Of a DNA stretch of 64,000 nt, positions 1 to 64,000 are shown piece by piece. The DNA is from a virus, in the IMG/VR virus record IMGVR_UViG_3300008627_000683, positions 1-64,000 of that record; one strand, given 5' to 3'. The notes under the pieces are model-generated. The model had not been told where the DNA came from. It ran no database searches and saw only the letters and a program-made list of their open reading frames with translations. Positions within the stretch are counted from its first letter, which is position 1. Every line of letters begins with the position of its first letter. Both the position numbers and the translations under genes were made by a program.

Positions 1-108
1 CTGAATCGCAGCATAGTGTTGAGTAGCATCGACCCATGTCTGTCTCATGCTACCCGCAATGTTACGATAGATGATATGGTATCGCTTGTTAGTGGCTTTC
101 AATTTCAT
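1..108 (-). CDS. Hypothetical protein, 5' part only (runs off the window)
   Basis: An open frame starts with ATG at 108 and runs without a stop to the window edge, giving 36 visible residues that begin MKLKATNKRYHIIYRN. Its ATG overlaps the stop of the preceding gene as TAATG, the coupling used throughout this genome, which supports the start. No function can be assigned from this fragment. Confidence 0.6.
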   Translation of the reverse strand, partial: MKLKATNKRYHIIYRNIAGSMRQTWVDATQHYAAIQ

Positions 109-416
109 TATACGGCTCCCTGGACAACACGGTCCCAGTAGGTGTCATGTAAAACATTCTCACGGAGTCCACGCTCGAGCATCTCGTCCTCGTCCATGTC
201 CAACTCATATCGGACTACCTCATAACGGGGCTCTTCCCCACCGTTTAAGTCACGGTCGAAGCGGGCCATCCGTTCAGCGTGGGTAGCGCCGGCATCGCAG
301 TCAATAATACGAAAGTATGACTGGCTACTGTGGATGTCTTTAAAATCCACAAGGTAGAAGTAGTAACCTTTGGGGTGGTCCTCTGTGGACTGGTTGAACG
401 TGTTGAGAGTTTTCAT
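108..416 (-). CDS. Hypothetical protein, 102 aa
   Basis: The 102-residue product is acidic in its second half (run DMDEDEMLERG) and has an aromatic N-terminal third (GYYFYLVDF). There is no signal peptide, membrane segment or recognised motif. A sigma-70-like promoter lies just upstream (448-476), so early expression is likely. The stop overlaps the next start as TAATG. Function unknown. Confidence 0.75.
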   Translation of the reverse strand: MKTLNTFNQSTEDHPKGYYFYLVDFKDIHSSQSYFRIIDCDAGATHAERMARFDRDLNGGEEPRYEVVRYELDMDEDEMLERGLRENVLHDTYWDRVVQGAV

Positions 417-447
417 CTGTTTCCCTGTTTCTTTAACCTATATATAC

Positions 448-476
448 ATTATATAGGATTATGGGAAAAATGTCAC
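448..476 (-). promoter_or_regulatory. Sigma-70-type early promoter
   Basis: On the minus strand GTGACA (-35, 476-471) is followed after exactly 17 bases by TATAAT (-10, 453-448), about 30 bases before the start at 416. The -35 and its flank (TTCGTGACAT) match the promoter of the ribonucleotide reductase gene (47026-47054), suggesting one regulatory class. Confidence 0.7.
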
Positions 477-603
477 GAAGAAAGTGTATCTAAGTGCTTG
501 AAAAATAAGGGGAATTAAAAAAGTTGAAATTTTGAGAAAATCCTTTAAAATCAAGCATTTAAAAAGTCAATGATTTCAATGACTTAGGGAAAATGGGGGA
601 TTT

Positions 604-1062
604 TTACCCAGAAACGGCTTTTTCAACTGCATCATCTATGTCTTTAGGACGATCTTTTAGTTTTTGAAAGATATTCTTTTTCTTTGCGGCTAGTGGCGTT
701 TCTTCGTCATCTTTGCCTGTTAGTTTTTTATAACCAGCATATCCAGCACCTGCAAGCGCCGCAAGACTCCGAGCGGCGCCCGCGGCGTCCACGCGGGCAA
801 GCGCCGCAAGACCCGCCACTAGTGGCCAGCCTTCGTATAATGAGCCTTCTTGAATTTGACGCCTAATAGTAGCAGGGTCTTTGCCTGCCAATAACATGCC
901 TTCTTTGCCTTTCATATCTAAAGCATTGTCAGTAGGCTTCCACTTTTTAGTTGGTTTTTTGTTATTGTGTGCTACGTGCGGATTAGCAACGGTAGCGATA
1001 TTACCACTACTAGTGGCTCTTGGTGTTGCGGCTTCAAAGATTTCAAATTCTTTAAGTCTCAT
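604..1062 (-). CDS. Predicted head-packaged protein with capsid-targeting-like leader, 152 aa
   Basis: Residues 1-11 read MRLKEFEIFEA, matching the leader shared by many genes here and containing I-F-E/A, a plausible T4 gp21-type cleavage site. The rest is lysine-rich, with an Ala/Gly-rich hydrophobic segment (about residues 82-110) that could be membrane-active. The DNA encoding it (752-815) is strikingly GC-rich and holds a 16-base direct repeat. A late promoter ends 5 bases before the ATG, so the mRNA may be leaderless. A packaged internal protein is inferred from the leader; the biochemical role is unknown. Confidence 0.6.
   Translation of the reverse strand: MRLKEFEIFEAATPRATSSGNIATVANPHVAHNNKKPTKKWKPTDNALDMKGKEGMLLAGKDPATIRRQIQEGSLYEGWPLVAGLAALARVDAAGAARSLAALAGAGYAGYKKLTGKDDEETPLAAKKKNIFQKLKDRPKDIDDAVEKAVSG
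752..812. repeat. 16-bp direct repeat in a GC-rich patch
   Basis: The 16-mer GCAAGCGCCGCAAGAC occurs at 752-767 and again at 797-812. The interval is very GC-rich in an otherwise AT-rich genome. It lies inside the coding sequence of the 604-1062 gene and encodes its Ala/Leu-rich segment. Confidence 0.8.
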
Positions 1063-1067
1063 ACTAT

Positions 1068-1075
1068 TATTTATA
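1068..1075 (-). promoter_or_regulatory. T4-type late promoter TATAAATA
   Basis: TATAAATA reads on the minus strand and ends 5 bases before the ATG at 1062. T4 late transcription starts about six bases after the octamer, so the mRNA would begin at or next to the start codon. Confidence 0.7.
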
Positions 1076-1077
1076 CT

Positions 1078-1416
1078 TTATAGGCGTTTATATAACCACT
1101 GTGAAATAGGAATATACGGATAGTCGTCCCAATCTGAGTACGGTGCGTCCTTTAGTTTCTCGTCTTTAGTTTCTTTTTTATCGTGTGTTTCTTTGTCTTT
1201 TTGTTGAGGAATATGTTGAGAATTACTAATCATTTCCCATTCCTCTTCTGTGTAAGGCATATGTGCTACTTCTTTTTTCTCTTGTGCCTCTGTACTTAAA
1301 TCACGAGTAAACCCACACTTTTTACAAACATAAATGCGATGGTCTATGATGTAACTACTATTTCCCTCACATTGCGAACATTGTATAAGTGTAGATTTTT
1401 TTTCGTTTTTAGCCAT
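1078..1416 (-). CDS. Zinc-ribbon protein, 112 aa
   Basis: Two CxxC pairs (CSQC near residue 13, CKKC near residue 31) form a typical zinc ribbon, the fold used by TFIIS-like factors and many nucleic-acid-binding proteins. The rest is a charged Lys/Glu-rich linker and a C-terminal Trp/Tyr-rich tail. Its ATG overlaps the speD stop by 8 bases, so the two are co-translated. Small phage zinc-ribbon proteins can modulate transcription or translation, but no specific role can be assigned. Confidence 0.7.
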   Translation of the reverse strand: MAKNEKKSTLIQCSQCEGNSSYIIDHRIYVCKKCGFTRDLSTEAQEKKEVAHMPYTEEEWEMISNSQHIPQQKDKETHDKKETKDEKLKDAPYSDWDDYPYIPISQWLYKRL

Positions 1417-1846
1417 TGTTTAAGACATGATGGTCAGGTAACTCATCTTGTGAGTCGCTCCACTTTCCAACATGTTCCGTTTTAAACTCATGCTCTCTGT
1501 CTAAATATTTCCATTCAAGTTTTACTAAACCGAATTCTTGCAATTTCTCAAAAACTTGAATAGGTTTAAATGGCCCGCAAGTATAAACATCTAATTGAAG
1601 CAATGCTGGGTTTGGTTCGTCCCAAATATGCATTGCAATATGGCTTGTTTCAATGATTGAAACAACTGTGATGCCTGCGTTTCCTTCTACTTTCACATAC
1701 TCACAATGTGGACCTGAAAGTAATTTCATATCGATAGTTTTAATTAAATCTATCATCCATTGTTTTGTTTTTTCTACATCGTTCTCATCAGGAGGATTTG
1801 ATACTTCCGCTCTAATGATTAAATGTTTATGAATTGGCAATGCCAT
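1409..1846 (-). CDS. speD: S-adenosylmethionine decarboxylase (SpeD, class 1B)
   Basis: This pyruvoyl enzyme decarboxylates S-adenosylmethionine to supply the aminopropyl group for spermidine. Residues 63-75 (SIIETSHIAMHIW) carry the self-cleavage serine (Ser68, in T-S-H), His73 follows, and the family cysteine is Cys90 in DVYTCG. The 145-residue length fits the small bacterial/archaeal type, and the C-terminal tail is somewhat extended. SpeD is a known auxiliary gene of marine T4-like phages. It sits between a zinc ribbon and a membrane peptide, close to an amidinotransferase. Polyamine supply for DNA packaging or translation is the usual inference. Confidence 0.92.
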   Translation of the reverse strand: MALPIHKHLIIRAEVSNPPDENDVEKTKQWMIDLIKTIDMKLLSGPHCEYVKVEGNAGITVVSIIETSHIAMHIWDEPNPALLQLDVYTCGPFKPIQVFEKLQEFGLVKLEWKYLDREHEFKTEHVGKWSDSQDELPDHHVLNNG

Positions 1847-1857
1847 TATAATAATTC

Positions 1858-2049
1858 CTATATTTTTGCTAATATTGCAATTAATAAGATAATAATTAAA
1901 AACAACTCAGCCGCTAGAATAGTATGATACCAAACCCAACGTGCTTTGTATACTTTCTTTTTGTTAAACGTTTCTTTAATTTCAGTAACAAAGCTAGTGT
2001 CTTTGGCTGGTTCTTTTTTGTTATTATCTTTTGCAAAAAATTGCTTCAT
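1858..2049 (-). CDS. Small membrane protein, 63 aa
   Basis: A charged N-terminal half is followed by one hydrophobic segment (about residues 45-62, AAELFLIIILLIAILAKI), predicting a C-terminal membrane anchor with a cytoplasmic head. A late promoter lies 6 bases before the ATG. Function unknown. Confidence 0.65.
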   Translation of the reverse strand: MKQFFAKDNNKKEPAKDTSFVTEIKETFNKKKVYKARWVWYHTILAAELFLIIILLIAILAKI

Positions 2050-2055
2050 ATATGG

Positions 2056-2063
2056 TATTTATA
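2056..2063 (-). promoter_or_regulatory. T4-type late promoter TATAAATA
   Basis: TATAAATA on the minus strand ends 6 bases before the ATG at 2049, again predicting a leaderless or almost leaderless late transcript. Confidence 0.65.
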
Positions 2064-2079
2064 TAAAACAGTTTTTAGG

Positions 2080-3114
2080 TTAAGAATAGTCTTCTAATTC
2101 ACCGTTACGTTCTATTTCATTTGTAGCACAATGAACACCTGTATCCCAAAAGGTTGTTGCTTTCATGTCTACTGGAACACACGTTATGCCTTTTTTCTCT
2201 AATTTGTCGAATAAAGTAGGATATGTTCCTGTAAACAAAATTGTTTTTTCGTTAATACTTAAACTATTTAAATTAAAATAAGTTTCTTCTGTACATGTCT
2301 CTAAAAACTTATAAAACCATTGAGCAATTATTGGGTGGAATTTTTTATGGCGATGTTCATTCACTTTATGCCATGCTTCTTTTACATCGCCGAAGCCTTC
2401 TACATGAATCCTTTCCCATTTTGCAAAAAACGTAGGTAAACATTCAGAAGGTAAACTTGTTATTAATAGTCCTGGTCGAACAAGGAATAGTTGAGAATCT
2501 ATATGGCCATCTGTATCTAATAAATGAAACTTTGCTTTAGGATTAATAGATTTAATCCACTCCATATATAATTGCTTACCTAACTCATTACCCTCATTAG
2601 CAGAATCTTTAGATAATATGATATCATTGCCACATTTTAGTGAAAGTGTGGGTTCATATAAGGGTCTGCCTAAATCTATTTCTGGATCAAACTTATCATA
2701 GTCACCATCAAAAAATATATCATTAGTAGGTAATTCATATATATTATCAAAACTATATTGATTTAGAACATGATCACATGAATTTATACTAAAGCGGTCC
2801 CAGTCCATTGCATAATTTCCTTTATAAAGACTGTTTCCATATATAGTATACATATCTCTAACAGCTAACGGCGGTGTAGTAATTGATGTGCCGTTGTGAA
2901 ATGGATAATCTTGCACACTTCGATGTGTTTGAATATCATAACTAATGAGTACTTTTTCTAACTCATCTAACTCTTGTCTTGACTTGTTGATTATTTCAGT
3001 AAAATACTTTTCATATCTGTTTTTTAATTTTGTATAAGGAATAATACTTTCAGGATTTGGCAATGTGCCAATGATACAAGATTTTAATGGATTAAATTCC
3101 GCCCAAACACTCAT
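2080..3114 (-). CDS. Amidinotransferase-like enzyme, 344 aa
   Basis: The protein has the guanidino-modifying (glycine/inosamine amidinotransferase) fold signature: an N-terminal block ending in CIIGTLPNP, an HID block (TDGHIDSQLFLVRPGLL) and a C-terminal G-V-H-C motif with catalytic Cys329. Family members move an amidino group from arginine to an amine acceptor through a Cys-amidino intermediate. A second, diverged copy lies at 43983-45071. SpeD nearby hints at arginine/polyamine metabolism, but the acceptor is unknown. ATG 3114 is preferred over the TTG codon before it. Confidence 0.8.
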   Translation of the reverse strand: MSVWAEFNPLKSCIIGTLPNPESIIPYTKLKNRYEKYFTEIINKSRQELDELEKVLISYDIQTHRSVQDYPFHNGTSITTPPLAVRDMYTIYGNSLYKGNYAMDWDRFSINSCDHVLNQYSFDNIYELPTNDIFFDGDYDKFDPEIDLGRPLYEPTLSLKCGNDIILSKDSANEGNELGKQLYMEWIKSINPKAKFHLLDTDGHIDSQLFLVRPGLLITSLPSECLPTFFAKWERIHVEGFGDVKEAWHKVNEHRHKKFHPIIAQWFYKFLETCTEETYFNLNSLSINEKTILFTGTYPTLFDKLEKKGITCVPVDMKATTFWDTGVHCATNEIERNGELEDYS

Positions 3115-3130
3115 CAAATTTCCTAAATCT

Positions 3131-3559
3131 TTAATATATAAAAATAGATATTATAGTATAAAATACTATAAACAACATTACATAATTCAATAAACGACTT
3201 GATGAGTGTCGCTTTTGAGGATGTAGAAGACCTTGTCTTTCTTCCCACGTTGTGTTTGCTTCTAATACTTGTGTAAAGTGTTCTACTTTAAGTCTACCTT
3301 CTAATATAAATTTACCAATTGCTTCTTGCAACTCTATACGCACAGGAAAAGGAAGTTGCAACTTATTAGTTGGCATTAGTGAAAAATTACGTGACCACTT
3401 ATCCCAAGGATCACCTTGTACACCTACTTGACTGTGTGCATACATATAGGTTTGTTCGTCAGTATAATTTTGGACACTACTAACAACATTAATAAGTTGG
3501 CAATCTGTTAAACCTTGTACTATGACTTCTTGAGCATTGTCTGAGTATGTTGTTTTCAA
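3131..3559 (-). CDS. Tail-anchored membrane protein, 142 aa
   Basis: A soluble region of about 120 residues is followed by a strongly hydrophobic C-terminal segment (LLNYVMLFIVFYTIISIFIY), so it should be anchored with its bulk in the cytoplasm. Translation appears to start at TTG, overlapping the upstream stop as TTGA. No domain recognised. Confidence 0.6.
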   Translation of the reverse strand: MKTTYSDNAQEVIVQGLTDCQLINVVSSVQNYTDEQTYMYAHSQVGVQGDPWDKWSRNFSLMPTNKLQLPFPVRIELQEAIGKFILEGRLKVEHFTQVLEANTTWEERQGLLHPQKRHSSSRLLNYVMLFIVFYTIISIFIY

Positions 3560-3954
3560 TGGAATGCACCTTTAATTTTAAGTTCTTCAAGTTTTTCAGC
3601 GAACATTTCTTTATCTTCTATACTCATATCTTCCATGAGTTGCTTTTCTGTCATAAACTTTTTTATTACTTTGGTTCTTTCAGTGTTTTCATCAAAAGTT
3701 ATTTCTGCTTCACCAAAGTCTAACTCTTCCTTAGGAATACGTGGCATTATTTTTAAGAACAAAATATATAACTGCAAATAAGTTTTGGCATAGACATAAG
3801 ATTGCTTCATAGCCTGCTCTTCAATTGAGTCATCAGGATTTATTTTCATATCTTCTTTGTTGCCGGGGTTTTCATGTAACCAATCTTCAAACACCTCTGC
3901 TACATCTGCATAGAGGTCAAGTTCTTCAGCAGTTATTTTAATTTTATCACCCAT
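3556..3954 (-). CDS. Hypothetical acidic protein, 132 aa
   Basis: A helical, acidic protein rich in Glu/Lys with no membrane segment. Two ATGs are in tandem; I chose the second because a GGTAAATA late-promoter-like element stands 5 bases before it, the spacing seen at other late genes. Function unknown. Confidence 0.6.
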   Translation of the reverse strand: MGDKIKITAEELDLYADVAEVFEDWLHENPGNKEDMKINPDDSIEEQAMKQSYVYAKTYLQLYILFLKIMPRIPKEELDFGEAEITFDENTERTKVIKKFMTEKQLMEDMSIEDKEMFAEKLEELKIKGAFH

Positions 3955-3970
3955 CATAGTATTTACCCTT

Positions 3971-4588
3971 TTATTCCCATGGCGTGATTATATCAAAGTC
4001 CAGTGACTTACCATCCGTGCTCATGTCTTGATTATCGATATATTCGCCATCGTAGTATATACCAGTGACGAGAATATCATCGTTAATTTCACATATATCA
4101 AAGTTAACTTTTGATGGATCAAACTTGCCTTCAATATCAATAGTGCCTTCGTAGAATGTACCTTTCTCAGTATGGATACCAGCAAGTGTATATTCTTTAG
4201 GCTTTGGCATGATTTCTTCTTCTTGTAGCATGTTTCCTTCTTCATCATAGTCTTCTACAAATTCGACAAGGCCCCCGTAATAGATATTGTCTAGTTCTTT
4301 GGCTTCCCAACCAATGCCATCCATTTCAACAATCTCAAGTTGGGCATGATCTCGAGACACGCCATATTCATGGCCGCGGTCATCATGCTCATACCAATTG
4401 CTTAATGTTGCGTATTTTGGAATTTTGATGTCAGGGTTTTCTTCAGCAAACCAGTCCGGACTACCTACATACTCGTAAAAGTAATCACTCATTTCGTCTG
4501 ATTGCCAAAACTCGGCGCACTTTTTGGTAATTTTACCAAGTACCACTTCGCCGCCGTAACCGGTTAATATAAATTTAATGTGTGCCAT
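3971..4588 (-). CDS. Hypothetical protein, 205 aa
   Basis: A highly acidic, aromatic-rich protein beginning MAHIKFILTGYGGEVVLGKI, with repeated beta-strand-like patterns in its C-terminal half. It resembles unassigned proteins common in marine T4-like phages. A sigma-70-type promoter (4624-4652) and an AAGGAAA-type ribosome site precede it, so it probably heads an early transcript through the genes below. Confidence 0.7.
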   Translation of the reverse strand: MAHIKFILTGYGGEVVLGKITKKCAEFWQSDEMSDYFYEYVGSPDWFAEENPDIKIPKYATLSNWYEHDDRGHEYGVSRDHAQLEIVEMDGIGWEAKELDNIYYGGLVEFVEDYDEEGNMLQEEEIMPKPKEYTLAGIHTEKGTFYEGTIDIEGKFDPSKVNFDICEINDDILVTGIYYDGEYIDNQDMSTDGKSLDFDIITPWE

Positions 4589-4623
4589 AACTAATTTCCT
4601 TTAAGGTGATTAAAAGTACTATT

Positions 4624-4652
4624 AGTATAACATTATTTTGAGATCACGTCAA
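4624..4652 (-). promoter_or_regulatory. Sigma-70-type early promoter
   Basis: TTGACG (4652-4647) and TATACT (4629-4624) are separated by 17 bases on the minus strand, about 35 bases upstream of the start at 4588. Confidence 0.7.
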
Positions 4653-4677
4653 GATTAACGAGATTTTTTAAGAAGGG

Positions 4678-5016
4678 TTATTTTTCGCTTGGTTTGTGGG
4701 TCTTATAAGAATTTTCGTCTTTCACCAACGCCAAAATTAATTGATATTTTTCCCAGGCTTCTTGTAATGCTGGGTGTTTATCACGCAATCGTTGTTCATC
4801 AAAGTGTTGTTTACCTATATTCAATAAATCATCGTGAGATAGCCAACGTCCATGCTCTTTTGTTATTGGTGGTTCGTCGTCTGTTGGGACAAGTACTTCA
4901 GTAGTAGATCCCATGGGCACTCTTCTGGTGATAGTTCTCCCATTATCGGGAGTTTCATAGATATATTTTTCTTGTGTTTCTGATCGACGAAAGAGTGCCA
5001 CATGGAGCCCTACCAA
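4678..5016 (-). CDS. Hypothetical protein, 112 aa
   Basis: A soluble, charged protein whose C-terminal half looks helical; it has no recognised motif, signal peptide or membrane segment. It follows the outer-membrane barrel gene by 6 bases and probably shares its transcript. Function unknown. Confidence 0.6.
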   Translation of the reverse strand: MVGLHVALFRRSETQEKYIYETPDNGRTITRRVPMGSTTEVLVPTDDEPPITKEHGRWLSHDDLLNIGKQHFDEQRLRDKHPALQEAWEKYQLILALVKDENSYKTHKPSEK

Positions 5017-5022
5017 TTCTAA

Positions 5023-5619
5023 TTAGAATGAGACGTTTACATTAACGCCTGCTACAGACTCACTAGTTTCCCAATCACTGTCTAATGGCATTTCCCAGTA
5101 AGGTCTAATAGCAAAAGTTGGGGTCATAGCAATACTCCAGCCTACGCCTATAGTGGATCCTAGGAATGCGTCGGCCTCTTCCCAATCCCACCATAATCTT
5201 CCATATGCATCAATATCATATAAAGCAATGCGGGCTAAAACATCTGTATCCAATGCACTTTCATCAATGTTCCAATTTACTCTTGGAACAATGTTTAAAA
5301 TACTTAATTGCATACCTAAACCAGCACCAACTACATAATCTTTATCATCCGCATATTCGGCCCATGAACTCGCACTTAACGTGCCATTACCAATTCCGGC
5401 CGTAACTGAAAAACCAATATCAGTGTCACTATCAGAATAAGCAGAAAGCCTGTCATTACCGATTCTAAATTCATCCTTATCTGAATAGTTAGCACCTGAT
5501 TGGTCATAACTAACAAACCAGTCTGTTGCGCTAATACGAACGCTACTTTTTGATTCGGCTGCATTTGCTGTACTAAATGCAAAAAACGTTGCCATAATGG
5601 CGTACATCATATTTCTCAT
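5023..5619 (-). CDS. Outer-membrane beta-barrel protein with signal peptide, 198 aa
   Basis: The N-terminus is a Sec signal peptide (MRNMMYAIMATFFAFSTANA, cleavage after ANA). The mature part alternates polar and hydrophobic residues in about eight strand-like stretches and ends in VNVNVSF; a C-terminal phenylalanine is the BAM recognition signature of outer-membrane proteins. Length fits a small eight-stranded barrel. A phage protein placed in the host outer membrane could block superinfection, alter permeability or alter surface receptors; the sequence cannot decide. A good AAGGAGA ribosome site precedes the ATG. Confidence 0.75.
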   Translation of the reverse strand: MRNMMYAIMATFFAFSTANAAESKSSVRISATDWFVSYDQSGANYSDKDEFRIGNDRLSAYSDSDTDIGFSVTAGIGNGTLSASSWAEYADDKDYVVGAGLGMQLSILNIVPRVNWNIDESALDTDVLARIALYDIDAYGRLWWDWEEADAFLGSTIGVGWSIAMTPTFAIRPYWEMPLDSDWETSESVAGVNVNVSF

Positions 5620-5710
5620 TAATATCTCCTTGTGTGAAATTTACATCTGGGCCTACTAATATATAGTCAAACATTAATATGTTAACCTAGAAACTGATTT
5701 AAGAAAAATA

Positions 5711-7780
5711 TTAACCAGTGCGTTTTGTGATCATTTCAGTGATATTAGCAGGGCACGGTGCGTAGTGACTAAACTCCATACTAAACTGACCACGGCCGCT
5801 CGTCATACCACGCAAGTCGCCAATATAGCCAAACATTTCACCAATTGGTGCTTCTGCCCAAATGCGTACCTTTTGTCCACTAACTTCTTGATTGCTAATC
5901 ATGCCGCGGCGTCTGTTAATGTCGCCAATAACGTCACCAACTTTATCCTCTGGAGCAATTACGTCAAGTTTCATGACAGGCTCTAGTAATTGTGGTCCTG
6001 CTTTAGGCATGGTTTGTCTAAAGCCACCTCGAGCCGCTAATTCAAACGCAATAGCACTTGAGTCAACTGCGTGTGAAGAACCGTCTGTTAATGTCACTTT
6101 AAAGTCTAACAACGGATAACCTGCTACAATGCCGTTATTAGCAGACTCTCTAAAACCTTTTTCAACAGCAGGCCAAAACTCTCTTGGCACATTACCACCG
6201 ACAACTTTTGATTCAAACTCAAAGCCGCCGCCTGATGGCAATGGCTCTATAGTATATTCAATATCACCAAACTGGCCAGAACCACCTGATTGCTTTTTAT
6301 GAACAAATTTGTCTTCCACTGTTTGTGTAATAGTTTCTCTGTATGCTACTTGTGGTTTACCAATACTTACTTCAATGCCATGGGTTCTTTTAAGAATGTC
6401 GCACTTAATGTCTAAGTGTAGTTCGCCCATACCCTTAAGAATAGTTTGCCCACTTTCTTGATCTGTTTCAACATGGAAGGACGGATCTTCAGCGACCATT
6501 TTACCAATAGCAGTTCCTAACTTATCCATGTCACCTTGTGTCTTTGGTTCAACAGCAATACTAATAACCGGGGCAGGGAATACCATTGGCTCTAGTACGG
6601 CGGGTTTATTTTTATCACACAGTGTATGACCTGTTTGTACAGTTTTCATACCAAGCAATGCAATAATATCGCCTGCTTGTGCAGAGTCCTTTTCTTCTCT
6701 ATTGTCGGCATGCATTTCTACAATACGGCCAACACGTTCGGACTTGCCTGTGCTACTGTTATAAATTGTATCACCTTTGTTAAGTTTGCCAGAGTAAATG
6801 CGTGTAAATGTCAATGCACCATACTTGTCGTCCATAATCTTAAACGCAAGTGCTCTTAGTGGTCTGTCATCATCAACAATAGCATGTTCACCTGTTTCAT
6901 TGCCTTCTAAGTCTACTTCTGGCTGTGGATCAACCTCAGTAGGATTAGGCAAATAATCAACCACGGCACTCAATACATTTTGTACGCCTTTATTTTTAAA
7001 TGAACTACCACAGAATGTTGGGAAGAAATCACAATTAATTGTACCCTTGCGAATACACTTTTTAAGATCTTCTTCGCTAATGCTGTCAGGATCCTCCATC
7101 CACTGCATCATTACATCGTCGTCTTGCTCTACAACTTGCTCTACCATTAGATCATAATATTCTTTGGCCTTGTCTGCCAAGTCTGCAGGAATGTCGCTAA
7201 TAGTGTAAGAAGTAGGATCTGCTGAATTTGACCAGGCCCATGCTTTTTGCGTAAGAATGTCTACAATGCCTACAAAATCATCTTCAGCACCAATTGGAAT
7301 AGCCATAATAACTGGTACTGCGTTTAAGCGATCTTTAATTTGCTCTACTACACGATAGAAATCTGCACCAACTCTATCCATTTTGTTAACGTAAATAACA
7401 CGGGCAACTTCACTGTCATTAGCATAACGCCAGTTTGTTTCGGATTGTGGTTCTACGCCTCCTACCGCGCAAAAAACACCAACGCCACCGTCTAATACTT
7501 TCAATGAGCGGTATACTTCAATTGTAAAGTCAACGTGTCCTGGTGTGTCAATAATGTTAAACTGGTGGTCATCCCAAAAGCATGTTGTAGCGGCTGACTG
7601 AATAGTAATACCGCGTTCCTGCTCTTGCTCCATAAAATCTGTAGTAGCGGCGCCGTCATGTACTTCGCCTATCTTATGGATTTTACCTGTTAGTTTTAAA
7701 ATGCGCTCTGTTGTTGTAGTTTTACCTGCATCAACGTGAGCGAAAATTCCTATGTTTCTATACTTTTGTAGATCTGACAT
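5711..7780 (-). CDS. fusA: Translation elongation factor G
   Basis: Full-length EF-G of 689 residues (cellular forms are about 700). GTPase motifs are intact: G1 AHVDAGKTT (14-22), switch [10 protein letters not shown] (78-85) and G4 NKMD (132-135), with the switch I region [10 protein letters not shown] also present. Domains II-V continue without a break to the conserved end. EF-G drives tRNA-mRNA translocation and, with RRF, ribosome recycling. Cys104 corresponds to the redox-sensitive cysteine of E. coli EF-G. Both an early-type (7826-7854) and a late-type (7808-7815) promoter precede it, so it may be made throughout infection. Presence in a phage is unusual and fits the bS21, bL33 and tmRNA genes. 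Confidence 0.96.
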
Positions 7781-7807
7781 TCTTATTGCTCCAGCAAAAA
7801 TTTCTTA

Positions 7808-7815
7808 TATTTATA
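7808..7815 (-). promoter_or_regulatory. T4-type late promoter TATAAATA upstream of fusA
   Basis: TATAAATA on the minus strand ends 27 bases before the fusA start, leaving room for a conventional leader with a GGAGCAA ribosome site. Confidence 0.6.
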
Positions 7816-7825
7816 AGCAATAAGT

Positions 7826-7854
7826 ATTGTACACTATTATTATGGTAATGTCAA
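7826..7854 (-). promoter_or_regulatory. Sigma-70-type early promoter upstream of fusA
   Basis: TTGACA (7854-7849) and TACAAT (7831-7826) with a 17-base spacer on the minus strand. Together with the late octamer at 7808-7815 this gives fusA tandem early and late promoters. Confidence 0.75.
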
Positions 7855-7858
7855 ATAA

Positions 7859-9490
7859 TTAGAAACCCCACCAATCACGTACTCCGGGATTAAATGACCC
7901 GCTGGTTGTTCCTGTTATTTTCTCAACTTGCCCATCGCTGTTAGGCACGGGAGTAGAACTGAAATATTTATACTTTATCCATTCTTTACATTTATGACCT
8001 CCAACAAAAATTTCTTGTTCATTATAAGCATCTAATTCTACTTTATATCCCCAGATATAAGCAATATAGTTTAGCACGTCTACAGTAGATTCGTTTGCTA
8101 ATTCTCTACCGCTTTTACCTCTGTATAAATGTAACAATAATGTTCTTTTATCATCATGATCAAAGTCTCTTACTTGTATATCTGGAATGCGATAGTTATA
8201 GTCATATTGTCTTGCTAATTCTTTGCGTATGCTCTTGTAACCAGCGTTGTTATGGATTGCTTTTACTTGATAATGTGGATCTTGCTTGCGGTCGCCAAGT
8301 TGGAACAATCTAAAATCACGTATAACTTTTGGAGATAAAAACTGTAGTATAAAACTCTCGTCCCTATAATTAGCAACGATGTCTAATGTAATCTCTTTCC
8401 AATTACCGCCAGCAACATCAGGAAACCATTCTTTATCTTCTTTTGTTGGCTCATCGCACATACGTTTAATGTCTTGAAAAATAGCAAAACCTAATGCATA
8501 TGGATTTATGCCACCATAATATGGTTTATCAAATGTAAGTTGGTTTAAAACGTTTGTGTGTAGTTTTAAAAACTCTAGCATACTTGCGTCACAAATCAAA
8601 CCTTTTTCATGTAAACGATTCATTGTATAATAATGCACAAAGCAAGCATATCCTTCGTTCATCACTTTTGTTTGTCCTTGCGGATAAAAATATTGTGCTA
8701 TCTTACGCACAATACGACATAATTCGCGTTGCCAATCTGTTAAATTAGGCGCGTTTTTTTCAAGGAAATATATAATGTTTTCTTCTGGTTTATCCAAATA
8801 AACATATTTTCTGTCTGTTTTCTTCTTTTCTTCCTTTTTACGTTTAATTACTGTTGTGTCCCATAACTCATTAACATGTTTGCGTAAGTATTCTGCCCTT
8901 TCACCCGCTTTCTCTGCCTCTGCATACGAATTAAGTTTTACTGGACGCTTATATTTGTTAATACCGTAATTACGAATAGAGTGTAATGCATCTAAAAATA
9001 GTTCTACTTCGTCTAATCCATATTTTTCTTCACACTTCTTAACAAAGTTTTTAGCAAATACAAGATAATCAATAATTGCTTCTGCGTTTGTCCATGTTTT
9101 AAACAAGTAGTTATTTTTAAAGAAATGGTTGTGGCCAAACGCGGCGTGAGCAATAACTAATGCTTGCGTGGTCATTGTATTCTCTTCCATGAGATAGTTT
9201 ATGCATGGATTACTATTAATAACGAGTTCGTATGCTAAACTAGTTCTACCTTTTCTGTATTGATTTTCATAATGTGACCATGCCTTACCATTGCTCCAAT
9301 GGTTATATGATAAGGGCATACCAATACTTGCATATGCATCTAACATTTGCTCAAACGTTACAACTTCAAGTTGGTTCGTGTAAGTATCGCAACCAAGTTC
9401 ATTAACTGCAATATCTTCGCAAGCATCGTAGATGTTACTTACAAGTTCAAAACTCCAATCATCTTGTTGTGTGAATAATAGTTTAGTCAT
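7859..9490 (-). CDS. spoVR: SpoVR family protein
   Basis: The 543-residue protein matches the SpoVR/YcgB family in length and signatures: an N-terminal W/Y-rich block (GMPLSYNHWSNGKAWSHYE), the central NEGYACFVHYYTMNRLHEKG segment and the C-terminal VRDFDHDDKRTLLLHLYRG. In bacteria spoVR is coexpressed with prkA/yeaG and yeaH and linked to sporulation, stationary-phase and stress physiology; its biochemistry is unresolved. Here the three genes are contiguous. The ATG at 9490 overlaps the yeaH stop by 8 bases. Confidence 0.93.
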   Translation of the reverse strand: MTKLLFTQQDDWSFELVSNIYDACEDIAVNELGCDTYTNQLEVVTFEQMLDAYASIGMPLSYNHWSNGKAWSHYENQYRKGRTSLAYELVINSNPCINYLMEENTMTTQALVIAHAAFGHNHFFKNNYLFKTWTNAEAIIDYLVFAKNFVKKCEEKYGLDEVELFLDALHSIRNYGINKYKRPVKLNSYAEAEKAGERAEYLRKHVNELWDTTVIKRKKEEKKKTDRKYVYLDKPEENIIYFLEKNAPNLTDWQRELCRIVRKIAQYFYPQGQTKVMNEGYACFVHYYTMNRLHEKGLICDASMLEFLKLHTNVLNQLTFDKPYYGGINPYALGFAIFQDIKRMCDEPTKEDKEWFPDVAGGNWKEITLDIVANYRDESFILQFLSPKVIRDFRLFQLGDRKQDPHYQVKAIHNNAGYKSIRKELARQYDYNYRIPDIQVRDFDHDDKRTLLLHLYRGKSGRELANESTVDVLNYIAYIWGYKVELDAYNEQEIFVGGHKCKEWIKYKYFSSTPVPNSDGQVEKITGTTSGSFNPGVRDWWGF

Positions 9491-10829
9491 CACTTTTATC
9501 CTTTGGTGTAAAAAACCTTCTAAAAACTGGATATATATCTTTGCTTTGATGAACTCTACCTAATTGTATATTCGACCATTCTTGTGATAACATATAATAT
9601 CTCTTTTCCATACCAGCGCCTGCTACATATTTCAAATCAGCATGTGTCTGACCTGCATTAGGAACAATGCATAAGAATGTAAAATATTGGCAAATAGGTA
9701 AAAGATCGTTGCGTAAAACTTCTGCTACTTTATCATTGTCTGTTGTAAAATTATCACCATCACTTGCCTGGCTAATATAAATGTTCCAGTGTTCTAAATC
9801 ATATCGCTTCTTAATAATTTCATGTGTTAATTCTAATGCTGAACTTACTACTGTGCCGCCACTTTCTTTGCTATTAAAGAATTCATCTTCTGTACATTCC
9901 TTAGCAACAGTATGGTGGCGTATAAACACAATGTCTACCAAGTCATACTTCATATTTAAAAACATATGTAGTAAAATAAAAAAGCGTTTTGCTAAATTCT
10001 TTTCACGTTCTTGCATTGATATTGATACATCTAAAATACAAAACATTACAGCCGCATTTTTAGGCTTTGGTACTTTAGAGAAGTTGTTAAACTTTAGATC
10101 AATTGGATCAATAAACGAGATAGCATTGTATCTTGCTCGTATGCGTTTTATCTCTTCCTCAATCTCTTGCAAACGTAGCCATTCTTGTGTTCTATGATCT
10201 TTGCCTGGTGGCAATGTAGCAAAAAACTCAAGTATTTTATCACGCTCTTCTAGTAGTTCGCGTAATTTTCTTCCCTTAGGCTTTTTAAGAGCCAAACGTC
10301 TGCCAATACTGCGTATCATGCTCTGTTCTAAATTTAGATTGTTTGGTGAGCCTTCATTTACATAACCTGCTCTTTCAACACTAAACTCTTCAATACTTTT
10401 CTTTTGTTTCTCTATTAAATCAGGAAGTTCTAAGTCTTCAAATAATATATCTAAAAATTCATCTTTGTTTATAGAGAATACAAAATCGTCTTCGCCATAT
10501 GCATCATCTGAACCTTCAGATCCGCCGCCGCCTCCTTGGCCACCCTGGGGTGGTTTGCGTATTTTATCGCCAGGAACATATTCTTTATTGCCGGGTAAGA
10601 CATAATCTTTTTCACCTGATTTAGGATCGTATTGGAATTGTGGTTCTTTAATACTTTTAGCAGGAACTTTGACGCGGCTGCCAGACTTTAGATCCTTGAT
10701 AGATCTGTTTTTAATAGTTTCGTCTAAGCTTTCCTTAATATACTTCTTTGACCGCTCAATGAAGCGTTGTCTATTGGAAAGATTCTTTCCCTTAGGATTT
10801 GAACGCCTGTCAATAATATGCTTGGCCAT
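9483..10829 (-). CDS. yeaH: YeaH/YhbH (DUF444) protein with von Willebrand A-like domain
   Basis: The 448-residue protein has the family N-terminus (IIDRRSNPKGKNLSNRQRF), a low-complexity Gly-rich linker (about residues 95-105) and a VWA-like domain with the metal site DVSIS (near 266). YeaH is the usual genetic partner of the kinase PrkA/YeaG; in E. coli the pair works under nutrient stress. Order prkA-yeaH-spoVR is as in bacterial genomes, so the module was probably acquired as a block. Confidence 0.93.
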   Translation of the reverse strand: MAKHIIDRRSNPKGKNLSNRQRFIERSKKYIKESLDETIKNRSIKDLKSGSRVKVPAKSIKEPQFQYDPKSGEKDYVLPGNKEYVPGDKIRKPPQGGQGGGGGSEGSDDAYGEDDFVFSINKDEFLDILFEDLELPDLIEKQKKSIEEFSVERAGYVNEGSPNNLNLEQSMIRSIGRRLALKKPKGRKLRELLEERDKILEFFATLPPGKDHRTQEWLRLQEIEEEIKRIRARYNAISFIDPIDLKFNNFSKVPKPKNAAVMFCILDVSISMQEREKNLAKRFFILLHMFLNMKYDLVDIVFIRHHTVAKECTEDEFFNSKESGGTVVSSALELTHEIIKKRYDLEHWNIYISQASDGDNFTTDNDKVAEVLRNDLLPICQYFTFLCIVPNAGQTHADLKYVAGAGMEKRYYMLSQEWSNIQLGRVHQSKDIYPVFRRFFTPKDKSDD

Positions 10830-10838
10830 GGTAAACCC

Positions 10839-12779
10839 TTAACTTGACTTCTGGGTTCTCATGTACCATTCAACAAGTCTACGAACTTGCCTATCAGTAT
10901 AACCTTTCTCTTCCATACGAGCAACAAAGTCATTGTGCTTTTGTTGGTCATCTTTGTTTTGCTTATTACCAAAGGAAATAATAGGTAGTAGTTCTTCTGT
11001 GGACGCAAACATTTTCTTTTCAATAATCTCGCGTAGTTTTTCATAACTCGACCACTTTGGATTCTTACCTTTGTTTTTTGCTTTTGCTCTCAATACAAAG
11101 TTGACTACTTCGCTACGGAAGTCTTTTGGATTAGCGATACCGGCTGGTTTCTCAATCTTCTCTAACTCCTCGTTTAGTACTTCGCGGCTAAACAAGTTGC
11201 CTGTGTCAGGATCTTTAAAGTCAATCTCTTGAATCCAGTGATCAGCGTATTCAATATAACGATCAAACAAGTTTTGTCCATAATCACTATAACTTTCTAA
11301 ATATGCTTTTTGTATTTCATTACCAATAAAGTCAGCATACTTTGGAGCCAACCATTCTTTAATAAAGTTTGTGAGCGTTTTTTCATTTTCCTCACCAAAC
11401 TGATCGCGTTTAATTGCTTGCTCTAGTACAAACATCAAATGTACTGGATCAGCCGCAATCTCGTTTGTGTCAAAGTTAAACACTTGTGACAGTATCTTAA
11501 ACGCAAAACGTGTTGATGAGCCAGACATGCCTTCGTCTACTCCCGCAACGTCTTTATATTCTTGTAGTGACTTTGCTTGTGGATCAGTGTCTTTTAAATT
11601 CTTGCCGTTATACACTTGCATTTTGGAAAACAAATTACTGTTTTCATGCTCACGCAGTCTACTTAAAATACTATACTGCGATAACATTTCAAGTGTTTGC
11701 GGGGCACATGGATGCTGTGCTAGTCCACTTGAGTCTAGCATCTTTTCGTAAATACTAATCTCTTCATCAATACGTAAGCAGTAAGGAACCTTAACAACAT
11801 ACACACGATCTAGGAACGCTTCGTTGTTTTTGTTGTTCTTAAATGACTGCCATTCTGATTCGTTACTATGTGCTAAAATTGTTCCACTAAACGGAATAGC
11901 ACTAATACCTTCTGTACCCATATAGTTGCCTTCCTGCGTAGCAGTTAGCAATGGGTGTAATACTTTGATTGGTGCTTTAAACATTTCAACAAATTCCATA
12001 AGGCCTTGGTTGCCTTTACATAATGCACCACTAAATGCGTATGAGTCTGGATCGTGTTGTGAGAAGTACTCAAGTTGACGAATATCTGTCTTACCAACCA
12101 ATGAACTAATGTCTTGGTTGTTTTCGTCACCTGGCTCTGTTTTTACTACAGCAATCTGTTTTAGTTTACTTGGCTGTAATTTTACTACTGTAAATTTAGT
12201 AATGTCACCATCAAATTCATCCAAGCGTTTAATTGCCCATGGGCTTAGTAAGCCAGTTAGGTAACGCTTTGATATTTTATATTCTTTCTCAATTTGCTCA
12301 CCATATTTCTCAGGAGAGAACAGAGACAACGGACTTTCAAAAACAGGGCTAATTACATCGCCTGCTTTTAGTACATAAATTGGATGTATTTCCATTAATT
12401 CTTTTAAACGTTCAGCAAGACTCGACTTGCCGCCGCCCACTGGGCCCAACAAATATAATATTTGTTTACGTTCTTCTAAGCCTTGTGCGGCATGTTTAAA
12501 AAATCCAACAATTCTTTCTACGGTATCTTCTAGTCCGTAAAAGTCTTTAAATGCTGGATATACTCGTAATGTTCTGTTCAGGAAGATGCGTGACAACCGT
12601 GGATCTTCCGAAGTATCTATATGCTCTGGGTCCCCAATGGCAGCTAACATTCGTTCTGCTGATGTAGCATATGCGAGTGGGTCCTTCTTACATAGATTTA
12701 GATACTCTTCAAGTGTGAACTCTTGCTCTTTATATGATTGGTAATCTGCAGAGAACTCCTTTAATAGTTTGCTTGCCAT
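10839..12779 (-). CDS. prkA: PrkA/YeaG serine protein kinase
   Basis: The 646-residue protein matches PrkA across its length. The AAA-like N-terminal domain has Walker A LGPVGGGKSSLAERL (near 110) and the family block GLMEFVEMFKAPIKVLHPLL followed by TATQEGNY; the C-terminal PrkA domain ends in a helical DRQVRRLVEWYMR tail. PrkA/YeaG phosphorylates serine/threonine and governs stress and starvation responses. A phage copy could hold the host in, or release it from, a stress state; this is inference. It is the first gene of the three-gene module. Confidence 0.94.
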   Translation of the reverse strand: MASKLLKEFSADYQSYKEQEFTLEEYLNLCKKDPLAYATSAERMLAAIGDPEHIDTSEDPRLSRIFLNRTLRVYPAFKDFYGLEDTVERIVGFFKHAAQGLEERKQILYLLGPVGGGKSSLAERLKELMEIHPIYVLKAGDVISPVFESPLSLFSPEKYGEQIEKEYKISKRYLTGLLSPWAIKRLDEFDGDITKFTVVKLQPSKLKQIAVVKTEPGDENNQDISSLVGKTDIRQLEYFSQHDPDSYAFSGALCKGNQGLMEFVEMFKAPIKVLHPLLTATQEGNYMGTEGISAIPFSGTILAHSNESEWQSFKNNKNNEAFLDRVYVVKVPYCLRIDEEISIYEKMLDSSGLAQHPCAPQTLEMLSQYSILSRLREHENSNLFSKMQVYNGKNLKDTDPQAKSLQEYKDVAGVDEGMSGSSTRFAFKILSQVFNFDTNEIAADPVHLMFVLEQAIKRDQFGEENEKTLTNFIKEWLAPKYADFIGNEIQKAYLESYSDYGQNLFDRYIEYADHWIQEIDFKDPDTGNLFSREVLNEELEKIEKPAGIANPKDFRSEVVNFVLRAKAKNKGKNPKWSSYEKLREIIEKKMFASTEELLPIISFGNKQNKDDQQKHNDFVARMEEKGYTDRQVRRLVEWYMRTQKSS

Positions 12780-12819
12780 AATCTTTGCTCCTGTGCTTTA
12801 TGGTTCTTTACTATATTTA

Positions 12820-12845
12820 GCGTTTTTTATTACGGTAATAAACGC
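12820..12845. repeat. Inverted repeat between divergent genes
   Basis: TTTATTAC/GTAATAAA (12826-12833 and 12835-12842) form a near-perfect palindrome flanked by GCG/CGC, about 40 bases upstream of both the prkA start and the + gene at 12885. It could be an operator or an RNA hairpin; no T-run marks it as a clear terminator. Confidence 0.5.
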
Positions 12846-12884
12846 ATAATAAATACAAGTACACGTTCGTGATATATCATTGCA

Positions 12885-14333
12885 ATGATTACATTTATAT
12901 TTGAGCCAGATATTCCTTCAAACCAGAAAGAAGAAAAAGAGGTTAAAGCAGGTGGCGCTCCGATTATTTCAAACGGAGCGGGGATAGATAAACATTCATC
13001 GTTACCGTACAGTATTATTTCTAATGCTGTTAGACCCGCCACCTTTAAAGATGCTATCAATAACACTGAAGGTATGCAAGCAAAGTCTCTTAAAGAAGTT
13101 GATTTATCAGCTGACGATATCTATATATACCCCATTTTTACAACAGAATTCTTAAGCGTATTTGGTTATACACATGAATATGAATCAAAATATAAATTTT
13201 TAGATCCTGTAAGAGTAATAATACCATCTATTTTCGAGTTTTTGCCAGATTCTATTATTGACAAAGCAAGAAAAAAGGAATTGTATATTGCTGTTATGTC
13301 AATTTGTGAAGGGAAGTCTTATTATTCTGGCTGGGATTATGTTAAGTTTTCTTGTAACATGCACGGAATTTCTGAATCGCAAATTATACCTGTGTTGTGT
13401 GGTGAGCATAGTGAATATAAAGATGATGTCTTAAATTTTCGCAAAGACTATATACATTTAAATTATTATGCATTGGAGCTCAGTTATAAAATAAAAAAAG
13501 GCTATGAAACTATATTAAACACATTATCAAATGAAAAAAAGAAGCATTTTATTTGTCTTAATTCACAAATAAAACCACATAGATATCACTTAGTGTCAAA
13601 TATTTTTAATAACGATTTAATAAATTATGGATATATATCTTGCCAAAATTATGAAAGTCATGTAAACAATTTTTCACAAATTGAAGGAATCTATCAAATG
13701 AGAGAAGTATTAAGACAAGATGGCGCTAATATTTCTGAATTTTTACAATTTTATTCCACCTTACCTTACACTGTAGATAGTATCAATCAAAACAATTACA
13801 CTAATGCATTGCATTCTTCATGGAATCATGATTCAAAATTATATGACCTTAATATTAACAAGGCCTGTGATATTACTAGTAATCAAATTGATGCTTATTA
13901 TAAAGCTGCTGTAATTGATGTTATAACAGAAACAGCATTAATAGATCACGATATTAAATTTTTAACTGAAAAAACATTTAAAGCAATTATGTATAAAATG
14001 CCTTTTATTATATCCGGAGATAAAGGAAACAATAAAGAACTATTACGACATGGTTTTAAGTTATATGACATGCTCTTTGATTATACATTTGACGATTATG
14101 ATTCATACGTTGATAGAAACAATGCTATCACGAAACAACTTAAAAAGTATTGTGATATGCCACTTAAAGACTTCGTCAATAGAGTACAACAAGATGATGT
14201 TCAGAAAGTAATAGAACATAATTTTACAATGCTAAAAAATAATAATGTGTGGCAGAACTTTGCTAACGACTTGGTGCGACAGCTACTGGGGCATAATAAT
14301 GTATGGCTAAACTTTGATAATGATTTATACTGA
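12885..14333 (+). CDS. Glycosyltransferase-like protein, 482 aa
   Basis: An AT-rich + strand gene. Residues about 360-400 contain the block LTEKTFKAIMYKMPFIISGD followed by LLRHGFKLYDMLFDYTFDD, a pattern I associate with phage glycosyltransferase-like proteins (T/SEKTFK...P(F)I..G......L...GF). No signal peptide is seen. The C-terminus holds a duplicated segment (NNVWQNFANDL, then NNVWLNFDNDL). Its 3' end faces the radical SAM gene 11 bases away. Function as a transferase is tentative. Confidence 0.5.
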   Translation: MITFIFEPDIPSNQKEEKEVKAGGAPIISNGAGIDKHSSLPYSIISNAVRPATFKDAINNTEGMQAKSLKEVDLSADDIYIYPIFTTEFLSVFGYTHEYESKYKFLDPVRVIIPSIFEFLPDSIIDKARKKELYIAVMSICEGKSYYSGWDYVKFSCNMHGISESQIIPVLCGEHSEYKDDVLNFRKDYIHLNYYALELSYKIKKGYETILNTLSNEKKKHFICLNSQIKPHRYHLVSNIFNNDLINYGYISCQNYESHVNNFSQIEGIYQMREVLRQDGANISEFLQFYSTLPYTVDSINQNNYTNALHSSWNHDSKLYDLNINKACDITSNQIDAYYKAAVIDVITETALIDHDIKFLTEKTFKAIMYKMPFIISGDKGNNKELLRHGFKLYDMLFDYTFDDYDSYVDRNNAITKQLKKYCDMPLKDFVNRVQQDDVQKVIEHNFTMLKNNNVWQNFANDLVRQLLGHNNVWLNFDNDLY

Positions 14334-14344
14334 ACTCTAACCAG

Positions 14345-15664
14345 TTAGTAATAGATTTTATATATTTCTCTTACGTCATATTCAGGGTGATGTTTTTGTA
14401 GTATTTCTAGAGCGTTTCGAATTCTACTATAATCATTTTCTTTATTGAATGTAAAGTTTTTCAAAGATTCAATTAGATTTTTTATTTGTTCAATATCATC
14501 GCTGTAAAAACAACTACTTTTCTTCAGTGTGTGTTCAATTTTCTCTCTGCAATTTTGGACGACATCATAGGGAACTAATCGCAAGTTAAAATCACTGCTA
14601 TCTACCATTTGAACAAGCCCTGCTATACGCACTCTCTTATGCATAGGTATTTTTTTATTTTTTAGATCCATAAAAGAAAGTAGTTCATCTAAATATGGCA
14701 ACGTTAACGCTGTTATAACTATATTAAACGAAACTGGAGTATGATCGCATTCTAGGCCAATCTGTAAATATTGATCAATATTTTTTTCTAGTTTTGTCCA
14801 TTTTACAGGATATCTCTGTAATTCAATCGCCGGGCCTACACTATCAATACTTAATACTAACATAACAAGTTTAAAATGCTTGATGATTTCAATGAATCTA
14901 GGATGAATCATTGTCGTATTTGTAGTTATTACTAATTCTATATTTTTACTGTGATCGCATTCTATCAAATATTCTAAAAATTTTAAATTTTCTAATATTA
15001 TAGTGGGTTCGCCGCCACTTAAATACAATCGAGTAATATTGCTTATTCTTTTTTCTCCAATAATATTTTTTAATCCTATTTTTGAAGGCCAATTATATTT
15101 TTTAAGTTTTTTAGAAGTTCTACTCGCACCCGCGTATTCATTGTCAGGCCTGCCTGTTTCAGAAAGATCATATTTAAATTGGCTTAAATCATCAACGCCT
15201 AGTCTATTAAAAAATCTTCCATAGGTAATACTATAATCACTATTACAAATTTTACATGCCAAGTTACATGTATTTCCAGACTGTATTTGATAAAAATAAG
15301 GATAGCTATCGTCTAATATAAAATTATTTTTAACACTTTTATCAACAACGTCTTGTATGTGAGGATAGCTATCCTCCGCACCAAGCGCCGCCTGGCGAAC
15401 ACTCCACATGCCACGTTCTTCAGAGTCCCAGCAATTCTGACATTCAGGTGCCTTAACTCCATTATATAGATTTTCTCGAAGTTTAAGCATCCTTTTGGAA
15501 TTCCACGCATCATTTAAAGTATGTGTGTTTATGTTATAGTGATTTCCGTTCTCATCCAAGTGGGCATACTCTTTATCGTTACTCGAGGCACAACAAAATT
15601 TTATATCACCATTGGTTTCTATTTCTTGATGGGCCCAGGGATAAGTGCAAAGTGGTTTATTCAT
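14345..15664 (-). CDS. Twitch-type radical SAM protein, 439 aa
   Basis: The protein begins MNKPLCTYPW and has an N-terminal Cys cluster (KFCC..., later CQNC), then the radical SAM CxxxCxxC motif CNLACKIC (near residue 133) and the SAM-binding LYLSGGEP block. This twin-cluster (twitch) architecture is found in marine phage radical SAM proteins of unknown substrate. ATG 15664 is chosen over the ATG at 15688 because it overlaps the upstream stop by 8 bases and matches the usual start of the family. Two relatives lie at 32793-33860 and 49013-50452. Confidence 0.82.
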   Translation of the reverse strand: MNKPLCTYPWAHQEIETNGDIKFCCASSNDKEYAHLDENGNHYNINTHTLNDAWNSKRMLKLRENLYNGVKAPECQNCWDSEERGMWSVRQAALGAEDSYPHIQDVVDKSVKNNFILDDSYPYFYQIQSGNTCNLACKICNSDYSITYGRFFNRLGVDDLSQFKYDLSETGRPDNEYAGASRTSKKLKKYNWPSKIGLKNIIGEKRISNITRLYLSGGEPTIILENLKFLEYLIECDHSKNIELVITTNTTMIHPRFIEIIKHFKLVMLVLSIDSVGPAIELQRYPVKWTKLEKNIDQYLQIGLECDHTPVSFNIVITALTLPYLDELLSFMDLKNKKIPMHKRVRIAGLVQMVDSSDFNLRLVPYDVVQNCREKIEHTLKKSSCFYSDDIEQIKNLIESLKNFTFNKENDYSRIRNALEILQKHHPEYDVREIYKIYY

Positions 15665-16301
15665 TATCTTGTATTTTAGATTGGACAAATCTATCTAACC
15701 CTTCGTATGTGTCGTACAGCACATAACGCCACGAATCAAACTCTGCCGGATGTGGATATTCTTCTGGCTTTATAAAAATAAAAGTAATATTATAAAAATG
15801 TTTAAACAATAACTCAAACTGTTTTATCCATTTTTCTGGATTACGTGGTCCTTGCTTTTCGTTTCTATAATGTTCTGTATTTAGATATATGTTATTAGCA
15901 TACTTTTGGTTTTTTCCCTTGCCATAAAAGTCGTAACCCAACAACATAATAACATCTGCTTCTTCTTTTATAGCAGTATAAACAGCATACAATCCACTGC
16001 TCCAATTAATAGGTTGTTGGTATGTTTCTAAACCAAAATAAGGAAGATCGGGCAACACTCTTACTTTATCTTTTGCTAAGTAGTGCGCCCAATCCTTACG
16101 GGTGTAAAAGTTAGAGCGTAAGTGAACGCCATTACTGACTGCTTCTCTTGCCCTAAACTTATTACAGCATATCAAATTGTCAACGTGATTGTCTCGCCAA
16201 ATCGCGCCGCATCCGTATAACGGTCCTATGTCGCGCAACTTTTGTAAATCATAACTTTTGCGTGTCTCACCATTGCCAATACAATATGCTATTTTTTTCA
16301 T
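15657..16301 (-). CDS. GNG/YGC/WSSG-motif protein (paralogue of 27727-28311), 214 aa
   Basis: Shares with the product of 27727-28311 an N-terminal glycine loop (IAYCIGNGETRKSY), a YGC block, a WSSG block and a hydrophobic LGYDFYG block, in the same order. The pattern suggests a Rossmann-like nucleotide- or sugar-binding enzyme related to DUF115/sialyltransferase-like phage proteins, but the reaction is unknown. It overlaps the downstream radical SAM gene by 8 bases, pointing to a joint role. Confidence 0.65.
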   Translation of the reverse strand: MKKIAYCIGNGETRKSYDLQKLRDIGPLYGCGAIWRDNHVDNLICCNKFRAREAVSNGVHLRSNFYTRKDWAHYLAKDKVRVLPDLPYFGLETYQQPINWSSGLYAVYTAIKEEADVIMLLGYDFYGKGKNQKYANNIYLNTEHYRNEKQGPRNPEKWIKQFELLFKHFYNITFIFIKPEEYPHPAEFDSWRYVLYDTYEGLDRFVQSKIQDNE

Positions 16302-16319
16302 CTGGTAATTACCTTTAAA

Positions 16320-16327
16320 TATTTATA
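16320..16327 (-). promoter_or_regulatory. T4-type late promoter TATAAATA in a divergent intergenic region
   Basis: TATAAATA on the minus strand lies 18 bases before the start at 16301. On the + strand the overlapping TTTAAATA (16314-16321) ends 5 bases before the ATG at 16327, so this 25-base gap may fire both ways. Confidence 0.55.
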
Positions 16328-16707
16328 TGAGCGAAGTAACATCCCCAGAAGAAGCAGTAGAAAAAGCAGAAAAAACAGCAACAAGTATCGAAGAACTACT
16401 TCTGAATACTAGTTTAGATGCTACTGAATTTTTATTACCTTGGATTGCAATCCTAGTCAGCGTAATTGCGGCATTAATGGTCAAGGACTGGACTGTTGCT
16501 ATTGTTCGTGGTATACGTTTTAAAATGAGTCCTACTTTTAATCCGGGCGACTTGGTATTACTAGAAGGTGAAGAAGCAGTTATTATATCTATAGGACTTA
16601 TTAGAACTATATTTGAACGAACTGAAAATGGCGCCACTGTTTGGCGTTATGTTCCGAACGAAAGACTTGCGTTTTTAAAACTAGAGAAAGTAGTTAGACC
16701 TGCCTAA
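16327..16707 (+). CDS. Mini-MscS-like mechanosensitive channel protein, 126 aa
   Basis: One transmembrane helix (about residues 37-58, FLLPWIAILVSVIAALMV) is followed by a segment matching the MscS beta domain: FNPGDLVLLEGEEAVIISIG, then LIRTIFE and WRYVPNERL, equivalent to the F-x-V-G-D ... I-x-L-R-T ... I-P-N pattern. The pore helix and the long C-terminal vestibule of full MscS (286 residues in E. coli) are mostly missing. It could be a minimal channel or a dominant modulator of host MscS. The 3' end overlaps the convergent gene by 4 bases. Confidence 0.6.
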   Translation: MSEVTSPEEAVEKAEKTATSIEELLLNTSLDATEFLLPWIAILVSVIAALMVKDWTVAIVRGIRFKMSPTFNPGDLVLLEGEEAVIISIGLIRTIFERTENGATVWRYVPNERLAFLKLEKVVRPA

Positions 16708-16931
16708 GGCTTTATATAATCAAAATAAGAAGAACGTTCTTCTTCTAATTGTCTATTTTTATTATAATGACTATAAACATTATCTAACACACTTTTATGG
16801 CCCAGGCAAGTGACACCATCAATTGGTAAATCACCGCAACTCATCTTAAAGAATTTAATTGCATCTGCATGAGTTTTTGCTGATGTCACATATAGCGTAG
16901 TACCAGATTTTACTTCAAATTGATATTCCAT
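16704..16931 (-). CDS. Hypothetical protein, 75 aa
   Basis: A small soluble protein with mixed charge and no recognisable motif. The late-promoter-like CTTAAATA lies 5 bases upstream of its ATG. Function unknown. Confidence 0.55.
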   Translation of the reverse strand: MEYQFEVKSGTTLYVTSAKTHADAIKFFKMSCGDLPIDGVTCLGHKSVLDNVYSHYNKNRQLEEERSSYFDYIKP

Positions 16932-16949
16932 AGAAGTATTTAAGTATGG

Positions 16950-18032
16950 CTAGTCAAAAGTACCAACAAATCCGAAAAAGATTCTATTTTGATAAAAATC
17001 ATCAGTTGTGGTATAGGTATAGTCCATTACAAAGTCTAATGAATTATTATTAGTTTCACTTTCAAGTAAATTAAATGTTCTTCTTGTACCATACATTTGA
17101 TAATTGTCTGTCAAATCCATTCTCAATTCAAAATCATAATTGGTATGTAGATAGTAGGCACCAAATGCAATCAAAGCAACACCTACAACTGCCATGGCAG
17201 TTTCAGCATCTTTGTTTTTCTTCTCAGGCACTTCTTCTGCACCACAAAACGTAATACTTCTGCCGTTACCTGTGCCTATTGCGCCCGCCGCACATGCCGC
17301 ATCACCTAATGCTCTAGCGTTCGCTGATCTACTTTCAAATGAATACTCGGACGCAACAACTGGTTTACCAGTTACTGCAATTGCATGAGCCACCATGGCC
17401 TTTACTTGTTCTGCTGTCTTACCGAAACCTGTCTGTAGAAATACATAGTCTGCATTTGCAAAGTATGCCGGTTTAACGCCCGGCGTTAAATGCACACCAA
17501 CAGGTTTATTTGTTTTACTTTTTAGATGTGCGACTAGTGCCTGTACTTGCGCGGCACTCCAATACTCATCACATTCTAGGCAAGTAACATATCCTGTGAC
17601 TTTGTCATCAAATCTAGCAACCATATTACTAAAGTGTGCCTTCTGGGCCTCCATGGATTGATTTGTGATAGAAGGACTATCATCAGGTGTCAACCATAGA
17701 ACTGGTTTAAGTCCCATGTTATTAAGTTCATCTAGTCTTGTTTCCCAATCGGGTCGAGGACTGATGGCATTGAGATTATAACCACCGCCATTGTCTCCAC
17801 CGTTTCTGGTGTAGAGATAGATGTGAGTATCGCCGTTTGCTTTGGCGGCATTTCGCATACCAGCCTTATTGGCATTGGGGTGAAGATAATTAAGTGTCAT
17901 CCACTTACTATCTAACATCAAAAAACTGGCACTGTGGCCATGTAGTGAATATGCAGGGTCGTATGCATATGTATTGGAAACGCCTAATACCACTAGTATA
18001 AACGCAACCAATGTTGCAATATACTTTTTCAT
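16950..18032 (-). CDS. Exported protein with TIM-barrel-like domain and C-terminal strands, 360 aa
   Basis: A Sec signal peptide (to about residue 23, NTYA) precedes a region of about 220 residues with alternating helix/strand patterning and blocks such as TLNYLHPNANKAG, LKPVLWLTPDD and KPVVASEYSFE, reminiscent of TIM-barrel glycoside hydrolases. A Gly/Ala hydrophobic stretch (AVVGVALIAFGAYYL) and an aromatic strand-rich tail ending IFFGFVGTFD follow. It may be a periplasmic or surface enzyme made during infection. I see no confident active-site pair. Confidence 0.5.
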   Translation of the reverse strand: MKKYIATLVAFILVVLGVSNTYAYDPAYSLHGHSASFLMLDSKWMTLNYLHPNANKAGMRNAAKANGDTHIYLYTRNGGDNGGGYNLNAISPRPDWETRLDELNNMGLKPVLWLTPDDSPSITNQSMEAQKAHFSNMVARFDDKVTGYVTCLECDEYWSAAQVQALVAHLKSKTNKPVGVHLTPGVKPAYFANADYVFLQTGFGKTAEQVKAMVAHAIAVTGKPVVASEYSFESRSANARALGDAACAAGAIGTGNGRSITFCGAEEVPEKKNKDAETAMAVVGVALIAFGAYYLHTNYDFELRMDLTDNYQMYGTRRTFNLLESETNNNSLDFVMDYTYTTTDDFYQNRIFFGFVGTFD

Positions 18033-18155
18033 ATAAGAATCCTTGTCGATATTATTATGACTTAATTGAGATTCTTAATAATTGATAAAGTCTGTATAAT
18101 TTATAATAGTATGTTATTATTTAAGTAAAATTTCACAAAGAATAATATACGCATA

Positions 18156-19088
18156 TTATCCTTTAAATTTTGGACATGGATGTATCGTGCCAAACTCACC
18201 CCAAATACCTGGCTCGCCTGTGCCAATGCAAACCCAACCTATAGGTTTGCCCTGTCTTGGCTCAAGGTTCCAAACAATTTCGCCACGTACATGATAACCA
18301 GAGTCTGGTTGAATTTTAGAGGATGACATCGTAGTTTGTGCAAATTTAATATCACCGCGCACTTCTAATTTAGTGCTAGGATCAATAGTGCCAATGCCTA
18401 CATTGCCGTCAGGTGTGATAGTTAGATGGGATTGTTTTTCGGTAGTCATAGCATCTGTGCCCAGATGCATTTTTTCTTTTCTTGCAGTACCTATGTAGCC
18501 TTCACCTTTTTTGCCGTCAATAAAAAGTTCTGCGCCACCTTGTGTAATAACATGTAAAGTAGCGGCGGGCTCTGATGTATTAATACCAATTCTTTGGTCT
18601 GTTGCATTTACCATGAACGTACCATAACCAGCAGAAAGATTGCCCATTACACCAAGTTTTTCCAAATTACCTACACTTCTTAAATTACTATATACAATAC
18701 TTGGTCCCAATTCATTGCGAGATAAGACCTTATCTGCACCCATGTGAATAAAGTTGCCTTTGCCTAAGTGTAAGTCAGTTTCAAATTCGTTTGATGAAAA
18801 AACATAATGTAAATTTTGTACAGTAAGTTTATTACTGACCGTCATCGTTCGTACATTAATATCTGATGCATCAATGTCTGTTACATAAATGCTGTCTACA
18901 CTTAAACCGTCGTTATCTAAATGTAAAACTTGCTGTGTTGCTTCATCTCTAATACCAGTACTAGAAAAATCGGTAATTGTTCCGCCTTTAATATAATCAC
19001 CTGATAAATCATCTTCAGAAAATTTTAAATAATTTACTGTAATTAAATCCGGATGTATTAATGTTTCTAAAGATGCAATGCTTCCCAT
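18156..19088 (-). CDS. Tail-fibre-like protein with GIGT repeats, 310 aa
   Basis: The C-terminal half carries the fibre/adhesin repeat pattern G-I-x-T-x-x-P-x-x-x-L-x-V: RIGINTSEPAATLHV and VGIGTIDPSTKLEVRG. The N-terminal half is strand-rich, as in trimeric beta-helical fibres, and the end is Trp/Cys/Gly-rich. It is most likely a virion fibre or adhesin subunit. It follows the methyltransferase-like gene by 10 bases. Confidence 0.65.
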   Translation of the reverse strand: MGSIASLETLIHPDLITVNYLKFSEDDLSGDYIKGGTITDFSSTGIRDEATQQVLHLDNDGLSVDSIYVTDIDASDINVRTMTVSNKLTVQNLHYVFSSNEFETDLHLGKGNFIHMGADKVLSRNELGPSIVYSNLRSVGNLEKLGVMGNLSAGYGTFMVNATDQRIGINTSEPAATLHVITQGGAELFIDGKKGEGYIGTARKEKMHLGTDAMTTEKQSHLTITPDGNVGIGTIDPSTKLEVRGDIKFAQTTMSSSKIQPDSGYHVRGEIVWNLEPRQGKPIGWVCIGTGEPGIWGEFGTIHPCPKFKG

Positions 19089-19098
19089 AATTTATTCC

Positions 19099-19869
19099 TC
19101 ATCGAGTTATAGATATAATATATTGATTCTCACTACTATACATTGGCTTGTAAATAAGTTTTTTATGTACAACAAAATTGTTCCAGCCCAGTGATGCTGT
19201 ATGATAAGCAAGTTGCTTAAAGAACATTGCTTGGCGATCTACTGGTTCAAATGAATTTAATTCATTCGTAGTTTGATTAATAACGTATGCATAATGACGC
19301 CATTTCTTTCTATCTTCTTGATTCCATTTTCTATTGTTAATAAAGATAAATTCGGAATCATCATTTCTTAGATAAAATGGATCTGCGAATAATTTACTGT
19401 TAAATTTGATATTTTTATAATCCATTAGCGTAGTTAACAATATTCCATCATCATTAAGTAACGTTAGTGAGTCTTGTAGTTGTGAATGTTGGTCGTCTTC
19501 ACTAGTAGAAAATGTATAATACTGATCTAGTGCTAATACACAATCATATTTTTCAATATCTTCATCCATATGGAACTTCATACTAAATGTGTCTAATGGT
19601 GCATTATGGTTGGTAATAGTAACATCATATGCTTCACACAATGCGTTAGCATAATCTATGGCATCAGGATCATCTGAAATATAGCTGACATCGTAACCAC
19701 TGGTGGCGAAATCGACCAAGGAACAATGCCAATTCAAACTAATAATTTTTTTAGGACTAACATTACTTTCTTCAAATGCTTTAAGAATAGTTTCTGTTTT
19801 ACGATTAATTATTTTTTGAATCTTGTCTTTATTAATTAACGTTTTCGCTAAATTATAGAAATCTTTCAA
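19099..19869 (-). CDS. Class I methyltransferase-like protein, 256 aa
   Basis: A Rossmann-type layout is visible: KKIISLNWHCSLVDFA where the SAM loop would be, VSYISDDPDAIDYA as the acidic strand, and DCVLALDQYYTFSTSEDD in the motif IV position. The glycine-rich loop is degenerate, so activity is uncertain. It has its own late promoter 48 bases upstream and a good GGAGA ribosome site. Confidence 0.5.
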   Translation of the reverse strand: MKDFYNLAKTLINKDKIQKIINRKTETILKAFEESNVSPKKIISLNWHCSLVDFATSGYDVSYISDDPDAIDYANALCEAYDVTITNHNAPLDTFSMKFHMDEDIEKYDCVLALDQYYTFSTSEDDQHSQLQDSLTLLNDDGILLTTLMDYKNIKFNSKLFADPFYLRNDDSEFIFINNRKWNQEDRKKWRHYAYVINQTTNELNSFEPVDRQAMFFKQLAYHTASLGWNNFVVHKKLIYKPMYSSENQYIISITR

Positions 19870-19917
19870 AAGTGTCTCCGGTAAATCTTAATAATAGTTA
19901 AAGTAATTTCTTTATGG

Positions 19918-19925
19918 TATTTATA
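19918..19925 (-). promoter_or_regulatory. T4-type late promoter TATAAATA
   Basis: Minus-strand octamer in the context TTTTGTATAAATACC, 48 bases before the start at 19869; the flank resembles that of the promoter at 2056-2063. Confidence 0.6.
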
Positions 19926-19999
19926 CAAAATTCCGCAGAAATACGCTATAAGTTTAGCCGTTAAAATACTTTTAGGTTATGAAGTCGTGCAGAAACCCA

Positions 20000-20016
20000 T
20001 ATAACAAATTGTTATA
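20000..20016. repeat. Palindrome TATAACAA-A-TTGTTATA
   Basis: A perfect 8-base inverted repeat with a one-base centre, just downstream of the minus-strand gene ending at 20030. It could be an operator or the core of a weak terminator. Confidence 0.45.
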
Positions 20017-20029
20017 TAGTGTAATTAAT

Positions 20030-20230
20030 TTAGGATTGTTCGCCAGTAGAGATGAATTCTAAACCGGCATATCTACCAACGTATGTTTTATCAACAGGAG
20101 TTTTTCTATATAGCTTAATAGGAACGTCTGTTCCATGAATAGCCACCTCAAGTATTTTATCGCTTTTACGTAAAATATCTGCTGGAACCTTTTGATTGTT
20201 GTCAGTACAAGTTAATTCAGTTGTTTTCAT
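20030..20230 (-). CDS. Hypothetical protein, 66 aa
   Basis: A small soluble protein starting MKTTELTCTDNNQKVPAD, coupled to the SGNH gene upstream by a 4-base ATGA overlap. Function unknown. Confidence 0.6.
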   Translation of the reverse strand: MKTTELTCTDNNQKVPADILRKSDKILEVAIHGTDVPIKLYRKTPVDKTYVGRYAGLEFISTGEQS

Positions 20231-20988
20231 TTAAGTAATTTATTTATAAACTCCTGTTCTATATAGTTTGCATAATCTTTATGTGCTTCGGGACCAAAAT
20301 GTTGCCATTTGTCCGATTTATGACCTAAGGCCACTGACTTACGAGTGAAAGCAATGGATGGATCATAGGGATCATTAAACAACCATGCGTCATTATTCCA
20401 GTTATTTTTAAAGAATTCGTTTACATTAAAAACCTCGTGTAAATGTAAAAACATGTGCTTAAAGTTTCTTTTAGTTAACCAATCACTAAATTCTTTAAAG
20501 TAGTATTGAAACTCTAGAGTTCTAGATTGAAATATTATGTTGCCTGTTTCCTTATGGTCATTTAATAGTCTATTTGTATAGTTAGACCACATCATGCTAA
20601 GTGTAATCCATTCAGCACTTTTGTCATGCCAGCGTATTTTATCAAAATTGGGAGGAAGCACACTTTCGCGAAAATTATACTGGTATAACGGTTCGCCACA
20701 TATTTGATGCCATACTCCATCTGCATACCATTCGGTACGTTCAACTGTTGACCACCCTATTAGAACTATAGTATTTTCAGGGTCTTTATCTCTTAGAAAT
20801 TCTTTACTAGTGCGAATAATTCTGTTGTTACTACATCCAGCAACGGATTCATTTATATAGTCTAGATTATGTTTTTTTGCTAGTAATCCAGCAAATGATA
20901 CTTCAGGCTGAAACATTATAGATTCTTCACTGTTTGGATGTTGGTAAGTTGCCGCAAGATGGCTGTCGCCGTTAGTGTATAAAAGCAT
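20227..20988 (-). CDS. SGNH-hydrolase-like protein, 253 aa
   Basis: SGNH blocks are visible: block I TNGDSHLAA (near residue 5), a GCSNNRI block near 50 that fits block II and a C-terminal HFGPEAHKDYA replacing the D-x-x-H block. Family members are esterases or acetyl transferases acting on lipids and glycans. It is one of three SGNH-like proteins in the window. A role in modifying surface polysaccharide is plausible but unproven. Confidence 0.7.
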   Translation of the reverse strand: MLLYTNGDSHLAATYQHPNSEESIMFQPEVSFAGLLAKKHNLDYINESVAGCSNNRIIRTSKEFLRDKDPENTIVLIGWSTVERTEWYADGVWHQICGEPLYQYNFRESVLPPNFDKIRWHDKSAEWITLSMMWSNYTNRLLNDHKETGNIIFQSRTLEFQYYFKEFSDWLTKRNFKHMFLHLHEVFNVNEFFKNNWNNDAWLFNDPYDPSIAFTRKSVALGHKSDKWQHFGPEAHKDYANYIEQEFINKLLK

Positions 20989-21006
20989 TATTTACAAGTC
21001 AATATG

Positions 21007-21465
21007 TTAATTAACATAATCATCAAATAAACCATGTATTACATCAACAGCATTTTGAAAATCGTTAAACACCCAATTTGCCTTCGCTTTAATAAGTGGA
21101 TGGTTAGCGAGATATTCATCATCTGTGACGACAATAAGAGGTTTTCTTAAGCCAATTGCCCAACCAATTTCAATAATTGTGCCATATGACGGTCTACGGT
21201 TATTTAGTTCTTTTGGCAAAAATGCTAATACTAAGTCACATGTTTCTGTGTCATACCAATTTTTAGCGGCAATTGCTCCGGGAGCATTAAATCTTGGGTC
21301 ATTTCCAGGACCATATGTTTCTCCTTGCATTGGCTCACAACGCAACGGAGAAATTCCAATAATATTAGGATTTAGTTTTTCACTAACTTCATTTCGCCAG
21401 TCGTTCGCTTCGCCGTAAGTGCATTCCGCAATCGGGCCTGCGAGATAGATGTATTTTTTAGTCAT
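21007..21465 (-). CDS. Nucleoside 2-deoxyribosyltransferase-like protein
   Basis: The protein starts with the family signature YIYLAGPIAE, has an acidic D-x-x-x-x-D-L-V-L-A-F segment (DTETCDLVLAFL) and the G-T-x-x-E-I-G-W-A motif carrying the catalytic glutamate (TIIEIGWAIGLRKPLIVV). These enzymes exchange bases between deoxynucleosides, which in a phage would serve nucleotide salvage. Length, 152 residues, is normal. A sigma-70-type promoter lies directly upstream. Confidence 0.85.
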   Translation of the reverse strand: MTKKYIYLAGPIAECTYGEANDWRNEVSEKLNPNIIGISPLRCEPMQGETYGPGNDPRFNAPGAIAAKNWYDTETCDLVLAFLPKELNNRRPSYGTIIEIGWAIGLRKPLIVVTDDEYLANHPLIKAKANWVFNDFQNAVDVIHGLFDDYVN

Positions 21466-21471
21466 AACACA

Positions 21472-21500
21472 ATTTTATACTATGTTACTAAGAAAGTCAA
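21472..21500 (-). promoter_or_regulatory. Sigma-70-type early promoter
   Basis: TTGACT (21500-21495) and TAAAAT (21477-21472) with a 17-base spacer. The -10 lies within about 10 bases of the ATG at 21465, so the leader would be only a few bases long. Confidence 0.5.
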
Positions 21501-21510
21501 GTATATTGTT

Positions 21511-22143
21511 CTAGTCTGCTAAACCTGCGGCCTTAAGGAATAACTCGTCGTTAAAACGTGGGTTGTCTTGTCTAAACAAGGTTACCAAACGATCAGCAAA
21601 GTCCATTCTTGCATTAAGGTCTGTAATTTCTTGCAACATACTTGCAAATAGTTCATAATGCTTGCGTGAAAATGCTTCGTCTAGTTGTTGATCAGAAGTT
21701 TCATCAACTTCTTCAACACTTTCTGATGTTGCTAACATAGCACGTTGAACGGCTGGGTGCTCTGATAAGCCTGGAGCAATACCTTCAATTGCTTCTATTG
21801 CGTCTGTTAAGTTGCCACCTTTATAACGTGGATCATTTAAAATACCAAAAGCCATTCTAATTTGTTTTTCTGTGAACTCGCCATCTTCTCTTTCATACTT
21901 GGATTTATGGAGTGTTCCATGGTCTGTGTCTTCTTCTTCACTGCTTACAAGTTTATATTCACTCGCTGGGCGATCATCAAAGTCATCAACACTTACCCAT
22001 GCTTCTTCTAACTCGTCATCTTCTTCTAATGCTTCGAGTTCTTCTAGAGTAAGTTCTTCTTCAACCTCGTCCTCTGCAATAACATCTGCAGGCTTTGGTT
22101 GGTTAATTAAGTCTAGTGTTGTTAAAATGCTTCTCATATCCAT
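21511..22143 (-). CDS. Hypothetical acidic protein, 210 aa
   Basis: Residues about 20-65 are extremely acidic (run LTLEELEALEEDDELEEAW). The C-terminal half is helical. The start, MDMRSILTTLDLINQ, is only loosely like the leader of the head-packaged candidates. Acidic helical proteins are common in T4-like prohead cores, but there is no specific match. Confidence 0.6.
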   Translation of the reverse strand: MDMRSILTTLDLINQPKPADVIAEDEVEEELTLEELEALEEDDELEEAWVSVDDFDDRPASEYKLVSSEEEDTDHGTLHKSKYEREDGEFTEKQIRMAFGILNDPRYKGGNLTDAIEAIEGIAPGLSEHPAVQRAMLATSESVEEVDETSDQQLDEAFSRKHYELFASMLQEITDLNARMDFADRLVTLFRQDNPRFNDELFLKAAGLAD

Positions 22144-22200
22144 AGTAATGTTTCCATCGTAAAGTTAATAAAGTACTATTGTATTTATGTAAATATTAAT

Positions 22201-23088
22201 ATGAACGATGATTTAAAAAAAGTCCGTAAAATGGATTTAGATGTACTAGACAAATTTCTACTAGAAAAAACAGATTATTCTAATGTAAAACCATTAAATT
22301 TAAAGTTTGATGTTATTTTTATGAGTTATTATGAAAAAGATGCTGATAAAAACTTTGAAACTTTAAAAAAACTAGTACCAAATGCAAAAAGAGTAAATGG
22401 CGTTACGGGCATACTCAATGCTTATAACGCATGTAGGGAATTGTCCGAAACAAAATTTTATTATATTGTCGAAGGAGACAATATTATATGTAATGATTTT
22501 GACTTTAAACTTCCTATTCAATGGTATAAAAACGTTTTGTACCATAATATTCGTGATCAAAAAGAAAATTCTATTCCGGTTGACATAGAAACAATTTATC
22601 CAAATTTATCAGTTATGTGGGATACAGTAAATCCTATTAACGGAGAAATTTTACCACACAGTCCAATAGGCTTTACATATAAATCTAATAAACCATATAT
22701 ATATTATCCAAAAGCTACCGCAGCTGATACATTTAAAGCGTCCGGAGTTCCTGTACGACGAATCGGAAGTATTGATGCATTTAATTCTTCTCCTTACGAT
22801 GCATGGAAGGCAGGCTTTAGAATAGGAAATAGACTTACTTATCAAATACTAAATATGAAGACACCCAAGCACGATACACTTTACCAAGAAGAAAGATTGC
22901 ACCATTGGGAAAGCGTAGGTTATGATCGTTATAACGGTAAATATTGCATAGAAGGTGTTAAGTTAGGAATGTCGTTAGCCTTGAAGGACGATAATTGGTG
23001 GCTAAAATATAGAGAGACGTCACAAAATTTTAATAATTTAAAAAATATTTTTAAAAAAGAGTATGGAACAGAGTATCACAATAACTGA
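22201..23088 (+). CDS. Glycosyltransferase-like phage protein, 295 aa
   Basis: After about 35 residues the protein shows FDVIFMSYYEKDADKNFETL, a KRVNGVTGILNAYNACRE block and YYIVEGDN, where the acidic ED could play the part of a GT-A-fold DxD. Similar unassigned proteins occur in marine T4-like phages. TGTAAATA, a late-promoter-like element, ends 5 bases before the ATG. The 3' end overlaps the IscA gene by 26 bases. Confidence 0.55.
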   Translation: MNDDLKKVRKMDLDVLDKFLLEKTDYSNVKPLNLKFDVIFMSYYEKDADKNFETLKKLVPNAKRVNGVTGILNAYNACRELSETKFYYIVEGDNIICNDFDFKLPIQWYKNVLYHNIRDQKENSIPVDIETIYPNLSVMWDTVNPINGEILPHSPIGFTYKSNKPYIYYPKATAADTFKASGVPVRRIGSIDAFNSSPYDAWKAGFRIGNRLTYQILNMKTPKHDTLYQEERLHHWESVGYDRYNGKYCIEGVKLGMSLALKDDNWWLKYRETSQNFNNLKNIFKKEYGTEYHNN

Positions 23089-23395
23089 ATCAGCACTAGC
23101 ACAACTACTAGTGATTGCAAACAAAAACGAAGTATCCGACGTTAGATACTTTTTAGATGGCGGCGGATGTTCCGGGTTGCTTGGTAAATGGGCAATTGGA
23201 ACAGGTAAAGAGGAAAGCGATATTACTTTTGATCTAGGCGAAAGTAAAGAACTTCTAATAGATAGTTTAACAGCATCATATATGAAAGATGCTACTATAG
23301 ATTATACTGGTGATTTTATGCCTGCTTTTAAAGTAACAATACCAGACACTAATTCATGCGGTTGTGGCGAATCTTTTCAGATGCCTAATAATTAG
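23063..23395 (+). CDS. IscA/HesB/ErpA-type iron-sulfur carrier
   Basis: A-type carrier of 110 residues with the three cysteines that bind Fe or Fe-S: one in GGGCSGLLGKW and the C-G-C pair in NSCGCGESFQM. Such proteins deliver clusters to apoproteins and are known auxiliary genes of marine T4-like phages. Clients here could include the three radical SAM enzymes. It overlaps the previous gene by 26 bases, so the two are co-transcribed. Confidence 0.9.
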   Translation: MEQSITITESALAQLLVIANKNEVSDVRYFLDGGGCSGLLGKWAIGTGKEESDITFDLGESKELLIDSLTASYMKDATIDYTGDFMPAFKVTIPDTNSCGCGESFQMPNN

Positions 23396-24051
23396 ACTGT
23401 AAATCTTTCCGCACTTTTATTAATAATTAAATTATAAATTTCTTCCCAATTTTTTGCTAAGGGAATGTCACCTTCATAGTCCATATTATGCCCGTGTTCG
23501 AATATAACGCTGTTAAGTCCTAAACGTTTTCCTACTTCTGCATTTTTTACTTTATCTTCGATCCACCAGCATTGTGTATTTCTGTACGGCGATAGTGCTT
23601 CATCTTTGTCGGCACCAGTATCTAGACAAATAACTTTCTCAAATGCTGTTTCACCAAACAGTTTTGCCAAGTTTCTCTCACGTAGTTTACCTGCGTATGG
23701 ATCTGTGCTTAGTGATGTAATAGCATGGAAAACATAACCGTGCTGTTCATGTAATTTCTTAACATAGTGAACAGAGTCACGCGAGGGCGGCAAAAATCCA
23801 ATTGACGCACTTTCATTAAAACTTGATGTGAGTCGTTTGCCTTGTTCTGGTGTAATGCTAAAACGTTTAGCAATACCATATATTTGTTTGTGTTCTTTTA
23901 TAGGAGTGTGTCCGTGTTTTTCCATCCATACGTGAAAAGCAAACTCCCAATCTAGTAAAACGCCATCTACGTCTGTTAGTATTATTTTGTCTTTTATCAT
24001 GTCTTTGTATTGTTCATAAGTTTTTATATTATATGTGGATATTGTAGTCAC
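23392..24051 (-). CDS. HAD-superfamily phosphatase, 219 aa
   Basis: Motif I is DVDGVLLDW (near residue 27), an ITS tripeptide (FHAITSL) serves as motif II and the C-terminal WWIEDKVKNAEVG as the acidic motif. This fits small phage HAD phosphatases or 5'-nucleotidases. Translation appears to start at GTG, overlapping the fmdB-like stop as TAGTG. Confidence 0.75.
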   Translation of the reverse strand: MTTISTYNIKTYEQYKDMIKDKIILTDVDGVLLDWEFAFHVWMEKHGHTPIKEHKQIYGIAKRFSITPEQGKRLTSSFNESASIGFLPPSRDSVHYVKKLHEQHGYVFHAITSLSTDPYAGKLRERNLAKLFGETAFEKVICLDTGADKDEALSPYRNTQCWWIEDKVKNAEVGKRLGLNSVIFEHGHNMDYEGDIPLAKNWEEIYNLIINKSAERFTV

Positions 24052-24248
24052 TATTCACTAGAAGGCTTTGCTGTGGTTTTAAACCAGCCAGTCCCTTTAA
24101 GAACAAAGTTAGATTGTGATATTATTTTTTTAAGTGTTTCTTGAGAGCAATGTGGGCAAAACTTTAATGGCTCATCATTTATTTTTTGCATGACTTCTAC
24201 CATCATTTCACATACTTCATTTGTGCATTTATATTCGTATATTGGCAT
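24051..24248 (-). CDS. FmdB-family zinc-ribbon protein, 65 aa
   Basis: Typical FmdB layout: MPIYEYKCTNEVC at the start, CPHC at residues 32-35 and the LKGTGWFKT tail. These small proteins bind zinc and are considered putative regulators. It is coupled to the HAD gene by TAGTG. Confidence 0.85.
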   Translation of the reverse strand: MPIYEYKCTNEVCEMMVEVMQKINDEPLKFCPHCSQETLKKIISQSNFVLKGTGWFKTTAKPSSE

Positions 24249-24250
24249 AT

Positions 24251-24547
24251 TTAAATATCCAAATCTTGATCATCCAATATTGATTCAATATGTGGTGATA
24301 CTGTTTTATAATCAGCGATTTCCATTAAAAGCGCATCATCTTTAACCATATATATATAGGCTATACTATTTGGATTTCTCTTTCGCATAACTTTTTCAAG
24401 CCACACTATTTTATTTGATTCTGCAACCTTTCTTTCTTCGCCTTTTGAAATGATATGCCAAAGTCTTACTGGCTTCCAAGCAAACCAAATATGCCATTCT
24501 TGTAATCTTATACGCTTTTCATCCCTGGTTTCTTTTGTCCAATGCAT
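24251..24547 (-). CDS. Hypothetical protein, 98 aa
   Basis: The N-terminal half is basic and tryptophan-rich (HIWFAWKPVRLWHI), the C-terminal half acidic; no known motif. It sits 12 bases below the nucleotidyltransferase gene and 2 bases above fmdB, so it belongs to the same transcript. Confidence 0.65.
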   Translation of the reverse strand: MHWTKETRDEKRIRLQEWHIWFAWKPVRLWHIISKGEERKVAESNKIVWLEKVMRKRNPNSIAYIYMVKDDALLMEIADYKTVSPHIESILDDQDLDI

Positions 24548-24559
24548 TGTTGAGATTTC

Positions 24560-25351
24560 CTATGCAAACTGTTCTCCATATTCATCAATTGATTCAAAAT
24601 CATGCTCATTTGCTAACATCGCATTTCCATATTCAATAACCATTAACTTACATGCTTTGCGTTTGTTTTCATTACGCAATGCATGGAATTGACCCAATGG
24701 AATATAAAAATGTTGATGAGCGTCTAAATCACGTGATTTAATATTTCCTAATGTTTCTTCCCATGCATAGTCTACTATACATTGACCACCCATAACAAAC
24801 CAAAATTCACTTTTTCTCATATGGCGCCCAAAAGTCATTTGATGTTTGGGTTCCAAACTTACTTCTTTTACTCTACAATTACTATCTTGATATACAACAT
24901 TATAATAACCATAATCCGTATAACACATACCAAATTTATAATTACGAATCAATTGACTAGATGAAGTCTTCTTTTCAAAACCACCAACGCCAAAAATAAA
25001 CTCAACGTCTGCTATTGCTTGTTCAGGAACATTGGTGGTGTCTCTGTCACCCCCGTTGGCAAAAACAATTGTATCATTTGGATAATGTTCCTTTATTTTT
25101 TCTAATGCATGGATGGCAGTATTGTCTTTGTCATTAAATCCAACTACATCGTCTACTACTGAAAGACTATTAAGAATAAGTGCCCTCTCTTCAAAAAGCA
25201 TAAATGATCTACCTTTTTTACGAGAAAGCCACTTGTCACTGTTTAAAGCCACGATAAGTTTGTCGCCAAGTTTTTTGGCCTCATTAAATAATGCAATGTG
25301 CCCTTTATGAATCGGATCAAATCCGCCTGAGACTACTACTATCGTCGCCAT
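24560..25351 (-). CDS. Nucleotidyltransferase-cupin fusion, 263 aa
   Basis: Residues 1-135 form an RfaE/HldE-like cytidylyltransferase domain: GGFDPIHKGHIALF with the HxGH active site, ANGGDR, and KTSSSQLIR near the end. Residues about 150-255 form a cupin (EFWFVMGGQCIVDY, then FYIPLGQFHAL), the fold of sugar-phosphate isomerases. The fusion suggests synthesis of an activated sugar for surface or virion glycans. A strong sigma-70-type promoter precedes it. Confidence 0.78.
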   Translation of the reverse strand: MATIVVVSGGFDPIHKGHIALFNEAKKLGDKLIVALNSDKWLSRKKGRSFMLFEERALILNSLSVVDDVVGFNDKDNTAIHALEKIKEHYPNDTIVFANGGDRDTTNVPEQAIADVEFIFGVGGFEKKTSSSQLIRNYKFGMCYTDYGYYNVVYQDSNCRVKEVSLEPKHQMTFGRHMRKSEFWFVMGGQCIVDYAWEETLGNIKSRDLDAHQHFYIPLGQFHALRNENKRKACKLMVIEYGNAMLANEHDFESIDEYGEQFA

Positions 25352-25388
25352 ATTAATATTTATTCGTAATCTATTTTACTGTACTATA

Positions 25389-25417
25389 ATTATATATTAC
25401 ATTACGGTCATTGTCAA
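25389..25417 (-). promoter_or_regulatory. Consensus sigma-70 promoter
   Basis: TTGACA (25417-25412) and TATAAT (25394-25389) are exact consensus hexamers with a 17-base spacer. The -35 overlaps the stop codon of the SbmA-like gene. AATAAATA, a late-like element, also ends 5 bases before the ATG at 25351. Confidence 0.8.
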
Positions 25418-26436
25418 GAAATAGCGTATTTGTTTAGATTGCGCTCGAATTCGCTCAAACGTTTATATATTGAACGCAATTCTGTAATTGTTGTCCAGTT
25501 ATGCAAGAATAATGCAAACCCACCATGTACTTTCTGGAACGCATTTGACACTTGCACTACTACACCTAATAATACAGCACCAGTAAACAAACTTGGACCT
25601 ACGATTAAGTAAGGCACAATAACCATTGCTTGATCATACATAATCATCCATGTGTCAAAATATCCATAGTGTAAGTACAAACGTTGATAGTTGAAACGTA
25701 TGCCTGTGAATAAACTTGCTAATGTTTCTGGTTGTGCATAGTTTACTTTGTCATCTTCACCAAACACTAAATCCTTTCTAAATGCGGCTTCGACACGTTG
25801 ATTGTTATATTCAAGTCCGGGCAGTTTAATACCTACAAACCATGAAATAACCAACCCGCCTATAGATACAAATAATGCTACCCATACAAGTGAGCCAGGA
25901 ATGTCGCTAAAGAATGGAATAGTAACTGAAGAACTTAACCCCCACAGCACTGGAATAAACGCAACGAGTGTCATTAACGCCCGCACAACTTGCAATCCCA
26001 AACTTTCTACAATTCTAGCAAACCGATTGCAGTCCTCTTGAATACGCTGTGATGCACCTTCAATTTCTTCTTCAACATTGCGCCAACGCGGAATGTAGTC
26101 AAAGGTCATTGCCTCTCGCCAACGGAGTCCGTATATGCGTGTAAACCACCCAGTGAGCACCGCTAACAGCACATATGGAAATGCTAATACAGCAAATGAG
26201 GGATCACCATCACTAAAATATTGTAAGCCTAGTAATTTTTCATAAAATAAAGAAATGCCTTCACTGGCATTATTTTTATATTCACCAGACTTTTGTAGTA
26301 AGTCATAAAATCCACCATACCATGTGTTTATCGCTACTGTTAATTGAACTTGTAACCATAACGATATAACTAATAGAGAGCCACCGCCATAAGCCCATAG
26401 TGCCCATTTCTTAGTTTTATAAAATGCTTTTATCAT
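25414..26436 (-). CDS. SbmA/BacA-family peptide transporter
   Basis: The match to E. coli SbmA runs nearly full length from about its residue 70: VAINTWYGGFYDLLQ, EEEIEGASQRIQEDCNRFA, VGIKLPGLEYNNQRVEAAFR, KDLVFGEDD and WTTITELRSIYKRLSEFE. SbmA/BacA are inner-membrane, proton-driven transporters that import peptides, including antimicrobial and nodule-specific peptides and microcins. At 340 residues it lacks about the first 70 residues and a little of the C-terminus. It is followed by a 4-base overlap with the next gene. A phage could use it for peptide uptake or to alter peptide sensitivity. Confidence 0.9.
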   Translation of the reverse strand: MIKAFYKTKKWALWAYGGGSLLVISLWLQVQLTVAINTWYGGFYDLLQKSGEYKNNASEGISLFYEKLLGLQYFSDGDPSFAVLAFPYVLLAVLTGWFTRIYGLRWREAMTFDYIPRWRNVEEEIEGASQRIQEDCNRFARIVESLGLQVVRALMTLVAFIPVLWGLSSSVTIPFFSDIPGSLVWVALFVSIGGLVISWFVGIKLPGLEYNNQRVEAAFRKDLVFGEDDKVNYAQPETLASLFTGIRFNYQRLYLHYGYFDTWMIMYDQAMVIVPYLIVGPSLFTGAVLLGVVVQVSNAFQKVHGGFALFLHNWTTITELRSIYKRLSEFERNLNKYAIS

Positions 26437-26678
26437 TTATTTTTGTGCCGATAAATTAAAGTGTCCATTAATTGAACTATGATTGATAGATCATGATTAA
26501 AATCTTCATTATCAGTATCAATACCGCTTTCTGCTAAAACATCGAGTGTCTTAATTAACCAACGATCAGATACTGTTTTAGTAAATTCATCATCGAAAAT
26601 TTTATGTAGGAAATTTCCGTCAATATTGGTTTCGTCTATTTTCTTTCCTTTAATATCAACGACGTTGTCATCACTCAT
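26433..26678 (-). CDS. Hypothetical protein, 81 aa
   Basis: A small soluble helical protein directly upstream of the transporter gene with a 4-base ATGA overlap. I place the start at MSDDNVVDIKG, which overlaps the preceding stop by 8 bases, rather than 12 codons earlier. Function unknown. Confidence 0.6.
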   Translation of the reverse strand: MSDDNVVDIKGKKIDETNIDGNFLHKIFDDEFTKTVSDRWLIKTLDVLAESGIDTDNEDFNHDLSIIVQLMDTLIYRHKNK

Positions 26679-27024
26679 CTGGCCAGTCCCTGTATAATGC
26701 GTGTTGGATATCATCTGCTACAAATTGATTGAACGACTTATGTTTTTCATCAACCTTGCCTTCCACTTCATCTAAAACATAGCGATCAGGCCTGGCAACG
26801 CGATGGAAAGCTGACTCCAATTGCGACATGTCTGTTGTTTCAATCATAATATGCCATTCTGGCAAATCTTGTATACTGCGAAATCCTAACTTACAACGTG
26901 TAATACGATATGATTCGATTTTATTTTCTTCTTTGAGTTGATTAAGGAAACTTTTAATATTGTCGACAAATTCTTCGTCGGTAATATCACCTTCAATATT
27001 TGCCCAGACGTGATAGATATCCAT
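26671..27024 (-). CDS. Conserved hypothetical protein (DUF6614-like), 117 aa
   Basis: The protein begins MDIYHVWANIEGDITDEEF and contains a ferredoxin-like alternation with the block WHIMIETTDMSQLESAFHRV, which resembles the uncharacterised DUF6614 family of proteobacteria. No catalytic motif is evident. It heads the transcript that includes the SbmA-like gene. Confidence 0.6.
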   Translation of the reverse strand: MDIYHVWANIEGDITDEEFVDNIKSFLNQLKEENKIESYRITRCKLGFRSIQDLPEWHIMIETTDMSQLESAFHRVARPDRYVLDEVEGKVDEKHKSFNQFVADDIQHALYRDWPDE

Positions 27025-27053
27025 AATAATACTTATGCATAAAGAATTTATGT

Positions 27054-27473
27054 TTAATTTAAATTGAAATTGTTACATACATTATGTTCTTCACAATCTT
27101 TAATAGAATTTTTAGCAACGTCTATTGCTTTTTCTAGCATTGCGAACCAATGTTCAGCGTCGATATAACCAACCCATCTTACAATTTCTCGCTTTTTTTC
27201 TTCGTCCCATATAAAGAACGTAGGAGTGGCATAAAGTTTTTTTATTTTGCCGTCACGATAGTATTGAATATAATCTAAGTTTTCAATAATACCATGTGTA
27301 ATGTTAATTTCTATCAAAGGAAGATACGAATCTAATTCTGGAGTATAGAGTGGCTGTACTTGTGCCTGCCATGCGCGACACGACGGACACCAATCTGCTT
27401 CTACAACAAATAGTTGTAAACTATACGCTGTTGTTGGTATTAATAATAACAAGAATAATAATAATTTTCTCAT
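27054..27473 (-). CDS. Exported thioredoxin-like protein, 139 aa
   Basis: A signal peptide (MRKLLLFLLLLIPTTAYS) is followed by a thioredoxin fold with active site W-C-P-S-C (EADWCPSCRAWQ) and the cis-proline strand YATPTFFIW. It should act in the periplasm, reducing or forming disulfides. The C-terminal tail has two more cysteines. AATAAATA ends 4 bases upstream of the ATG. Confidence 0.78.
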   Translation of the reverse strand: MRKLLLFLLLLIPTTAYSLQLFVVEADWCPSCRAWQAQVQPLYTPELDSYLPLIEINITHGIIENLDYIQYYRDGKIKKLYATPTFFIWDEEKKREIVRWVGYIDAEHWFAMLEKAIDVAKNSIKDCEEHNVCNNFNLN

Positions 27474-27503
27474 ACTGTATTTATTATTTAATAAATATTG
27501 ATT

Positions 27504-27737
27504 ATGGACGATGGCATAATAGACTTTGACAAAATATTGAAGTTAAAGAAGAAAAAACAACAAGAAATTGAAGAACTTCGTACAAGAATTAAAGAATTAA
27601 ACAACAACAAATTTTGGATTGAAAAGGAAATTCAAATAGCCGAGTTTCTCATTTTTTCTATAGAAAAAGAAATTGCGCCCGGGGCAGTTGTAGCTGCATT
27701 AATCGAAAATGAGTTGAGAGATCTTGATGAAGAATAA
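27504..27737 (+). CDS. Coiled-coil protein, 77 aa
   Basis: Residues 8-55 form a charged heptad coiled coil rich in Lys, Glu, Leu and Ile. The ATG at 27504 is preferred to an in-frame TTG at 27498. AATAAATA lies 6 bases before it. It overlaps the next gene by 11 bases. Function unknown. Confidence 0.6.
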   Translation: MDDGIIDFDKILKLKKKKQQEIEELRTRIKELNNNKFWIEKEIQIAEFLIFSIEKEIAPGAVVAALIENELRDLDEE

Positions 27738-28311
27738 TATAGCATTTGTACTAGGGAATGGCACAAGTAGACAAGCGATATCTTTAGACAGTTTAAAAGA
27801 AAATGGAATAGTCTATGGATGTAATGCATTGTATAGAGAGTTCACTCCACATCATCTTGTCGCCGTTAATCCTGAAATGATATTTGAAATTAATAAGGCA
27901 AAATATAAAGGAGCAACCTACTTTGAAAATCCACACGGCTGGAGTTCTGGACCTACAGCATTGTGGTTAGCAAGTAACATTGGACATACCACCATCTACA
28001 TATTAGGATTTGACTTTACTGGTTTAAACGGAAAAATTAATAATATATATGCCGGCACACCAAACTATCTAGACACTGATTCTGAAGAAGTGTATTATGG
28101 TAACTGGTTAAAACATACTGCTGAAGTTATAGAAGAGTTCCCACAAATAGATTATATTAGAATTAAAAACAACAATTATAATCCTGAAAAATTATCTATA
28201 CTTAGTAATTACAATGAAGAGGAAATAAGTATGTTTGCAAAAAGAATAAACTTAGCAAATGATATCGGCCAAATTCATCAGGTATTACGAACTAAAAAAG
28301 TTTTTAATTAG
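27727..28311 (+). CDS. GNG/YGC/WSSG-motif protein (paralogue of 15657-16301), 194 aa
   Basis: Shares IAFVLGNGTSRQA, YGCNALYREF, WSSGPTALWL and YILGFDFTGLNGK with the product of 15657-16301 in the same order, so the two are paralogues. The pattern suggests a Rossmann-like sugar or nucleotide enzyme. The ATG overlaps the upstream stop by 11 bases. Confidence 0.65.
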   Translation: MKNNIAFVLGNGTSRQAISLDSLKENGIVYGCNALYREFTPHHLVAVNPEMIFEINKAKYKGATYFENPHGWSSGPTALWLASNIGHTTIYILGFDFTGLNGKINNIYAGTPNYLDTDSEEVYYGNWLKHTAEVIEEFPQIDYIRIKNNNYNPEKLSILSNYNEEEISMFAKRINLANDIGQIHQVLRTKKVFN

Positions 28312-28795
28312 CGGGGTTTGAAAGGAAACGATCTTTTTCTAGGCCATACTTGTCTAATATATAGTAATATAAATCTACATATTTTTCATAATGCAGTATT
28401 TCGTAATCTCTGCCGCGCCCATCTTGCGATCGTTCTAGCCATGTTTCTGGATTTGCTGATCCTTTTGACCTGTTAATAGAAGAACATGCCGGAACATGAT
28501 TTTCCGAATCATTAGCAAACTCTACCCAAAGTTCTTTTGGTAATCCTAACTCACATGCTTCTTTTAAACTTACAACATGGTCAATGTCAATACCGTCGCA
28601 TAGTGGATGAACGCCTCGTTCATAGCCTGTATACCAACCATGTGTTGCATCACTTGAGTAGGATCGAAAGTTAAATTGTTCTCTAACGTTAGTACAACCT
28701 TCAACACACGCAACCGCATTAATGCTTGCGTATGTTAGTAAGCCTAATAACCCTAATACTAATATAACATTTTTAATAATATTTCTTGTTATCAT
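28304..28795 (-). CDS. Exported HNH-type nuclease (DUF1524-like), 163 aa
   Basis: An N-terminal hydrophobic segment (NVILVLGLLGLLTYASI) acts as signal peptide or anchor. The following domain has DIDHVVSLKEAC, ANDSENHVPACSSINRSKGS and NPETWLE, the D-H ... N-H ... S-K-G pattern of DUF1524 HNH nucleases. Such secreted nucleases degrade extracellular DNA; in a phage it could attack DNA in the periplasm, such as an incoming competitor genome. Start overlaps the upstream stop as ATGA. Confidence 0.75.
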   Translation of the reverse strand: MITRNIIKNVILVLGLLGLLTYASINAVACVEGCTNVREQFNFRSYSSDATHGWYTGYERGVHPLCDGIDIDHVVSLKEACELGLPKELWVEFANDSENHVPACSSINRSKGSANPETWLERSQDGRGRDYEILHYEKYVDLYYYILDKYGLEKDRFLSNPAN

Positions 28796-29577
28796 GAATA
28801 CATACTTCCATATAAATCTAAATAAGGTACTAACACATTTTTACACCAGTCACAATGACCTTCATAACTCGGATGCATCCCGTCTTCATAGAGGGTAATA
28901 TTTTTATCTATAGACCATTGCAGTATGCTTTTTTCTAGAGGTATTACTTTAATATTAGAATATCTATGTAAAAAATCCAATGTTTGTGGGTACATCTCGT
29001 CTTTGTATTCTCCATACCAATCCCAACCAAAATATAATATTATTTCTTTGACCGTATTAGACCATAAGCCTATATTAACAAGCGTTTCTTGCAAATGATA
29101 AATTGTTCGGGTAAGGCAGCCAAATTTCATTTCATAATGAAATCTTTGATTGTTTGCTCTAATACTTATTGCTTTCCTGTTAAAAATACTCCATTCTTCT
29201 TCAGTATAACTTTTTAGTTTATTGTGATAGAACCACATCCAATCCCAGTCAGGTTTCTTCTCAACGTCGTCTTCCCCATATTTAAGACCATGAAACTCTA
29301 CATCTTGATCGTCATTCAATAGATAAAAAAGTCTATCTGGCGCTGTTAACTGCCAAAGTAGTGTGGTATCTTTATTAATTAAATTTTTTGCATAAAGATT
29401 AGATAATCTATGGTGTTGTAAATAATTGTCTCCACCGCCTTGTGAAATATGTTTAATATCTAAACTATAGGTACCATTTAAATAGTGCACATAGCCGTGC
29501 TGTTGAGTTAAACTACATCCTGTTAAACTACATCCTAAAGCAACATATTTGTAAGGCGTTTCTTCTTTCGTTTCCAT
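28792..29577 (-). CDS. SGNH-hydrolase-like protein, 261 aa
   Basis: Block I is ALGCSLTGCSLTQQ, the G-G-G-D-N-Y stretch fits block II and DGMHPSYEGH gives the catalytic D-x-x-H. This resembles marine phage SGNH proteins of unknown substrate. I chose the ATG at 29577 because ACTAAATA stands 5 bases before it; another ATG lies at 29583. Coupled to the HNH gene. Confidence 0.7.
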   Translation of the reverse strand: METKEETPYKYVALGCSLTGCSLTQQHGYVHYLNGTYSLDIKHISQGGGDNYLQHHRLSNLYAKNLINKDTTLLWQLTAPDRLFYLLNDDQDVEFHGLKYGEDDVEKKPDWDWMWFYHNKLKSYTEEEWSIFNRKAISIRANNQRFHYEMKFGCLTRTIYHLQETLVNIGLWSNTVKEIILYFGWDWYGEYKDEMYPQTLDFLHRYSNIKVIPLEKSILQWSIDKNITLYEDGMHPSYEGHCDWCKNVLVPYLDLYGSMYS

Positions 29578-29590
29578 ACACATATTTAGT

Positions 29591-29622
29591 GGGGGCGACT
29601 TTGTTAAGAAGGTGTCGCCCCC
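29591..29622 (-). terminator. Hairpin at the tmRNA 3' end
   Basis: GGGGGCGAC (29622-29614) and GTCGCCCCC (29599-29591) form a perfect 9-bp stem with a 14-base loop. It lacks a strong U-run, so it may be a structural end or a processing site as well as a terminator. Confidence 0.6.
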
Positions 29623-29645
29623 GAAACCCCCTACGCGACCGCTAA

Positions 29646-29684
29646 TTAGGCGGCTAATGCGTAATCGTAATAATCGTCATTTGC
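29646..29684 (-). other. tmRNA tag reading frame (ANDDYYDYALAA-stop)
   Basis: Resume codon GCA at 29684-29682, then 11 more codons and TAA. With the alanine carried by tmRNA itself, the tag added to stalled proteins would be AANDDYYDYALAA. The terminal LAA is the part read by ClpX, so tagged proteins should be degraded. Confidence 0.9.
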
Positions 29685-29852
29685 AATTATATAGTTTGCT
29701 GTTTTTTAATATGGAACTGCTCCCATATGTCGTCCATTTATCCTCTTCACCCTGTCGAAACTGTGTCACCCCCGTAAAAAATTTGGTGGAGGTGCCGGGC
29801 ACTGCCCCCGGGTCCAGAATGCGTACTTTCAACTTCATACGACAATCAAAAT

Positions 29853-29860
29853 TATTTATA
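29853..29860 (-). promoter_or_regulatory. T4-type late promoter TATAAATA upstream of tmRNA
   Basis: Minus-strand octamer about 30 bases upstream of the acceptor piece, with no gene between. It places tmRNA synthesis in the late phase of infection. Confidence 0.7.
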
Positions 29861-29872
29861 TAGGTGTAGAAG

Positions 29873-29902
29873 AATAAAGGAATACCTGAGCATTCCTTTA
29901 TT
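29873..29902. terminator. Hairpin terminator between bL33 and tmRNA genes
   Basis: An 11-bp perfect stem (29873-29883 with 29892-29902, AATAAAGGAAT and its complement) and 8-base loop overlaps the bL33 stop codon. Its A/T-rich stem base can supply a U-run in either direction. Confidence 0.65.
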
Positions 29903-30071
29903 TAATTTTCTTTTCTTCAAACCAGACGTGTTTTCTTAAAACTGGATCGTATTTCTTTTTACGTAGTTTTTCAGGATTGCGTCCGTTTTTAGTAGTAGTA
30001 TAATAGTAGCCAGTGCCTTCTGTTGACACTAGTTTAACTATTCTAATTGATTTACTAGTAGGATAAGACAT
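29898..30071 (-). CDS. rpmG: 50S ribosomal protein bL33
   Basis: A 57-residue protein matches bL33 end to end: [20 protein letters not shown], then [20 protein letters not shown] and a terminal EEKKIK (E. coli L33: IKLVSSAGTG, YTTTKN, PEKLELKKFDP, EAKIK). bL33 binds the 50S E-site region. The start overlaps the upstream stop as TAATG, and a hairpin closes the gene. It is shorter than common ORF cut-offs and easily missed. A phage copy could replace host bL33 on ribosomes during infection. Confidence 0.95.
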
Positions 30072-30397
30072 TAGTATTGATTTTTTGTTGTGTTGTCGGC
30101 AAACGCATGATTGTCAATAACATGTTCTTTTGCTTTTTCATTTGTCATTTCATCAGATGTTTCCGGAATAAAAGGAACATCAAGATTTGTGTAAGTGTTA
30201 TACCAACGTGATGATGGGCCCCATGTTGCGGGCCCGCAATCGAAATATGGTGTTTCAGTGTACCTATGTGTTTCTTTGAGTATTTGTTTTGAATTTGATT
30301 CTTGCAGATCTTTACAAAATGCGTAAAAAGTTTCTGCTTTTTCAACATCGCCTTCTGCAAGTTTGAGACACTCTAATTTTAAAGTTGAGTCATCCAT
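30071..30397 (-). CDS. Hypothetical protein, 108 aa
   Basis: A soluble protein with a helical N-terminal half ([19 protein letters not shown]) and a Pro/Tyr/Trp-rich middle. Coupled to bL33 by TAATG, so it may be co-regulated with translation genes. ATG 30397 is preferred to an upstream in-frame TTG. Function unknown. Confidence 0.65.
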
Positions 30398-30411
30398 AAT
30401 CAAATCCTATA

Positions 30412-30579
30412 TTAGTCTTGCCAAATTCTCCATGCACCGTAAATAATAGCGGCCCATGCAATCCAAGTAACTAGTGGTGAAAATAATAGTGCAAGAACAC
30501 CAACACCTACTAGTACTGTGCCATCCCAAGTTGATCTTTCTGACCATTTTGCTTTGGCCCAATCAATTAAATTAAACAT
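30412..30579 (-). CDS. Small membrane protein, 55 aa
   Basis: The frame from ATG 30579 reads MFNLIDWAKAKWSERSTWDG, then a hydrophobic stretch (TVLVGVGVLALLFSPLVTWI and onward, residues 21-47) likely forming one or two membrane helices, and ends RIWQD. A GGAGC ribosome site precedes it. Below common ORF cut-offs; gene density supports it. Function unknown. Confidence 0.7.
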   Translation of the reverse strand: MFNLIDWAKAKWSERSTWDGTVLVGVGVLALLFSPLVTWIAWAAIIYGAWRIWQD

Positions 30580-30602
30580 AATAAGCTCCTTTAAAATATA
30601 AG

Positions 30603-30902
30603 TTATTTATCCGCTTCTACTTTAACTTGTAGCGGATAATTATTATTTCGTGCCAAAAGTGTCACTTCAATACCGTGTTGTTCAGCAATTTCATATGGCA
30701 AAATAGCAACAATAGCAGAACCTTCTGCATCTACTTTATATGTTAGTTCTTGTGCTTCTTCTAATGTGTGGCTAAACACAGTCATAAGAACATTAACAAC
30801 AAAGTCCATTGGTGTTACATCATCATTGATGAATATAACTTTATACAATGATGGCTCTTTTAAATCTAATTGCTTTTTAATCTTGGTTGCAGTATCAGAC
30901 AT
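30603..30902 (-). CDS. clpS: ClpS-like protease adaptor
   Basis: The 99-residue protein has the ClpS core: LYKVIFINDDVTPMDFVVNV, the following helix, and VKVEADK at the end. ClpS binds ClpA, delivers N-degron substrates and blocks ClpA from taking ssrA-tagged proteins. The NDD and TPM residues of the pocket are kept, but the invariant pocket histidine (H66 in E. coli) aligns with Asp in YKVDAEG, and Met62 with Thr. So N-degron reading may be changed or lost while ClpA binding is kept. The tmRNA gene lies 1 kb downstream. It follows the membrane-complex gene with a TAATG overlap. Confidence 0.88.
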   Translation of the reverse strand: MSDTATKIKKQLDLKEPSLYKVIFINDDVTPMDFVVNVLMTVFSHTLEEAQELTYKVDAEGSAIVAILPYEIAEQHGIEVTLLARNNNYPLQVKVEADK

Positions 30903-31465
30903 TAATTATCCTTTTCGTAATCTTTCTTAATATTTTTATCTACAAAGTCTTTTAGTCTATATATTTTATATCTTGCGCCTTCTCGAGTTTGTCCACTTTG
31001 CCCTCGCTCCAGCATACCCTCTAAAAATTCAATAACTAGTGGGTTTCCTTTTTTCTTTGCTTCTCTTCCACGTTTAAGTTCTTCTTGCATTTCTCGTGAG
31101 AAAGGTATTTTATATAAACGAGTATTTCTCTCTCCTAAATGTTGCACCCATATTTCTATTACATGCCCTTGTCGTTGTCCATCAAGTAGCACAACTTTTC
31201 CTGAAGGGTATGTAGGAAGTGCATATCCTAGAAAATTATTTAACTTCACTATTGTACTATAGAATAAGAAAAAAATCAATGGAATTGTTAAAAACTTTAT
31301 ATAAAACTTAGCTGGTGTTTTTAGTAATGCGTATAATACTAATATTGCTAATACTAGCATGGCACCCAATTGTAAACCAAACTCGTATATAATATTATAC
31401 CAGTCTGATAAAACGATTTCATCCGTAGTATAATCAGTAAAATCTATTATTTCTTTCTCTGACAT
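30902..31465 (-). CDS. Membrane protein of TolQ/TolR-like cluster, 187 aa
   Basis: Two hydrophobic segments (about residues 27-47 and 55-72) are followed by a basic, soluble domain with GKVVLLDGQRQGHVIEIWVQ. It sits 2 bases below the TolR-like gene and overlaps clpS as TAATG, forming a three-gene membrane cluster. Function unknown. Confidence 0.6.
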   Translation of the reverse strand: MSEKEIIDFTDYTTDEIVLSDWYNIIYEFGLQLGAMLVLAILVLYALLKTPAKFYIKFLTIPLIFFLFYSTIVKLNNFLGYALPTYPSGKVVLLDGQRQGHVIEIWVQHLGERNTRLYKIPFSREMQEELKRGREAKKKGNPLVIEFLEGMLERGQSGQTREGARYKIYRLKDFVDKNIKKDYEKDN

Positions 31466-31467
31466 AA

Positions 31468-32298
31468 CTAATTAGTTCCCTCTTGTTGCCATTTTCTCAA
31501 TTGAGTTGTCATTCCATCCCATAGACTAGGATCATATGTATCACCAATTGCCATAGGATGATTGCCATTATCGTCTTCAAAGTGTGTTAACCCATCTGTA
31601 TATACAAATGGTGTCGGATGATTATTAACGTATTCTATAGAATATGTATAACTTTGGGTACCGTCTGGGGTTGCGATTCCATTCTCTCTTTGTACAACTG
31701 TAAAGTTAAATGCAGTAACTTCTTCGCCAGTTTCTGTCATTTCAAATTTGGCAGTAGTAATTTCTTTAAACGGATTTACTCTTACTAATTCAACTGTTAC
31801 AGGTATTGGATATTTGGGAGGATTTGGAGATATGTCCTCAGGATTATCTGCTCCCGTGTATCCGGAAAGTCTTGACCGATGTGCATAATAGTGTACATTA
31901 ACTGTCCATTCACCTGGAATCCAGCCACGTATAGTAGCAACTTCAACATTTTCATCTACTGCTACTATAGTGCCGTCTGCTAACATAAGTGTATCGTTTG
32001 CCGCGCCCAAATCATCTCTATCTAAATGCATTAAGCCTGATGTGCGCGATTTAAAACTAACAACATTACCTTCAGGATCTTTTACCCACAAGTCAATATC
32101 ACTGTAATTGCCAACTTCCCAAGTCAATGTAATAATTAGTTCAGACTTAGGGTCTATTTTTTTATTCGTAGGTATAGGAGGTTGTATTAGCAAAAAAGAG
32201 ATAACAAACAGAAATACGAAACCTACTAATGTATTAAAAAGTAGATCAGTAAATCCTAGTCCTGAAAATTTTGATCGCTCACGCTTTCCTGTGGTCAT
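31468..32298 (-). CDS. TolR/ExbD-like membrane anchor with YfaP-like periplasmic domain, 276 aa
   Basis: The N-terminus (GFTDLLFNTLVGFVFLFVIS) is a single helix with an Asp near its start, as in the proton-carrying helix of TolR/ExbD/MotB. The periplasmic part begins ITLTWEVGNYSDIDLWVKDP and includes RGWIPGEWTVNVHYY, matching the DUF2135/YfaP-type domain (DVDLWV-x-P-x-G ... G-x-W-x-V). The start lies inside the end of the TolQ-like gene (20-base overlap), the standard order for such pairs. Confidence 0.68.
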   Translation of the reverse strand: MTTGKRERSKFSGLGFTDLLFNTLVGFVFLFVISFLLIQPPIPTNKKIDPKSELIITLTWEVGNYSDIDLWVKDPEGNVVSFKSRTSGLMHLDRDDLGAANDTLMLADGTIVAVDENVEVATIRGWIPGEWTVNVHYYAHRSRLSGYTGADNPEDISPNPPKYPIPVTVELVRVNPFKEITTAKFEMTETGEEVTAFNFTVVQRENGIATPDGTQSYTYSIEYVNNHPTPFVYTDGLTHFEDDNGNHPMAIGDTYDPSLWDGMTTQLRKWQQEGTN

Positions 32299-32749
32299 AT
32301 TCTAAGTTTATCAATTGAAGTTTTGAAAGTAACGAACACGTTAAACCCACCAATGTAGTAGTTAATGCTGTACTCATACCAGCAGCCATGTCGCGAATGA
32401 CTTCTTTTGCCTGTCCGATGTTTGATAAATCTAGATCGTTAAACGAGCCACCAAGCATTATAATAAATCCAGTTACTGTTCCAATTAGTCCTAGTGATAC
32501 CATCGACTCGGCGAAGAACCAAGATACTTCTATAGATCTAAAGTTTAATGGTTTGCGTTTAGAAACTTTGTATGTTTGTAACCCTATATTGGCTGTTACG
32601 CCTGTAAACAATGCTATAATAAAGAAACTAATTTTTGTTTGGTCTAAATACCAAAGAGTACGCCACATATCAAAATAATATAATACTGCGGCACTACATG
32701 CTATTACGCAGGTCAATAACCACCACTTTAAGAAACTATTAGACTTCAT
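32279..32749 (-). CDS. MotA/TolQ/ExbB-like proton-channel protein, 156 aa
   Basis: Four hydrophobic segments are present. The last two carry the family signature: VSLGLIGTVTGFIIMLGGSF and AAGMSTALTTTLVGLTCSLL, with the small-residue and Thr pattern of TolQ/ExbB/MotA. These form pentamers around a TolR/ExbD/MotB dimer and turn proton flow into work across the envelope. Start ATG 32749 has CATAAATA 5 bases upstream. A phage-encoded motor pair could remodel or disrupt the envelope. Confidence 0.72.
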   Translation of the reverse strand: MKSNSFLKWWLLTCVIACSAAVLYYFDMWRTLWYLDQTKISFFIIALFTGVTANIGLQTYKVSKRKPLNFRSIEVSWFFAESMVSLGLIGTVTGFIIMLGGSFNDLDLSNIGQAKEVIRDMAAGMSTALTTTLVGLTCSLLSKLQLINLEYDHRKA

Positions 32750-32776
32750 TAATATATTTATGTAAAAGAATATTAT

Positions 32777-32784
32777 TATAAATA
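32777..32784 (+). promoter_or_regulatory. T4-type late promoter TATAAATA (+ strand)
   Basis: Plus-strand octamer ending 8 bases before the ATG at 32793; the minus-strand CATAAATA serves the divergent TolQ-like gene. Confidence 0.6.
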
Positions 32785-32792
32785 TTTGTACC

Positions 32793-33860
32793 ATGCACGA
32801 CAAAAAGTTCTTTTGTATAGAGCCTTTCGTAAGTCTTTCTATAGTTAAAGAAGATCATATTTTTCCTTGTTGTCTTAATGAAGGGCAAAAAAGCACTCAA
32901 AAAGATGACCTATGGAACGATCCTTATCTTGAAAATATACGAAAACAAATTCTAAACAACGAAGTTCCTGAAGAATGTCGCGCCTGTGTTGAACAAGAAA
33001 AGTTTGGTCGATATAGCAGACGATTACATTCTAATGATGTTTGGTTAGAACAACACGGCAATTTTGAAGATGCTCTTGAAAATGATGCTCCGTATAAGTT
33101 AGATTTTTGGACTGGAAACTTGTGTAATTTGGCTTGTAGTACTTGTACATATACAAATAGTTCATCATGGTTTACACTTCTTAAAAAAGCAGATAAAGCA
33201 GGAAAAACTGATTTACGTTATAAAGGAAACTATGTAAGTAATTTAGATTACTCTTATGAATTTAAAAAAGAAGATATTCCGAATATTGACTTTAAAAATA
33301 TGGAAAATATACACTTCAACGGCGGTGAACCCTTGCTAACAGATTCACACTTTAAAATTTTAAATTTAATTCCGCCAGAACAAAGAAAGGATGTTTATGT
33401 CATTTATAACACAAACGGTACCGTCAGAATAGATTTAGAAGATGAAAAATGGAGTATTTTCAAAGAATACAAAAGTGTCGATATGTGTTTTAGTATAGAT
33501 GGCATTGAAGAAACATTTAATTATGTTAGATGGCCTGCTAAATGGGAAGAAGTACAAAGCAACATTGATCTATGGGCTGAATATTGTTATGGAAAATATG
33601 ATGACTGCCACTTTGAAATGAGTGTAAACATGGTAAAAACTCCGCACAATTATACAACGTTTGATAATGCCGTTAAATATGTCACTGATCGTTGGTTTAC
33701 CAAACTTATTGCGATTCGAAACGCAAGCATTGATGAATATGTGTTTACTACTAATGATCATTCTTTTATGGATTGGTCAGACGCACAATTTGAAGAATAC
33801 ACAAAGACAGAAGAATTTTTCTTGCAAACAAAAAATTTAGAAACACTACGAAATCTTTGA
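32793..33860 (+). CDS. Twitch-type radical SAM protein, 355 aa
   Basis: An N-terminal Cys cluster (CIEPFVSLSI, FPCCLNE, CRAC) precedes the radical SAM motif CNLACSTC (near residue 110) and the NGGEPLL SAM-binding block. The architecture is that of the 14345-15664 protein, though shorter at the C-terminus. Substrate unknown. The phage IscA could supply its clusters. Confidence 0.82.
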   Translation: MHDKKFFCIEPFVSLSIVKEDHIFPCCLNEGQKSTQKDDLWNDPYLENIRKQILNNEVPEECRACVEQEKFGRYSRRLHSNDVWLEQHGNFEDALENDAPYKLDFWTGNLCNLACSTCTYTNSSSWFTLLKKADKAGKTDLRYKGNYVSNLDYSYEFKKEDIPNIDFKNMENIHFNGGEPLLTDSHFKILNLIPPEQRKDVYVIYNTNGTVRIDLEDEKWSIFKEYKSVDMCFSIDGIEETFNYVRWPAKWEEVQSNIDLWAEYCYGKYDDCHFEMSVNMVKTPHNYTTFDNAVKYVTDRWFTKLIAIRNASIDEYVFTTNDHSFMDWSDAQFEEYTKTEEFFLQTKNLETLRNL

Positions 33861-33869
33861 TAAATATTA

Positions 33870-33898
33870 TTGACATATTAAAGCAAAGATGCTATAAT
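33870..33898 (+). promoter_or_regulatory. Consensus sigma-70 promoter for hsp20
   Basis: TTGACA (33870-33875) and TATAAT (33893-33898), both exact, spacer 17 bases. A 60-base leader with a strong AAGGAGG ribosome site follows. Confidence 0.88.
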
Positions 33899-33964
33899 AT
33901 GTAATATAAGTGCTCAATTGGGAGGCTTATAACTTTACTCGCTTAATATAAGGAGGAACTTAAA

Positions 33965-34399
33965 ATGACAGAGTATAGAATCACATCTGGGAATCTAATC
34001 CCAACACTTAACCGACACATGGTAGGCTTCGATCGTCTCTTTGGCGATATGGACAGATTGTTTACAAGGGGCCAAGCACCATCTTACCCACCTTACAACA
34101 TCGAAAAACTTAGCGATACAGAATATGTTATCACTATCGCTGTCGCTGGTTTTGATCAAGGTGATCTTTCAGTAACCGTTGACAACGGCGTTCTTAATGT
34201 CTCAGGACACAAAGAAGATTCAGATAAGCAAACATGGTTACACAAGGGCATCGCTACACGCGACTTCCAACGCTCTTGGAACCTTGCTGAATTTGTTAAG
34301 GTTGTCTCAGCAGAGTGTAAAAACGGTATGCTTGAAGTTCGTTTGGTTCAAGAAGTTCCTGAAACCGCTAAACCCAAGGAAATTGAGATTAAATTTTAA
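33965..34399 (+). CDS. hsp20: Small heat-shock protein Hsp20 (IbpA-like)
   Basis: The alpha-crystallin domain is complete in 144 residues: YPPYNIEKLSDTEYVITIAV, GVLNVSGHKED, the IATRDFQRSWNLAEFV strand, GMLEVRLVQEVPE and a C-terminal I-x-I (EIEIKF) that links oligomers. Hsp20 proteins hold unfolded proteins without ATP and are common in marine T4-like phages, often presumed to help capsid assembly. A consensus sigma-70 promoter, strong ribosome site and terminator make it a high-level single-gene unit. Confidence 0.95.
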   Translation: MTEYRITSGNLIPTLNRHMVGFDRLFGDMDRLFTRGQAPSYPPYNIEKLSDTEYVITIAVAGFDQGDLSVTVDNGVLNVSGHKEDSDKQTWLHKGIATRDFQRSWNLAEFVKVVSAECKNGMLEVRLVQEVPETAKPKEIEIKF

Positions 34400-34422
34400 T
34401 CTTTTTAGGGAGGAGATGGAAG

Positions 34423-34441
34423 TGGGGGCAGTTTGCCCCCA
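34423..34441 (+). terminator. Rho-independent terminator after hsp20
   Basis: TGGGGGCA-GTT-TGCCCCCA stem-loop (8-bp stem, 3-base loop) followed by TTTTC, 23 bases beyond the hsp20 stop. Confidence 0.85.
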
Positions 34442-34470
34442 TTTTCATAGCAAATTTTGTATCTTAGTCG

Positions 34471-34782
34471 TTAGTATAATCTATTTTTACTAGGTATTCT
34501 TTCTGCTTGCTCTTTAAGATGCCGCTTGCGGGCAACGTCTCTTGCTCTTTTTCTTTTAATACTTGGCTTTTCATAATGTTCGCGGGCTTTTAGTTCTTGC
34601 AATTTGCCGTCGTTGTCTATTTTCTTCTTAAGTTTACGTATTGCCTTTTCAACATTTCCGTCATTAACCCAAACTCTGAGTCCTGTAATTTTTACTGGAG
34701 CCCGTTTATCTTTTTGTTTGAATGGCGCTCTTCTATTATTATTCCATTTTGTATTTCTATTATTCCAAGTTTGTGCCATCAT
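34471..34782 (-). CDS. rpsU: 30S ribosomal protein bS21 with N-terminal extension
   Basis: The 103-residue product contains bS21 (71 residues in E. coli): VNDGNVEKAIRKLKKKI, REHYEKPSIKRKRARD, VARKRH and the terminal RLY. About 30 extra basic, Asn/Trp-rich residues precede it. bS21 sits next to the 3' end of 16S rRNA and affects start-site choice; it is the ribosomal protein most often reported in viruses. A phage copy could bias ribosomes to phage mRNAs, including leaderless ones. ATG overlaps the previous stop as ATGA. Confidence 0.94.
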   Translation of the reverse strand: MMAQTWNNRNTKWNNNRRAPFKQKDKRAPVKITGLRVWVNDGNVEKAIRKLKKKIDNDGKLQELKAREHYEKPSIKRKRARDVARKRHLKEQAERIPSKNRLY

Positions 34783-35168
34783 TCCTCCAAGTATTGTAGT
34801 GGCTCTATAATATTTTTTATTCTGTTTTTATTTAATAAACTATATGATTCTGCGATACTATCATCGCAAAAGTAATAGCAGTTATTTTTATTTAACATCC
34901 ATCCAAACACGTGAGCAATAATATGATTGTATCGTAAATCAATTATTATGATATCTGATTGTTGCGTAGTATTAAGCAACCAATCTATATTGTCATTCAT
35001 AACCGGATCATAGATACATAAACTAACATCTAAATCTACATGTTTTAGTGTATTTAAAATTTCTCTTTGATCTTCTAAACCACATGCCGCAATTAATATG
35101 TTTAATGCTGATCCGTAATATTTGTCAGGTGGAGTTATAAGTGTAATTGTGTTATTCGCCGAGGACAT
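34779..35168 (-). CDS. Hypothetical protein, 129 aa
   Basis: A soluble protein with Rossmann-like alternation (TITLITPPDKYYGSALNILI, SDIIIIDLRYNHIIAH) but no diagnostic motif. Overlaps both neighbours, so it is translated with the coiled-coil membrane protein gene upstream and bS21 downstream. Function unknown. Confidence 0.6.
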   Translation of the reverse strand: MSSANNTITLITPPDKYYGSALNILIAACGLEDQREILNTLKHVDLDVSLCIYDPVMNDNIDWLLNTTQQSDIIIIDLRYNHIIAHVFGWMLNKNNCYYFCDDSIAESYSLLNKNRIKNIIEPLQYLEE

Positions 35169-37092
35169 CTTTACGTTTTAAGGTTGTTTGTAAGTATTCT
35201 TGTTCTTCTTCTGTAAACTCTGTAACACTTACACCATTATTTACACGTGACATTAAGTCGTCGATCTGTTTTTGACTTAATTTCTTTTGTTTGTCAGACT
35301 TGTTTAATTCTTTCTTAAGTTTTTCTATTTCTTTTTCTAACTTTTTAACTTTTTTAGTATCTTCTTTATGTACCACAAATGGTTTGCCTTCTAACTGTTC
35401 CTTTTCTACTACTTTCTTTTCTACAATTTTCTCTACAATAACTTCAACAGGAACTTCTTTAATCACTTCCTTTTCAACTATTACCTCTACTGGCACTTCC
35501 TTCTCAACCAGTTTCTCAACCTCTACTATCTTTTCAACTTCAACAGGAACTTCCTTTTCTACTATCTTCTCAACCTCTACTATCTTTTCTACAACCTTCT
35601 CTACTTCAACAGGAACTTCCTTCTCAACTAGTTTCTCAACTTCTACAATTTTCTCTACAACTTTCTCTACTTCGACAGGAACTTCCTTTTCTACTATCTT
35701 CTCAACCTCTACTATTTTCTCTACGACTTTTAGCTGATCAGTCTTTTTTTTACTAGCAGGTGGTTCTGTAGGTGGTGTTGGTTTTCGTGGTTTATCTGTG
35801 CGGAATCTTATTAGTGTCATATTACCAGCAATAACTAACAATACTGCTAATGGATCAAATACAAATATAATAACAATAATAACCCATCTTACAGCATCTT
35901 CCAGTAAGTCAGTCGTAATATCATTGCCATATATTAAACCAGCAATGTACTTAATTGGGCCCACTTCTGCTTCTAATTCTCTTACTTGGCTTGCTAACAC
36001 AAAACGTTCTTCATTTAATGTGTCTATTTGTGTATAATAGTTTTCAATTTCTATCTCTAACTCTTTTACTTTGCCTTCTACTTCGTCTGCTTTAACGCCC
36101 ATTTGCTCTTGTAATGATTTAATTTCATTATTAGCGGCGGTAATTTCTGCTTGTGTTTGCTGTCTTAACTCATCAATCTTTTGCTGATGTGGTTTAACTT
36201 TATTAGTGTAGTCTGCTCTTAATGCTGTTATTTGTTTTTGAACATCATCTGATACATCAATCTCTTTTTGTCGCAGTTCATTAATTTCGTTTTCAATTTC
36301 TCTAATTTGTGCGGCAAGTTCATCTCTGCGTGGTTGCTGTTCTTTTCTTAATTCTCTACCTTTTTCAACCCAATCTGTAATATTACCCCACGCACTTTTT
36401 TCTACACCTTTGTCTGTATATGCTTTAACATCAGTGTCTAATTGTGCTATTGTTTGATTAACACGCTCGATGGCTTGTTGTTTTACTACAACATCTTCTT
36501 GAACACGAGATTGTGCTACTTTAATGCGTTCTTCTTCTACGTCAATATTGTTTTCTAACTGCTCACGTAATGACTGTATCTGTGCTTCTTCTTGTGCTAT
36601 TAAACTGCTGACTCTATTCCAAGCACCATCACGTATTTGCTCTTGCTGTTCTATTGCTCTTGCTATATTTGTATTGTGTTGTCCTGTATCATTACTTTCT
36701 AATCTAGTAATTTTTTCTTTAGTAACATTTACTCTGCCATTATAGCGAGCAATTTTTTCATCAATACGTTCTACTTGTGCTTGTGCTTGTCCTGCGCCAG
36801 TAGTTTGTTCTACGTGGGCCTTGGATAAAAAGCCAAAGATACCCATAGAGGTAATAAACATTAGCACAACAACCGCAAGAGTAAGATAATACTTTAAAAA
36901 TTTAGGTATGTTGAACCAAAACTGGTAGAGCCACGAGGCAGTTACTAACTTACCTACTTCAAGAACCGCCCCCATAATAGCAATGGGTACAGCCGCGGCG
37001 GCAAATATAGCCATTAATCCTATAATGCTATAATATGCGGCAACGGCACTGATAGACAGCGCCGTCAATAGTACAAATAATGCAAAACCCAT
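35152..37092 (-). CDS. Membrane protein with long coiled coil and VEKIVEVEK repeats, 646 aa
   Basis: Three N-terminal hydrophobic segments (about residues 1-90) precede a long coiled coil (100-370), a further membrane segment (about 385-410, IIVIIFVFDPLAVLLVI) and a repetitive Val/Glu/Lys/Pro region (about 455-570, units like VEKIVEKEVPVEVEK). The C-terminus is another coiled coil. Similar proteins occur in marine T4-like phages. Its shape suggests a scaffold at the inner membrane, but the role is unknown. AATAAATA lies 8 bases before the ATG. Confidence 0.75.
   Translation of the reverse strand: MGFALFVLLTALSISAVAAYYSIIGLMAIFAAAAVPIAIMGAVLEVGKLVTASWLYQFWFNIPKFLKYYLTLAVVVLMFITSMGIFGFLSKAHVEQTTGAGQAQAQVERIDEKIARYNGRVNVTKEKITRLESNDTGQHNTNIARAIEQQEQIRDGAWNRVSSLIAQEEAQIQSLREQLENNIDVEEERIKVAQSRVQEDVVVKQQAIERVNQTIAQLDTDVKAYTDKGVEKSAWGNITDWVEKGRELRKEQQPRRDELAAQIREIENEINELRQKEIDVSDDVQKQITALRADYTNKVKPHQQKIDELRQQTQAEITAANNEIKSLQEQMGVKADEVEGKVKELEIEIENYYTQIDTLNEERFVLASQVRELEAEVGPIKYIAGLIYGNDITTDLLEDAVRWVIIVIIFVFDPLAVLLVIAGNMTLIRFRTDKPRKPTPPTEPPASKKKTDQLKVVEKIVEVEKIVEKEVPVEVEKVVEKIVEVEKLVEKEVPVEVEKVVEKIVEVEKIVEKEVPVEVEKIVEVEKLVEKEVPVEVIVEKEVIKEVPVEVIVEKIVEKKVVEKEQLEGKPFVVHKEDTKKVKKLEKEIEKLKKELNKSDKQKKLSQKQIDDLMSRVNNGVSVTEFTEEEQEYLQTTLKRKDVLGE
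35400..35725. repeat. Degenerate tandem repeats coding VEK-type units
   Basis: Units of about 24-60 bases (such as CTTCTCAACCTCTACTATCT) recur with small changes and encode alternating VEVEK, VEKIVE and KEVPVE blocks in the 35152-37092 protein. The opposite strand gives a spurious Ser/Thr/Phe-rich frame. Confidence 0.8.
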
Positions 37093-37153
37093 TGTACTAG
37101 TATTTATTGTTATATATAAACTTTATAACCACTAATTTTGCTGTAAATATGGG

Positions 37154-37174
37154 TAACCACACCGAGTGTGGTTA
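37154..37174 (+). promoter_or_regulatory. Hairpin in the leader of the small exported protein gene
   Basis: TAACCACAC-CGA-GTGTGGTTA is a perfect 9-bp inverted repeat with a 3-base loop, ending 18 bases before the ATG and just before the GGAGGT ribosome site. It may stabilise the mRNA, bind a protein or control translation. Confidence 0.55.
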
Positions 37175-37192
37175 TATTATGGAGGTATTATA

Positions 37193-37408
37193 ATGATAAA
37201 GGCTCTTTTAAGCGCAGCTTTATTACTAGGTCTTTCTGGAATCGCATCTGCAGAAGGTCGTGATGTAGCTTGGGAGAATTTCCAAGGAACAGTCGGCACT
37301 CCTGGCCCTTGCGAAGTTCTAGTAAATGATAAAGGTAAACCATATGTTTGTTGGACTATCTTTCCAGGACCTGGTGCAGAAGGCTCCGGAGAAGATTACC
37401 GCAAGTAA
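37193..37408 (+). CDS. Small exported protein, 71 aa
   Basis: A signal peptide (MIKALLSAALLLGLSGIASA) leaves a mature protein of about 51 residues with two cysteines (PGPCEVLV, YVCWTIFPG) that could form a disulfide. The ATG at 37193 is chosen because GGAGGT stands at the right distance; an earlier in-frame ATG lies inside the upstream hairpin region. Function unknown. Confidence 0.75.
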   Translation: MIKALLSAALLLGLSGIASAEGRDVAWENFQGTVGTPGPCEVLVNDKGKPYVCWTIFPGPGAEGSGEDYRK

Positions 37409-37434
37409 ACATTAATTTATTTCTATTATAGGAG

Positions 37435-37485
37435 AAGGGCGTACGGAATGGTTTTGCTATTAGCAGGATTACCGGCGCCCTTTTT
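37435..37485 (+). terminator. Possible terminator after the small exported gene
   Basis: AAGGGCG (37435-37441) pairs with CGCCCTT (37476-37482) across a 34-base loop, followed by TTTTT. The long loop makes this uncertain. Confidence 0.4.
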
Positions 37486-37492
37486 CACTCCA

Positions 37493-38326
37493 TTAATTAT
37501 TATACATTTCCATAGCACGAATAAAACGTGTCATACCAATGCCACCGCCTACTCTTGGAAAGAAGTCCATTGCTAAAAAGTCTTCCAACTCTTTTTCAAC
37601 TCTTTCTCTACCAAACGTATCAAATAGTATATTAGCATAACCGCCGTCACTAATAGTATGGAACATATGTTTCATTTGTTCTTTATCTGTAGCACGTTCT
37701 GCTGATCCAATTGTTTCTTGTCCAGCAATAATAACATCAATCTTTGCCGCAGTTTCGCCATCGTCGTTTTGTTTCATGTTCCAAAATGGACTTGTGTAGT
37801 TTGGAAAGTTTTTAATCATTGCTACACGGCCATTAAAGTTTTGGCACATTTTTTCTTCATGCTCGTGTTCTAATTCTTTAACGCCGTAAATATCACACCA
37901 TTCTAAATAATCTTTAGCAACAATGTTTTCGCCATCGGACCATGTTAAGTAGTCCATAAGTTCGCGTTCCATCTTCTCTAAATCTAAAATAGTTCCTGGA
38001 AACTCAAACTCAAACATTGGAAATATTAGTTCATGTCTACCAGCTACCGGATTTGGCTCTTGCCTATAGGAGGTGGAAATACAAAAAAACCCCGGAACGT
38101 CGGGGCGTGTTAGTAATTCATGTTCGAGCCACATTTGGCCCGTTTGTGGCAGGGGCCATAGTTGCCCTGCGTAATTATAGGTCGCTATTGTTGTTGGATC
38201 TTCGCATGCCGCTAGTATGCTTAATCTATTTTGTGTGTGTACTTCTAAGAATCCTTTAGCCATAAAAAAAGACCTTAATAGGTCTGCGGCTTGTGTAAAG
38301 TGTTGTGGATTGATAAGTTGTGTCAT
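37493..38326 (-). CDS. Class II aaRS-like enzyme (AsnRS/AspRS or asparagine-synthetase-A-like core), 277 aa
   Basis: Class II motifs are present: motif 2 in STSYRQEPNPVAGRHELIFP with MFEFEF after it, and motif 3 GGGIGMTRFIRAM at the C-terminus; a GQETIGSAERATD block lies before it. The fold most resembles the catalytic core of Asp/Asn-tRNA synthetases. At 277 residues there is no anticodon-binding domain, so it may make an amide, like the archaeal asparagine synthetase relatives, or attach an amino acid to a non-tRNA target. ATG 38326 is chosen for its GGAG site. Confidence 0.75.
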   Translation of the reverse strand: MTQLINPQHFTQAADLLRSFFMAKGFLEVHTQNRLSILAACEDPTTIATYNYAGQLWPLPQTGQMWLEHELLTRPDVPGFFCISTSYRQEPNPVAGRHELIFPMFEFEFPGTILDLEKMERELMDYLTWSDGENIVAKDYLEWCDIYGVKELEHEHEEKMCQNFNGRVAMIKNFPNYTSPFWNMKQNDDGETAAKIDVIIAGQETIGSAERATDKEQMKHMFHTISDGGYANILFDTFGRERVEKELEDFLAMDFFPRVGGGIGMTRFIRAMEMYNN

Positions 38327-38374
38327 TGTTTTCTCCATTCAAAATTTTTTTAGGCCTGTTGCCTAAACTGTTTC

Positions 38375-38388
38375 TATTTATATAAATA
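38375..38388. promoter_or_regulatory. Overlapping divergent late promoters
   Basis: The palindrome TATTTATATAAATA contains TATAAATA on both strands: minus (38382-38375) toward the aaRS-like gene and plus (38381-38388) toward the gene at 38422. Confidence 0.7.
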
Positions 38389-38421
38389 GTATAAAATAGA
38401 TACTATATATGGAGTAATAAT

Positions 38422-38682
38422 ATGGCAGCAAACGGAATTTCAACACTAGGAACAAGACAAGCAAGGCAAGATGCAAAACTTAATATTGCTGAAGCCAAGC
38501 GACAAGGTAAGGTTGTGGCAACTGATGGCACAATCACTGGCGCGGCTGATCCATCTAAACCATATTATAGAACTTTAAATACATTAGACAAGAATTTACT
38601 TCCTAATCCATATAACGGAAACAATGTCGCTCCGGATGATGGAGCAAGTGCGCCTTTAACTTCTGGTAGGCCCTGGACTTAA
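38422..38682 (+). CDS. Predicted virion protein, 86 aa
   Basis: The product (MAANGISTLGTRQARQDAKL...) is Ala/Asn/Asp-rich, with no membrane segment, and resembles small unassigned proteins of marine T4-like phages. A late promoter 33 bases upstream and a GGAG site indicate late expression. The 3' end overlaps the convergent gene by 4 bases. Confidence 0.6.
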   Translation: MAANGISTLGTRQARQDAKLNIAEAKRQGKVVATDGTITGAADPSKPYYRTLNTLDKNLLPNPYNGNNVAPDDGASAPLTSGRPWT

Positions 38683-39275
38683 TACTTGTCTCGGAAGTCT
38701 GAAGGATTATTTTTATCATAGTCATATGCGCGACTATGCTTTTCTAATTTACCAACAGTTTTACTAGCATAATCCTTGGCAATGCCAAGTTCTTTAACTC
38801 TATCTGCCACTGCTCTAGCAACGGCTACTTGGTCCGCTGTTGGTGGATTTGCTTTGGAGGATGATAAGAAGCCTGACAGTAGATTAGCAACATCATCATC
38901 AAATTGCCCTACTACGTCTCTTAAAATATGAAGTAATAACGCAGTAGCGCCGGCTTCTTTTGAAATTAATGCAGGACTTTTGCCTGGTTTTAGGTTTGTT
39001 GTTTTAATTCGACTAATCATATCACTAACATCACGGCCTGCTTTGGTCTGTTGTGTTTCATAATCAGGAATAGACATACCAGTTTGTTTAATAAATTTAT
39101 CATTTACTTCAGTGGCTTGGTTGTTTAACTCTTCGGCGTCTGCTACCTTGCCTTTTTCTTCAAGTTCGCCAGCTTTATCAATTAATTTATTAAATAATTT
39201 AACTTGTCGCTTAAGAATTGCCTGTTTTGCTTTTTCGGCTGCTTTGCTTTCTTGTAGTATGTCTGTAATTTTCAT
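38679..39275 (-). CDS. Predicted head-packaged protein with capsid-targeting-like leader, 198 aa
   Basis: Starts MKITDILQESKAAEKAKQ, with L-Q-E/S as a possible gp21-type cut site. The remainder is helical and charged, with no catalytic motif. It is the third of three consecutive genes (39919, 39277, 38679) sharing the leader. An internal head role is inferred from the leader only. Confidence 0.6.
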   Translation of the reverse strand: MKITDILQESKAAEKAKQAILKRQVKLFNKLIDKAGELEEKGKVADAEELNNQATEVNDKFIKQTGMSIPDYETQQTKAGRDVSDMISRIKTTNLKPGKSPALISKEAGATALLLHILRDVVGQFDDDVANLLSGFLSSSKANPPTADQVAVARAVADRVKELGIAKDYASKTVGKLEKHSRAYDYDKNNPSDFRDKY

Positions 39276-39276
39276 T

Positions 39277-39906
39277 TTACTTTCTAGCGTTTAACATCTC
39301 ATCACTCATATCACCTATTGTACCACTAGGCTTTTTCGTTTTCTTTGCAACAGATTTTGGTTGTCTTTGGTTAAACTTATCTTGGGCAGCTTTGCTTGTT
39401 GCAGTACCTGCTACGCTTGAAGTTGAAGCACGTGGTAGTACGCTTCTTGCTCTTTTTGGTGTGCTTGTTGCAGTACCTGCTACGCTTGAAGTTGAAGCAC
39501 GTGGTAGTACGCTTCTTGCTCTTTTTGGTGTGCTTGTTTTTGCTTTTGCACTACCAAATTCGCCGGCGGCGTCAGCAGTTTGTCCTACTTTAACATTTTT
39601 GTTAACTATAGCTGATTTCTTTGCTTTTGCTACTGGTGTACCAGCAAACTCACCTGCATCCATTGGTGTTGGTGTTTTATCAGCGCCCGTTCCGCCAAAT
39701 GCGTCTAAGCCAACATTTCTTTCTCTTTGGGCGGCAACATTTGTATCTCTTGCTAGTGAGCCTGCGGCAATTTTACCAATTGTGCCTCCTACTTTTTCAT
39801 CTTGTCCTTTATTTAATTCTGCTTTATTTTTCTGAACATATTGCTTCACTTTAGCAGTTGCGTCTGATGTGTTTTTTTTGCCAAATACGAATTCATCAAT
39901 TCTCAT
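39277..39906 (-). CDS. Repetitive basic protein with capsid-targeting-like leader, 209 aa
   Basis: Starts MRIDEFVFGKKNTSDAT. A 23-residue unit beginning KRARSVLPRASTSSVAGTAT is repeated in tandem, making the protein basic and disordered. It shares the block TPMDAGEFAGTP with the neighbouring 39919-40728 product, so the two are related. No obvious L-x-E site in the leader. DNA-binding internal protein is a reasonable guess. Confidence 0.58.
   Translation of the reverse strand: MRIDEFVFGKKNTSDATAKVKQYVQKNKAELNKGQDEKVGGTIGKIAAGSLARDTNVAAQRERNVGLDAFGGTGADKTPTPMDAGEFAGTPVAKAKKSAIVNKNVKVGQTADAAGEFGSAKAKTSTPKRARSVLPRASTSSVAGTATSTPKRARSVLPRASTSSVAGTATSKAAQDKFNQRQPKSVAKKTKKPSGTIGDMSDEMLNARK
39398..39535. 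repeat. 69-bp tandem repeat, two copies
   Basis: The unit starting GTTGCAGTACCTGCTACGCT is present twice in direct tandem with almost no difference, which suggests a recent duplication. It encodes the KRARSVLPRAS repeat. Confidence 0.85.
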
Positions 39907-39918
39907 AATAATTATTCC

Positions 39919-40728
39919 TTATTTTCTATCGTCGTCACTTCGAAAAGCGTTTTGAGATGTTGAAGTATTTGGATTTTTCCAGGATTTCTTACGTTTACCA
40001 TCTCTTACAACAACATCTGAACCTGCTTTACGTGTATCAGGTGATGGTTCAAACAAGTTTCTAAGATCACCGTGTGGGTATTTTAGACGTCTACCATCAG
40101 GTGCCTTATAAGGATATTGTTTATCTAAAGCCATATCTCGCGCCGTTCTCTTAGAACCTTGGGACGTTTTATATTCGCTGTCTTTCATACCGGCATTAGC
40201 CTTGATACGAGCAATAGTATCGTCCAATACACTTGGATCTCCCGCATAGGCTTCTTGATCGCCGGATCCTGCGTCTTGTACCGCACTTGGATCTCCCGCA
40301 TAGGCTTCTTGATCTGTTTTTGCTACTGCTGTTCCAGGTGGCGGAGTATTTGGTAATTTGACCGCTACTGCTGTTCCAGGTGGTGGAGTATTTGGTCCTT
40401 TGGCCGCTACTGCTGTTCCAGGTGGTGGAGTATTTGGTAGTGGTGCTTTCTTTGTTTTTGCTCCTGGTGTACCAGCAAACTCACCTGCATCCATTGGTGT
40501 TGATGCTTGATCTGTTTTTGCTACAGCACTTGTAGTTGGGTCGCCTTCGCGAGCTCTTCTTGCTCTGTGCCCGTGCCTGATTTTGTCTGCTATTGGGTCT
40601 GTAGTAAACTTCTTTTTAAGCCAGCCCAATAGACCTCCAGACTGCGTTTCGTCCGAGGAACCACTTTTTTGCGGCCATCTTTCCATAATGAGTTCATCAT
40701 TCTCTTTAATAATATCTAAAATTTTCAT
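39919..40728 (-). CDS. Low-complexity protein with capsid-targeting-like leader, 269 aa
   Basis: Starts MKILDIIKENDELIMERWPQ, with I-K-E/N as a candidate cut site. Three tandem 14-residue NTPPPGTAVA units and two DQEAYAGDPS units follow. It shares TPMDAGEFAGTP with its downstream neighbour. Basic and probably disordered. A late promoter (40760-40767) precedes it. Likely a packaged or virion protein. Confidence 0.58.
   Translation of the reverse strand: MKILDIIKENDELIMERWPQKSGSSDETQSGGLLGWLKKKFTTDPIADKIRHGHRARRAREGDPTTSAVAKTDQASTPMDAGEFAGTPGAKTKKAPLPNTPPPGTAVAAKGPNTPPPGTAVAVKLPNTPPPGTAVAKTDQEAYAGDPSAVQDAGSGDQEAYAGDPSVLDDTIARIKANAGMKDSEYKTSQGSKRTARDMALDKQYPYKAPDGRRLKYPHGDLRNLFEPSPDTRKAGSDVVVRDGKRKKSWKNPNTSTSQNAFRSDDDRK
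40313..40440. repeat. 42-bp tandem repeats, three copies
   Basis: The unit around GCTACTGCTGTTCCAGGTGG, followed by a GGAGTATTTGG segment, occurs three times in tandem and encodes the NTPPPGTAVA peptide repeats. Confidence 0.8.
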
Positions 40729-40759
40729 AATTATGAAATCCTGTAAATAATGTTTTATA

Positions 40760-40767
40760 TATTTATA
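40760..40767 (-). promoter_or_regulatory. T4-type late promoter TATAAATA
   Basis: Minus-strand octamer 31 bases upstream of the start at 40728. Confidence 0.65.
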
Positions 40768-40825
40768 CGTTAGAGTATTATTTTACATATTCTTTTTTAT
40801 TATTCAGGTGGTGAAGGGAAAGTAA

Positions 40826-42538
40826 TTAGGATGTATGCGGTGATATTTTATTAGTCGACGGCACACCTACAGCATTTTGTAATGCTTCTTCAAACTGGCC
40901 TGAATCTGCCAAAGCCTTAGCAGAGCCTTGCAATACTCCATTCAACGCAGCTTTTATTTTAGGATCTTGGAATTTTTGCGGAAGCGACTCGACAAAACTA
41001 GTCATTGATTGAATATTTTCTACTACTTTTGGTCCTTCAGACAACGGCAGACTCAATTTTTCCCAGTTTGCAGTTTCTTTTTCCATTATGCCCTGTAATT
41101 TTGCCGCGGCGCTTGCTACACCACTTGATGATACAGATTCAATAGCATCTGGAAGTAACATGTTCAGTGTAGCATTTAATGACATCTGATTTGCCGCTGT
41201 GTTAGCAATCGTTACACCGGCCGCACCAGGCCCTTCTAAATCCTCTGCGCTGTCGTCTGCAGATGACGTTACTTCAGACCAATCTCCAGTCAGTGCTTGC
41301 CCAACGTAATCAATTGGTGATCCTGCTCCCAAACCAGTTAACGCATTTTGATATTCTTGCAATGCTTGTTCAAAAGGACTCAACGTAGTAGTGCCGTCTG
41401 CGTTAACAGTTGATCCCATAACTGTTCCCATTACGTCATCAAATTTCATTTCACCATTTGTACCTGAACCACCGCCAAATTGGCTTGCTAATTCAGTCGC
41501 CGAATCACTTGAAACTTTACTAGTTCCACTCGGAAATCCTGTATTTGCTGGTATATTATCAAATCCTGAAACCACATCTCCTAGATCGGCTATGACTCCG
41601 TTAGATAATGCACCAAAATCTCCAGCAAAATCGCTAACATAATTGCTGAATTCCGAGGTACCAATAGCACCACCTGATGCTTTTTTAAAATCCAAAAACT
41701 GCGAGCCATCAGTAATGCCTGACGCTTTAGTTGTTCCTAAAACTGCTTTCATTTCTGATATGCCTGTCGGTGTGTTAACTTTTTGTAATATACTTGTTGC
41801 TTGGCTGTCTGTTAAAGTATCTAAATCAATACCGCTATCACGAACAGCATTTGAAACTACAGGAGATACCAATGCTGATTCTAACAAAGATGCAGAACTT
41901 TGATCTAGTGGTAATCCAGCCAATGTGCCAAGTTGTGATGCGGCATTTGCAAATCCAGCGCCTGCTGTTCCAGAACCAGAAGCCATTTGAGCAAATTGCC
42001 CTGCTACTTTACCAAGTTCTGAAGAAACTGTTTCTTTTGCACCTTGCACAGCGTTATGCATTACATCTGCAGATTGTGCTACAGCAGATTCTATCTGTGC
42101 AAAATTTTCTGTAAATTTTGATAAATCATCTGGTATAAGTTTTTTTACATGATTTTCAACAGATTCTATTAATGTAGAACTACCTAACGATGCCTGCATA
42201 TTATCGGGAACCATTCCACAATCTGCTCCTAATTGATGAATTGCGTTAGCGTGTGTTTGAGCACAACCAAACATTCCTGCTTCTTGCCCAGTTGCTTCAA
42301 CGTTAGCCAAATTCCCTATCATTGTAGTAGTAACGGCTATTTTTGATTTAATACCATCAATAAGTGCCTGTGTAGACGCTGGCATTTGTATTGCTCTGTT
42401 AGGATCGCCGATCGGCTTCAACATTTCCTTTAAGGCTTCTGTTCCTAAACAATTGTCGCCAGTCTGACATCCGCCGGCATCTGCCGCCGCCTTTTCTTTT
42501 TCTCTTTGTTGATTAAAGTCCGGTAGTAAAAAAGACAT
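40826..42538 (-). CDS. Predicted virion protein next to PAAR spike, 570 aa
   Basis: Starts MSFLLPDFNQQREKEKAAAD and is rich in Ala, Ser and Gly, with helical segments throughout and conserved-looking cysteines in the first 100 residues (GCQTGDNC, GCAQTH, GADCG). No enzyme motif. It directly follows the PAAR gene (1-base gap), so it may belong to the spike or hub of the baseplate. Function inferred from context only. Confidence 0.6.
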   Translation of the reverse strand: MSFLLPDFNQQREKEKAAADAGGCQTGDNCLGTEALKEMLKPIGDPNRAIQMPASTQALIDGIKSKIAVTTTMIGNLANVEATGQEAGMFGCAQTHANAIHQLGADCGMVPDNMQASLGSSTLIESVENHVKKLIPDDLSKFTENFAQIESAVAQSADVMHNAVQGAKETVSSELGKVAGQFAQMASGSGTAGAGFANAASQLGTLAGLPLDQSSASLLESALVSPVVSNAVRDSGIDLDTLTDSQATSILQKVNTPTGISEMKAVLGTTKASGITDGSQFLDFKKASGGAIGTSEFSNYVSDFAGDFGALSNGVIADLGDVVSGFDNIPANTGFPSGTSKVSSDSATELASQFGGGSGTNGEMKFDDVMGTVMGSTVNADGTTTLSPFEQALQEYQNALTGLGAGSPIDYVGQALTGDWSEVTSSADDSAEDLEGPGAAGVTIANTAANQMSLNATLNMLLPDAIESVSSSGVASAAAKLQGIMEKETANWEKLSLPLSEGPKVVENIQSMTSFVESLPQKFQDPKIKAALNGVLQGSAKALADSGQFEEALQNAVGVPSTNKISPHTS

Positions 42539-42539
42539 A

Positions 42540-42830
42540 TTATGAACCTACTATAACATCAGGACTACCTACTGCCCTAGGGTGTCCGCATGTATCTATA
42601 TCAACATCAGTTCTTAATGCTGGTTTACCTTCAATAATAACTGATTCACATGTAGAAACGGTTAACGCACTACAATGCGATCCTGGATTCGGGCACGGAG
42701 CGTGGGGCGTCACTGACATGTCAGGAACACCTGCTTTCCTTCCGTTTATAAGAACAGACTTTGCACCACCAGTCGCAATGCCACCGGCCGTGTTAGGATC
42801 TTTTTCTCTTTGTGCTTTCCAACCTGACAT
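42540..42830 (-). CDS. PAAR-like spike-tip protein, 96 aa
   Basis: The protein consists of PAAR-type strands with metal-ligand His and Cys: GGIATGGAKSVLINGR, PHAPCPNPGSHC and VDIDTCGHPRAVGSPDV. PAAR proteins (T4 gp5.4) cap the central spike and sharpen the tail tip. Length is typical. TATAAATA lies 5 bases before the ATG. Confidence 0.85.
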   Translation of the reverse strand: MSGWKAQREKDPNTAGGIATGGAKSVLINGRKAGVPDMSVTPHAPCPNPGSHCSALTVSTCESVIIEGKPALRTDVDIDTCGHPRAVGSPDVIVGS

Positions 42831-42835
42831 ATAGT

Positions 42836-42843
42836 TATTTATA
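42836..42843 (-). promoter_or_regulatory. T4-type late promoter TATAAATA upstream of PAAR gene
   Basis: Minus-strand octamer 5 bases before the ATG at 42830, predicting a leaderless transcript; a second weaker copy (AATAAATA) lies about 20 bases further upstream. Confidence 0.6.
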
Positions 42844-42864
42844 ACGTATTATAATAACTATTTA

Positions 42865-43155
42865 TTATCCCACACTAATGCCAGTTGTTCCTTGGATATA
42901 TTGATCTGCCATTGGCTTTACTGTTTTGCCGATAACCATACAATGGGATTTGTCTAGTGTGACAGTAGAATCTAACTCCATAGTAAACATAAACTGAGAA
43001 ATTCCGACCCCTTGCGGGCCCATTTGTAGAGACATAGGTTTTTCTATTGTGATATGAGTTTCAGTTTCGTCACTAAATCTACCAATAACTTCTTCACCAG
43101 ATGTTAATTTAATTGAGATAACATCATTCTTTTTATAATTGACTTCTAATAACAT
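42865..43155 (-). CDS. Sm-like (Lsm/Hfq-fold) protein, 96 aa
   Basis: The first 60 residues follow an Sm1-like pattern (VISIKLTSGEEVIGRFSDET, then ITIEKPMSLQM) with later strands (FMFTMELDSTVTLDKSH). It resembles small Sm-like proteins known from marine viral sequences. It may bind RNA like Hfq, but the classic Hfq Sm2 motif is not evident. It overlaps the CDF gene end by 23 bases. Confidence 0.6.
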   Translation of the reverse strand: MLLEVNYKKNDVISIKLTSGEEVIGRFSDETETHITIEKPMSLQMGPQGVGISQFMFTMELDSTVTLDKSHCMVIGKTVKPMADQYIQGTTGISVG

Positions 43156-43753
43156 TTGTACTTTCCTTGAATATTTTTATTGCACTAGTGCATATTAATA
43201 AAGCAATACCTCCGCCTATAACGATATCTGGAATATTGCTTTGTGTAAACATTACCAATAATCCTGCTATAATAATACCAACACTTGATAATGCATCATT
43301 TCTACAACATATATAAGCACTCTTAAGATTAATATCTTTGTTTCTATAATATAACAATATTACTGCTGATATAATATTTCCTATTAATACAAAAATACCT
43401 ACATAAGTTATAGGGTGTGGATCAGGAACATATCCCGTCATAATGTTATTAAGGACATATACTAATGCCATAATACCAAACGCAAACATTATTATTGATT
43501 TGACTAACGCTAGTTTGGCTTTTGTTTTTACTGCTGATCCTATAACAACTATACTACTTCCTAATATAAGTGCATCGCCTATATTATGAGCACTATCACT
43601 TAATAAACTTACTGAATGAGACAATATACCATAATATAACTCTAATCCAAACATAAGTGCATTGATTAAAAAGCATATGATTAGTGCGTTGCGTTCACAG
43701 GCTTGGCATTGATCGACTGGCCGGCACGTATCATCGAGACATAAACGAAACAT
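43133..43753 (-). CDS. Cation diffusion facilitator (CDF) metal transporter
   Basis: Six hydrophobic segments in 206 residues. The TM2 metal site SLLSDSAHNIGDA keeps H-x-x-x-D; the TM5 site is C-x-x-x-D (CCRNDALSSVG), with Cys in place of the usual His. The N-terminus has four cysteines (C5, C10, C16, C19) that could bind metal. The large cytoplasmic C-terminal domain is absent. It would export Zn, Co, Fe or Mn. Neighbours: Sm-like gene and glutaredoxin. Confidence 0.85.
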   Translation of the reverse strand: MFRLCLDDTCRPVDQCQACERNALIICFLINALMFGLELYYGILSHSVSLLSDSAHNIGDALILGSSIVVIGSAVKTKAKLALVKSIIMFAFGIMALVYVLNNIMTGYVPDPHPITYVGIFVLIGNIISAVILLYYRNKDINLKSAYICCRNDALSSVGIIIAGLLVMFTQSNIPDIVIGGGIALLICTSAIKIFKESTNVIRSQL

Positions 43754-43986
43754 TATGCAACAAGATCATCAATGGGGTGTGCAATTAATCCGTGAAATCC
43801 GCCTTTAATTAATGTATCGTCTTTATAAATCTGAGGAACAGTTCTAAAACCCTGGCCCAGGATCCATTGCTTTGCTTCTTCGTTTGTATCTAAACTAACT
43901 TCTTTATATTCAATATTGTTTTCTTCTAAATACTTCTTTGCACTAACACAAAAACCACACGTATCTTTACTATATACAGTAATCAT
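43753..43986 (-). CDS. grx: Glutaredoxin
   Basis: A 77-residue glutaredoxin with active site C-G-F-C (TCGFCVSAKKYLEE), the T-V-P cis-proline (RTVPQIY) and a G-G helix start (IKGGFHGL). It can reduce class I or II reductases and protein disulfides. It lies in the block with the B12-dependent ribonucleotide reductase, for which it is a plausible electron donor. Overlaps neighbours at both ends. Confidence 0.92.
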   Translation of the reverse strand: MITVYSKDTCGFCVSAKKYLEENNIEYKEVSLDTNEEAKQWILGQGFRTVPQIYKDDTLIKGGFHGLIAHPIDDLVA

Positions 43987-45071
43987 TTATTTAAATACTC
44001 CTTTAAAATTATTGGTTCTTCTCTATTTGGAAAGTAATCTTGTTTCTCTCCTTCTCTATATAAATCTAACGTTAAGCAATGCAAGCCGCCATCCCAGAAA
44101 TAACAATGTCTCCATGGTACATGTACGGGTTCCATTTTATGCTTTTTTAAAAAATCTAATAGATTTTTATTTGTCATACTACTAACACACACATGGCGCT
44201 CATCTAATACTAAAACGTTAACGTCAAATACACTTTCCTCAACATACCCTACCCATTCATCTAACCAGGTATTAACATAATTTGCAAATTCTGGATTTGA
44301 AACCGCTTCAGGATGCCACCATTTACCGTTTGTTTTCTGTTTCCAATTAAAAAAATCTCGAATTTTTTCCCAAGATTCATTTTCTATATAACATACATCC
44401 CAATTTGGAAAGGTTTCATTATAGTCTTGAAAATCAAATACGCTTATAATAGCACCAGGCTTTATTGGATGAAAACATCCATCACTGTGAGAATATGGAT
44501 TATCTAATACATTTATTCGAGTATCTGCAAACATTCTTTTTAAGCCTGCCCAGGGCATACAGCATGTATAATTTATATAAGCATCTTTTCCTAGTAAAAA
44601 GACATTTGCACTTGTAGGAGGGTGTTTTTCTATGGAAAAATTTTCTATTTTTAAATAATCATCCGACTCATTTTGAAAATCAAACATATTATGCAATTTA
44701 TATCCGTTTGACTTGAGTCCATTTGTTATATTTAGATTATCAGCATAATTAGTCCATAGTTTATTTCCTATTACTATTTGATTATCTCTTGGTTGTAATG
44801 CATTTCTAGGGATTTTTACTTCACCTACTTCATTAATATAATTTTCAATTCTATCGGATTTATCAGATGTAGGACGAATAACTTCGCATCCAAAATCTTT
44901 TAAAATTTTTTCATAATTTGATAAGTCTTCGAGTGTTTCTTCTGCAATTCTTTGCAAAGGGTTTCTAACTTTTGCATCTTTGATATTTTCAAAGAAGTCC
45001 GGCCCCCACACGGTGCCAAGCATTACTTTTTTAAGCGGATCCCATTTATTCCAGATGTTACACTCTTTCAT
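43983..45071 (-). CDS. Amidinotransferase-like enzyme, 362 aa
   Basis: Second amidinotransferase-fold protein. Near the start KKVMLGTVWGPDFFE; in the middle HSDGCFHPIKPGAIIS with the H-x-D element; near the end RHCYFWDGGLHCLTLDL with catalytic Cys332 in G-G-L-H-C. This is closer to the glycine amidinotransferase motif than the 2080-3114 copy. ATG 45071 is chosen because it clears the upstream gene by 13 bases. Probable arginine-derived amidino transfer; acceptor unknown. Confidence 0.85.
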   Translation of the reverse strand: MKECNIWNKWDPLKKVMLGTVWGPDFFENIKDAKVRNPLQRIAEETLEDLSNYEKILKDFGCEVIRPTSDKSDRIENYINEVGEVKIPRNALQPRDNQIVIGNKLWTNYADNLNITNGLKSNGYKLHNMFDFQNESDDYLKIENFSIEKHPPTSANVFLLGKDAYINYTCCMPWAGLKRMFADTRINVLDNPYSHSDGCFHPIKPGAIISVFDFQDYNETFPNWDVCYIENESWEKIRDFFNWKQKTNGKWWHPEAVSNPEFANYVNTWLDEWVGYVEESVFDVNVLVLDERHVCVSSMTNKNLLDFLKKHKMEPVHVPWRHCYFWDGGLHCLTLDLYREGEKQDYFPNREEPIILKEYLNK

Positions 45072-45084
45072 TAATAAGGCGCCT

Positions 45085-46998
45085 TTAGATTCCACATCCA
45101 CCCGCCACACATGCTAGTTCTTGTGAACTGGTGGTCATATCTTGTTCTTCATATTCACTTAGCAATCCCCAATCAACATCTTTGGGCATTTTGGCTAATA
45201 ACTCTTTATACTCTTCTTCTGAGCAATCTTGATATGGTGCTTGTCTGTAAGTATGATCGTTAAATGGCAAGAATGAAACTCCTGACATCATATCAAAGTT
45301 GTTATATACCCATGCACCTACTTCCATCCATTCTGTTTCTTTTACACTAATGGTTACTGATGGTTTGTGTTCGCACCAGTGTTCTTGATATACTTTCCAT
45401 AACTCTAGTTGCTCAATAGCGGTCATGTCTTTACGGTATACACCGTTTTTAGGACCTTTAACTGGGAATGAGAAAACATAAGTATGGTTTGGTTTTGTCA
45501 CATCATCTTCACAAGGAAACCCTGCTTCCTTCATCATCTTAGCAAGTGGATCCTTCTTATCAGCACGAATAGTTCTAATATAATAAGGATTGTGTCTTGC
45601 GTGAATGCCACTTGCACTATCAACTAGTTGACTAACCGTGCCACTTGGTTTTACACAAGTAATAGCGGCTGATTGAGCAATACCTAACTTTGAAGCAATT
45701 TCTTTGTTTGTTGCAACTGCTACTTGTTTAAGTTCTGATAATAATTCCTCAATACCTTTCTTCTTGCCATTCGTAAAAGCATTATCCATAATGCCCGTCA
45801 ATGAAACGCCTAATAGTCTTTCTTCTTGGCAGTTATTTTCCCAACGCTTGTTAAGGTATTTAAAGTTAGTAAGTGTTGATTGGAATGTGCCTAAAATTGT
45901 AGCATTGATAACTTTGTTCTTTAAAGATTCGAGTGTGTCTTCTGGACGAACAACAACTTCAGATAAATTACAAAATTCTTCAGATCTTAAAATAATTTCA
46001 CTGCAAGGATTGGTGCCAAAGTTATGCTCTGGATCTCTACGTCCACTTGAAGCGGCAACCTTTTGTGCGGCTTCTCTATTAAAGATACCACGCTCGCCTG
46101 ATTTGGAATCATATAATGCTTTCCACTCTTCCATAAAAATACCTACATCTGGTCTTTCTGTATAACAAGCGGAATTGTTTGCTAACGCACGTTGAGTATT
46201 GTTTTCCCACCATTGACCTGCTTTAGCATGTCTCATTCTGTCATCACTTAGGTTGGATAATGAGATAAGTGCTGAGCGGCGAACGCCACCAACTACAACA
46301 ATTTCAGCAATCTTACATGTAATGTCGTGACACTCAAGTGATGTTAGTTTACGGCCCGCGGCGTTTTTAAATATATCTATACAAAATCTAAACAAATCTT
46401 CCAATGGCTCTGGGCCAGAAGCACGACCGCCAAATGTTTTTAATGGTGCGCCTGCTGGGCGAACTCTTGACAAATCCCACTGAGGAATTTGTCCACCATA
46501 TAGCAAATGGATAAGTTCTTTAAGTGCCTTTGCCCATCCAAGTTTAGAGTCACTTACCACGATTGTAGTTTCAGTATCATGAAAATCATCTGCAACTCTA
46601 GGCATCTCGTTAACCATTTGTCTTTCAACACTAAACCCAACGCCTGTTCCATTCATTAAAATATATAAAATCTCATCAAATGCTCTTGGTGTTTCGATAG
46701 CAACAAATGAACAATTATATCCTGCGATGTTTTCACGTGATAGTGCTTCACCTGCTGTCATAAGACAACGCATTGAAGGCATTATGTCTAAATTTAGAAC
46801 AGCATCTTTTAATTGTGTTTTAAGTCCAGTGGGTAATTTGTATTCACATTGCTGTTTTAAATGTTCTTCGAAAAAGTCGAAGTATCTGCTAACTGTTTCT
46901 TCCCATGTTTCTCTGCGTTTAACATCATATCTGTAACGAGAGTATCTTGATAAGTGAATATACTGCTGATATAGAGTGGGTAATTGATGGGCCGCCAT
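45085..46998 (-). CDS. nrdJ: Adenosylcobalamin-dependent ribonucleotide reductase (class II, monomeric RTPR-like)
   Basis: 637 residues. The active-site set is complete: Cys96 in GYNCSF, Cys332-Ser-Glu334 in TNPCSEIIL and Cys343 in EEFCNLSEV, with the same 11-residue spacing as C408/C419 in the Lactobacillus enzyme. The C-terminus ends CVAGGCGI, the swinging redox pair. It makes deoxynucleotides without oxygen or a second subunit and needs B12 from the host. A sigma-70-like promoter indicates early expression, fitting DNA synthesis. The glutaredoxin two genes downstream may reduce it. Confidence 0.95.
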   Translation of the reverse strand: MAAHQLPTLYQQYIHLSRYSRYRYDVKRRETWEETVSRYFDFFEEHLKQQCEYKLPTGLKTQLKDAVLNLDIMPSMRCLMTAGEALSRENIAGYNCSFVAIETPRAFDEILYILMNGTGVGFSVERQMVNEMPRVADDFHDTETTIVVSDSKLGWAKALKELIHLLYGGQIPQWDLSRVRPAGAPLKTFGGRASGPEPLEDLFRFCIDIFKNAAGRKLTSLECHDITCKIAEIVVVGGVRRSALISLSNLSDDRMRHAKAGQWWENNTQRALANNSACYTERPDVGIFMEEWKALYDSKSGERGIFNREAAQKVAASSGRRDPEHNFGTNPCSEIILRSEEFCNLSEVVVRPEDTLESLKNKVINATILGTFQSTLTNFKYLNKRWENNCQEERLLGVSLTGIMDNAFTNGKKKGIEELLSELKQVAVATNKEIASKLGIAQSAAITCVKPSGTVSQLVDSASGIHARHNPYYIRTIRADKKDPLAKMMKEAGFPCEDDVTKPNHTYVFSFPVKGPKNGVYRKDMTAIEQLELWKVYQEHWCEHKPSVTISVKETEWMEVGAWVYNNFDMMSGVSFLPFNDHTYRQAPYQDCSEEEYKELLAKMPKDVDWGLLSEYEEQDMTTSSQELACVAGGCGI

Positions 46999-47025
46999 TT
47001 ATTGATTCCTTTATTCTGTTATAAC

Positions 47026-47054
47026 ATTATACAACAAAAGTGCTAAGATGTCAC
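47026..47054 (-). promoter_or_regulatory. Sigma-70-type early promoter for nrdJ
   Basis: GTGACA (47054-47049), 17-base spacer, TATAAT (47031-47026), about 27 bases before the ATG. Same -35 variant and flank (TTCGTGACAT) as the promoter at 448-476. Confidence 0.75.
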
Positions 47055-47164
47055 GAATTTTTGTATTAATAATGTATATATCGTAATCACGATATTAAAT
47101 GTATTTAAATGGTCTGTTAGAAAATTATGTAGGTAGTTAAACGTGTTTCTAGGTACACTATAGG

Positions 47165-48997
47165 CTATGAATGTAAATATTCTATATAATATACAAGTGT
47201 TGCGGCCGAACCAGTACTGGTAGTAGTATATCGCATTGTTGCTGTACCAGCACTGTGCGTTACTGTAAATGTAACACCAGTTGCTCCAGTTTGAGTAATA
47301 GAATCTGTTACAGTAGAAGCACCTGATTTAATTGCTATGCTAAGTTCGCCAACTTGTGATTCAGTACCTCTTGTTATACTATAATACATTTTTACATATT
47401 TAACTTCCGACTCAAGGAAAGTAATACCAGTAGACGTGGCTGTTTGATTGTCTAGTAATGACAGTTGATTACTAATAGTATGCTCTCTTCTACCAAATAA
47501 TTCCTTAGTGTCAGGTATTAATACATATCCGTCAGCGTGATTTAGTTGCACTCTGTCATATGTGCCAACATCACCATCTGTTCTACCAAATTTATCTGAT
47601 ATACTTGTGCAATCTGAAACGTTTACGGAGTTAAAATTAATAACATCAGCAACAGCACTAGCAGTAGCATCTGCGTTGCCGTTATTGGCCACGTCAACAA
47701 ATGTATTGCCTATAGAATAAATTCCTTGTGCGCGATCAACATCAATTGCTTCATAATCAATATCACGGAATAAAGAACTTGTAATTTTAATACTGTGTGG
47801 GCCTGTGCCTGATGCGGTTGTCTCACCTAACCAAAAACCTTTATACATTGTATCAAAGTTACAGTTATGGAATGATAATCCTTCGATAGCATCATTGGAA
47901 TAAACACCAAGTGGAACACCCTGGAACGAACAAGCATTAAAAACTAAGTTTCTTGTTCTTAGTGCGAGTGTTTCAGATATATTAAAACCGGCCGGTCTGT
48001 CACTACTATTCAATCCATCAGTACTGTTATATGTGCCAACAAATGCTACATCTTCAAAATAAGAATTTAATGTAGAATCAATTTGAATACAGTCTTGAAT
48101 TAAATGTGTTGAATCAGTAGTTTTAATAGTCATACCTCTAATCACAATATTTTGCGGTTGGGTTGCACTATTATTACCAATATTTGGAGCGGCTTGGCCT
48201 TTGGAGTCAACTGTACGTATAACGCAACTATCATGCCCTGCCGTTTTACTTGACGTAATAGACACGCTGGCAGTTGAATAGCCGGCACCACCACTTACTT
48301 GTGTAAATGATGTAATTGCGCCGTCTGTTATATTTGCTGTAAATGATGCACCAGCACCATCACCTGTAATTGTTACAACAGGGGCAGTAGCATAACCAGC
48401 GCCTGGTGTGGCAACAGTTAATGAACTTACTGCGCCGGCAGTGATAGTCGCTGTGGCTGTTGCATTGGTTTGTGTCTCTTCATATTGTATAATTGTTTTT
48501 CCAGAGCCATCACCGTATAATGTCGCCCAAGTAGGAACTTCTATAGGTGCAGTGACTTTATATACACCTGCAGGGAAATATAAACTTCTGCGGGCCTTTT
48601 GTGTTGTGTCTCTAACAAACAGTTGGTATATTGCTCTTGCAATCGCCGCAGTATCATCTACTGTGCCGTTGCCACTGGCACCAAAGTCCATTATACTTAC
48701 GTGGTCATCAAGTCTATCTTGCAATGTTCTAACAATAGGAGCTCCCGCCGTTGCGCCGGTATCTACTGTTGCGCTTGCATTGCCTTCATAAGTAAAATTG
48801 ATGAGACCTGCTAAATCACTGTGTTCTGTTAGAATTGCTGTATTGCCAACTACAGGTGCACCAGCACTTAACGGCCCATTACCGATGTATAATTCTCTTG
48901 TGTTGGTTACCCAACCCAATTCAGCATGTGATAACTGTGGAAGATTTTCTGCTAACCCTCTACGATGTTGAATTCTAGAAATTTGTACAATTGCCAT
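47165..48997 (-). CDS. Tail fibre/tailspike with pectate-lyase-like beta-helix, 610 aa
   Basis: The N-terminus MAIVQISRIQHRRGLAENLP with the ELGWVTNTRELYIGNG block is a virion-attachment domain common in marine T4-like phage fibres. Residues about 98-180 carry VSIMDFGASGNGTVDDTAAI, the start of a pectate-lyase-type right-handed beta-helix seen in polysaccharide-degrading tailspikes. Gly-rich VTITGDGAGASFT repeats and a beta-sandwich-like end follow. It should recognise or cleave host surface glycan. A late promoter stands 5 bases from the ATG. Confidence 0.88.
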   Translation of the reverse strand: MAIVQISRIQHRRGLAENLPQLSHAELGWVTNTRELYIGNGPLSAGAPVVGNTAILTEHSDLAGLINFTYEGNASATVDTGATAGAPIVRTLQDRLDDHVSIMDFGASGNGTVDDTAAIARAIYQLFVRDTTQKARRSLYFPAGVYKVTAPIEVPTWATLYGDGSGKTIIQYEETQTNATATATITAGAVSSLTVATPGAGYATAPVVTITGDGAGASFTANITDGAITSFTQVSGGAGYSTASVSITSSKTAGHDSCVIRTVDSKGQAAPNIGNNSATQPQNIVIRGMTIKTTDSTHLIQDCIQIDSTLNSYFEDVAFVGTYNSTDGLNSSDRPAGFNISETLALRTRNLVFNACSFQGVPLGVYSNDAIEGLSFHNCNFDTMYKGFWLGETTASGTGPHSIKITSSLFRDIDYEAIDVDRAQGIYSIGNTFVDVANNGNADATASAVADVINFNSVNVSDCTSISDKFGRTDGDVGTYDRVQLNHADGYVLIPDTKELFGRREHTISNQLSLLDNQTATSTGITFLESEVKYVKMYYSITRGTESQVGELSIAIKSGASTVTDSITQTGATGVTFTVTHSAGTATMRYTTTSTGSAATLVYYIEYLHS

Positions 48998-49002
48998 ATG
49001 TA

Positions 49003-49010
49003 TATTTATA
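49003..49010 (-). promoter_or_regulatory. T4-type late promoter TATAAATA upstream of fibre gene
   Basis: Minus-strand octamer 5 bases before the ATG at 48997; no ribosome site can be seen, consistent with a leaderless transcript. Confidence 0.7.
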
Positions 49011-49012
49011 CT

Positions 49013-50452
49013 TTAGGCATTATAATCACAGTTGCTACAAGCAGAGGCACACATATTTAAATTACCACAATCACCGTAGTCGGCATTTAGAGTCTGTAGA
49101 AACCTATTCTCTGTTGTATTTGGAGTCCATGTATTTGCTATTGTGTCAAAAAATCCTGTTTTGAATACTTCTTCTATACCACCATATTTTAGAGCATTGT
49201 TAGCATCGTTTTTAAAACCAAAAGTTAATAACAATTCTCTCAGATCGTAAGTGTACTCATTTGCAATTCTTGTGTGATTATGACCCATCATACAACACGG
49301 ATAAACAAAGCCGTCTGCTGTAATAAAAACTTTAGATTCTGTTACAGCCATGCAATTTATTTTTCTATTACTGTGCTTTTTACTCGATGGTAAACCTCTC
49401 AGAACTTTATTGACATCAACGTTGTCATATTCTTCAATATTGGTCACTTTCCATAGCGAATCTTTAACCCAAATAAATTTTTCTGCTTCTTCTTCCCATG
49501 ATTTATTTTGACTAACATATTTTTCTTGTGCGATTTTTAAAAATGATGTATATTCTTTTATATTAATTTGATCAATTTGGTTATCATCTTCACTAACAAA
49601 CATATGTGCCTTATATTTTTTTGCAATATTGTATACAGGACCCTTTCCGTGTTTTTGGATAGCCTTTTTAAAAAGATCAGACAATGTTTCATTTACTTCA
49701 TAAAGCATTGCATCTAAATATGGATATGATATTTTTATATCTGTTTGTTCTTCATTATTTTTGATGTTTTCTGTTTGATCAGTTAAGTATCTGTCATAAT
49801 CTTCTAAGCCTTCCGCACCTTGAAGTTGACCAACATATTCTCCTTTACTGGTATATACTGGAGTATCTTCTGGCCTATCCGTATTGATAATTTCTATTTT
49901 TGCAAAATTATATTCTTTGGCAAGTTCTTTAACATCTTCAAATTGATGTTGATTATGTTTAAAAAGTATAAACTGTAAAATAGCATTTCCACCTGCGTCT
50001 ATAAATGCTTTTGCGTTTTCTAAAACTTTTTTAAGATTTGTGTTTTGTCTATAATAAGAATGTACTTCTTGCGTTGTGCCATCTACTGCAAACCATATTT
50101 TCATATTTTTATACTTTGCAAAATTTGCCCAATAATCAGTACTATGCATTCCGCCGTTGGTATTAATTTCAATTATAATATCATTATTACAGGAATAAAG
50201 ATAATCTACCATTTGAGGTAGATTAGGATTTACTTGGGCGTCTCCAACATTTCCACAAAATATAACACGTTCTAAGTTGGATACCAGTTTTGATGTTAAT
50301 AAAAATTTAAACTCATCTAGCGACATGTGTTTTTGATAGGTGCCTGCTAGTTCTCCATATCCATAATATGCTCTACTACAGGCAGGGCATGCCGCGTTAC
50401 ACTTTTCGGTTATTTCAATTTGTACACTAGTAATATCTTTATATCTATACAT
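49013..50452 (-). CDS. Radical SAM protein with C-terminal Cys cluster, 479 aa
   Basis: CNAACPAC (near residue 19) is the radical SAM motif. A second Cys-rich region includes YPCCMMGHNH and a terminal CGNLNMCASACSNC, a SPASM/twitch-like cluster. The first 75 bases of the open frame are excluded: the start at 50452 gives an 8-base overlap with the exonuclease gene and the family-typical short N-terminus. Substrate unknown; third radical SAM protein of the window. Confidence 0.82.
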   Translation of the reverse strand: MYRYKDITSVQIEITEKCNAACPACSRAYYGYGELAGTYQKHMSLDEFKFLLTSKLVSNLERVIFCGNVGDAQVNPNLPQMVDYLYSCNNDIIIEINTNGGMHSTDYWANFAKYKNMKIWFAVDGTTQEVHSYYRQNTNLKKVLENAKAFIDAGGNAILQFILFKHNQHQFEDVKELAKEYNFAKIEIINTDRPEDTPVYTSKGEYVGQLQGAEGLEDYDRYLTDQTENIKNNEEQTDIKISYPYLDAMLYEVNETLSDLFKKAIQKHGKGPVYNIAKKYKAHMFVSEDDNQIDQINIKEYTSFLKIAQEKYVSQNKSWEEEAEKFIWVKDSLWKVTNIEEYDNVDVNKVLRGLPSSKKHSNRKINCMAVTESKVFITADGFVYPCCMMGHNHTRIANEYTYDLRELLLTFGFKNDANNALKYGGIEEVFKTGFFDTIANTWTPNTTENRFLQTLNADYGDCGNLNMCASACSNCDYNA

Positions 50453-51131
50453 CCAAATTATAATATTGAGCAACGCGTCTGTTCCATTCGTTAGCTGCGT
50501 TCTCAAACTCCTTGCCTTCGATAACAAACTCTTGATAATTTAAGTCTTTAGAGCACATTAACACAACCCCGGTTTTAATGTCTGTACCAAACATTTCATT
50601 GTGTGCTTGTGCGTATGCGGCTAACTGGCAAAAATAGTTGCTAATCCATTCTTTTTTCTTAGGTTTATTAGTTTGCTTAAAGTCAAGTATTGCTAAGTTA
50701 CCTTTCCAAAGTCCTACACAATCTGTTGTGCCTGCGTATAATCCTTCATAGTATAGCGAGACTTCTGTACCATATATTTCGCTAACTTTCCTAAGTCCTT
50801 CGGCAATAATAACATTTGACATGTTGTATGCTTTTTGGTGTATGACATTACTGCCAACTTTGCGTTCATGGCTCTCAATATATAATTCTAAATTTTTATG
50901 CATTAGTGTGCCGACATTTGCGGCTTCTGTACTAATTTGCTGTGCTTGCGTTTCGCCAACACGCTTTTTCCAGTTTGCTAATGCTTCTCTTTCTTGTTGG
51001 GATTTAGTCGCGTCTAATATAGTTGTAACGCTAGGAACTGCTGATCCATCAGGTAATTGATACTTGCGTTTTCTATCTATAGTCGTAACACGTTTTAATT
51101 CGTTGTAATCGTATTTTTCCAGTAATATCAT
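50445..51131 (-). CDS. PD-(D/E)XK exonuclease (MGME1-like), 228 aa
   Basis: The nuclease core is visible: HKNLELYIE in the first helix, TTDCVGLWKGNLAILDFKQT (D ... D-x-K) and a following helix FCQLAAYAQAHNEMFG. This matches the MGME1/Cas4-related exonucleases of marine T4-like phages, which act on DNA ends during replication or recombination. A consensus sigma-70 promoter precedes it. Confidence 0.82.
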   Translation of the reverse strand: MILLEKYDYNELKRVTTIDRKRKYQLPDGSAVPSVTTILDATKSQQEREALANWKKRVGETQAQQISTEAANVGTLMHKNLELYIESHERKVGSNVIHQKAYNMSNVIIAEGLRKVSEIYGTEVSLYYEGLYAGTTDCVGLWKGNLAILDFKQTNKPKKKEWISNYFCQLAAYAQAHNEMFGTDIKTGVVLMCSKDLNYQEFVIEGKEFENAANEWNRRVAQYYNLDV

Positions 51132-51137
51132 GTATAT

Positions 51138-51166
51138 ATTATAATTGATTTAAATTTAGATGTCAA
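51138..51166 (-). promoter_or_regulatory. Consensus sigma-70 promoter
   Basis: TTGACA (51166-51161) and TATAAT (51143-51138), both exact, spacer 17 bases. It drives the exonuclease and radical SAM genes; the leader is very short. Confidence 0.8.
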
Positions 51167-51179
51167 GATTTATTCCGCA

Positions 51180-53060
51180 TTAACCTATACGTCTGGCTGG
51201 ATTATTCACCGTAAAAGAAGTATTACCAACTGTGACACTTACTGCTGGCTCATACCCATCACCTGGTTTTGGAAAACGGTAGTGTCCACGATTGCCATTG
51301 TTAAATCCTGTAAATACACCAGTATCTCCGCCCACAATAACAGTTGTTTTGGCATATTTGGAAGGCAACACTACAACAAGCTTATTATCTTTTTCAGATT
51401 TTGGTTTCCAAACTGCTCCAGCTCCCAAAGCACTGAATGAATGAATCCCTATAAAAGTTGTAATAGATCCGCCGTTGCCGCCGTCCTTGTCGCCGACTGA
51501 AGCCCAAGCACTTGCTTTATCATGATTCAAAGTAATATTACCGGCAGTAACTGTCACTGACGATAACTTACTAGTGACTGGCCAACTAGATACATTGTGA
51601 TGTAACCAAGATGCACCGACCATACCACTTGATTGTGATGATGTTGTCGATCCGCCCGGTGCAGGCCAAGTAACTTTAATTAAGTTAGATCTTTCGTTAA
51701 CATTTCTTTCGCTTCCCCGCGCTAAACCAGATACCATAAAATAGAGTGTTTCTCCTGTGCTTGGAGACCAAGACGCCAATGGCGGCTGTTTTATATGGTC
51801 ACCATTTACGGCTTTTCGTGATTTAGTTACTTGTCCCGGGCGCATCCATTCCCACGTGGCTGCATACCAATGGCCACTTAAATTAACAAATACCCATGGA
51901 TTTGCGGCGACCGGTACACCATTAATAGTGACAGTGCCTCCGACGGGGATCTCGTCTATCAACGAGCCACCAGTTAACAGTTTTCCTGTTGGACTAAATG
52001 TTGTTACGTTAGATACATCTTGGACTGTGCCATCTCCACTGTTTATAATGCCAGGCACTCTTGCGAAATCATTATCTACTTCCGTACGGAATAAACCAAT
52101 TCCTGATAATTGTCCCATTGAATTATCAATGTTTCCTGCCATAGTATTGATTAAACCCATTACTGCGTTAAGGGCACCATTCGTATCGCCTGGATCTGCA
52201 AAGTCGTATGATCCGCCGCTTATATCTGTATTTAAATCTTCATACAGGTAATTCTCTGTTCCCATTGCTTGGCCGGCAGGTCTCATTACTACTTGTCCAT
52301 TTCCTTTATCACCTAAGCCAAAAAAGTTTATCTTTGTTTGTGGGTGTATTGGCTCAGTTAATCCTTCGACTGGCGCAAGGACTCCACTAGTACTTTGTGT
52401 TAAAGCTTCGCCTGACCTTTCTTTAGGCCCCACTGGCCCCATTTGGTCAGGTTTGCCTATAACTAGTGTATCATCTATTATTGAGATATGATCTAATATC
52501 GTATTATTCCAATTAATTACCCATTTAATAGGTTCAGTTACTCTTGCATCAAACCAATTTCCAGGATGTATTTGGTATCCTAGTTTTCGAAAATGAGTAA
52601 GAACAGCATTAATTTGTTTGTGTCTTTGGAAAATCTGTGGTTCTTTTTCTTTTATAGCGGCCATAAGTTCTGGCATTGTCATATCTTGGGCATCAGGAAT
52701 CTCCATAATGGAAGTGAAAGGATCACCTGTCCATGCCGCGCCATATTGAAATATTTCTTCAAGTAAAAACCAATGGCCATATGTATACTTGCCAGCCATC
52801 ACTGGGCCAGTATCTACTACTGCCCTAACATTTCCTGCTTCTGACGATGTTTTAAGAACTTGATTAATGAACTGTACTTCTTGCTTTACAGATGCATCGC
52901 CTAATATTGTTCTACTGCGTAACGTAGTCGCAGGCGGTGTTTCAGTATTATCTCCAGTAGTACCTACAGCCGGATCATATGTATACCGTATAGTTGTAGG
53001 AGTTCCATACGCTCCGGTTGAGACTTCATCAGTATCATCAGTATTATTATCGTCAGTCAT
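51180..53060 (-). CDS. Predicted virion/tail protein, 626 aa
   Basis: An acidic N-terminus (MTDDNNTDDTDEVSTG) precedes a domain with EEIFQYGAAWTGDPF and the strand-rich, Gly/Thr/Val-rich remainder (for example VSVTVGNTSFTVNNPARRIG at the end) typical of tail or fibre components. No enzymatic motif. A late promoter 5 bases from the ATG supports virion function. Confidence 0.6.
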   Translation of the reverse strand: MTDDNNTDDTDEVSTGAYGTPTTIRYTYDPAVGTTGDNTETPPATTLRSRTILGDASVKQEVQFINQVLKTSSEAGNVRAVVDTGPVMAGKYTYGHWFLLEEIFQYGAAWTGDPFTSIMEIPDAQDMTMPELMAAIKEKEPQIFQRHKQINAVLTHFRKLGYQIHPGNWFDARVTEPIKWVINWNNTILDHISIIDDTLVIGKPDQMGPVGPKERSGEALTQSTSGVLAPVEGLTEPIHPQTKINFFGLGDKGNGQVVMRPAGQAMGTENYLYEDLNTDISGGSYDFADPGDTNGALNAVMGLINTMAGNIDNSMGQLSGIGLFRTEVDNDFARVPGIINSGDGTVQDVSNVTTFSPTGKLLTGGSLIDEIPVGGTVTINGVPVAANPWVFVNLSGHWYAATWEWMRPGQVTKSRKAVNGDHIKQPPLASWSPSTGETLYFMVSGLARGSERNVNERSNLIKVTWPAPGGSTTSSQSSGMVGASWLHHNVSSWPVTSKLSSVTVTAGNITLNHDKASAWASVGDKDGGNGGSITTFIGIHSFSALGAGAVWKPKSEKDNKLVVVLPSKYAKTTVIVGGDTGVFTGFNNGNRGHYRFPKPGDGYEPAVSVTVGNTSFTVNNPARRIG

Positions 53061-53065
53061 AATAA

Positions 53066-53073
53066 TATTTATA
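53066..53073 (-). promoter_or_regulatory. T4-type late promoter TATAAATA
   Basis: Minus-strand octamer 5 bases before the ATG at 53060; it lies at the 3' end of the upstream gene. Confidence 0.65.
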
Positions 53074-53620
53074 ATAGTTTTAGTTTTGTAAGATACAACT
53101 GTAAATCTTTATCATTAACACCTTTAACAGTGCTAGCTGCCTTATGTAAAGCTACTCCAGAATTATCTCCTCGTTTTTTATATTGTATATAATACTTTGC
53201 CGCCAACTTATATGCCTTATTTTTTATTGCTGTCATTAGTTTACCTTCATCAAGTTCCAATTCAGCATATTTGTTATTCATTACCGCAGGCTTTAATTTA
53301 AACCCTGGGTCTGGTATAATTATTTCATATTTGTCTGTAGTTTTTGTTGATGTTTCTTTAGGCATACCATCTTTTTTTAATTGTTGAAAACTGTTTTTAC
53401 TTAATTGTTTTACCCAATTTTTTTGTTTCTTACCTTTGGGATTAGTCCAAATCAATTGAAATATTTTCTTTTTAGTAGCTCCAGCTCCCAGGCGATACTC
53501 TCTTTCTTCTCCTTCATCAAGTCCATGCCATTCTTTAAATGTTTTAACACCCATTGCGTTTTGCACAGTTCTAAACAGTGTTAAAGCATCTTTACTATTA
53601 GCAAATTCGAAAAGTCTCAT
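53069..53620 (-). CDS. Predicted packaged protein with leader, 183 aa
   Basis: The start at 53620 gives MRLFEFANSKDALTLFRT, matching the shared leader, and overlaps the previous stop as TAATG; the longer frame with six extra residues is rejected. The body is lysine-rich with a WTNPKGKKQKNWVKQL segment. No L-x-E site follows the leader core. Function unknown. Confidence 0.58.
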   Translation of the reverse strand: MRLFEFANSKDALTLFRTVQNAMGVKTFKEWHGLDEGEEREYRLGAGATKKKIFQLIWTNPKGKKQKNWVKQLSKNSFQQLKKDGMPKETSTKTTDKYEIIIPDPGFKLKPAVMNNKYAELELDEGKLMTAIKNKAYKLAAKYYIQYKKRGDNSGVALHKAASTVKGVNDKDLQLYLTKLKLL

Positions 53621-53985
53621 TACCAAGAAATTTCCCAATAAAATGTATCATTTGTTGTGGTGTTTTTCTTTCTAACAATTGTGTACTTTTTATTGGTAAA
53701 ATGACTCATTACTTCTGACATTTGTTCAGATCGTAGTGTGCTTTCTGTATTACCTTTCCATACACTATAAAACGCTTCACCTGTTGCGTCATCATTTGTC
53801 ATTGGGCTACCTGTAACTACTGTGCCATTAATAGTAACTGTGGTTGTATCAGTTGCCGTTGTTGACAAAGCGTTACTAGCAACAGCGGCTAATACACGTA
53901 ATTCTAGTATTAATATTTCTTGAGCAATTAACTGATTATCTTGTCCGCGATCTCTTGCGTGGGATGCCGTTGGAAAATATGCCAT
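53620..53985 (-). CDS. Hypothetical virion-type protein, 121 aa
   Basis: Starts MAYFPTASHARDRGQDNQLI, with a Thr-rich middle (STTATDTTTVTINGTVVTG) and a strand-rich end. Similar small proteins are found near structural genes of marine T4-like phages. Coupled to its neighbour by TAATG. Confidence 0.6.
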   Translation of the reverse strand: MAYFPTASHARDRGQDNQLIAQEILILELRVLAAVASNALSTTATDTTTVTINGTVVTGSPMTNDDATGEAFYSVWKGNTESTLRSEQMSEVMSHFTNKKYTIVRKKNTTTNDTFYWEISW

Positions 53986-53988
53986 AAT

Positions 53989-54369
53989 TTATGTTCTCTT
54001 CTTCAATGCTCTTTTAGCCATACTGTCAACTTTGTTTTGACTTGGCTCATCAATATTTGCTTCATCCGAAACATCTACTTCTAATTCTTCTTCTGTGTTT
54101 AATGTAATGAAATCTTTATCGAAGTTTTTAATTAAATTTTGGACTCCGGGGTCCATATCATAAATTTGTTTAAAACCATCAAAATCTATAACATGCCCTA
54201 AGTTTCTCATAGTATGAACTAATTCTACAAAACTTATTTCATTATCACCTATTTCTGCTGAATTATCTGCACTTTTAAGTTCGTGATTTAATACGGTAAT
54301 CAACGCTTCGACCATGTCGTCGTCTACAGGTCCTTGCTCCGTCAAATTTAAAATTTCAGCAAATCGCAT
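53989..54369 (-). CDS. Predicted packaged protein with capsid-targeting-like leader, 126 aa
   Basis: Starts MRFAEILNLTEQGPVDDD; L-T-E/Q is a good gp21-type site. The body is acidic and helical. It is part of the leader-bearing cluster from 53 to 59.5 kb. Function unknown. Confidence 0.6.
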   Translation of the reverse strand: MRFAEILNLTEQGPVDDDMVEALITVLNHELKSADNSAEIGDNEISFVELVHTMRNLGHVIDFDGFKQIYDMDPGVQNLIKNFDKDFITLNTEEELEVDVSDEANIDEPSQNKVDSMAKRALKKRT

Positions 54370-54370
54370 A

Positions 54371-55519
54371 TTACTCGCGCTCTTCTCTTCCTTCTGGCTC
54401 TTCTGCGCCAGCCGCTACATCAGCAGTTGAAAACTCTTCTTCACCTGGAATTTCTTCACCTGGAATTTCTTCAACATCAGCACCCATTTGCTCTACAGGT
54501 TGTTCTTCACCTGTAATGATTCTGCTTGCTTGTGCTAATGTTTCACGTCCTTGTCCATTTGTATCAACCAAATTGTCTAATGTAGGAAGGGCAATGTTAG
54601 CATATGCTTCGCTCATCTCGGAGCCTAATTCATCACGCATTGCATCTAACAATGGTGGTAAATCTTCGTTGCGTAGTTTGCTTAAATCATCAACTGCTTT
54701 TTGTACTCTATCTACAACATCTTTAGATGCTAGTAGTAGTTCTGCTTGGTCTTCTTGACTTTCGTACAATGCGCGTAATCTTTCTGAAATCTCTACCTCT
54801 GTTGATTCTAAGCCAAGTTGTTTCTTTGCTCTTTTATCAATATTTTTTAGTAGTTGCACATTAGCCATGCCTGATCGCATAATGTCATCTAAAATATTAA
54901 TTAGAGGAAGGAATGTTTTAACATATATAGCAGGAACAGACTTGCCATTCATAGCCATTTCAATAGCAGTTTTCGCTCGCACCATGTTTTGACCGCCAAC
55001 TAGAATACGAAGTGCTTGCATACCTTTAGGATCAAATGTATATCTGTCGTCTTTCTCTTTCTTTTCTGAAATTTCTTCTTCATTTACATCTTCCGGACAA
55101 GGTTTCTTTTTCTTCATCTTACCTGCCGCTTCTTTTACTTTTGCTTTCTTTTTGCCTGGTCTTGCTTTCTTTTTGCCTGGTCCTGCACCAAATCCAGCAT
55201 CGGCAGTACTGCCTTGGTTTGGAATTTTTTCTGCATCTGCGGCCTTTTCATTTTCAGGACTAAATTCTAACAACTCTTCAATATGCTTTTCTAAATTTTC
55301 TTTAATAAAGATCTTTGCTAGATATGATTTTGAGTTATGCAAATTGTGCCTATCTTCTGATAAGCGTTGCTTTTTAATCTCTTCATTTACTGTTAGGAGT
55401 AATTTTTGTGTATGATCTAGGTCCAATTTAGTAATGTCTACCTTTACACCAAAGGCATTTTGGACACTATTGCTTAATTCTCCTGCTGTTTGTGTTGTAT
55501 TTAAATCTGTTAAATTCAT
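54371..55519 (-). CDS. Long coiled-coil protein, 382 aa
   Basis: The N-terminus MNLTDLNTTQTAGELSNS is a weak version of the leader. A Lys-rich segment (ARPGKKKAKVKEAAGKMKKK) follows and the last third is acidic, ending EEPEGREERE. Mostly helical; similar proteins occur in marine T4-like phages near internal protein genes. Scaffold or internal protein is possible. Confidence 0.55.
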   Translation of the reverse strand: MNLTDLNTTQTAGELSNSVQNAFGVKVDITKLDLDHTQKLLLTVNEEIKKQRLSEDRHNLHNSKSYLAKIFIKENLEKHIEELLEFSPENEKAADAEKIPNQGSTADAGFGAGPGKKKARPGKKKAKVKEAAGKMKKKKPCPEDVNEEEISEKKEKDDRYTFDPKGMQALRILVGGQNMVRAKTAIEMAMNGKSVPAIYVKTFLPLINILDDIMRSGMANVQLLKNIDKRAKKQLGLESTEVEISERLRALYESQEDQAELLLASKDVVDRVQKAVDDLSKLRNEDLPPLLDAMRDELGSEMSEAYANIALPTLDNLVDTNGQGRETLAQASRIITGEEQPVEQMGADVEEIPGEEIPGEEEFSTADVAAGAEEPEGREERE

Positions 55520-55564
55520 AATATGTTTCCAAATCTGTAATATAAAATAAGTTATTCGTATTTA

Positions 55565-56044
55565 TTAAAAAACGCAATTATAATATAGTTGCGTTAAGTT
55601 GTCTTTTGCCTCTTGGGCATTCCAAACGTAGGTTTTAACTCTAGATTCTATAAAATCTACTTTAAACCAATCGCTTTCTTCAGCATAATACTTAATTTTT
55701 TCTTTGGATATTAATAATTTTTCAACTGCATTGCCATATTTTATATCGCTCTCGAGTACTTGCTTATATTTTACTTGATCACCATTATTATGAAAAACAG
55801 CCAGCATAATAGCAGCCTTTTTTGTGTATATATTTTTCTCGATAATTGAATAACCTTTGTTATATCCTTTCTTAAGAACATATCCATTTTGTGTTTTTCT
55901 AATTCGAATATCGCCTACTTTTATGCCTTTATTAAGTTTTTTAATTTTTAAATAATGTAATCTTCCATGCTTTTCTAACTTCTCCATCATGTCGTCATAC
56001 ATGTCCGAAAAAGTCGCATCGATTTTTTTCTTAGATTGGTTCAT
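55565..56044 (-). CDS. Hypothetical basic protein, 159 aa
   Basis: A lysine-rich, soluble protein (MNQSKKKIDATFSDMYDDMM...) with a strand segment GDIRIRKTQNGYVLKKGYNK. No membrane segment, no catalytic motif and no clear leader. It lies between the coiled-coil and lysozyme genes. Function unknown. Confidence 0.55.
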   Translation of the reverse strand: MNQSKKKIDATFSDMYDDMMEKLEKHGRLHYLKIKKLNKGIKVGDIRIRKTQNGYVLKKGYNKGYSIIEKNIYTKKAAIMLAVFHNNGDQVKYKQVLESDIKYGNAVEKLLISKEKIKYYAEESDWFKVDFIESRVKTYVWNAQEAKDNLTQLYYNCVF

Positions 56045-56080
56045 ACTAATATTTAACCGTATACGGTTGTTTAAAAAATA

Positions 56081-56917
56081 TTATTGGTCAGCAATCATGT
56101 TAACAATTGTTTTACCACGATTACCAACTTGATTGTACCACTTACTATTTTGTAGTTCTTTTGCGGCAGTTTTCCAATCACCTTTTTCGGCCGCCGCGGA
56201 AAATTTTGGCCATGTCTTGTGCCAATTTGGACCCATATTATAAGCCAAATCAACCATCGCTTGTTTGCGTCTTTGGTCCGCTAAATTATAACCAGGTGTT
56301 GTTCTTGCACCCTTTACATGATGCTCAAAGTCTTTGTCAAACATTTCGTCTGCTTGTTGGTCTGTAATGCCTTTGGAAAAGTCTTCGCCAGGCTTAACTA
56401 AGTGTCCATAACCAATTGTGTCCTTGCCAACTGTGTCTTTATAAACTTTTAAGCGTTTGCCTTCGTGATGCTTAATCATACTCTTAAGAGCATTTACATC
56501 ACCAAATTCTTTGTCATATGGATCTTGTTCGATTGTTTGTGTTATTTGTGTTTTTGTTTGTAGATCAGGCTGTGGTGTATTTTGATCAATTGAATGTATG
56601 CCACTTGCCGCCAATGCTCCAGCGGCCGCAACACTGGCCGCAGTTTTTTTGAGATCTTCGTTCAATATATCTTTATATAATGACACTTTTATTTGAGACT
56701 CATCTAGTTTAAAGTTGCGTATATACGCTATCTTACCTTCAACTTTTACACGTTTAAGAATATCCTTCTTAACTAAGCCATCAGCAATCCACTGCTCATG
56801 CTCATTTAGATCTCTTTTAAATACTCTCTTATCAGTGTATTTTAACAGATAATCACTCTCTTGTAAATTAACGTAAACTAAACTTACATTTGGATTCTGT
56901 ATTTGTGCAAATCTCAT
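56081..56917 (-). CDS. T4-type lysozyme (GH24) with N-terminal virion domain, 278 aa
   Basis: Residues about 140-278 form a GH24 lysozyme: IKHHEGKRLKVYKDTVGKDT followed by IGYGH carries catalytic Glu, Asp and Thr, and the C-terminal lobe ends GNRGKTIVNMIADQ. About 140 residues precede it, starting MRFAQIQNPNVSLVYVNL (leader-like, without an L-x-E site), with a domain rich in Lys and a hydrophobic AASVAAAGALAASGIH stretch. The extension suggests a virion-associated or exported enzyme rather than a plain lysis lysozyme. Confidence 0.9.
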   Translation of the reverse strand: MRFAQIQNPNVSLVYVNLQESDYLLKYTDKRVFKRDLNEHEQWIADGLVKKDILKRVKVEGKIAYIRNFKLDESQIKVSLYKDILNEDLKKTAASVAAAGALAASGIHSIDQNTPQPDLQTKTQITQTIEQDPYDKEFGDVNALKSMIKHHEGKRLKVYKDTVGKDTIGYGHLVKPGEDFSKGITDQQADEMFDKDFEHHVKGARTTPGYNLADQRRKQAMVDLAYNMGPNWHKTWPKFSAAAEKGDWKTAAKELQNSKWYNQVGNRGKTIVNMIADQ

Positions 56918-56926
56918 TTCTTTTTC

Positions 56927-57379
56927 CTAATTTATTTTGTTCAACTCATACTGCACCATGTCGCCTTGGTCTTCAACGTATGCGTTATAGCCTAACTGTC
57001 TAGCAAACTTTTGTACCATTCTAGAATAAAGGTTTGTTCTGCTTGGGTTGTCGCCTATATCTCCTTTTTCACCGGAAAAAAATATCATTTCGGGACTACG
57101 TTCTTTAATAAACTTTTTTATAGCGTGTAAAACTGTAGCAAATATTTTATAAGCATCGCCTTCACCTGATACATCTTGACTATGATTTCTATGAAACTCT
57201 ACTTGATATTCCCCGTTCCCTTCATGATTGAACATAATAAGCAGTGGTGTGTCGTCAGGTAAGTTGGCAAATGCTCGCATGCCGCCATGGGGGCCCGGGC
57301 CCTGGAAGCCATCCGTTTCACCTGTCCATGATAGAGGATAAGGTTGGTCAAATGTTTCAAACAGTTCTGCTATTTTCAT
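56927..57379 (-). CDS. Predicted packaged protein with leader, possible GNAT-type fold, 150 aa
   Basis: Starts MKIAELFETFDQPYPLSW; L-F-E/T is a possible cut site. The C-terminal block NPSRTNLYSRMVQKFARQLG followed by YNAYVE resembles the end of acetyltransferase-fold proteins. It sits next to a clearer GNAT gene and overlaps it by 4 bases. Injected modifier of host proteins is a hypothesis, by analogy with T4 Alt. Confidence 0.55.
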   Translation of the reverse strand: MKIAELFETFDQPYPLSWTGETDGFQGPGPHGGMRAFANLPDDTPLLIMFNHEGNGEYQVEFHRNHSQDVSGEGDAYKIFATVLHAIKKFIKERSPEMIFFSGEKGDIGDNPSRTNLYSRMVQKFARQLGYNAYVEDQGDMVQYELNKIN

Positions 57380-57909
57380 TTCTTACCGCCTTTCATGTTA
57401 AAGTTCTCGCTTAGGTATTCGTCTAGAGCATCTTCACCAGTTGGACTAATTGCCCAAGCACCATCGCCACCATAAATTAAACCTGAGCCATCTAGTTCAT
57501 CATATAATCTGCTCATAGCAGGTGTAAGACTGTGTGAATCTTCTTCAAAGTCCATACCTAATTCGTCTGCTGTGGCTATTGCTTTTAACAATAGCATGCC
57601 GCCGTGTCCTTTATTACGAAACTCTGGGAATATTTCTGCAAAGTTACGCACATTATCTTCGTTGCGTGTATGTGTATATTGTCCTGCGTGTTTACCGTCT
57701 ACGTATAAATCTACAGTAAAACCATTTTTTTGTTTGGTTACGCGAAACTGCTTACCGTCAACAAAGCTTTCGTTTGTAAGTAATTTTGGCTTTCCGCTAC
57801 CAAGTCCTAACTTTTTAACATTAGCATATTCGCTTCCAATTGGAGCGTCTTTTGTGGCATTTTGTTTTGTAATAATGCCTACTGCTTCAGTTAATTCTGC
57901 AATTTTCAT
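57376..57909 (-). CDS. GNAT-type acetyltransferase with capsid-targeting-like leader, 177 aa
   Basis: Starts MKIAELTEAVGIITKQNA; L-T-E/A is a strong match to the gp21 site. The acetyl-CoA loop R-N-K-G-H-G-G is in PEFRNKGHGGMLLLKAIATA, followed by the LTPAMSRLYDELDGSGL helix. It would transfer acetyl groups to an unknown acceptor. TATAAATA is 4 bases from the ATG. Confidence 0.7.
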   Translation of the reverse strand: MKIAELTEAVGIITKQNATKDAPIGSEYANVKKLGLGSGKPKLLTNESFVDGKQFRVTKQKNGFTVDLYVDGKHAGQYTHTRNEDNVRNFAEIFPEFRNKGHGGMLLLKAIATADELGMDFEEDSHSLTPAMSRLYDELDGSGLIYGGDGAWAISPTGEDALDEYLSENFNMKGGKK

Positions 57910-57913
57910 ACTG

Positions 57914-57921
57914 TATTTATA
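57914..57921 (-). promoter_or_regulatory. T4-type late promoter TATAAATA
   Basis: Minus-strand octamer just 4 bases before the ATG at 57909 (TATAAATACAGTATG), inside the 3' end of the preceding gene. Confidence 0.68.
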
Positions 57922-58507
57922 GGTTATTGTTAGCTAACCAAGCAGTATATATACTCCGATAATAACTTTCTATCTCAATAACATCTAACAACTTTCCATT
58001 AACTATATCTTCTAGTTTAATAATATTATCAGTGTGCTGTTTAATTAGGTGAGAGAAATGTATATACATTTCTGCATATTGTTTTATAGTTGTAGCGTCA
58101 CATACTTGGGTCATTTCTTCCCACGTGTGGGGGCGATGTAACTGTTTAAATCGCTCTGCGGCCCACATTGCTATGTCAAAGTCATCGACAGTAATACCTA
58201 TGAAGTCGTGTTTTCGTTCAATATGGTAGGCCAAATCATGACTTGGAATACTACCATAATATTTTGCAATTTCTATTAGGTAATGATCTTTCTCACTATT
58301 ATTTTTAAATAAATGGGGTTTTTTAAGTCTACTACGATCTTTTGATAACCTGATTCTATTAGAATCAGACCTGATTCTATTAGAATCAGACCTGATATCA
58401 GACCTGATTCTATTCTTATTAATTTTGCCATTGCATGAATCATATAGCATAGTAATAAGATCACCGCATGATCCGCCCATGTAAACTATAAGGAATAAGT
58501 CTTTCAT
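57917..58507 (-). CDS. Hypothetical protein with palindromic repeat insert, 196 aa
   Basis: Start MKDLFLIVYMGGSCGDLITM looks natural, with a glycine loop suggesting nucleotide binding (P-loop-like, though no K). A repetitive Arg/Ser/Asn region (RIRSDSN units) at residues 35-53 is encoded by 21-bp palindromic repeats. The C-terminal half is helical (DIAMWAAERFKQLHRPHTWE). Its start lies inside the small 58461-58643 gene. Function unknown. Confidence 0.6.
   Translation of the reverse strand: MKDLFLIVYMGGSCGDLITMLYDSCNGKINKNRIRSDIRSDSNRIRSDSNRIRLSKDRSRLKKPHLFKNNSEKDHYLIEIAKYYGSIPSHDLAYHIERKHDFIGITVDDFDIAMWAAERFKQLHRPHTWEEMTQVCDATTIKQYAEMYIHFSHLIKQHTDNIIKLEDIVNGKLLDVIEIESYYRSIYTAWLANNNL
58351..58417. 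repeat. 21-bp direct repeats each holding an inverted repeat
   Basis: TGATTCTATTAGAATCAGACC is present at 58351-58371 and 58372-58392, then truncated as TGATATCAGACC (58393-58404) and again partially. Each full unit contains TGATTC-TATTA-GAATCA. Inside the 57917-58507 coding sequence. Confidence 0.85.
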
Positions 58508-58643
58508 TAATTGATTTATGATTGGGTGTGGCGTTTTGTTTTGTAACGAGTTCTGCTTTACCTTTACTATACTGCTCGTCATACCATTTACGTAAATTTT
58601 CTAGAATACGTAAATCTTCTGTAAGTAATTCGTTTATTAACAT
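58461..58643 (-). CDS. Small leader-bearing protein, 60 aa
   Basis: Reads MLINELLTEDLRILENLRKW at its start; L-T-E/D is a possible gp21 site, so a complete little packaged peptide or a leader-only protein is possible. It overlaps the next gene by 47 bases in another frame. Either a true overlap or the remnant of a frameshifted fusion. Confidence 0.5.
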   Translation of the reverse strand: MLINELLTEDLRILENLRKWYDEQYSKGKAELVTKQNATPNHKSINERLIPYSLHGRIMR

Positions 58644-58652
58644 TATTTTTTC

Positions 58653-59159
58653 TTATTTATTGGTCAGACTAACACTTTCTACATTTAATGAAATATCACG
58701 TCTATCTAATTTATTAATTTCTCTAGACTTTTCTCCGATTCCTCTTTCTTGTGCAAAACTAATCTTGGGCGTGCCATCTTGGTTGACGTCATCAATATAA
58801 TAATTTGCTATGAGAAACTCCTTGGTACTGGGATTGTCCGCACTAGGATCTTGTGTCGCGACTACGCGAGAAGGACTTTTAGATACTACAAACCAAAGCT
58901 CTGCCACGTCTGTTAATTTTGGTATTACCGTAAACTGTTGGCCCGGCACCATACCGCGCACTATTTGTTTTTGTTCCGCTTCCGACTTTTTCTTCATTAA
59001 AGTGGGGCCATTGGGATTATCTAGATCAATACGTTTATCTCTAAGATCTATACTAGTCTCTGTACTATCACCCGCATTAGAAGCCAGCGGCAAGGTTGTG
59101 CCTCGAACAGGTCCAGAAATTTGATATACTGCTTCTGTAAATAATTCTTCTAGCTTCAT
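58653..59159 (-). CDS. Predicted packaged protein with capsid-targeting-like leader, 168 aa
   Basis: Starts MKLEELFTEAVYQISGPV, a very clear leader with F-T-E/A. The body is a soluble, mixed alpha/beta domain without known motifs (KLTDVAELWFVVSKSPSRVV). Overlaps the next gene as ATGA. Function unknown. Confidence 0.62.
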   Translation of the reverse strand: MKLEELFTEAVYQISGPVRGTTLPLASNAGDSTETSIDLRDKRIDLDNPNGPTLMKKKSEAEQKQIVRGMVPGQQFTVIPKLTDVAELWFVVSKSPSRVVATQDPSADNPSTKEFLIANYYIDDVNQDGTPKISFAQERGIGEKSREINKLDRRDISLNVESVSLTNK

Positions 59160-59437
59160 TTGGAGGCCTTATTTAACCGTTGTTTCATAATGCTTGCCGG
59201 ATTAGTTCTTTTTGTTCTAGCAGATTTTCTCGCAATTCTTGCTCCTAACTTTGCTTTAGTCATACGTAATTTAAAACGCTTTTTGATATCTGGAGCCGCA
59301 AAACATTGGGCAGGTTTGGACACAATGCGTCCTTTTCTTCTGCCGCCGGTGCAACGATACTTTCGAACTAATTTATTTCCTTGGCGTTGCCATGCCATTT
59401 TTGTTTCGTTTATGCCAAAGAGTTCTTCTAAATACAT
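59156..59437 (-). CDS. Basic Cys-containing protein with capsid-targeting-like leader, 93 aa
   Basis: Starts MYLEELFGINETKMAWQR (I-N-E/T). The rest is strongly basic: KLVRKYRCTGGRRKGRIVSK, then KAKLGARIARKSARTKRTN. This is the profile expected of a DNA-condensing internal head protein like T4 IPI-III. Coupled to the SGNH gene by TAATG. Confidence 0.65.
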   Translation of the reverse strand: MYLEELFGINETKMAWQRQGNKLVRKYRCTGGRRKGRIVSKPAQCFAAPDIKKRFKLRMTKAKLGARIARKSARTKRTNPASIMKQRLNKASK

Positions 59438-60666
59438 TATAATGTATTTAGTAATTTTGCTACGTCTTTTTCAATTACACTGTAAGATACGTTAGCAAGA
59501 ACAAAACTAAAAAAATCACCATTATGGGCGCTGTCTCTTGCAAGAAGTTTAAGATGCATATTTGGAAGTTTGCAGTTAGAGTCAACGCCTTCAAAATAAT
59601 CGTCGTATAATCCGCTAGTTATACCTTTATATATTTTCACCATTGCTTTTTTTAAATTTCTAGAATCATACCCAATAACATTTTTTTGTGTTTTAATTAC
59701 TAAGTAATCCATCATAGCCTCTTCTTGGGCAATGACATTTATAAACGATCTGTTGTCTTTGTCTAAAACATATTCTCGTGTATTAATAAATTTAAGGTAA
59801 TACATTAAATTCCGTATACCAGACGAACAGGTATACGCCTTGCATAATTCAGTAAATAACCCATTAAACTGTTGAAAATTAGCAAAGGAATAAAATATTA
59901 TATTGTTATATTCACACAAATCACGAACTATCGAAAAATTCTTACAAAAGTTTTGATATCGTGTTTGTATATCAAGACTACCGGTGTTTGCGTAATCTAT
60001 AACAGCCCTGTTGTAAATTGCTAAAAATTCTTCACCCGGCACCAATGTGTATGTGCCGTGTTCAATTACATTTTCAAATAAATCAATAAATTCAGAATTT
60101 ATTGATAGTAACGAATTGATTCCTATATCATACCTTCTCCAGGCCGGAGGTACCCACAGCACAATATTTGGTTTTATAATATCAATTAATTGATATAATT
60201 GTACTGTATTTAAATCTGAACTAGCACCAGGTGTACCAAGGTTAAAAACTTCAACGTCATTGGTATTAAATTGAGCAGATATTAATTTTTTGAGTTGTTC
60301 TGCCCAAGTGCTACTATCGTCTATTCCTAAACCAAATGCGTGACTGCATCCAATGGTTACTATTTTTAATTTTGCATCTGAATTAAAGCTAGGACCGCGA
60401 TATCCGTGTGCATTTAAGGTATACTTGACTGTTTTGCCTTTCCAATACGGATTTATTATTTTTTTATCGTACTCAAAAAAATCAAACTCATAAGTTCGTG
60501 AAGGATTTAATATATAATTATTATAAATCTCATAACCGTATATATTATTTGGACCTGAAAAGTCTTCACCTTCTGGAAATAACGGCGGTTTAGATAAAGC
60601 TGATAATTCAGGATCCCAAAATCCCTTCGTCCACTTTGAAGTGCTACGATATTCTTCGTAATTCAT
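59437..60666 (-). CDS. SGNH-hydrolase-like protein, 409 aa
   Basis: The SGNH block I LKIVTIGCSHAFGLGIDDSS (near residue 104) and a GTPGASSDLN block are present, preceded by about 100 residues containing FWDPELSALSKPPLFPEG. The C-terminal SAHNGDF may hold the catalytic His. Related proteins are widespread in marine T4-like phages. Substrate unknown, perhaps acyl groups on surface glycans. Confidence 0.7.
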   Translation of the reverse strand: MNYEEYRSTSKWTKGFWDPELSALSKPPLFPEGEDFSGPNNIYGYEIYNNYILNPSRTYEFDFFEYDKKIINPYWKGKTVKYTLNAHGYRGPSFNSDAKLKIVTIGCSHAFGLGIDDSSTWAEQLKKLISAQFNTNDVEVFNLGTPGASSDLNTVQLYQLIDIIKPNIVLWVPPAWRRYDIGINSLLSINSEFIDLFENVIEHGTYTLVPGEEFLAIYNRAVIDYANTGSLDIQTRYQNFCKNFSIVRDLCEYNNIIFYSFANFQQFNGLFTELCKAYTCSSGIRNLMYYLKFINTREYVLDKDNRSFINVIAQEEAMMDYLVIKTQKNVIGYDSRNLKKAMVKIYKGITSGLYDDYFEGVDSNCKLPNMHLKLLARDSAHNGDFFSFVLANVSYSVIEKDVAKLLNTL

Positions 60667-60678
60667 ATACGATACTTA

Positions 60679-60927
60679 TTATTGAATGGTTAATAGATAG
60701 ATCAATGCTGAAAATAGTGCGGTGATAATGGAGCCACTAAGGACCCACATAGATTTGTATTTGTTTTTTTCTTGGACTAGCAAGTTATGCCTAATCTCAT
60801 CGAGTTGCTGTTCAATGACAGTCAAACGACTTTCGATTCGTTCCATATTCTCCTCCAGGTACCCGTATCTCTCTGAGCAAATCTCAACGTGTGCCTCAAG
60901 GCTCTGCCTTTCAATTTCTGATGGCAT
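60679..60927 (-). CDS. Coiled-coil protein with C-terminal membrane anchor, holin/XhlA-like, 82 aa
   Basis: Residues 1-52 form a coiled coil (LEENMERIESRLTVIEQQLDEI), then one helix (WVLSGSIITALFSALIYLLT) ends the protein. This is the XhlA-type pattern of phage haemolysin/holin partners. An AGGAG ribosome site supports the start. The lysozyme gene is 4 kb away. Confidence 0.55.
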   Translation of the reverse strand: MPSEIERQSLEAHVEICSERYGYLEENMERIESRLTVIEQQLDEIRHNLLVQEKNKYKSMWVLSGSIITALFSALIYLLTIQ

Positions 60928-61054
60928 AACAACTCCTAAAATGTGTAATAATGCCTACCGCCCGCCCTGTATTATATGTGCCTTTTATATGCCTCTTCAT
61001 TTCGCCTAAAATGAGCCTAAGTCTTTGCCTAGTACTGTATTTACTCAAAAATTT

Positions 61055-61606
61055 CTAGAAATTAACTAATAGTTTATCGGAGGAAGTAATATAAATGTTT
61101 TTAATTTTAGGGTTTAAAGCATTCCAAACGGGGGTTTTTATTTTAGCAGTTTCTGTTAAATTTAAAATAACTGGAACGTTTGTTAGATCTTTCATTAATC
61201 CAGATGCAGGTATGGCTTCTTCGCCTCGCTCTAGATATAATCCAGGTTGTTCAACAGTAAAGGAAGTAGTCCAAAAAACATGTTTTCCTTTAAATGAAGA
61301 TCCAAAATTTAAAGCTTTGATGTCGTCTACTGAATATTTTTGGGGTTTTTCGATATACATAGGATTGCCGCGTAAACTAATAGTTTGAATTAAAGTTTCT
61401 AAATTACTTTGTTGTCCTCTACTTTTATTCCAAGACTTTTCATTATTAACCAATTGATTAATGTCATCTACAAAAGCAGGGGCGTCAGGTCTGTATTGTG
61501 CTACAAGGCCAGTTTGTGATATATCAATTAAAGTATGTATTGTCAAAAACTCACCAACACCTGAACCAAATCTGCCGCCGGCGGCTAATCCTTTTTCTCT
61601 TGCCAT
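61055..61606 (-). CDS. Predicted virion protein, 183 aa
   Basis: Starts MAREKGLAAGGRFGSGVGEF; strand-rich with a hydrophobic and Gly-containing middle and no membrane segment. The position next to the small decoration-like proteins suggests a tail or head component. Function unknown. Confidence 0.55.
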   Translation of the reverse strand: MAREKGLAAGGRFGSGVGEFLTIHTLIDISQTGLVAQYRPDAPAFVDDINQLVNNEKSWNKSRGQQSNLETLIQTISLRGNPMYIEKPQKYSVDDIKALNFGSSFKGKHVFWTTSFTVEQPGLYLERGEEAIPASGLMKDLTNVPVILNLTETAKIKTPVWNALNPKIKNIYITSSDKLLVNF

Positions 61607-61664
61607 TTGTATACCTATAATATGCTACTATTATATTTAGTATAGATTATTTAGCCAAATAAAA

Positions 61665-61686
61665 AGCGGAATGTTACCATTCCGCT
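61665..61686 (-). terminator. Rho-independent terminator
   Basis: Stem AGCGGAATG/CATTCCGCT with a 4-base loop, followed on the minus strand by CTTTTTATTT, just after the 61710-62081 gene. Confidence 0.85.
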
Positions 61687-61709
61687 GTTTTATTATATAA
61701 TATATTAAA

Positions 61710-62081
61710 TTATAGAACGTATGTTTTTGCTGTTACTGTTGCTGATGCAAAGTTTACAGAATCAACTGTACCCAAAGCAATTAAAACATCTTCTAAGTGA
61801 GCGGCCAATGTTTCACTGGCTGAGCCATCATATGTGTCTGTACCGTATTCACCCTCGACACAAACTGAAATATTGTTGTCTGCACTATGTAGTGCGCCAA
61901 TAATTACAATGTTAAAGCCTGCGCCTTGAATTGCATCCATGGCGGCTGCTACTGCTGATGTTGGGCCTAGCTTTCCTGAAACATCTGCGCCAAAATCAAT
62001 ATCTAAGTGTGCTAATGTTTTACCTAGAAAATTGGTGCTAAGACCAAATGATGCAGGTACTGTTCTTGTTACTGAAGCCAT
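61710..62081 (-). CDS. Small, highly expressed virion-type protein, 123 aa
   Basis: Alanine/valine-rich with no cysteine-rich or membrane segment (MASVTRTVPASFGLSTNFLG...). Own late promoter, AGGAG ribosome site and terminator make it a single strong transcription unit, as for capsid decoration or tail proteins. Similar size and composition to 62220-62549. Confidence 0.6.
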   Translation of the reverse strand: MASVTRTVPASFGLSTNFLGKTLAHLDIDFGADVSGKLGPTSAVAAAMDAIQGAGFNIVIIGALHSADNNISVCVEGEYGTDTYDGSASETLAAHLEDVLIALGTVDSVNFASATVTAKTYVL

Positions 62082-62112
62082 TTTAAATCTCCTAATCTAG
62101 CGTTGTTATCTT

Positions 62113-62120
62113 TATTTATA
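62113..62120 (-). promoter_or_regulatory. T4-type late promoter TATAAATA
   Basis: Minus-strand octamer 31 bases before the start at 62081, leaving a normal leader with an AGGAG site. Confidence 0.75.
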
Positions 62121-62140
62121 TACAAAAATACAAAATAAAA

Positions 62141-62164
62141 AAGCGGGATATTTCTATCCCGCTT
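62141..62164 (-). terminator. Rho-independent terminator
   Basis: Stem AAGCGGGATA/TATCCCGCTT with a 4-base loop and a minus-strand U-rich tail (TTTTATTTT), after the 62220-62549 gene. Confidence 0.85.
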
Positions 62165-62219
62165 TTCTTGGAATCATTTGTTTCTAGCAATGCTAAAAAC
62201 TGTGATTTTACGCTAATAA

Positions 62220-62549
62220 TTAAGCTAAGCTAACACCTGTGATTGTTTTGACACTTAGTGTTTGTGCGGCAATTGCGTCTAGACGTGCTTCTAGTGCTGT
62301 CCATACTGCGCCTGAACCGGCTGCAATGTGAGCGTGTGCGCCTGAAAGACCTACTACGAAGCCAGCGGCTGTAACTGTGCCTACGAACTCAACTGTACCG
62401 TGCTGTGCAATTGCTTCTAGTGCTAGTTGTGCATCTGTATCTGTTGTAAAGTCGCCACCTGTTGAACATACCCATGTAATGTCACGAACACCTGCGTACT
62501 CTGAATTATCTTGTGCTGTTGAATAAGCTGGATTTGTATAACCTGCCAT
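62220..62549 (-). CDS. Small, highly expressed virion-type protein, 109 aa
   Basis: Ala/Thr/Val/Gly-rich (MAGYTNPAYSTAQDNSEYAG...), no membrane segment. As with its neighbour it has its own late promoter (62603-62610), AGGAG ribosome site and terminator. A decoration or tail-tube role is plausible. Confidence 0.6.
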   Translation of the reverse strand: MAGYTNPAYSTAQDNSEYAGVRDITWVCSTGGDFTTDTDAQLALEAIAQHGTVEFVGTVTAAGFVVGLSGAHAHIAAGSGAVWTALEARLDAIAAQTLSVKTITGVSLA

Positions 62550-62602
62550 TTTTCTAATCTCCTATATCTTGTAATGTATAGATTTCTCTATACCGTTAAT
62601 AT

Positions 62603-62610
62603 TATTTATA
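62603..62610 (-). promoter_or_regulatory. T4-type late promoter TATAAATA
   Basis: Minus-strand octamer 53 bases upstream of the start at 62549. Confidence 0.7.
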
Positions 62611-62649
62611 TCTAATTAGAAAAAATAAACTACGCTATTTCATTGCATA

Positions 62650-63339
62650 TTATTTATTGGCTAGCCACTTTCCTATTCCTTTGCCTACCACATAACCACC
62701 GGCTGTCGCTAGTGCAATTTTTGCTGGTGTACTAATGCCTGTTTTTTCTGGATCTTTAGCACTTTTATCTTCATATCCACCCTTACGCATAAATCCTTCA
62801 TATGGGCCGCGTAAATCACTTTTAGGTGTTTTGGCCCTCAATGCCTGTAACAATCTAGTAGTACCTTGCTTGCGCTCAGTACCATATAATCTATTCCAAT
62901 CACTTAACAATCTTCTTACAGCACTATACTGCCCATTTCTAATACCTAAATTACGCTCTAAACTCATTAAAAATTGTTTGTCGAAGTTCGGATTAGCCTT
63001 ACCTTGTGCCACATCTCTGAGATACCTTTTAAATTGTAATAAAGGCATACTTGCCCTACCAACTGGGCCAATTTGATTTGCGTATCTTTCTGGATTACTA
63101 AAAACAGCTACCCAGTTGTGTAAATCTGTTGCTGTTGATCTAATATTACTGAAATCTTGATATTGCAAAGTTTTTCTAGCATATTCTGATGCCTGCGCGG
63201 CTGTGCTGGGATCAAATCGCATTGCCTGCAATGATAATACCGTCAAGTAAATACTTTCTGCCACTTGTTCAGCACTAAGATTCAAACCACGCTGGGTGCG
63301 TAGTGCTCGTGCTTCTGTTAAATCTTTAATAAAACCCAT
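62650..63339 (-). CDS. Predicted packaged protein with leader-like start, 229 aa
   Basis: The start at 63339 gives MGFIKDLTEARALRTQRG (L-T-E/A), overlapping the upstream stop as TGATG; three earlier codons are left out. The body is basic and helical, ending in a glycine-rich hydrophobic segment (LATAGGYVVGKGIGKWLANK). A membrane-active, head-packaged protein is possible. Confidence 0.55.
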   Translation of the reverse strand: MGFIKDLTEARALRTQRGLNLSAEQVAESIYLTVLSLQAMRFDPSTAAQASEYARKTLQYQDFSNIRSTATDLHNWVAVFSNPERYANQIGPVGRASMPLLQFKRYLRDVAQGKANPNFDKQFLMSLERNLGIRNGQYSAVRRLLSDWNRLYGTERKQGTTRLLQALRAKTPKSDLRGPYEGFMRKGGYEDKSAKDPEKTGISTPAKIALATAGGYVVGKGIGKWLANK

Positions 63340-64000
63340 CAACCCCACTCCTTTTGACTTAAAAAGTTTCTTCTTGAAAACTCCATTCTATCTACTAATT
63401 TTACGGCATTACCTATTCTATCAATTGCTACAAAACCCTCGGGGTCTGCTACCTCGTAGCCGCCATCTGTTTTATAAAATGTTCCAATACCTTCTACTTT
63501 GTTTAATTTGTTTACTAAGATCATTTTAATCTGTACGATTTGTTTATATATGCCAAGTATTGCTAATAATGTATTACTGTTATCTTCGATAAACTGTTTG
63601 TTTGCTTCTATTTTTTGTACACGCGCCTGTCCTGCAGGCCCTTCAATACCAGTTTTTAGTTTATCAATTTCGGCTTGCATACGATCATCATAATAGTTAA
63701 TAAAGTCTTGCAAGAAATTTGTAGCATTGGATACTTGTCCTTCTCCTTGGCGAATCTTTTCGTTAATAAAGATGGGAATATATTTCATAAACTCTTCATT
63801 TTTCAACATTGTGTTGAATTTTGAGGCATTTGTTTTAGATAAAATATCACTCATCTTCTCAACACCGCGCCTTACAGAATCTGTTTCTCTTGCAGTTAAT
63901 GTAGCAACGCCTGTTAAATCTTTATACGTAGCATCATCCATCCAAACTTTTTTGTTACCTTCTGGTGCTATTACACCATATTGTGTTTGCATGTCACTAA
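63339..64000 (-). CDS. Hypothetical protein, probably 5'-truncated by the window edge
   Basis: The frame has an ATG at 63992 (MQTQYGVIAPEGNKKVWM), but it stays open to the window edge, so the gene may begin beyond 64000. The product is helical and charged, with a C-terminal KLVDRMEFSRRNFLSQKEWG. Probably a structural or internal protein of a marine T4-like phage. It is coupled to the next gene by TGATG. Confidence 0.55.
   Translation of the reverse strand, partial: SDMQTQYGVIAPEGNKKVWMDDATYKDLTGVATLTARETDSVRRGVEKMSDILSKTNASKFNTMLKNEEFMKYIPIFINEKIRQGEGQVSNATNFLQDFINYYDDRMQAEIDKLKTGIEGPAGQARVQKIEANKQFIEDNSNTLLAILGIYKQIVQIKMILVNKLNKVEGIGTFYKTDGGYEVADPEGFVAIDRIGNAVKLVDRMEFSRRNFLSQKEWG

Follow-up and report, generated by a model that had tools for sequence, protein, structure and literature searches.

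Two-piece tmRNAs encoded by phages have already been published (PMC9004378). The tmRNA gene of phage Melnitz was placed after an early promoter by the paper describing it, whose authors propose a past change of host (PMC9004378). Besides Alphaproteobacteria, the permuted form is found in Betaproteobacteria and Cyanobacteria (PMC11915505), and RNase P makes the 5′ end of tmRNAs in general (PMC3985003). We analyzed a phage gene of this kind in a 64,000-nucleotide stretch (positions 1 to 64,000, hereafter the window) of the 77,365-base IMG/VR virus record IMGVR_UViG_3300008627_000683.

A first-pass annotation had proposed a circularly permuted tmRNA with its own tag at 29591-29823. Searches with the Rfam models (cmscan) gave two matches above their cut-offs at this locus: RF04321 (tmRNA_permuted) at 29646-29844, covering model positions 1-213 of 213 (121.8 bits; cut-off, 47; E = 2.9e-23), and RF01849 (alpha_tmRNA) at 29588-29882 (83.7 bits; cut-off, 50). 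A permuted tmRNA was called independently by ARAGORN at 29555-29876, with the tag ANDDYYDYALAA*. Chance origin is excluded by the model scores, and a complete permuted tmRNA gene on the minus strand is thus confirmed. The proposed span fell at the right locus and missed approximately the first 24 nt of the acceptor piece, whose 5′ end we place at 29847. The parts of the gene are as follows.

29588..29847, minus strand: permuted tmRNA gene (ssrA), from RF04321, RF01849, and ARAGORN; 5′ end placed from the octamer spacing, 3′ end that of the model
29784..29847, minus strand: acceptor piece with the P2 strands, T-arm, CACCTCC, and ACCA, from sequence and model; 5′ end placed as above
29795..29811, minus strand: T-arm CCGGG-GGCAGTG-CCCGG of the alphaproteobacterial type; the sister locus L125 has a canonical T-arm here
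29774..29783, minus strand: intervening sequence of 10 nt with no ORF, from a pairing scan
29588..29773, minus strand: coding piece with GGGGGTG, D segment, tag frame, and 3′ hairpin, from sequence and model
29754..29766, minus strand: D segment ACACAGTTTCGAC, with A in the place of the canonical G18 (presumed base numbering)
29646..29684, minus strand: tag reading frame ANDDYYDYALAA and stop TAA, from ARAGORN

The order is permuted, the 3′ tRNA-like piece standing ahead of the 5′ tRNA-like and coding piece. Read from the minus strand, the T-arm is followed by CACCTCC-ACCA, the 10-nt intervening sequence, GGGGGTG, the D segment, the tag frame, and a strong 3′ hairpin. The CCA end, the 7-bp acceptor stem with a G3-U pair (formed by GGGGGTG and CACCTCC in the pairing scan), and the tag frame that had been reported are all present on this strand, and the ARAGORN call bears out the ALAA end of the 12-residue tag. 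Permuted tmRNAs with the same gene order were also found in two related phages, where the tag is kept as ANDDYYDYAMAA (L125) and ANDDYYEYALAA (L127). The minimum-free-energy fold is not decisive by itself (z = −1.53, with 17 of 200 shuffles equally stable; z = −1.90 in a further calculation) and was dropped as proof of a tmRNA. The window gene is probably a functional phage permuted tmRNA. A phage tmRNA might instead act as a decoy that competes with or poisons host trans-translation, as the tag-less form from phage DS6A inhibited the endogenous tmRNA when expressed in Escherichia coli (PMC11915505). Because the tag frame, the stop, and the acceptor stem are intact and conserved here, we consider this very unlikely.

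The phage, a marine one, looks large and T4-related. A 201,690-base contig (L107) and a 62,081-base contig (L094) contain stretches that match the window exactly or almost exactly, L107 being a 1,946-base stretch of record G001 that is 100% identical to the window. T4-like matches include ribonucleotide reductase, baseplate, exonuclease, helicase, primase, and polymerase genes, and the best named match of the exonuclease is to Agrobacterium phage Atu_ph07. Among named phages, the DNA of the locus gave one match, covering 11% of the query, and the tmRNA of L060 gave none. The window carries several further genes on its minus strand: SpoVR, DUF444, and PrkA genes together at 7859-12779, a trio that forms a bacterial cassette; an SbmA/BacA-like transporter gene at 25414-26436 (PF05992, 3.7e-122); and, at 37493-38338, a gene for a 281-aa protein resembling class II aminoacyl-tRNA synthetases (PF00152, 7.3e-15; phrog_29758). 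DNA similar to this last gene occurs in L062 and in L018, and L018 has a permuted tmRNA as well.

The tmRNA gene lies downstream of a small cluster that includes translation-related genes, and an elongation factor gene is found elsewhere in the window.

29898..30071, minus strand: ribosomal protein bL33, 57 aa (PF00471, 2.3e-15)
30071..30403, minus strand: 110-aa protein with no family match and counterparts in L125 and L127
30412..30579, minus strand: 55-aa hydrophobic protein, probably a membrane protein, with no Pfam family and with counterparts in L125 and L127
30603..30902, minus strand: ClpS, the ClpAP adaptor, 99 aa (PF02617, 3.2e-27)
5711..7780, minus strand: elongation factor G, full length, 689 aa (six Pfam families, all EF-G domains; phrog_6880)

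The order clpS, hydrophobic protein (53 to 59 aa), 106- to 114-aa protein, bL33, and tmRNA is common to the window, L125, and L127, with one extra gene ahead of the tmRNA in L125. Relative to the window, ClpS is 84% and 73% identical and bL33 79% and 67% identical in L125 and L127, respectively, and EF-G in the same three lineages stands at 100%, 93%, and 83%. The nine records with tmRNA, bL33, and ClpS (G000-G008) represent only these three lineages. In five records selected by EF-G (G016-G020), ClpS and a permuted tmRNA are both absent; G018 and G019 have a weaker bL33 match, one of them above the cut-off. ClpS was considered as a general partner of phage tmRNAs and rejected: all 13 tmRNA-bearing records among 21 have ClpS, but ClpS had been the selection criterion for 15 of the 21 and EF-G for 5, the remaining record being that of the window. 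In a tmRNA pattern scan of 119 loci (47 of them with a tmRNA by ARAGORN), ClpS or bL33 was seen only at L094 and L107, which belong to the same phage as the window.

The earlier proposal that the phage supplies its own ribosome rescue holds insofar as it encodes its own permuted tmRNA; SmpB was not found in 23 phage records, which may be fragments, by a search that was positive in 10 of 14 control genomes. ClpP was not found in G000 or G001 and was present in 6 of the 12 records searched, all of which may be fragments; SspB was found in none of 12 records. Since SmpB and ClpP were not found, function of the tmRNA would rest on host partners. That no SmpB was found with the gene, together with the frequent integration of genomic islands into tmRNA genes (PMC11915505), would also suit a passenger gene that was taken from a host and persists unused. 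Such a passenger would not be expected to stay with clpS and bL33 in three lineages, nor to be better conserved than both: between the window and L125, 246 of 269 aligned tmRNA columns are identical, compared with 80% of clpS and 78% of bL33 at the DNA level. Considering also the compensatory changes and the phage-type promoter described below, we judge an unused passenger very unlikely, and a functional gene is favored.

A late octamer upstream of the gene had also been proposed. The sequence TATAAATA is present at 29860-29853, about 30 nt ahead of the gene start given by the first-pass annotation (29823) and 5 nt ahead of the 5′ end as placed here (29847).

29853..29860, minus strand: late-promoter octamer TATAAATA, with no −35 hexamer (best, 2 of 6 matches to TTGACA) and no sigma-70-like match there
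29875..29900, minus strand: terminator-like hairpin between bL33 and the octamer, read from the sequence, with a near-identical hairpin in L308

Of 21 copies of TATAAATA in the 77-kb record, 18 lie within 60 nt upstream of ORF starts on the same strand, 1 is at the tmRNA, and 2 are at neither. For comparison, the 55 other arrangements of the same letters were upstream in 140 of 1,145 occurrences (12%); both counts use a gene set made by a simple longest-ORF pick, with the 60-nt, same-strand limit. The abundance of the octamer in the 64-kb window is unremarkable (18 copies versus 11.9 expected; 6 of 100 shuffles were as high), so the reading rests on placement. A gp55-type sigma factor is encoded on the overlapping 201-kb contig G001 (phrog_12791, 3.0e-80; phrog_234, 1.5e-24); no late sigma factor was found on the 77-kb record itself. 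These observations support TATAAATA as a late-promoter motif in this genome and agree with the earlier call. On the minus strand of the window, the octamer stands merely 4 to 6 nt before the start codon at 1062, 2049, 42830, 48997, 53060, and 57909, which suggests leaderless late mRNAs for these six genes. If they are leaderless, transcription would start about six bases past the octamer, placing the start of the tmRNA transcript near 29847, at the acceptor piece. The tmRNA promoter of the window is probably of the late type.

The octamer is absent at the tmRNAs of L125 and L127, where other sequence stands upstream; L308 has CATAAATA, with one mismatch. Upstream of other viral tmRNAs, TATAAATA was found in 20 of 44 distinct sequences (other letter orders: mean, 1.5; maximum, 9), and upstream of bacterial tmRNAs it was found in 0 of 112. 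Because a −35 hexamer matching in 5 or 6 of its 6 positions accompanies the octamer in 12 of these 20 viral sequences, they are not clean evidence for late promoters, and such sites may be sigma-70 or dual promoters. At the tmRNAs of L003, L009, L012, L030, L089, L102, L138, and others, a TTGACA-like −35 box is followed by a 17- to 18-nt spacer and TATAAATA; promoters joining the two elements are possibly usable both early and late.

Alternatively, read-through from the clpS-bL33 operon could keep the window tmRNA expressed at all stages of infection, the octamer being of little weight; in L127, bL33 runs directly into the tmRNA with neither octamer nor hairpin. In the window and L308, by contrast, the hairpin parts bL33 from the octamer position, a hairpin that a simple terminator scan of the window did not list. 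We think read-through of this kind rather unlikely and prefer expression from the late-type promoter.

The tmRNAs of the window and L125 differ mainly in the T-arm and D segment. In the T-arm, 8 of 17 bases differ, the loop being GGCAGUG in the window and UUCGACU in L125 and the outer stem pair C-G and G-C, respectively, while the flanks on both sides of the arm are the same. The outer pair is the third compensatory change between the two RNAs; the other two are paired changes outside the elbow, one in the hairpin that follows P2 and one in that at the tag end. The remaining differences, which are neither elbow nor compensatory changes, are a Leu/Met codon in the tag, one base by which the intervening sequences differ in length, and the ends. 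Since L127 and L308 have canonical T-loops, the elbow of the window looks derived.

The T-arm with its context, 30 fixed bases (GGACCCGGGGGCAGTGCCCGGCNNCTCCACCA), occurs exactly in at least 118 genome contigs. Among the 118 contigs listed, tmRNA pairing and the D segment are also present in 113; by title, 109 are from Alphaproteobacteria, several of these genus placements being presumed (that of Desertibaculum was checked), 7 are from unclassified proteobacteria or bacteria, and 2 are from other groups. The last two, a Nitrosovibrio and a Saccharibacteria MAG, may be misbinned.

T-loop base 55 changes in step with the fifth base of the D segment, the place of G18. In 120 viral tmRNAs with 13-nt D segments, distinct by letters and many of them closely related, G55 occurs with A18 in 109 and U55 with G18 in 11, with no exceptions, the numbering of G18 being presumptive. 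The other 20 of the 140 viral rows, with D segments of 12, 14, or 15 nt, were set aside because the position there depends on the alignment. In an earlier reading of all D lengths from the left, 9 of 78 rows among the matches listed fell outside both classes; eight of these carry D segments that are not 13 nt long, and in the ninth the T-arm is misregistered. All 113 distinct genome loci among the matches listed are G55/A18, but these loci had been chosen by their T-arm, which set the T-loop in advance. Much of the coupling follows from shared descent, and the difference between the window and L125 is the one clear independent change seen.

As far as its letters tell, the window RNA is a mosaic, with a putatively alphaproteobacterial elbow set into a body shared with L125. 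The T-arm spans only 17 nt, of which 8 differ from L125, and the D segment (ACACAGTTTCGAC) is not fully alphaproteobacterial (consensus, AUAGGAUCGAC), as might be expected if the elbow had changed by chance drift or convergence rather than by uptake of a patch from an alphaproteobacterial system or adaptation to one. The letters, however, are those of a common alphaproteobacterial T-arm, the flanks are identical in L125, and the partner base 18 differs in step. Drift or convergence is a possibility to which we give minor weight, and replacement of the elbow is preferred. As sister phages' tmRNAs differ mainly here, the pair allows one to ask from natural sequences whether elbow type is selected by SmpB or by processing enzymes.

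Outside the elbow, the body of the RNA is not distinctive, fitting the beta model nearly as well as the alpha model: the window scores 83.7 bits with RF01849 and 74.0 bits with RF01850 (beta cut-off, 84, not reached). L125, in record G004, scores 87.2 bits with the beta model and 41.0 bits with the alpha model. The B lineage scores 99.6 bits with the beta model in one search; in the record search, it gave two partial beta matches (53.1 and 36.7 bits) and an alpha score of 52.8 bits. The characteristically alphaproteobacterial parts are the T-arm and the accompanying D-loop change. The alphaproteobacterial architecture claimed at first thus stands as to the alpha model and the elbow, but the permuted form as such is shared with the betaproteobacterial and cyanobacterial genes cited above.

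The relation of elbow type to host was checked in five isolates, comprising one of four Melnitz records, three of eight further records, and Phosso. The elbow is G/A in Phosso (Sinorhizobium) and Melnitz (OM43) and U/G in the Alcaligenes, Stenotrophomonas, and Pseudomonas phages. It agrees with the host in four of the five, and elbow type was rejected as proof of host because Melnitz, the exception, infects OM43 and has an alpha-type elbow. An alphaproteobacterial host, as had been claimed, is favored by the alpha-type elbow and the exact T-arm; it is likely, and not proven in view of Melnitz.

As a whole, the locus is quite probably best explained as a functional, late-expressed permuted tmRNA that is charged with alanine, works with host SmpB, and has had its elbow replaced as a unit. 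Late in infection, the gp55-type sigma factor would bring host RNA polymerase to TATAAATA, and the transcript would begin about six bases past it, at the start of the acceptor piece. The 10-nt intervening sequence would be cut out by host tRNA-processing enzymes, leaving two RNAs joined by base pairs in the acceptor stem and P2. Charged with alanine by virtue of the G3-U pair and bound by host SmpB and EF-Tu, the tmRNA would rescue ribosomes stalled on broken mRNAs and add the phage's own tag, ANDDYYDYALAA. It would form part of a translation set with ClpS, bL33, and EF-G. The elbow (T-arm and D-loop base 18) would have been swapped recently, as a unit, for the alphaproteobacterial version, most simply as a fit to SmpB or processing enzymes of an alphaproteobacterial host.

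In relatives of the window, the intervening sequence holds more. L127 and L308 have a 192-nt intervening sequence with a 47-aa ORF ending in a C-terminal hydrophobic helix. The two ORFs differ at 48 of 141 positions, 25 of which are third codon positions (permutation P = 0.0008), with pS of 0.78 and pN of 0.22. A protein-based scan returned 28 viral loci, 22 nested in a permuted tmRNA gene and 6 elsewhere. The 22 nested loci comprise 15 distinct sequences, among which pS exceeds pN in every one of the 105 pairs (computed on 26 codons, leaving out the last five). The stop codon is a TGA 1 nt ahead of the coding piece in 14 of the 15 and, in L330, a TAG directly ahead of it; the invariance of IVYLIFF is partly ascertainment because the scan was seeded with it.

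A separate DNA scan, using the CCA end and a Shine-Dalgarno-like stretch, returned at least 120 stretches. Among the matches listed (119 loci), the coding piece is present in 108 and absent in 7, and 4 are too short. Also among the matches listed, 76 of 78 distinct intervening sequences have a hydrophobic ORF, in 74 of these 76 a TGA stands 1 nt ahead of the coding piece, and a single profile (built from 13 proteins, some within the tested set) matches 73 of the 77 ORFs found in the 78. An earlier start just past the Shine-Dalgarno-like stretch is in frame in 45 and overlapping in 30 of these 77 listed ORFs. Examples of the nested gene are as follows.

L308, 646-789: nested gene
L310, 577-720: nested gene
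Loci between L344 and L458: further nested genes, from the DNA scan

A conserved gene for a small membrane protein, predicted from sequence, thus appears to be nested in the tmRNA genes of relatives. In the 113 bacterial loci listed, all selected through a single T-arm, intervening sequences reach at most 99 nt and contain no ORF of at least 25 aa. Thirteen nested proteins had no match in PHROG and only sub-threshold Pfam matches to DUF2542 (7 of 13 members; best E = 0.011), and one member gave nothing against named phage records. No description of the nested gene was found in literature searches or in the available sections of PMC11915505 and PMC9004378; the only features that those of PMC11915505 report inside intervening sequences are a tRNA gene and a repetitive element. 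The 10-nt intervening sequence of the window is too short for such a gene, and no homologue was found in the 77-kb record. It may be what is left after loss of a nested gene, but short intervening sequences lacking the gene are also widespread, with lengths of 50 nt or less in 42 of 140 distinct viral rows; as the rows come from seeded scans, this share does not estimate a natural frequency. Another hydrophobic ORF, of 35 aa and unlike the nested family, is seen in the 133-nt intervening sequence of G012/G014 (L156).

As RNase P makes tmRNA 5′ ends (PMC3985003), its cut is expected at the first base of the coding piece. In a speculative joint reading, the intervening sequence of many marine phages would be a gene for a single-pass membrane protein of 34 to 48 residues, with a UGA usually 1 nt before the RNase P cut; tmRNA maturation would leave a near non-stop mRNA, trans-translation would limit the output of protein or be reported by it, and the window phage would be a derived case that lacks the nested gene and has its elbow refitted for alphaproteobacterial SmpB. 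The E. coli ArfA mRNA lacks a stop codon, and its output is tied to trans-translation (PMC10107115). We consider the joint reading unlikely in its entirety. Should the nested gene be confirmed, the permuted tmRNA gene would have a second product that had not been suspected, and its intervening sequence would have a function.

Among the described systems, Melnitz resembles the window in being T4-related and in having a permuted tmRNA with an alpha-type elbow (GGCAGTA/A18) whose best clan match is RF01849. The Melnitz tmRNA, however, has a −35-like box together with TATAAATA upstream (DNA of L300), whereas the window has no −35 box; its intervening sequence is 142 nt rather than 10 nt; a glutamine riboswitch lies near its 3′ end; and clpS and bL33 are upstream of the tmRNA in the window, unlike in Melnitz. 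The Melnitz intervening sequence (L300, 659-800) is one open frame throughout, unlike the nested family. For the Melnitz tmRNA an early role has been postulated (PMC9004378), in contrast to the late-type promoter of the window, which lacks a −35 box. Unannotated permuted tmRNAs were also seen in Sinorhizobium phage Phosso (L299, 349596-350198), with an alpha-type elbow and a 410-nt intervening sequence in which, by eye, two long perfect hairpins extend over the mature ends, and in the stretches shown of Alcaligenes phage vB_Af_QDWS595 (L301), Stenotrophomonas phage vB_SmaS-DLP_6 (L302), and Pseudomonas phage SM1 (L303).

Alphaproteobacterial ssrA (RF01849) shares the permuted order, the T-arm letters, and the G3-U acceptor stem with the window, which differs from it in the near-equal beta fit, the phage-type promoter, and its own 12-residue tag. 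Betaproteobacterial ssrA (RF01850) is the model with which L125 scores best; the T-loop and base 18 of the window are not of the beta type. Viral bL33 has been reported from more than 10 viral contigs, almost only aquatic (PMC6375957); the window also has bL33 and joins it with a tmRNA, a word absent from the available main text of that paper. Huge phages carry translation sets with EF-G, tmRNA, and SmpB (PMC7162821), and the window has EF-G and a tmRNA, SmpB not having been found; the permuted form, the promoter, and the elbow are not discussed in the available sections of that paper. The window tmRNA is therefore of a known kind, and its variant features are the late-type promoter, the replaced elbow, and the conserved translation-gene neighborhood.
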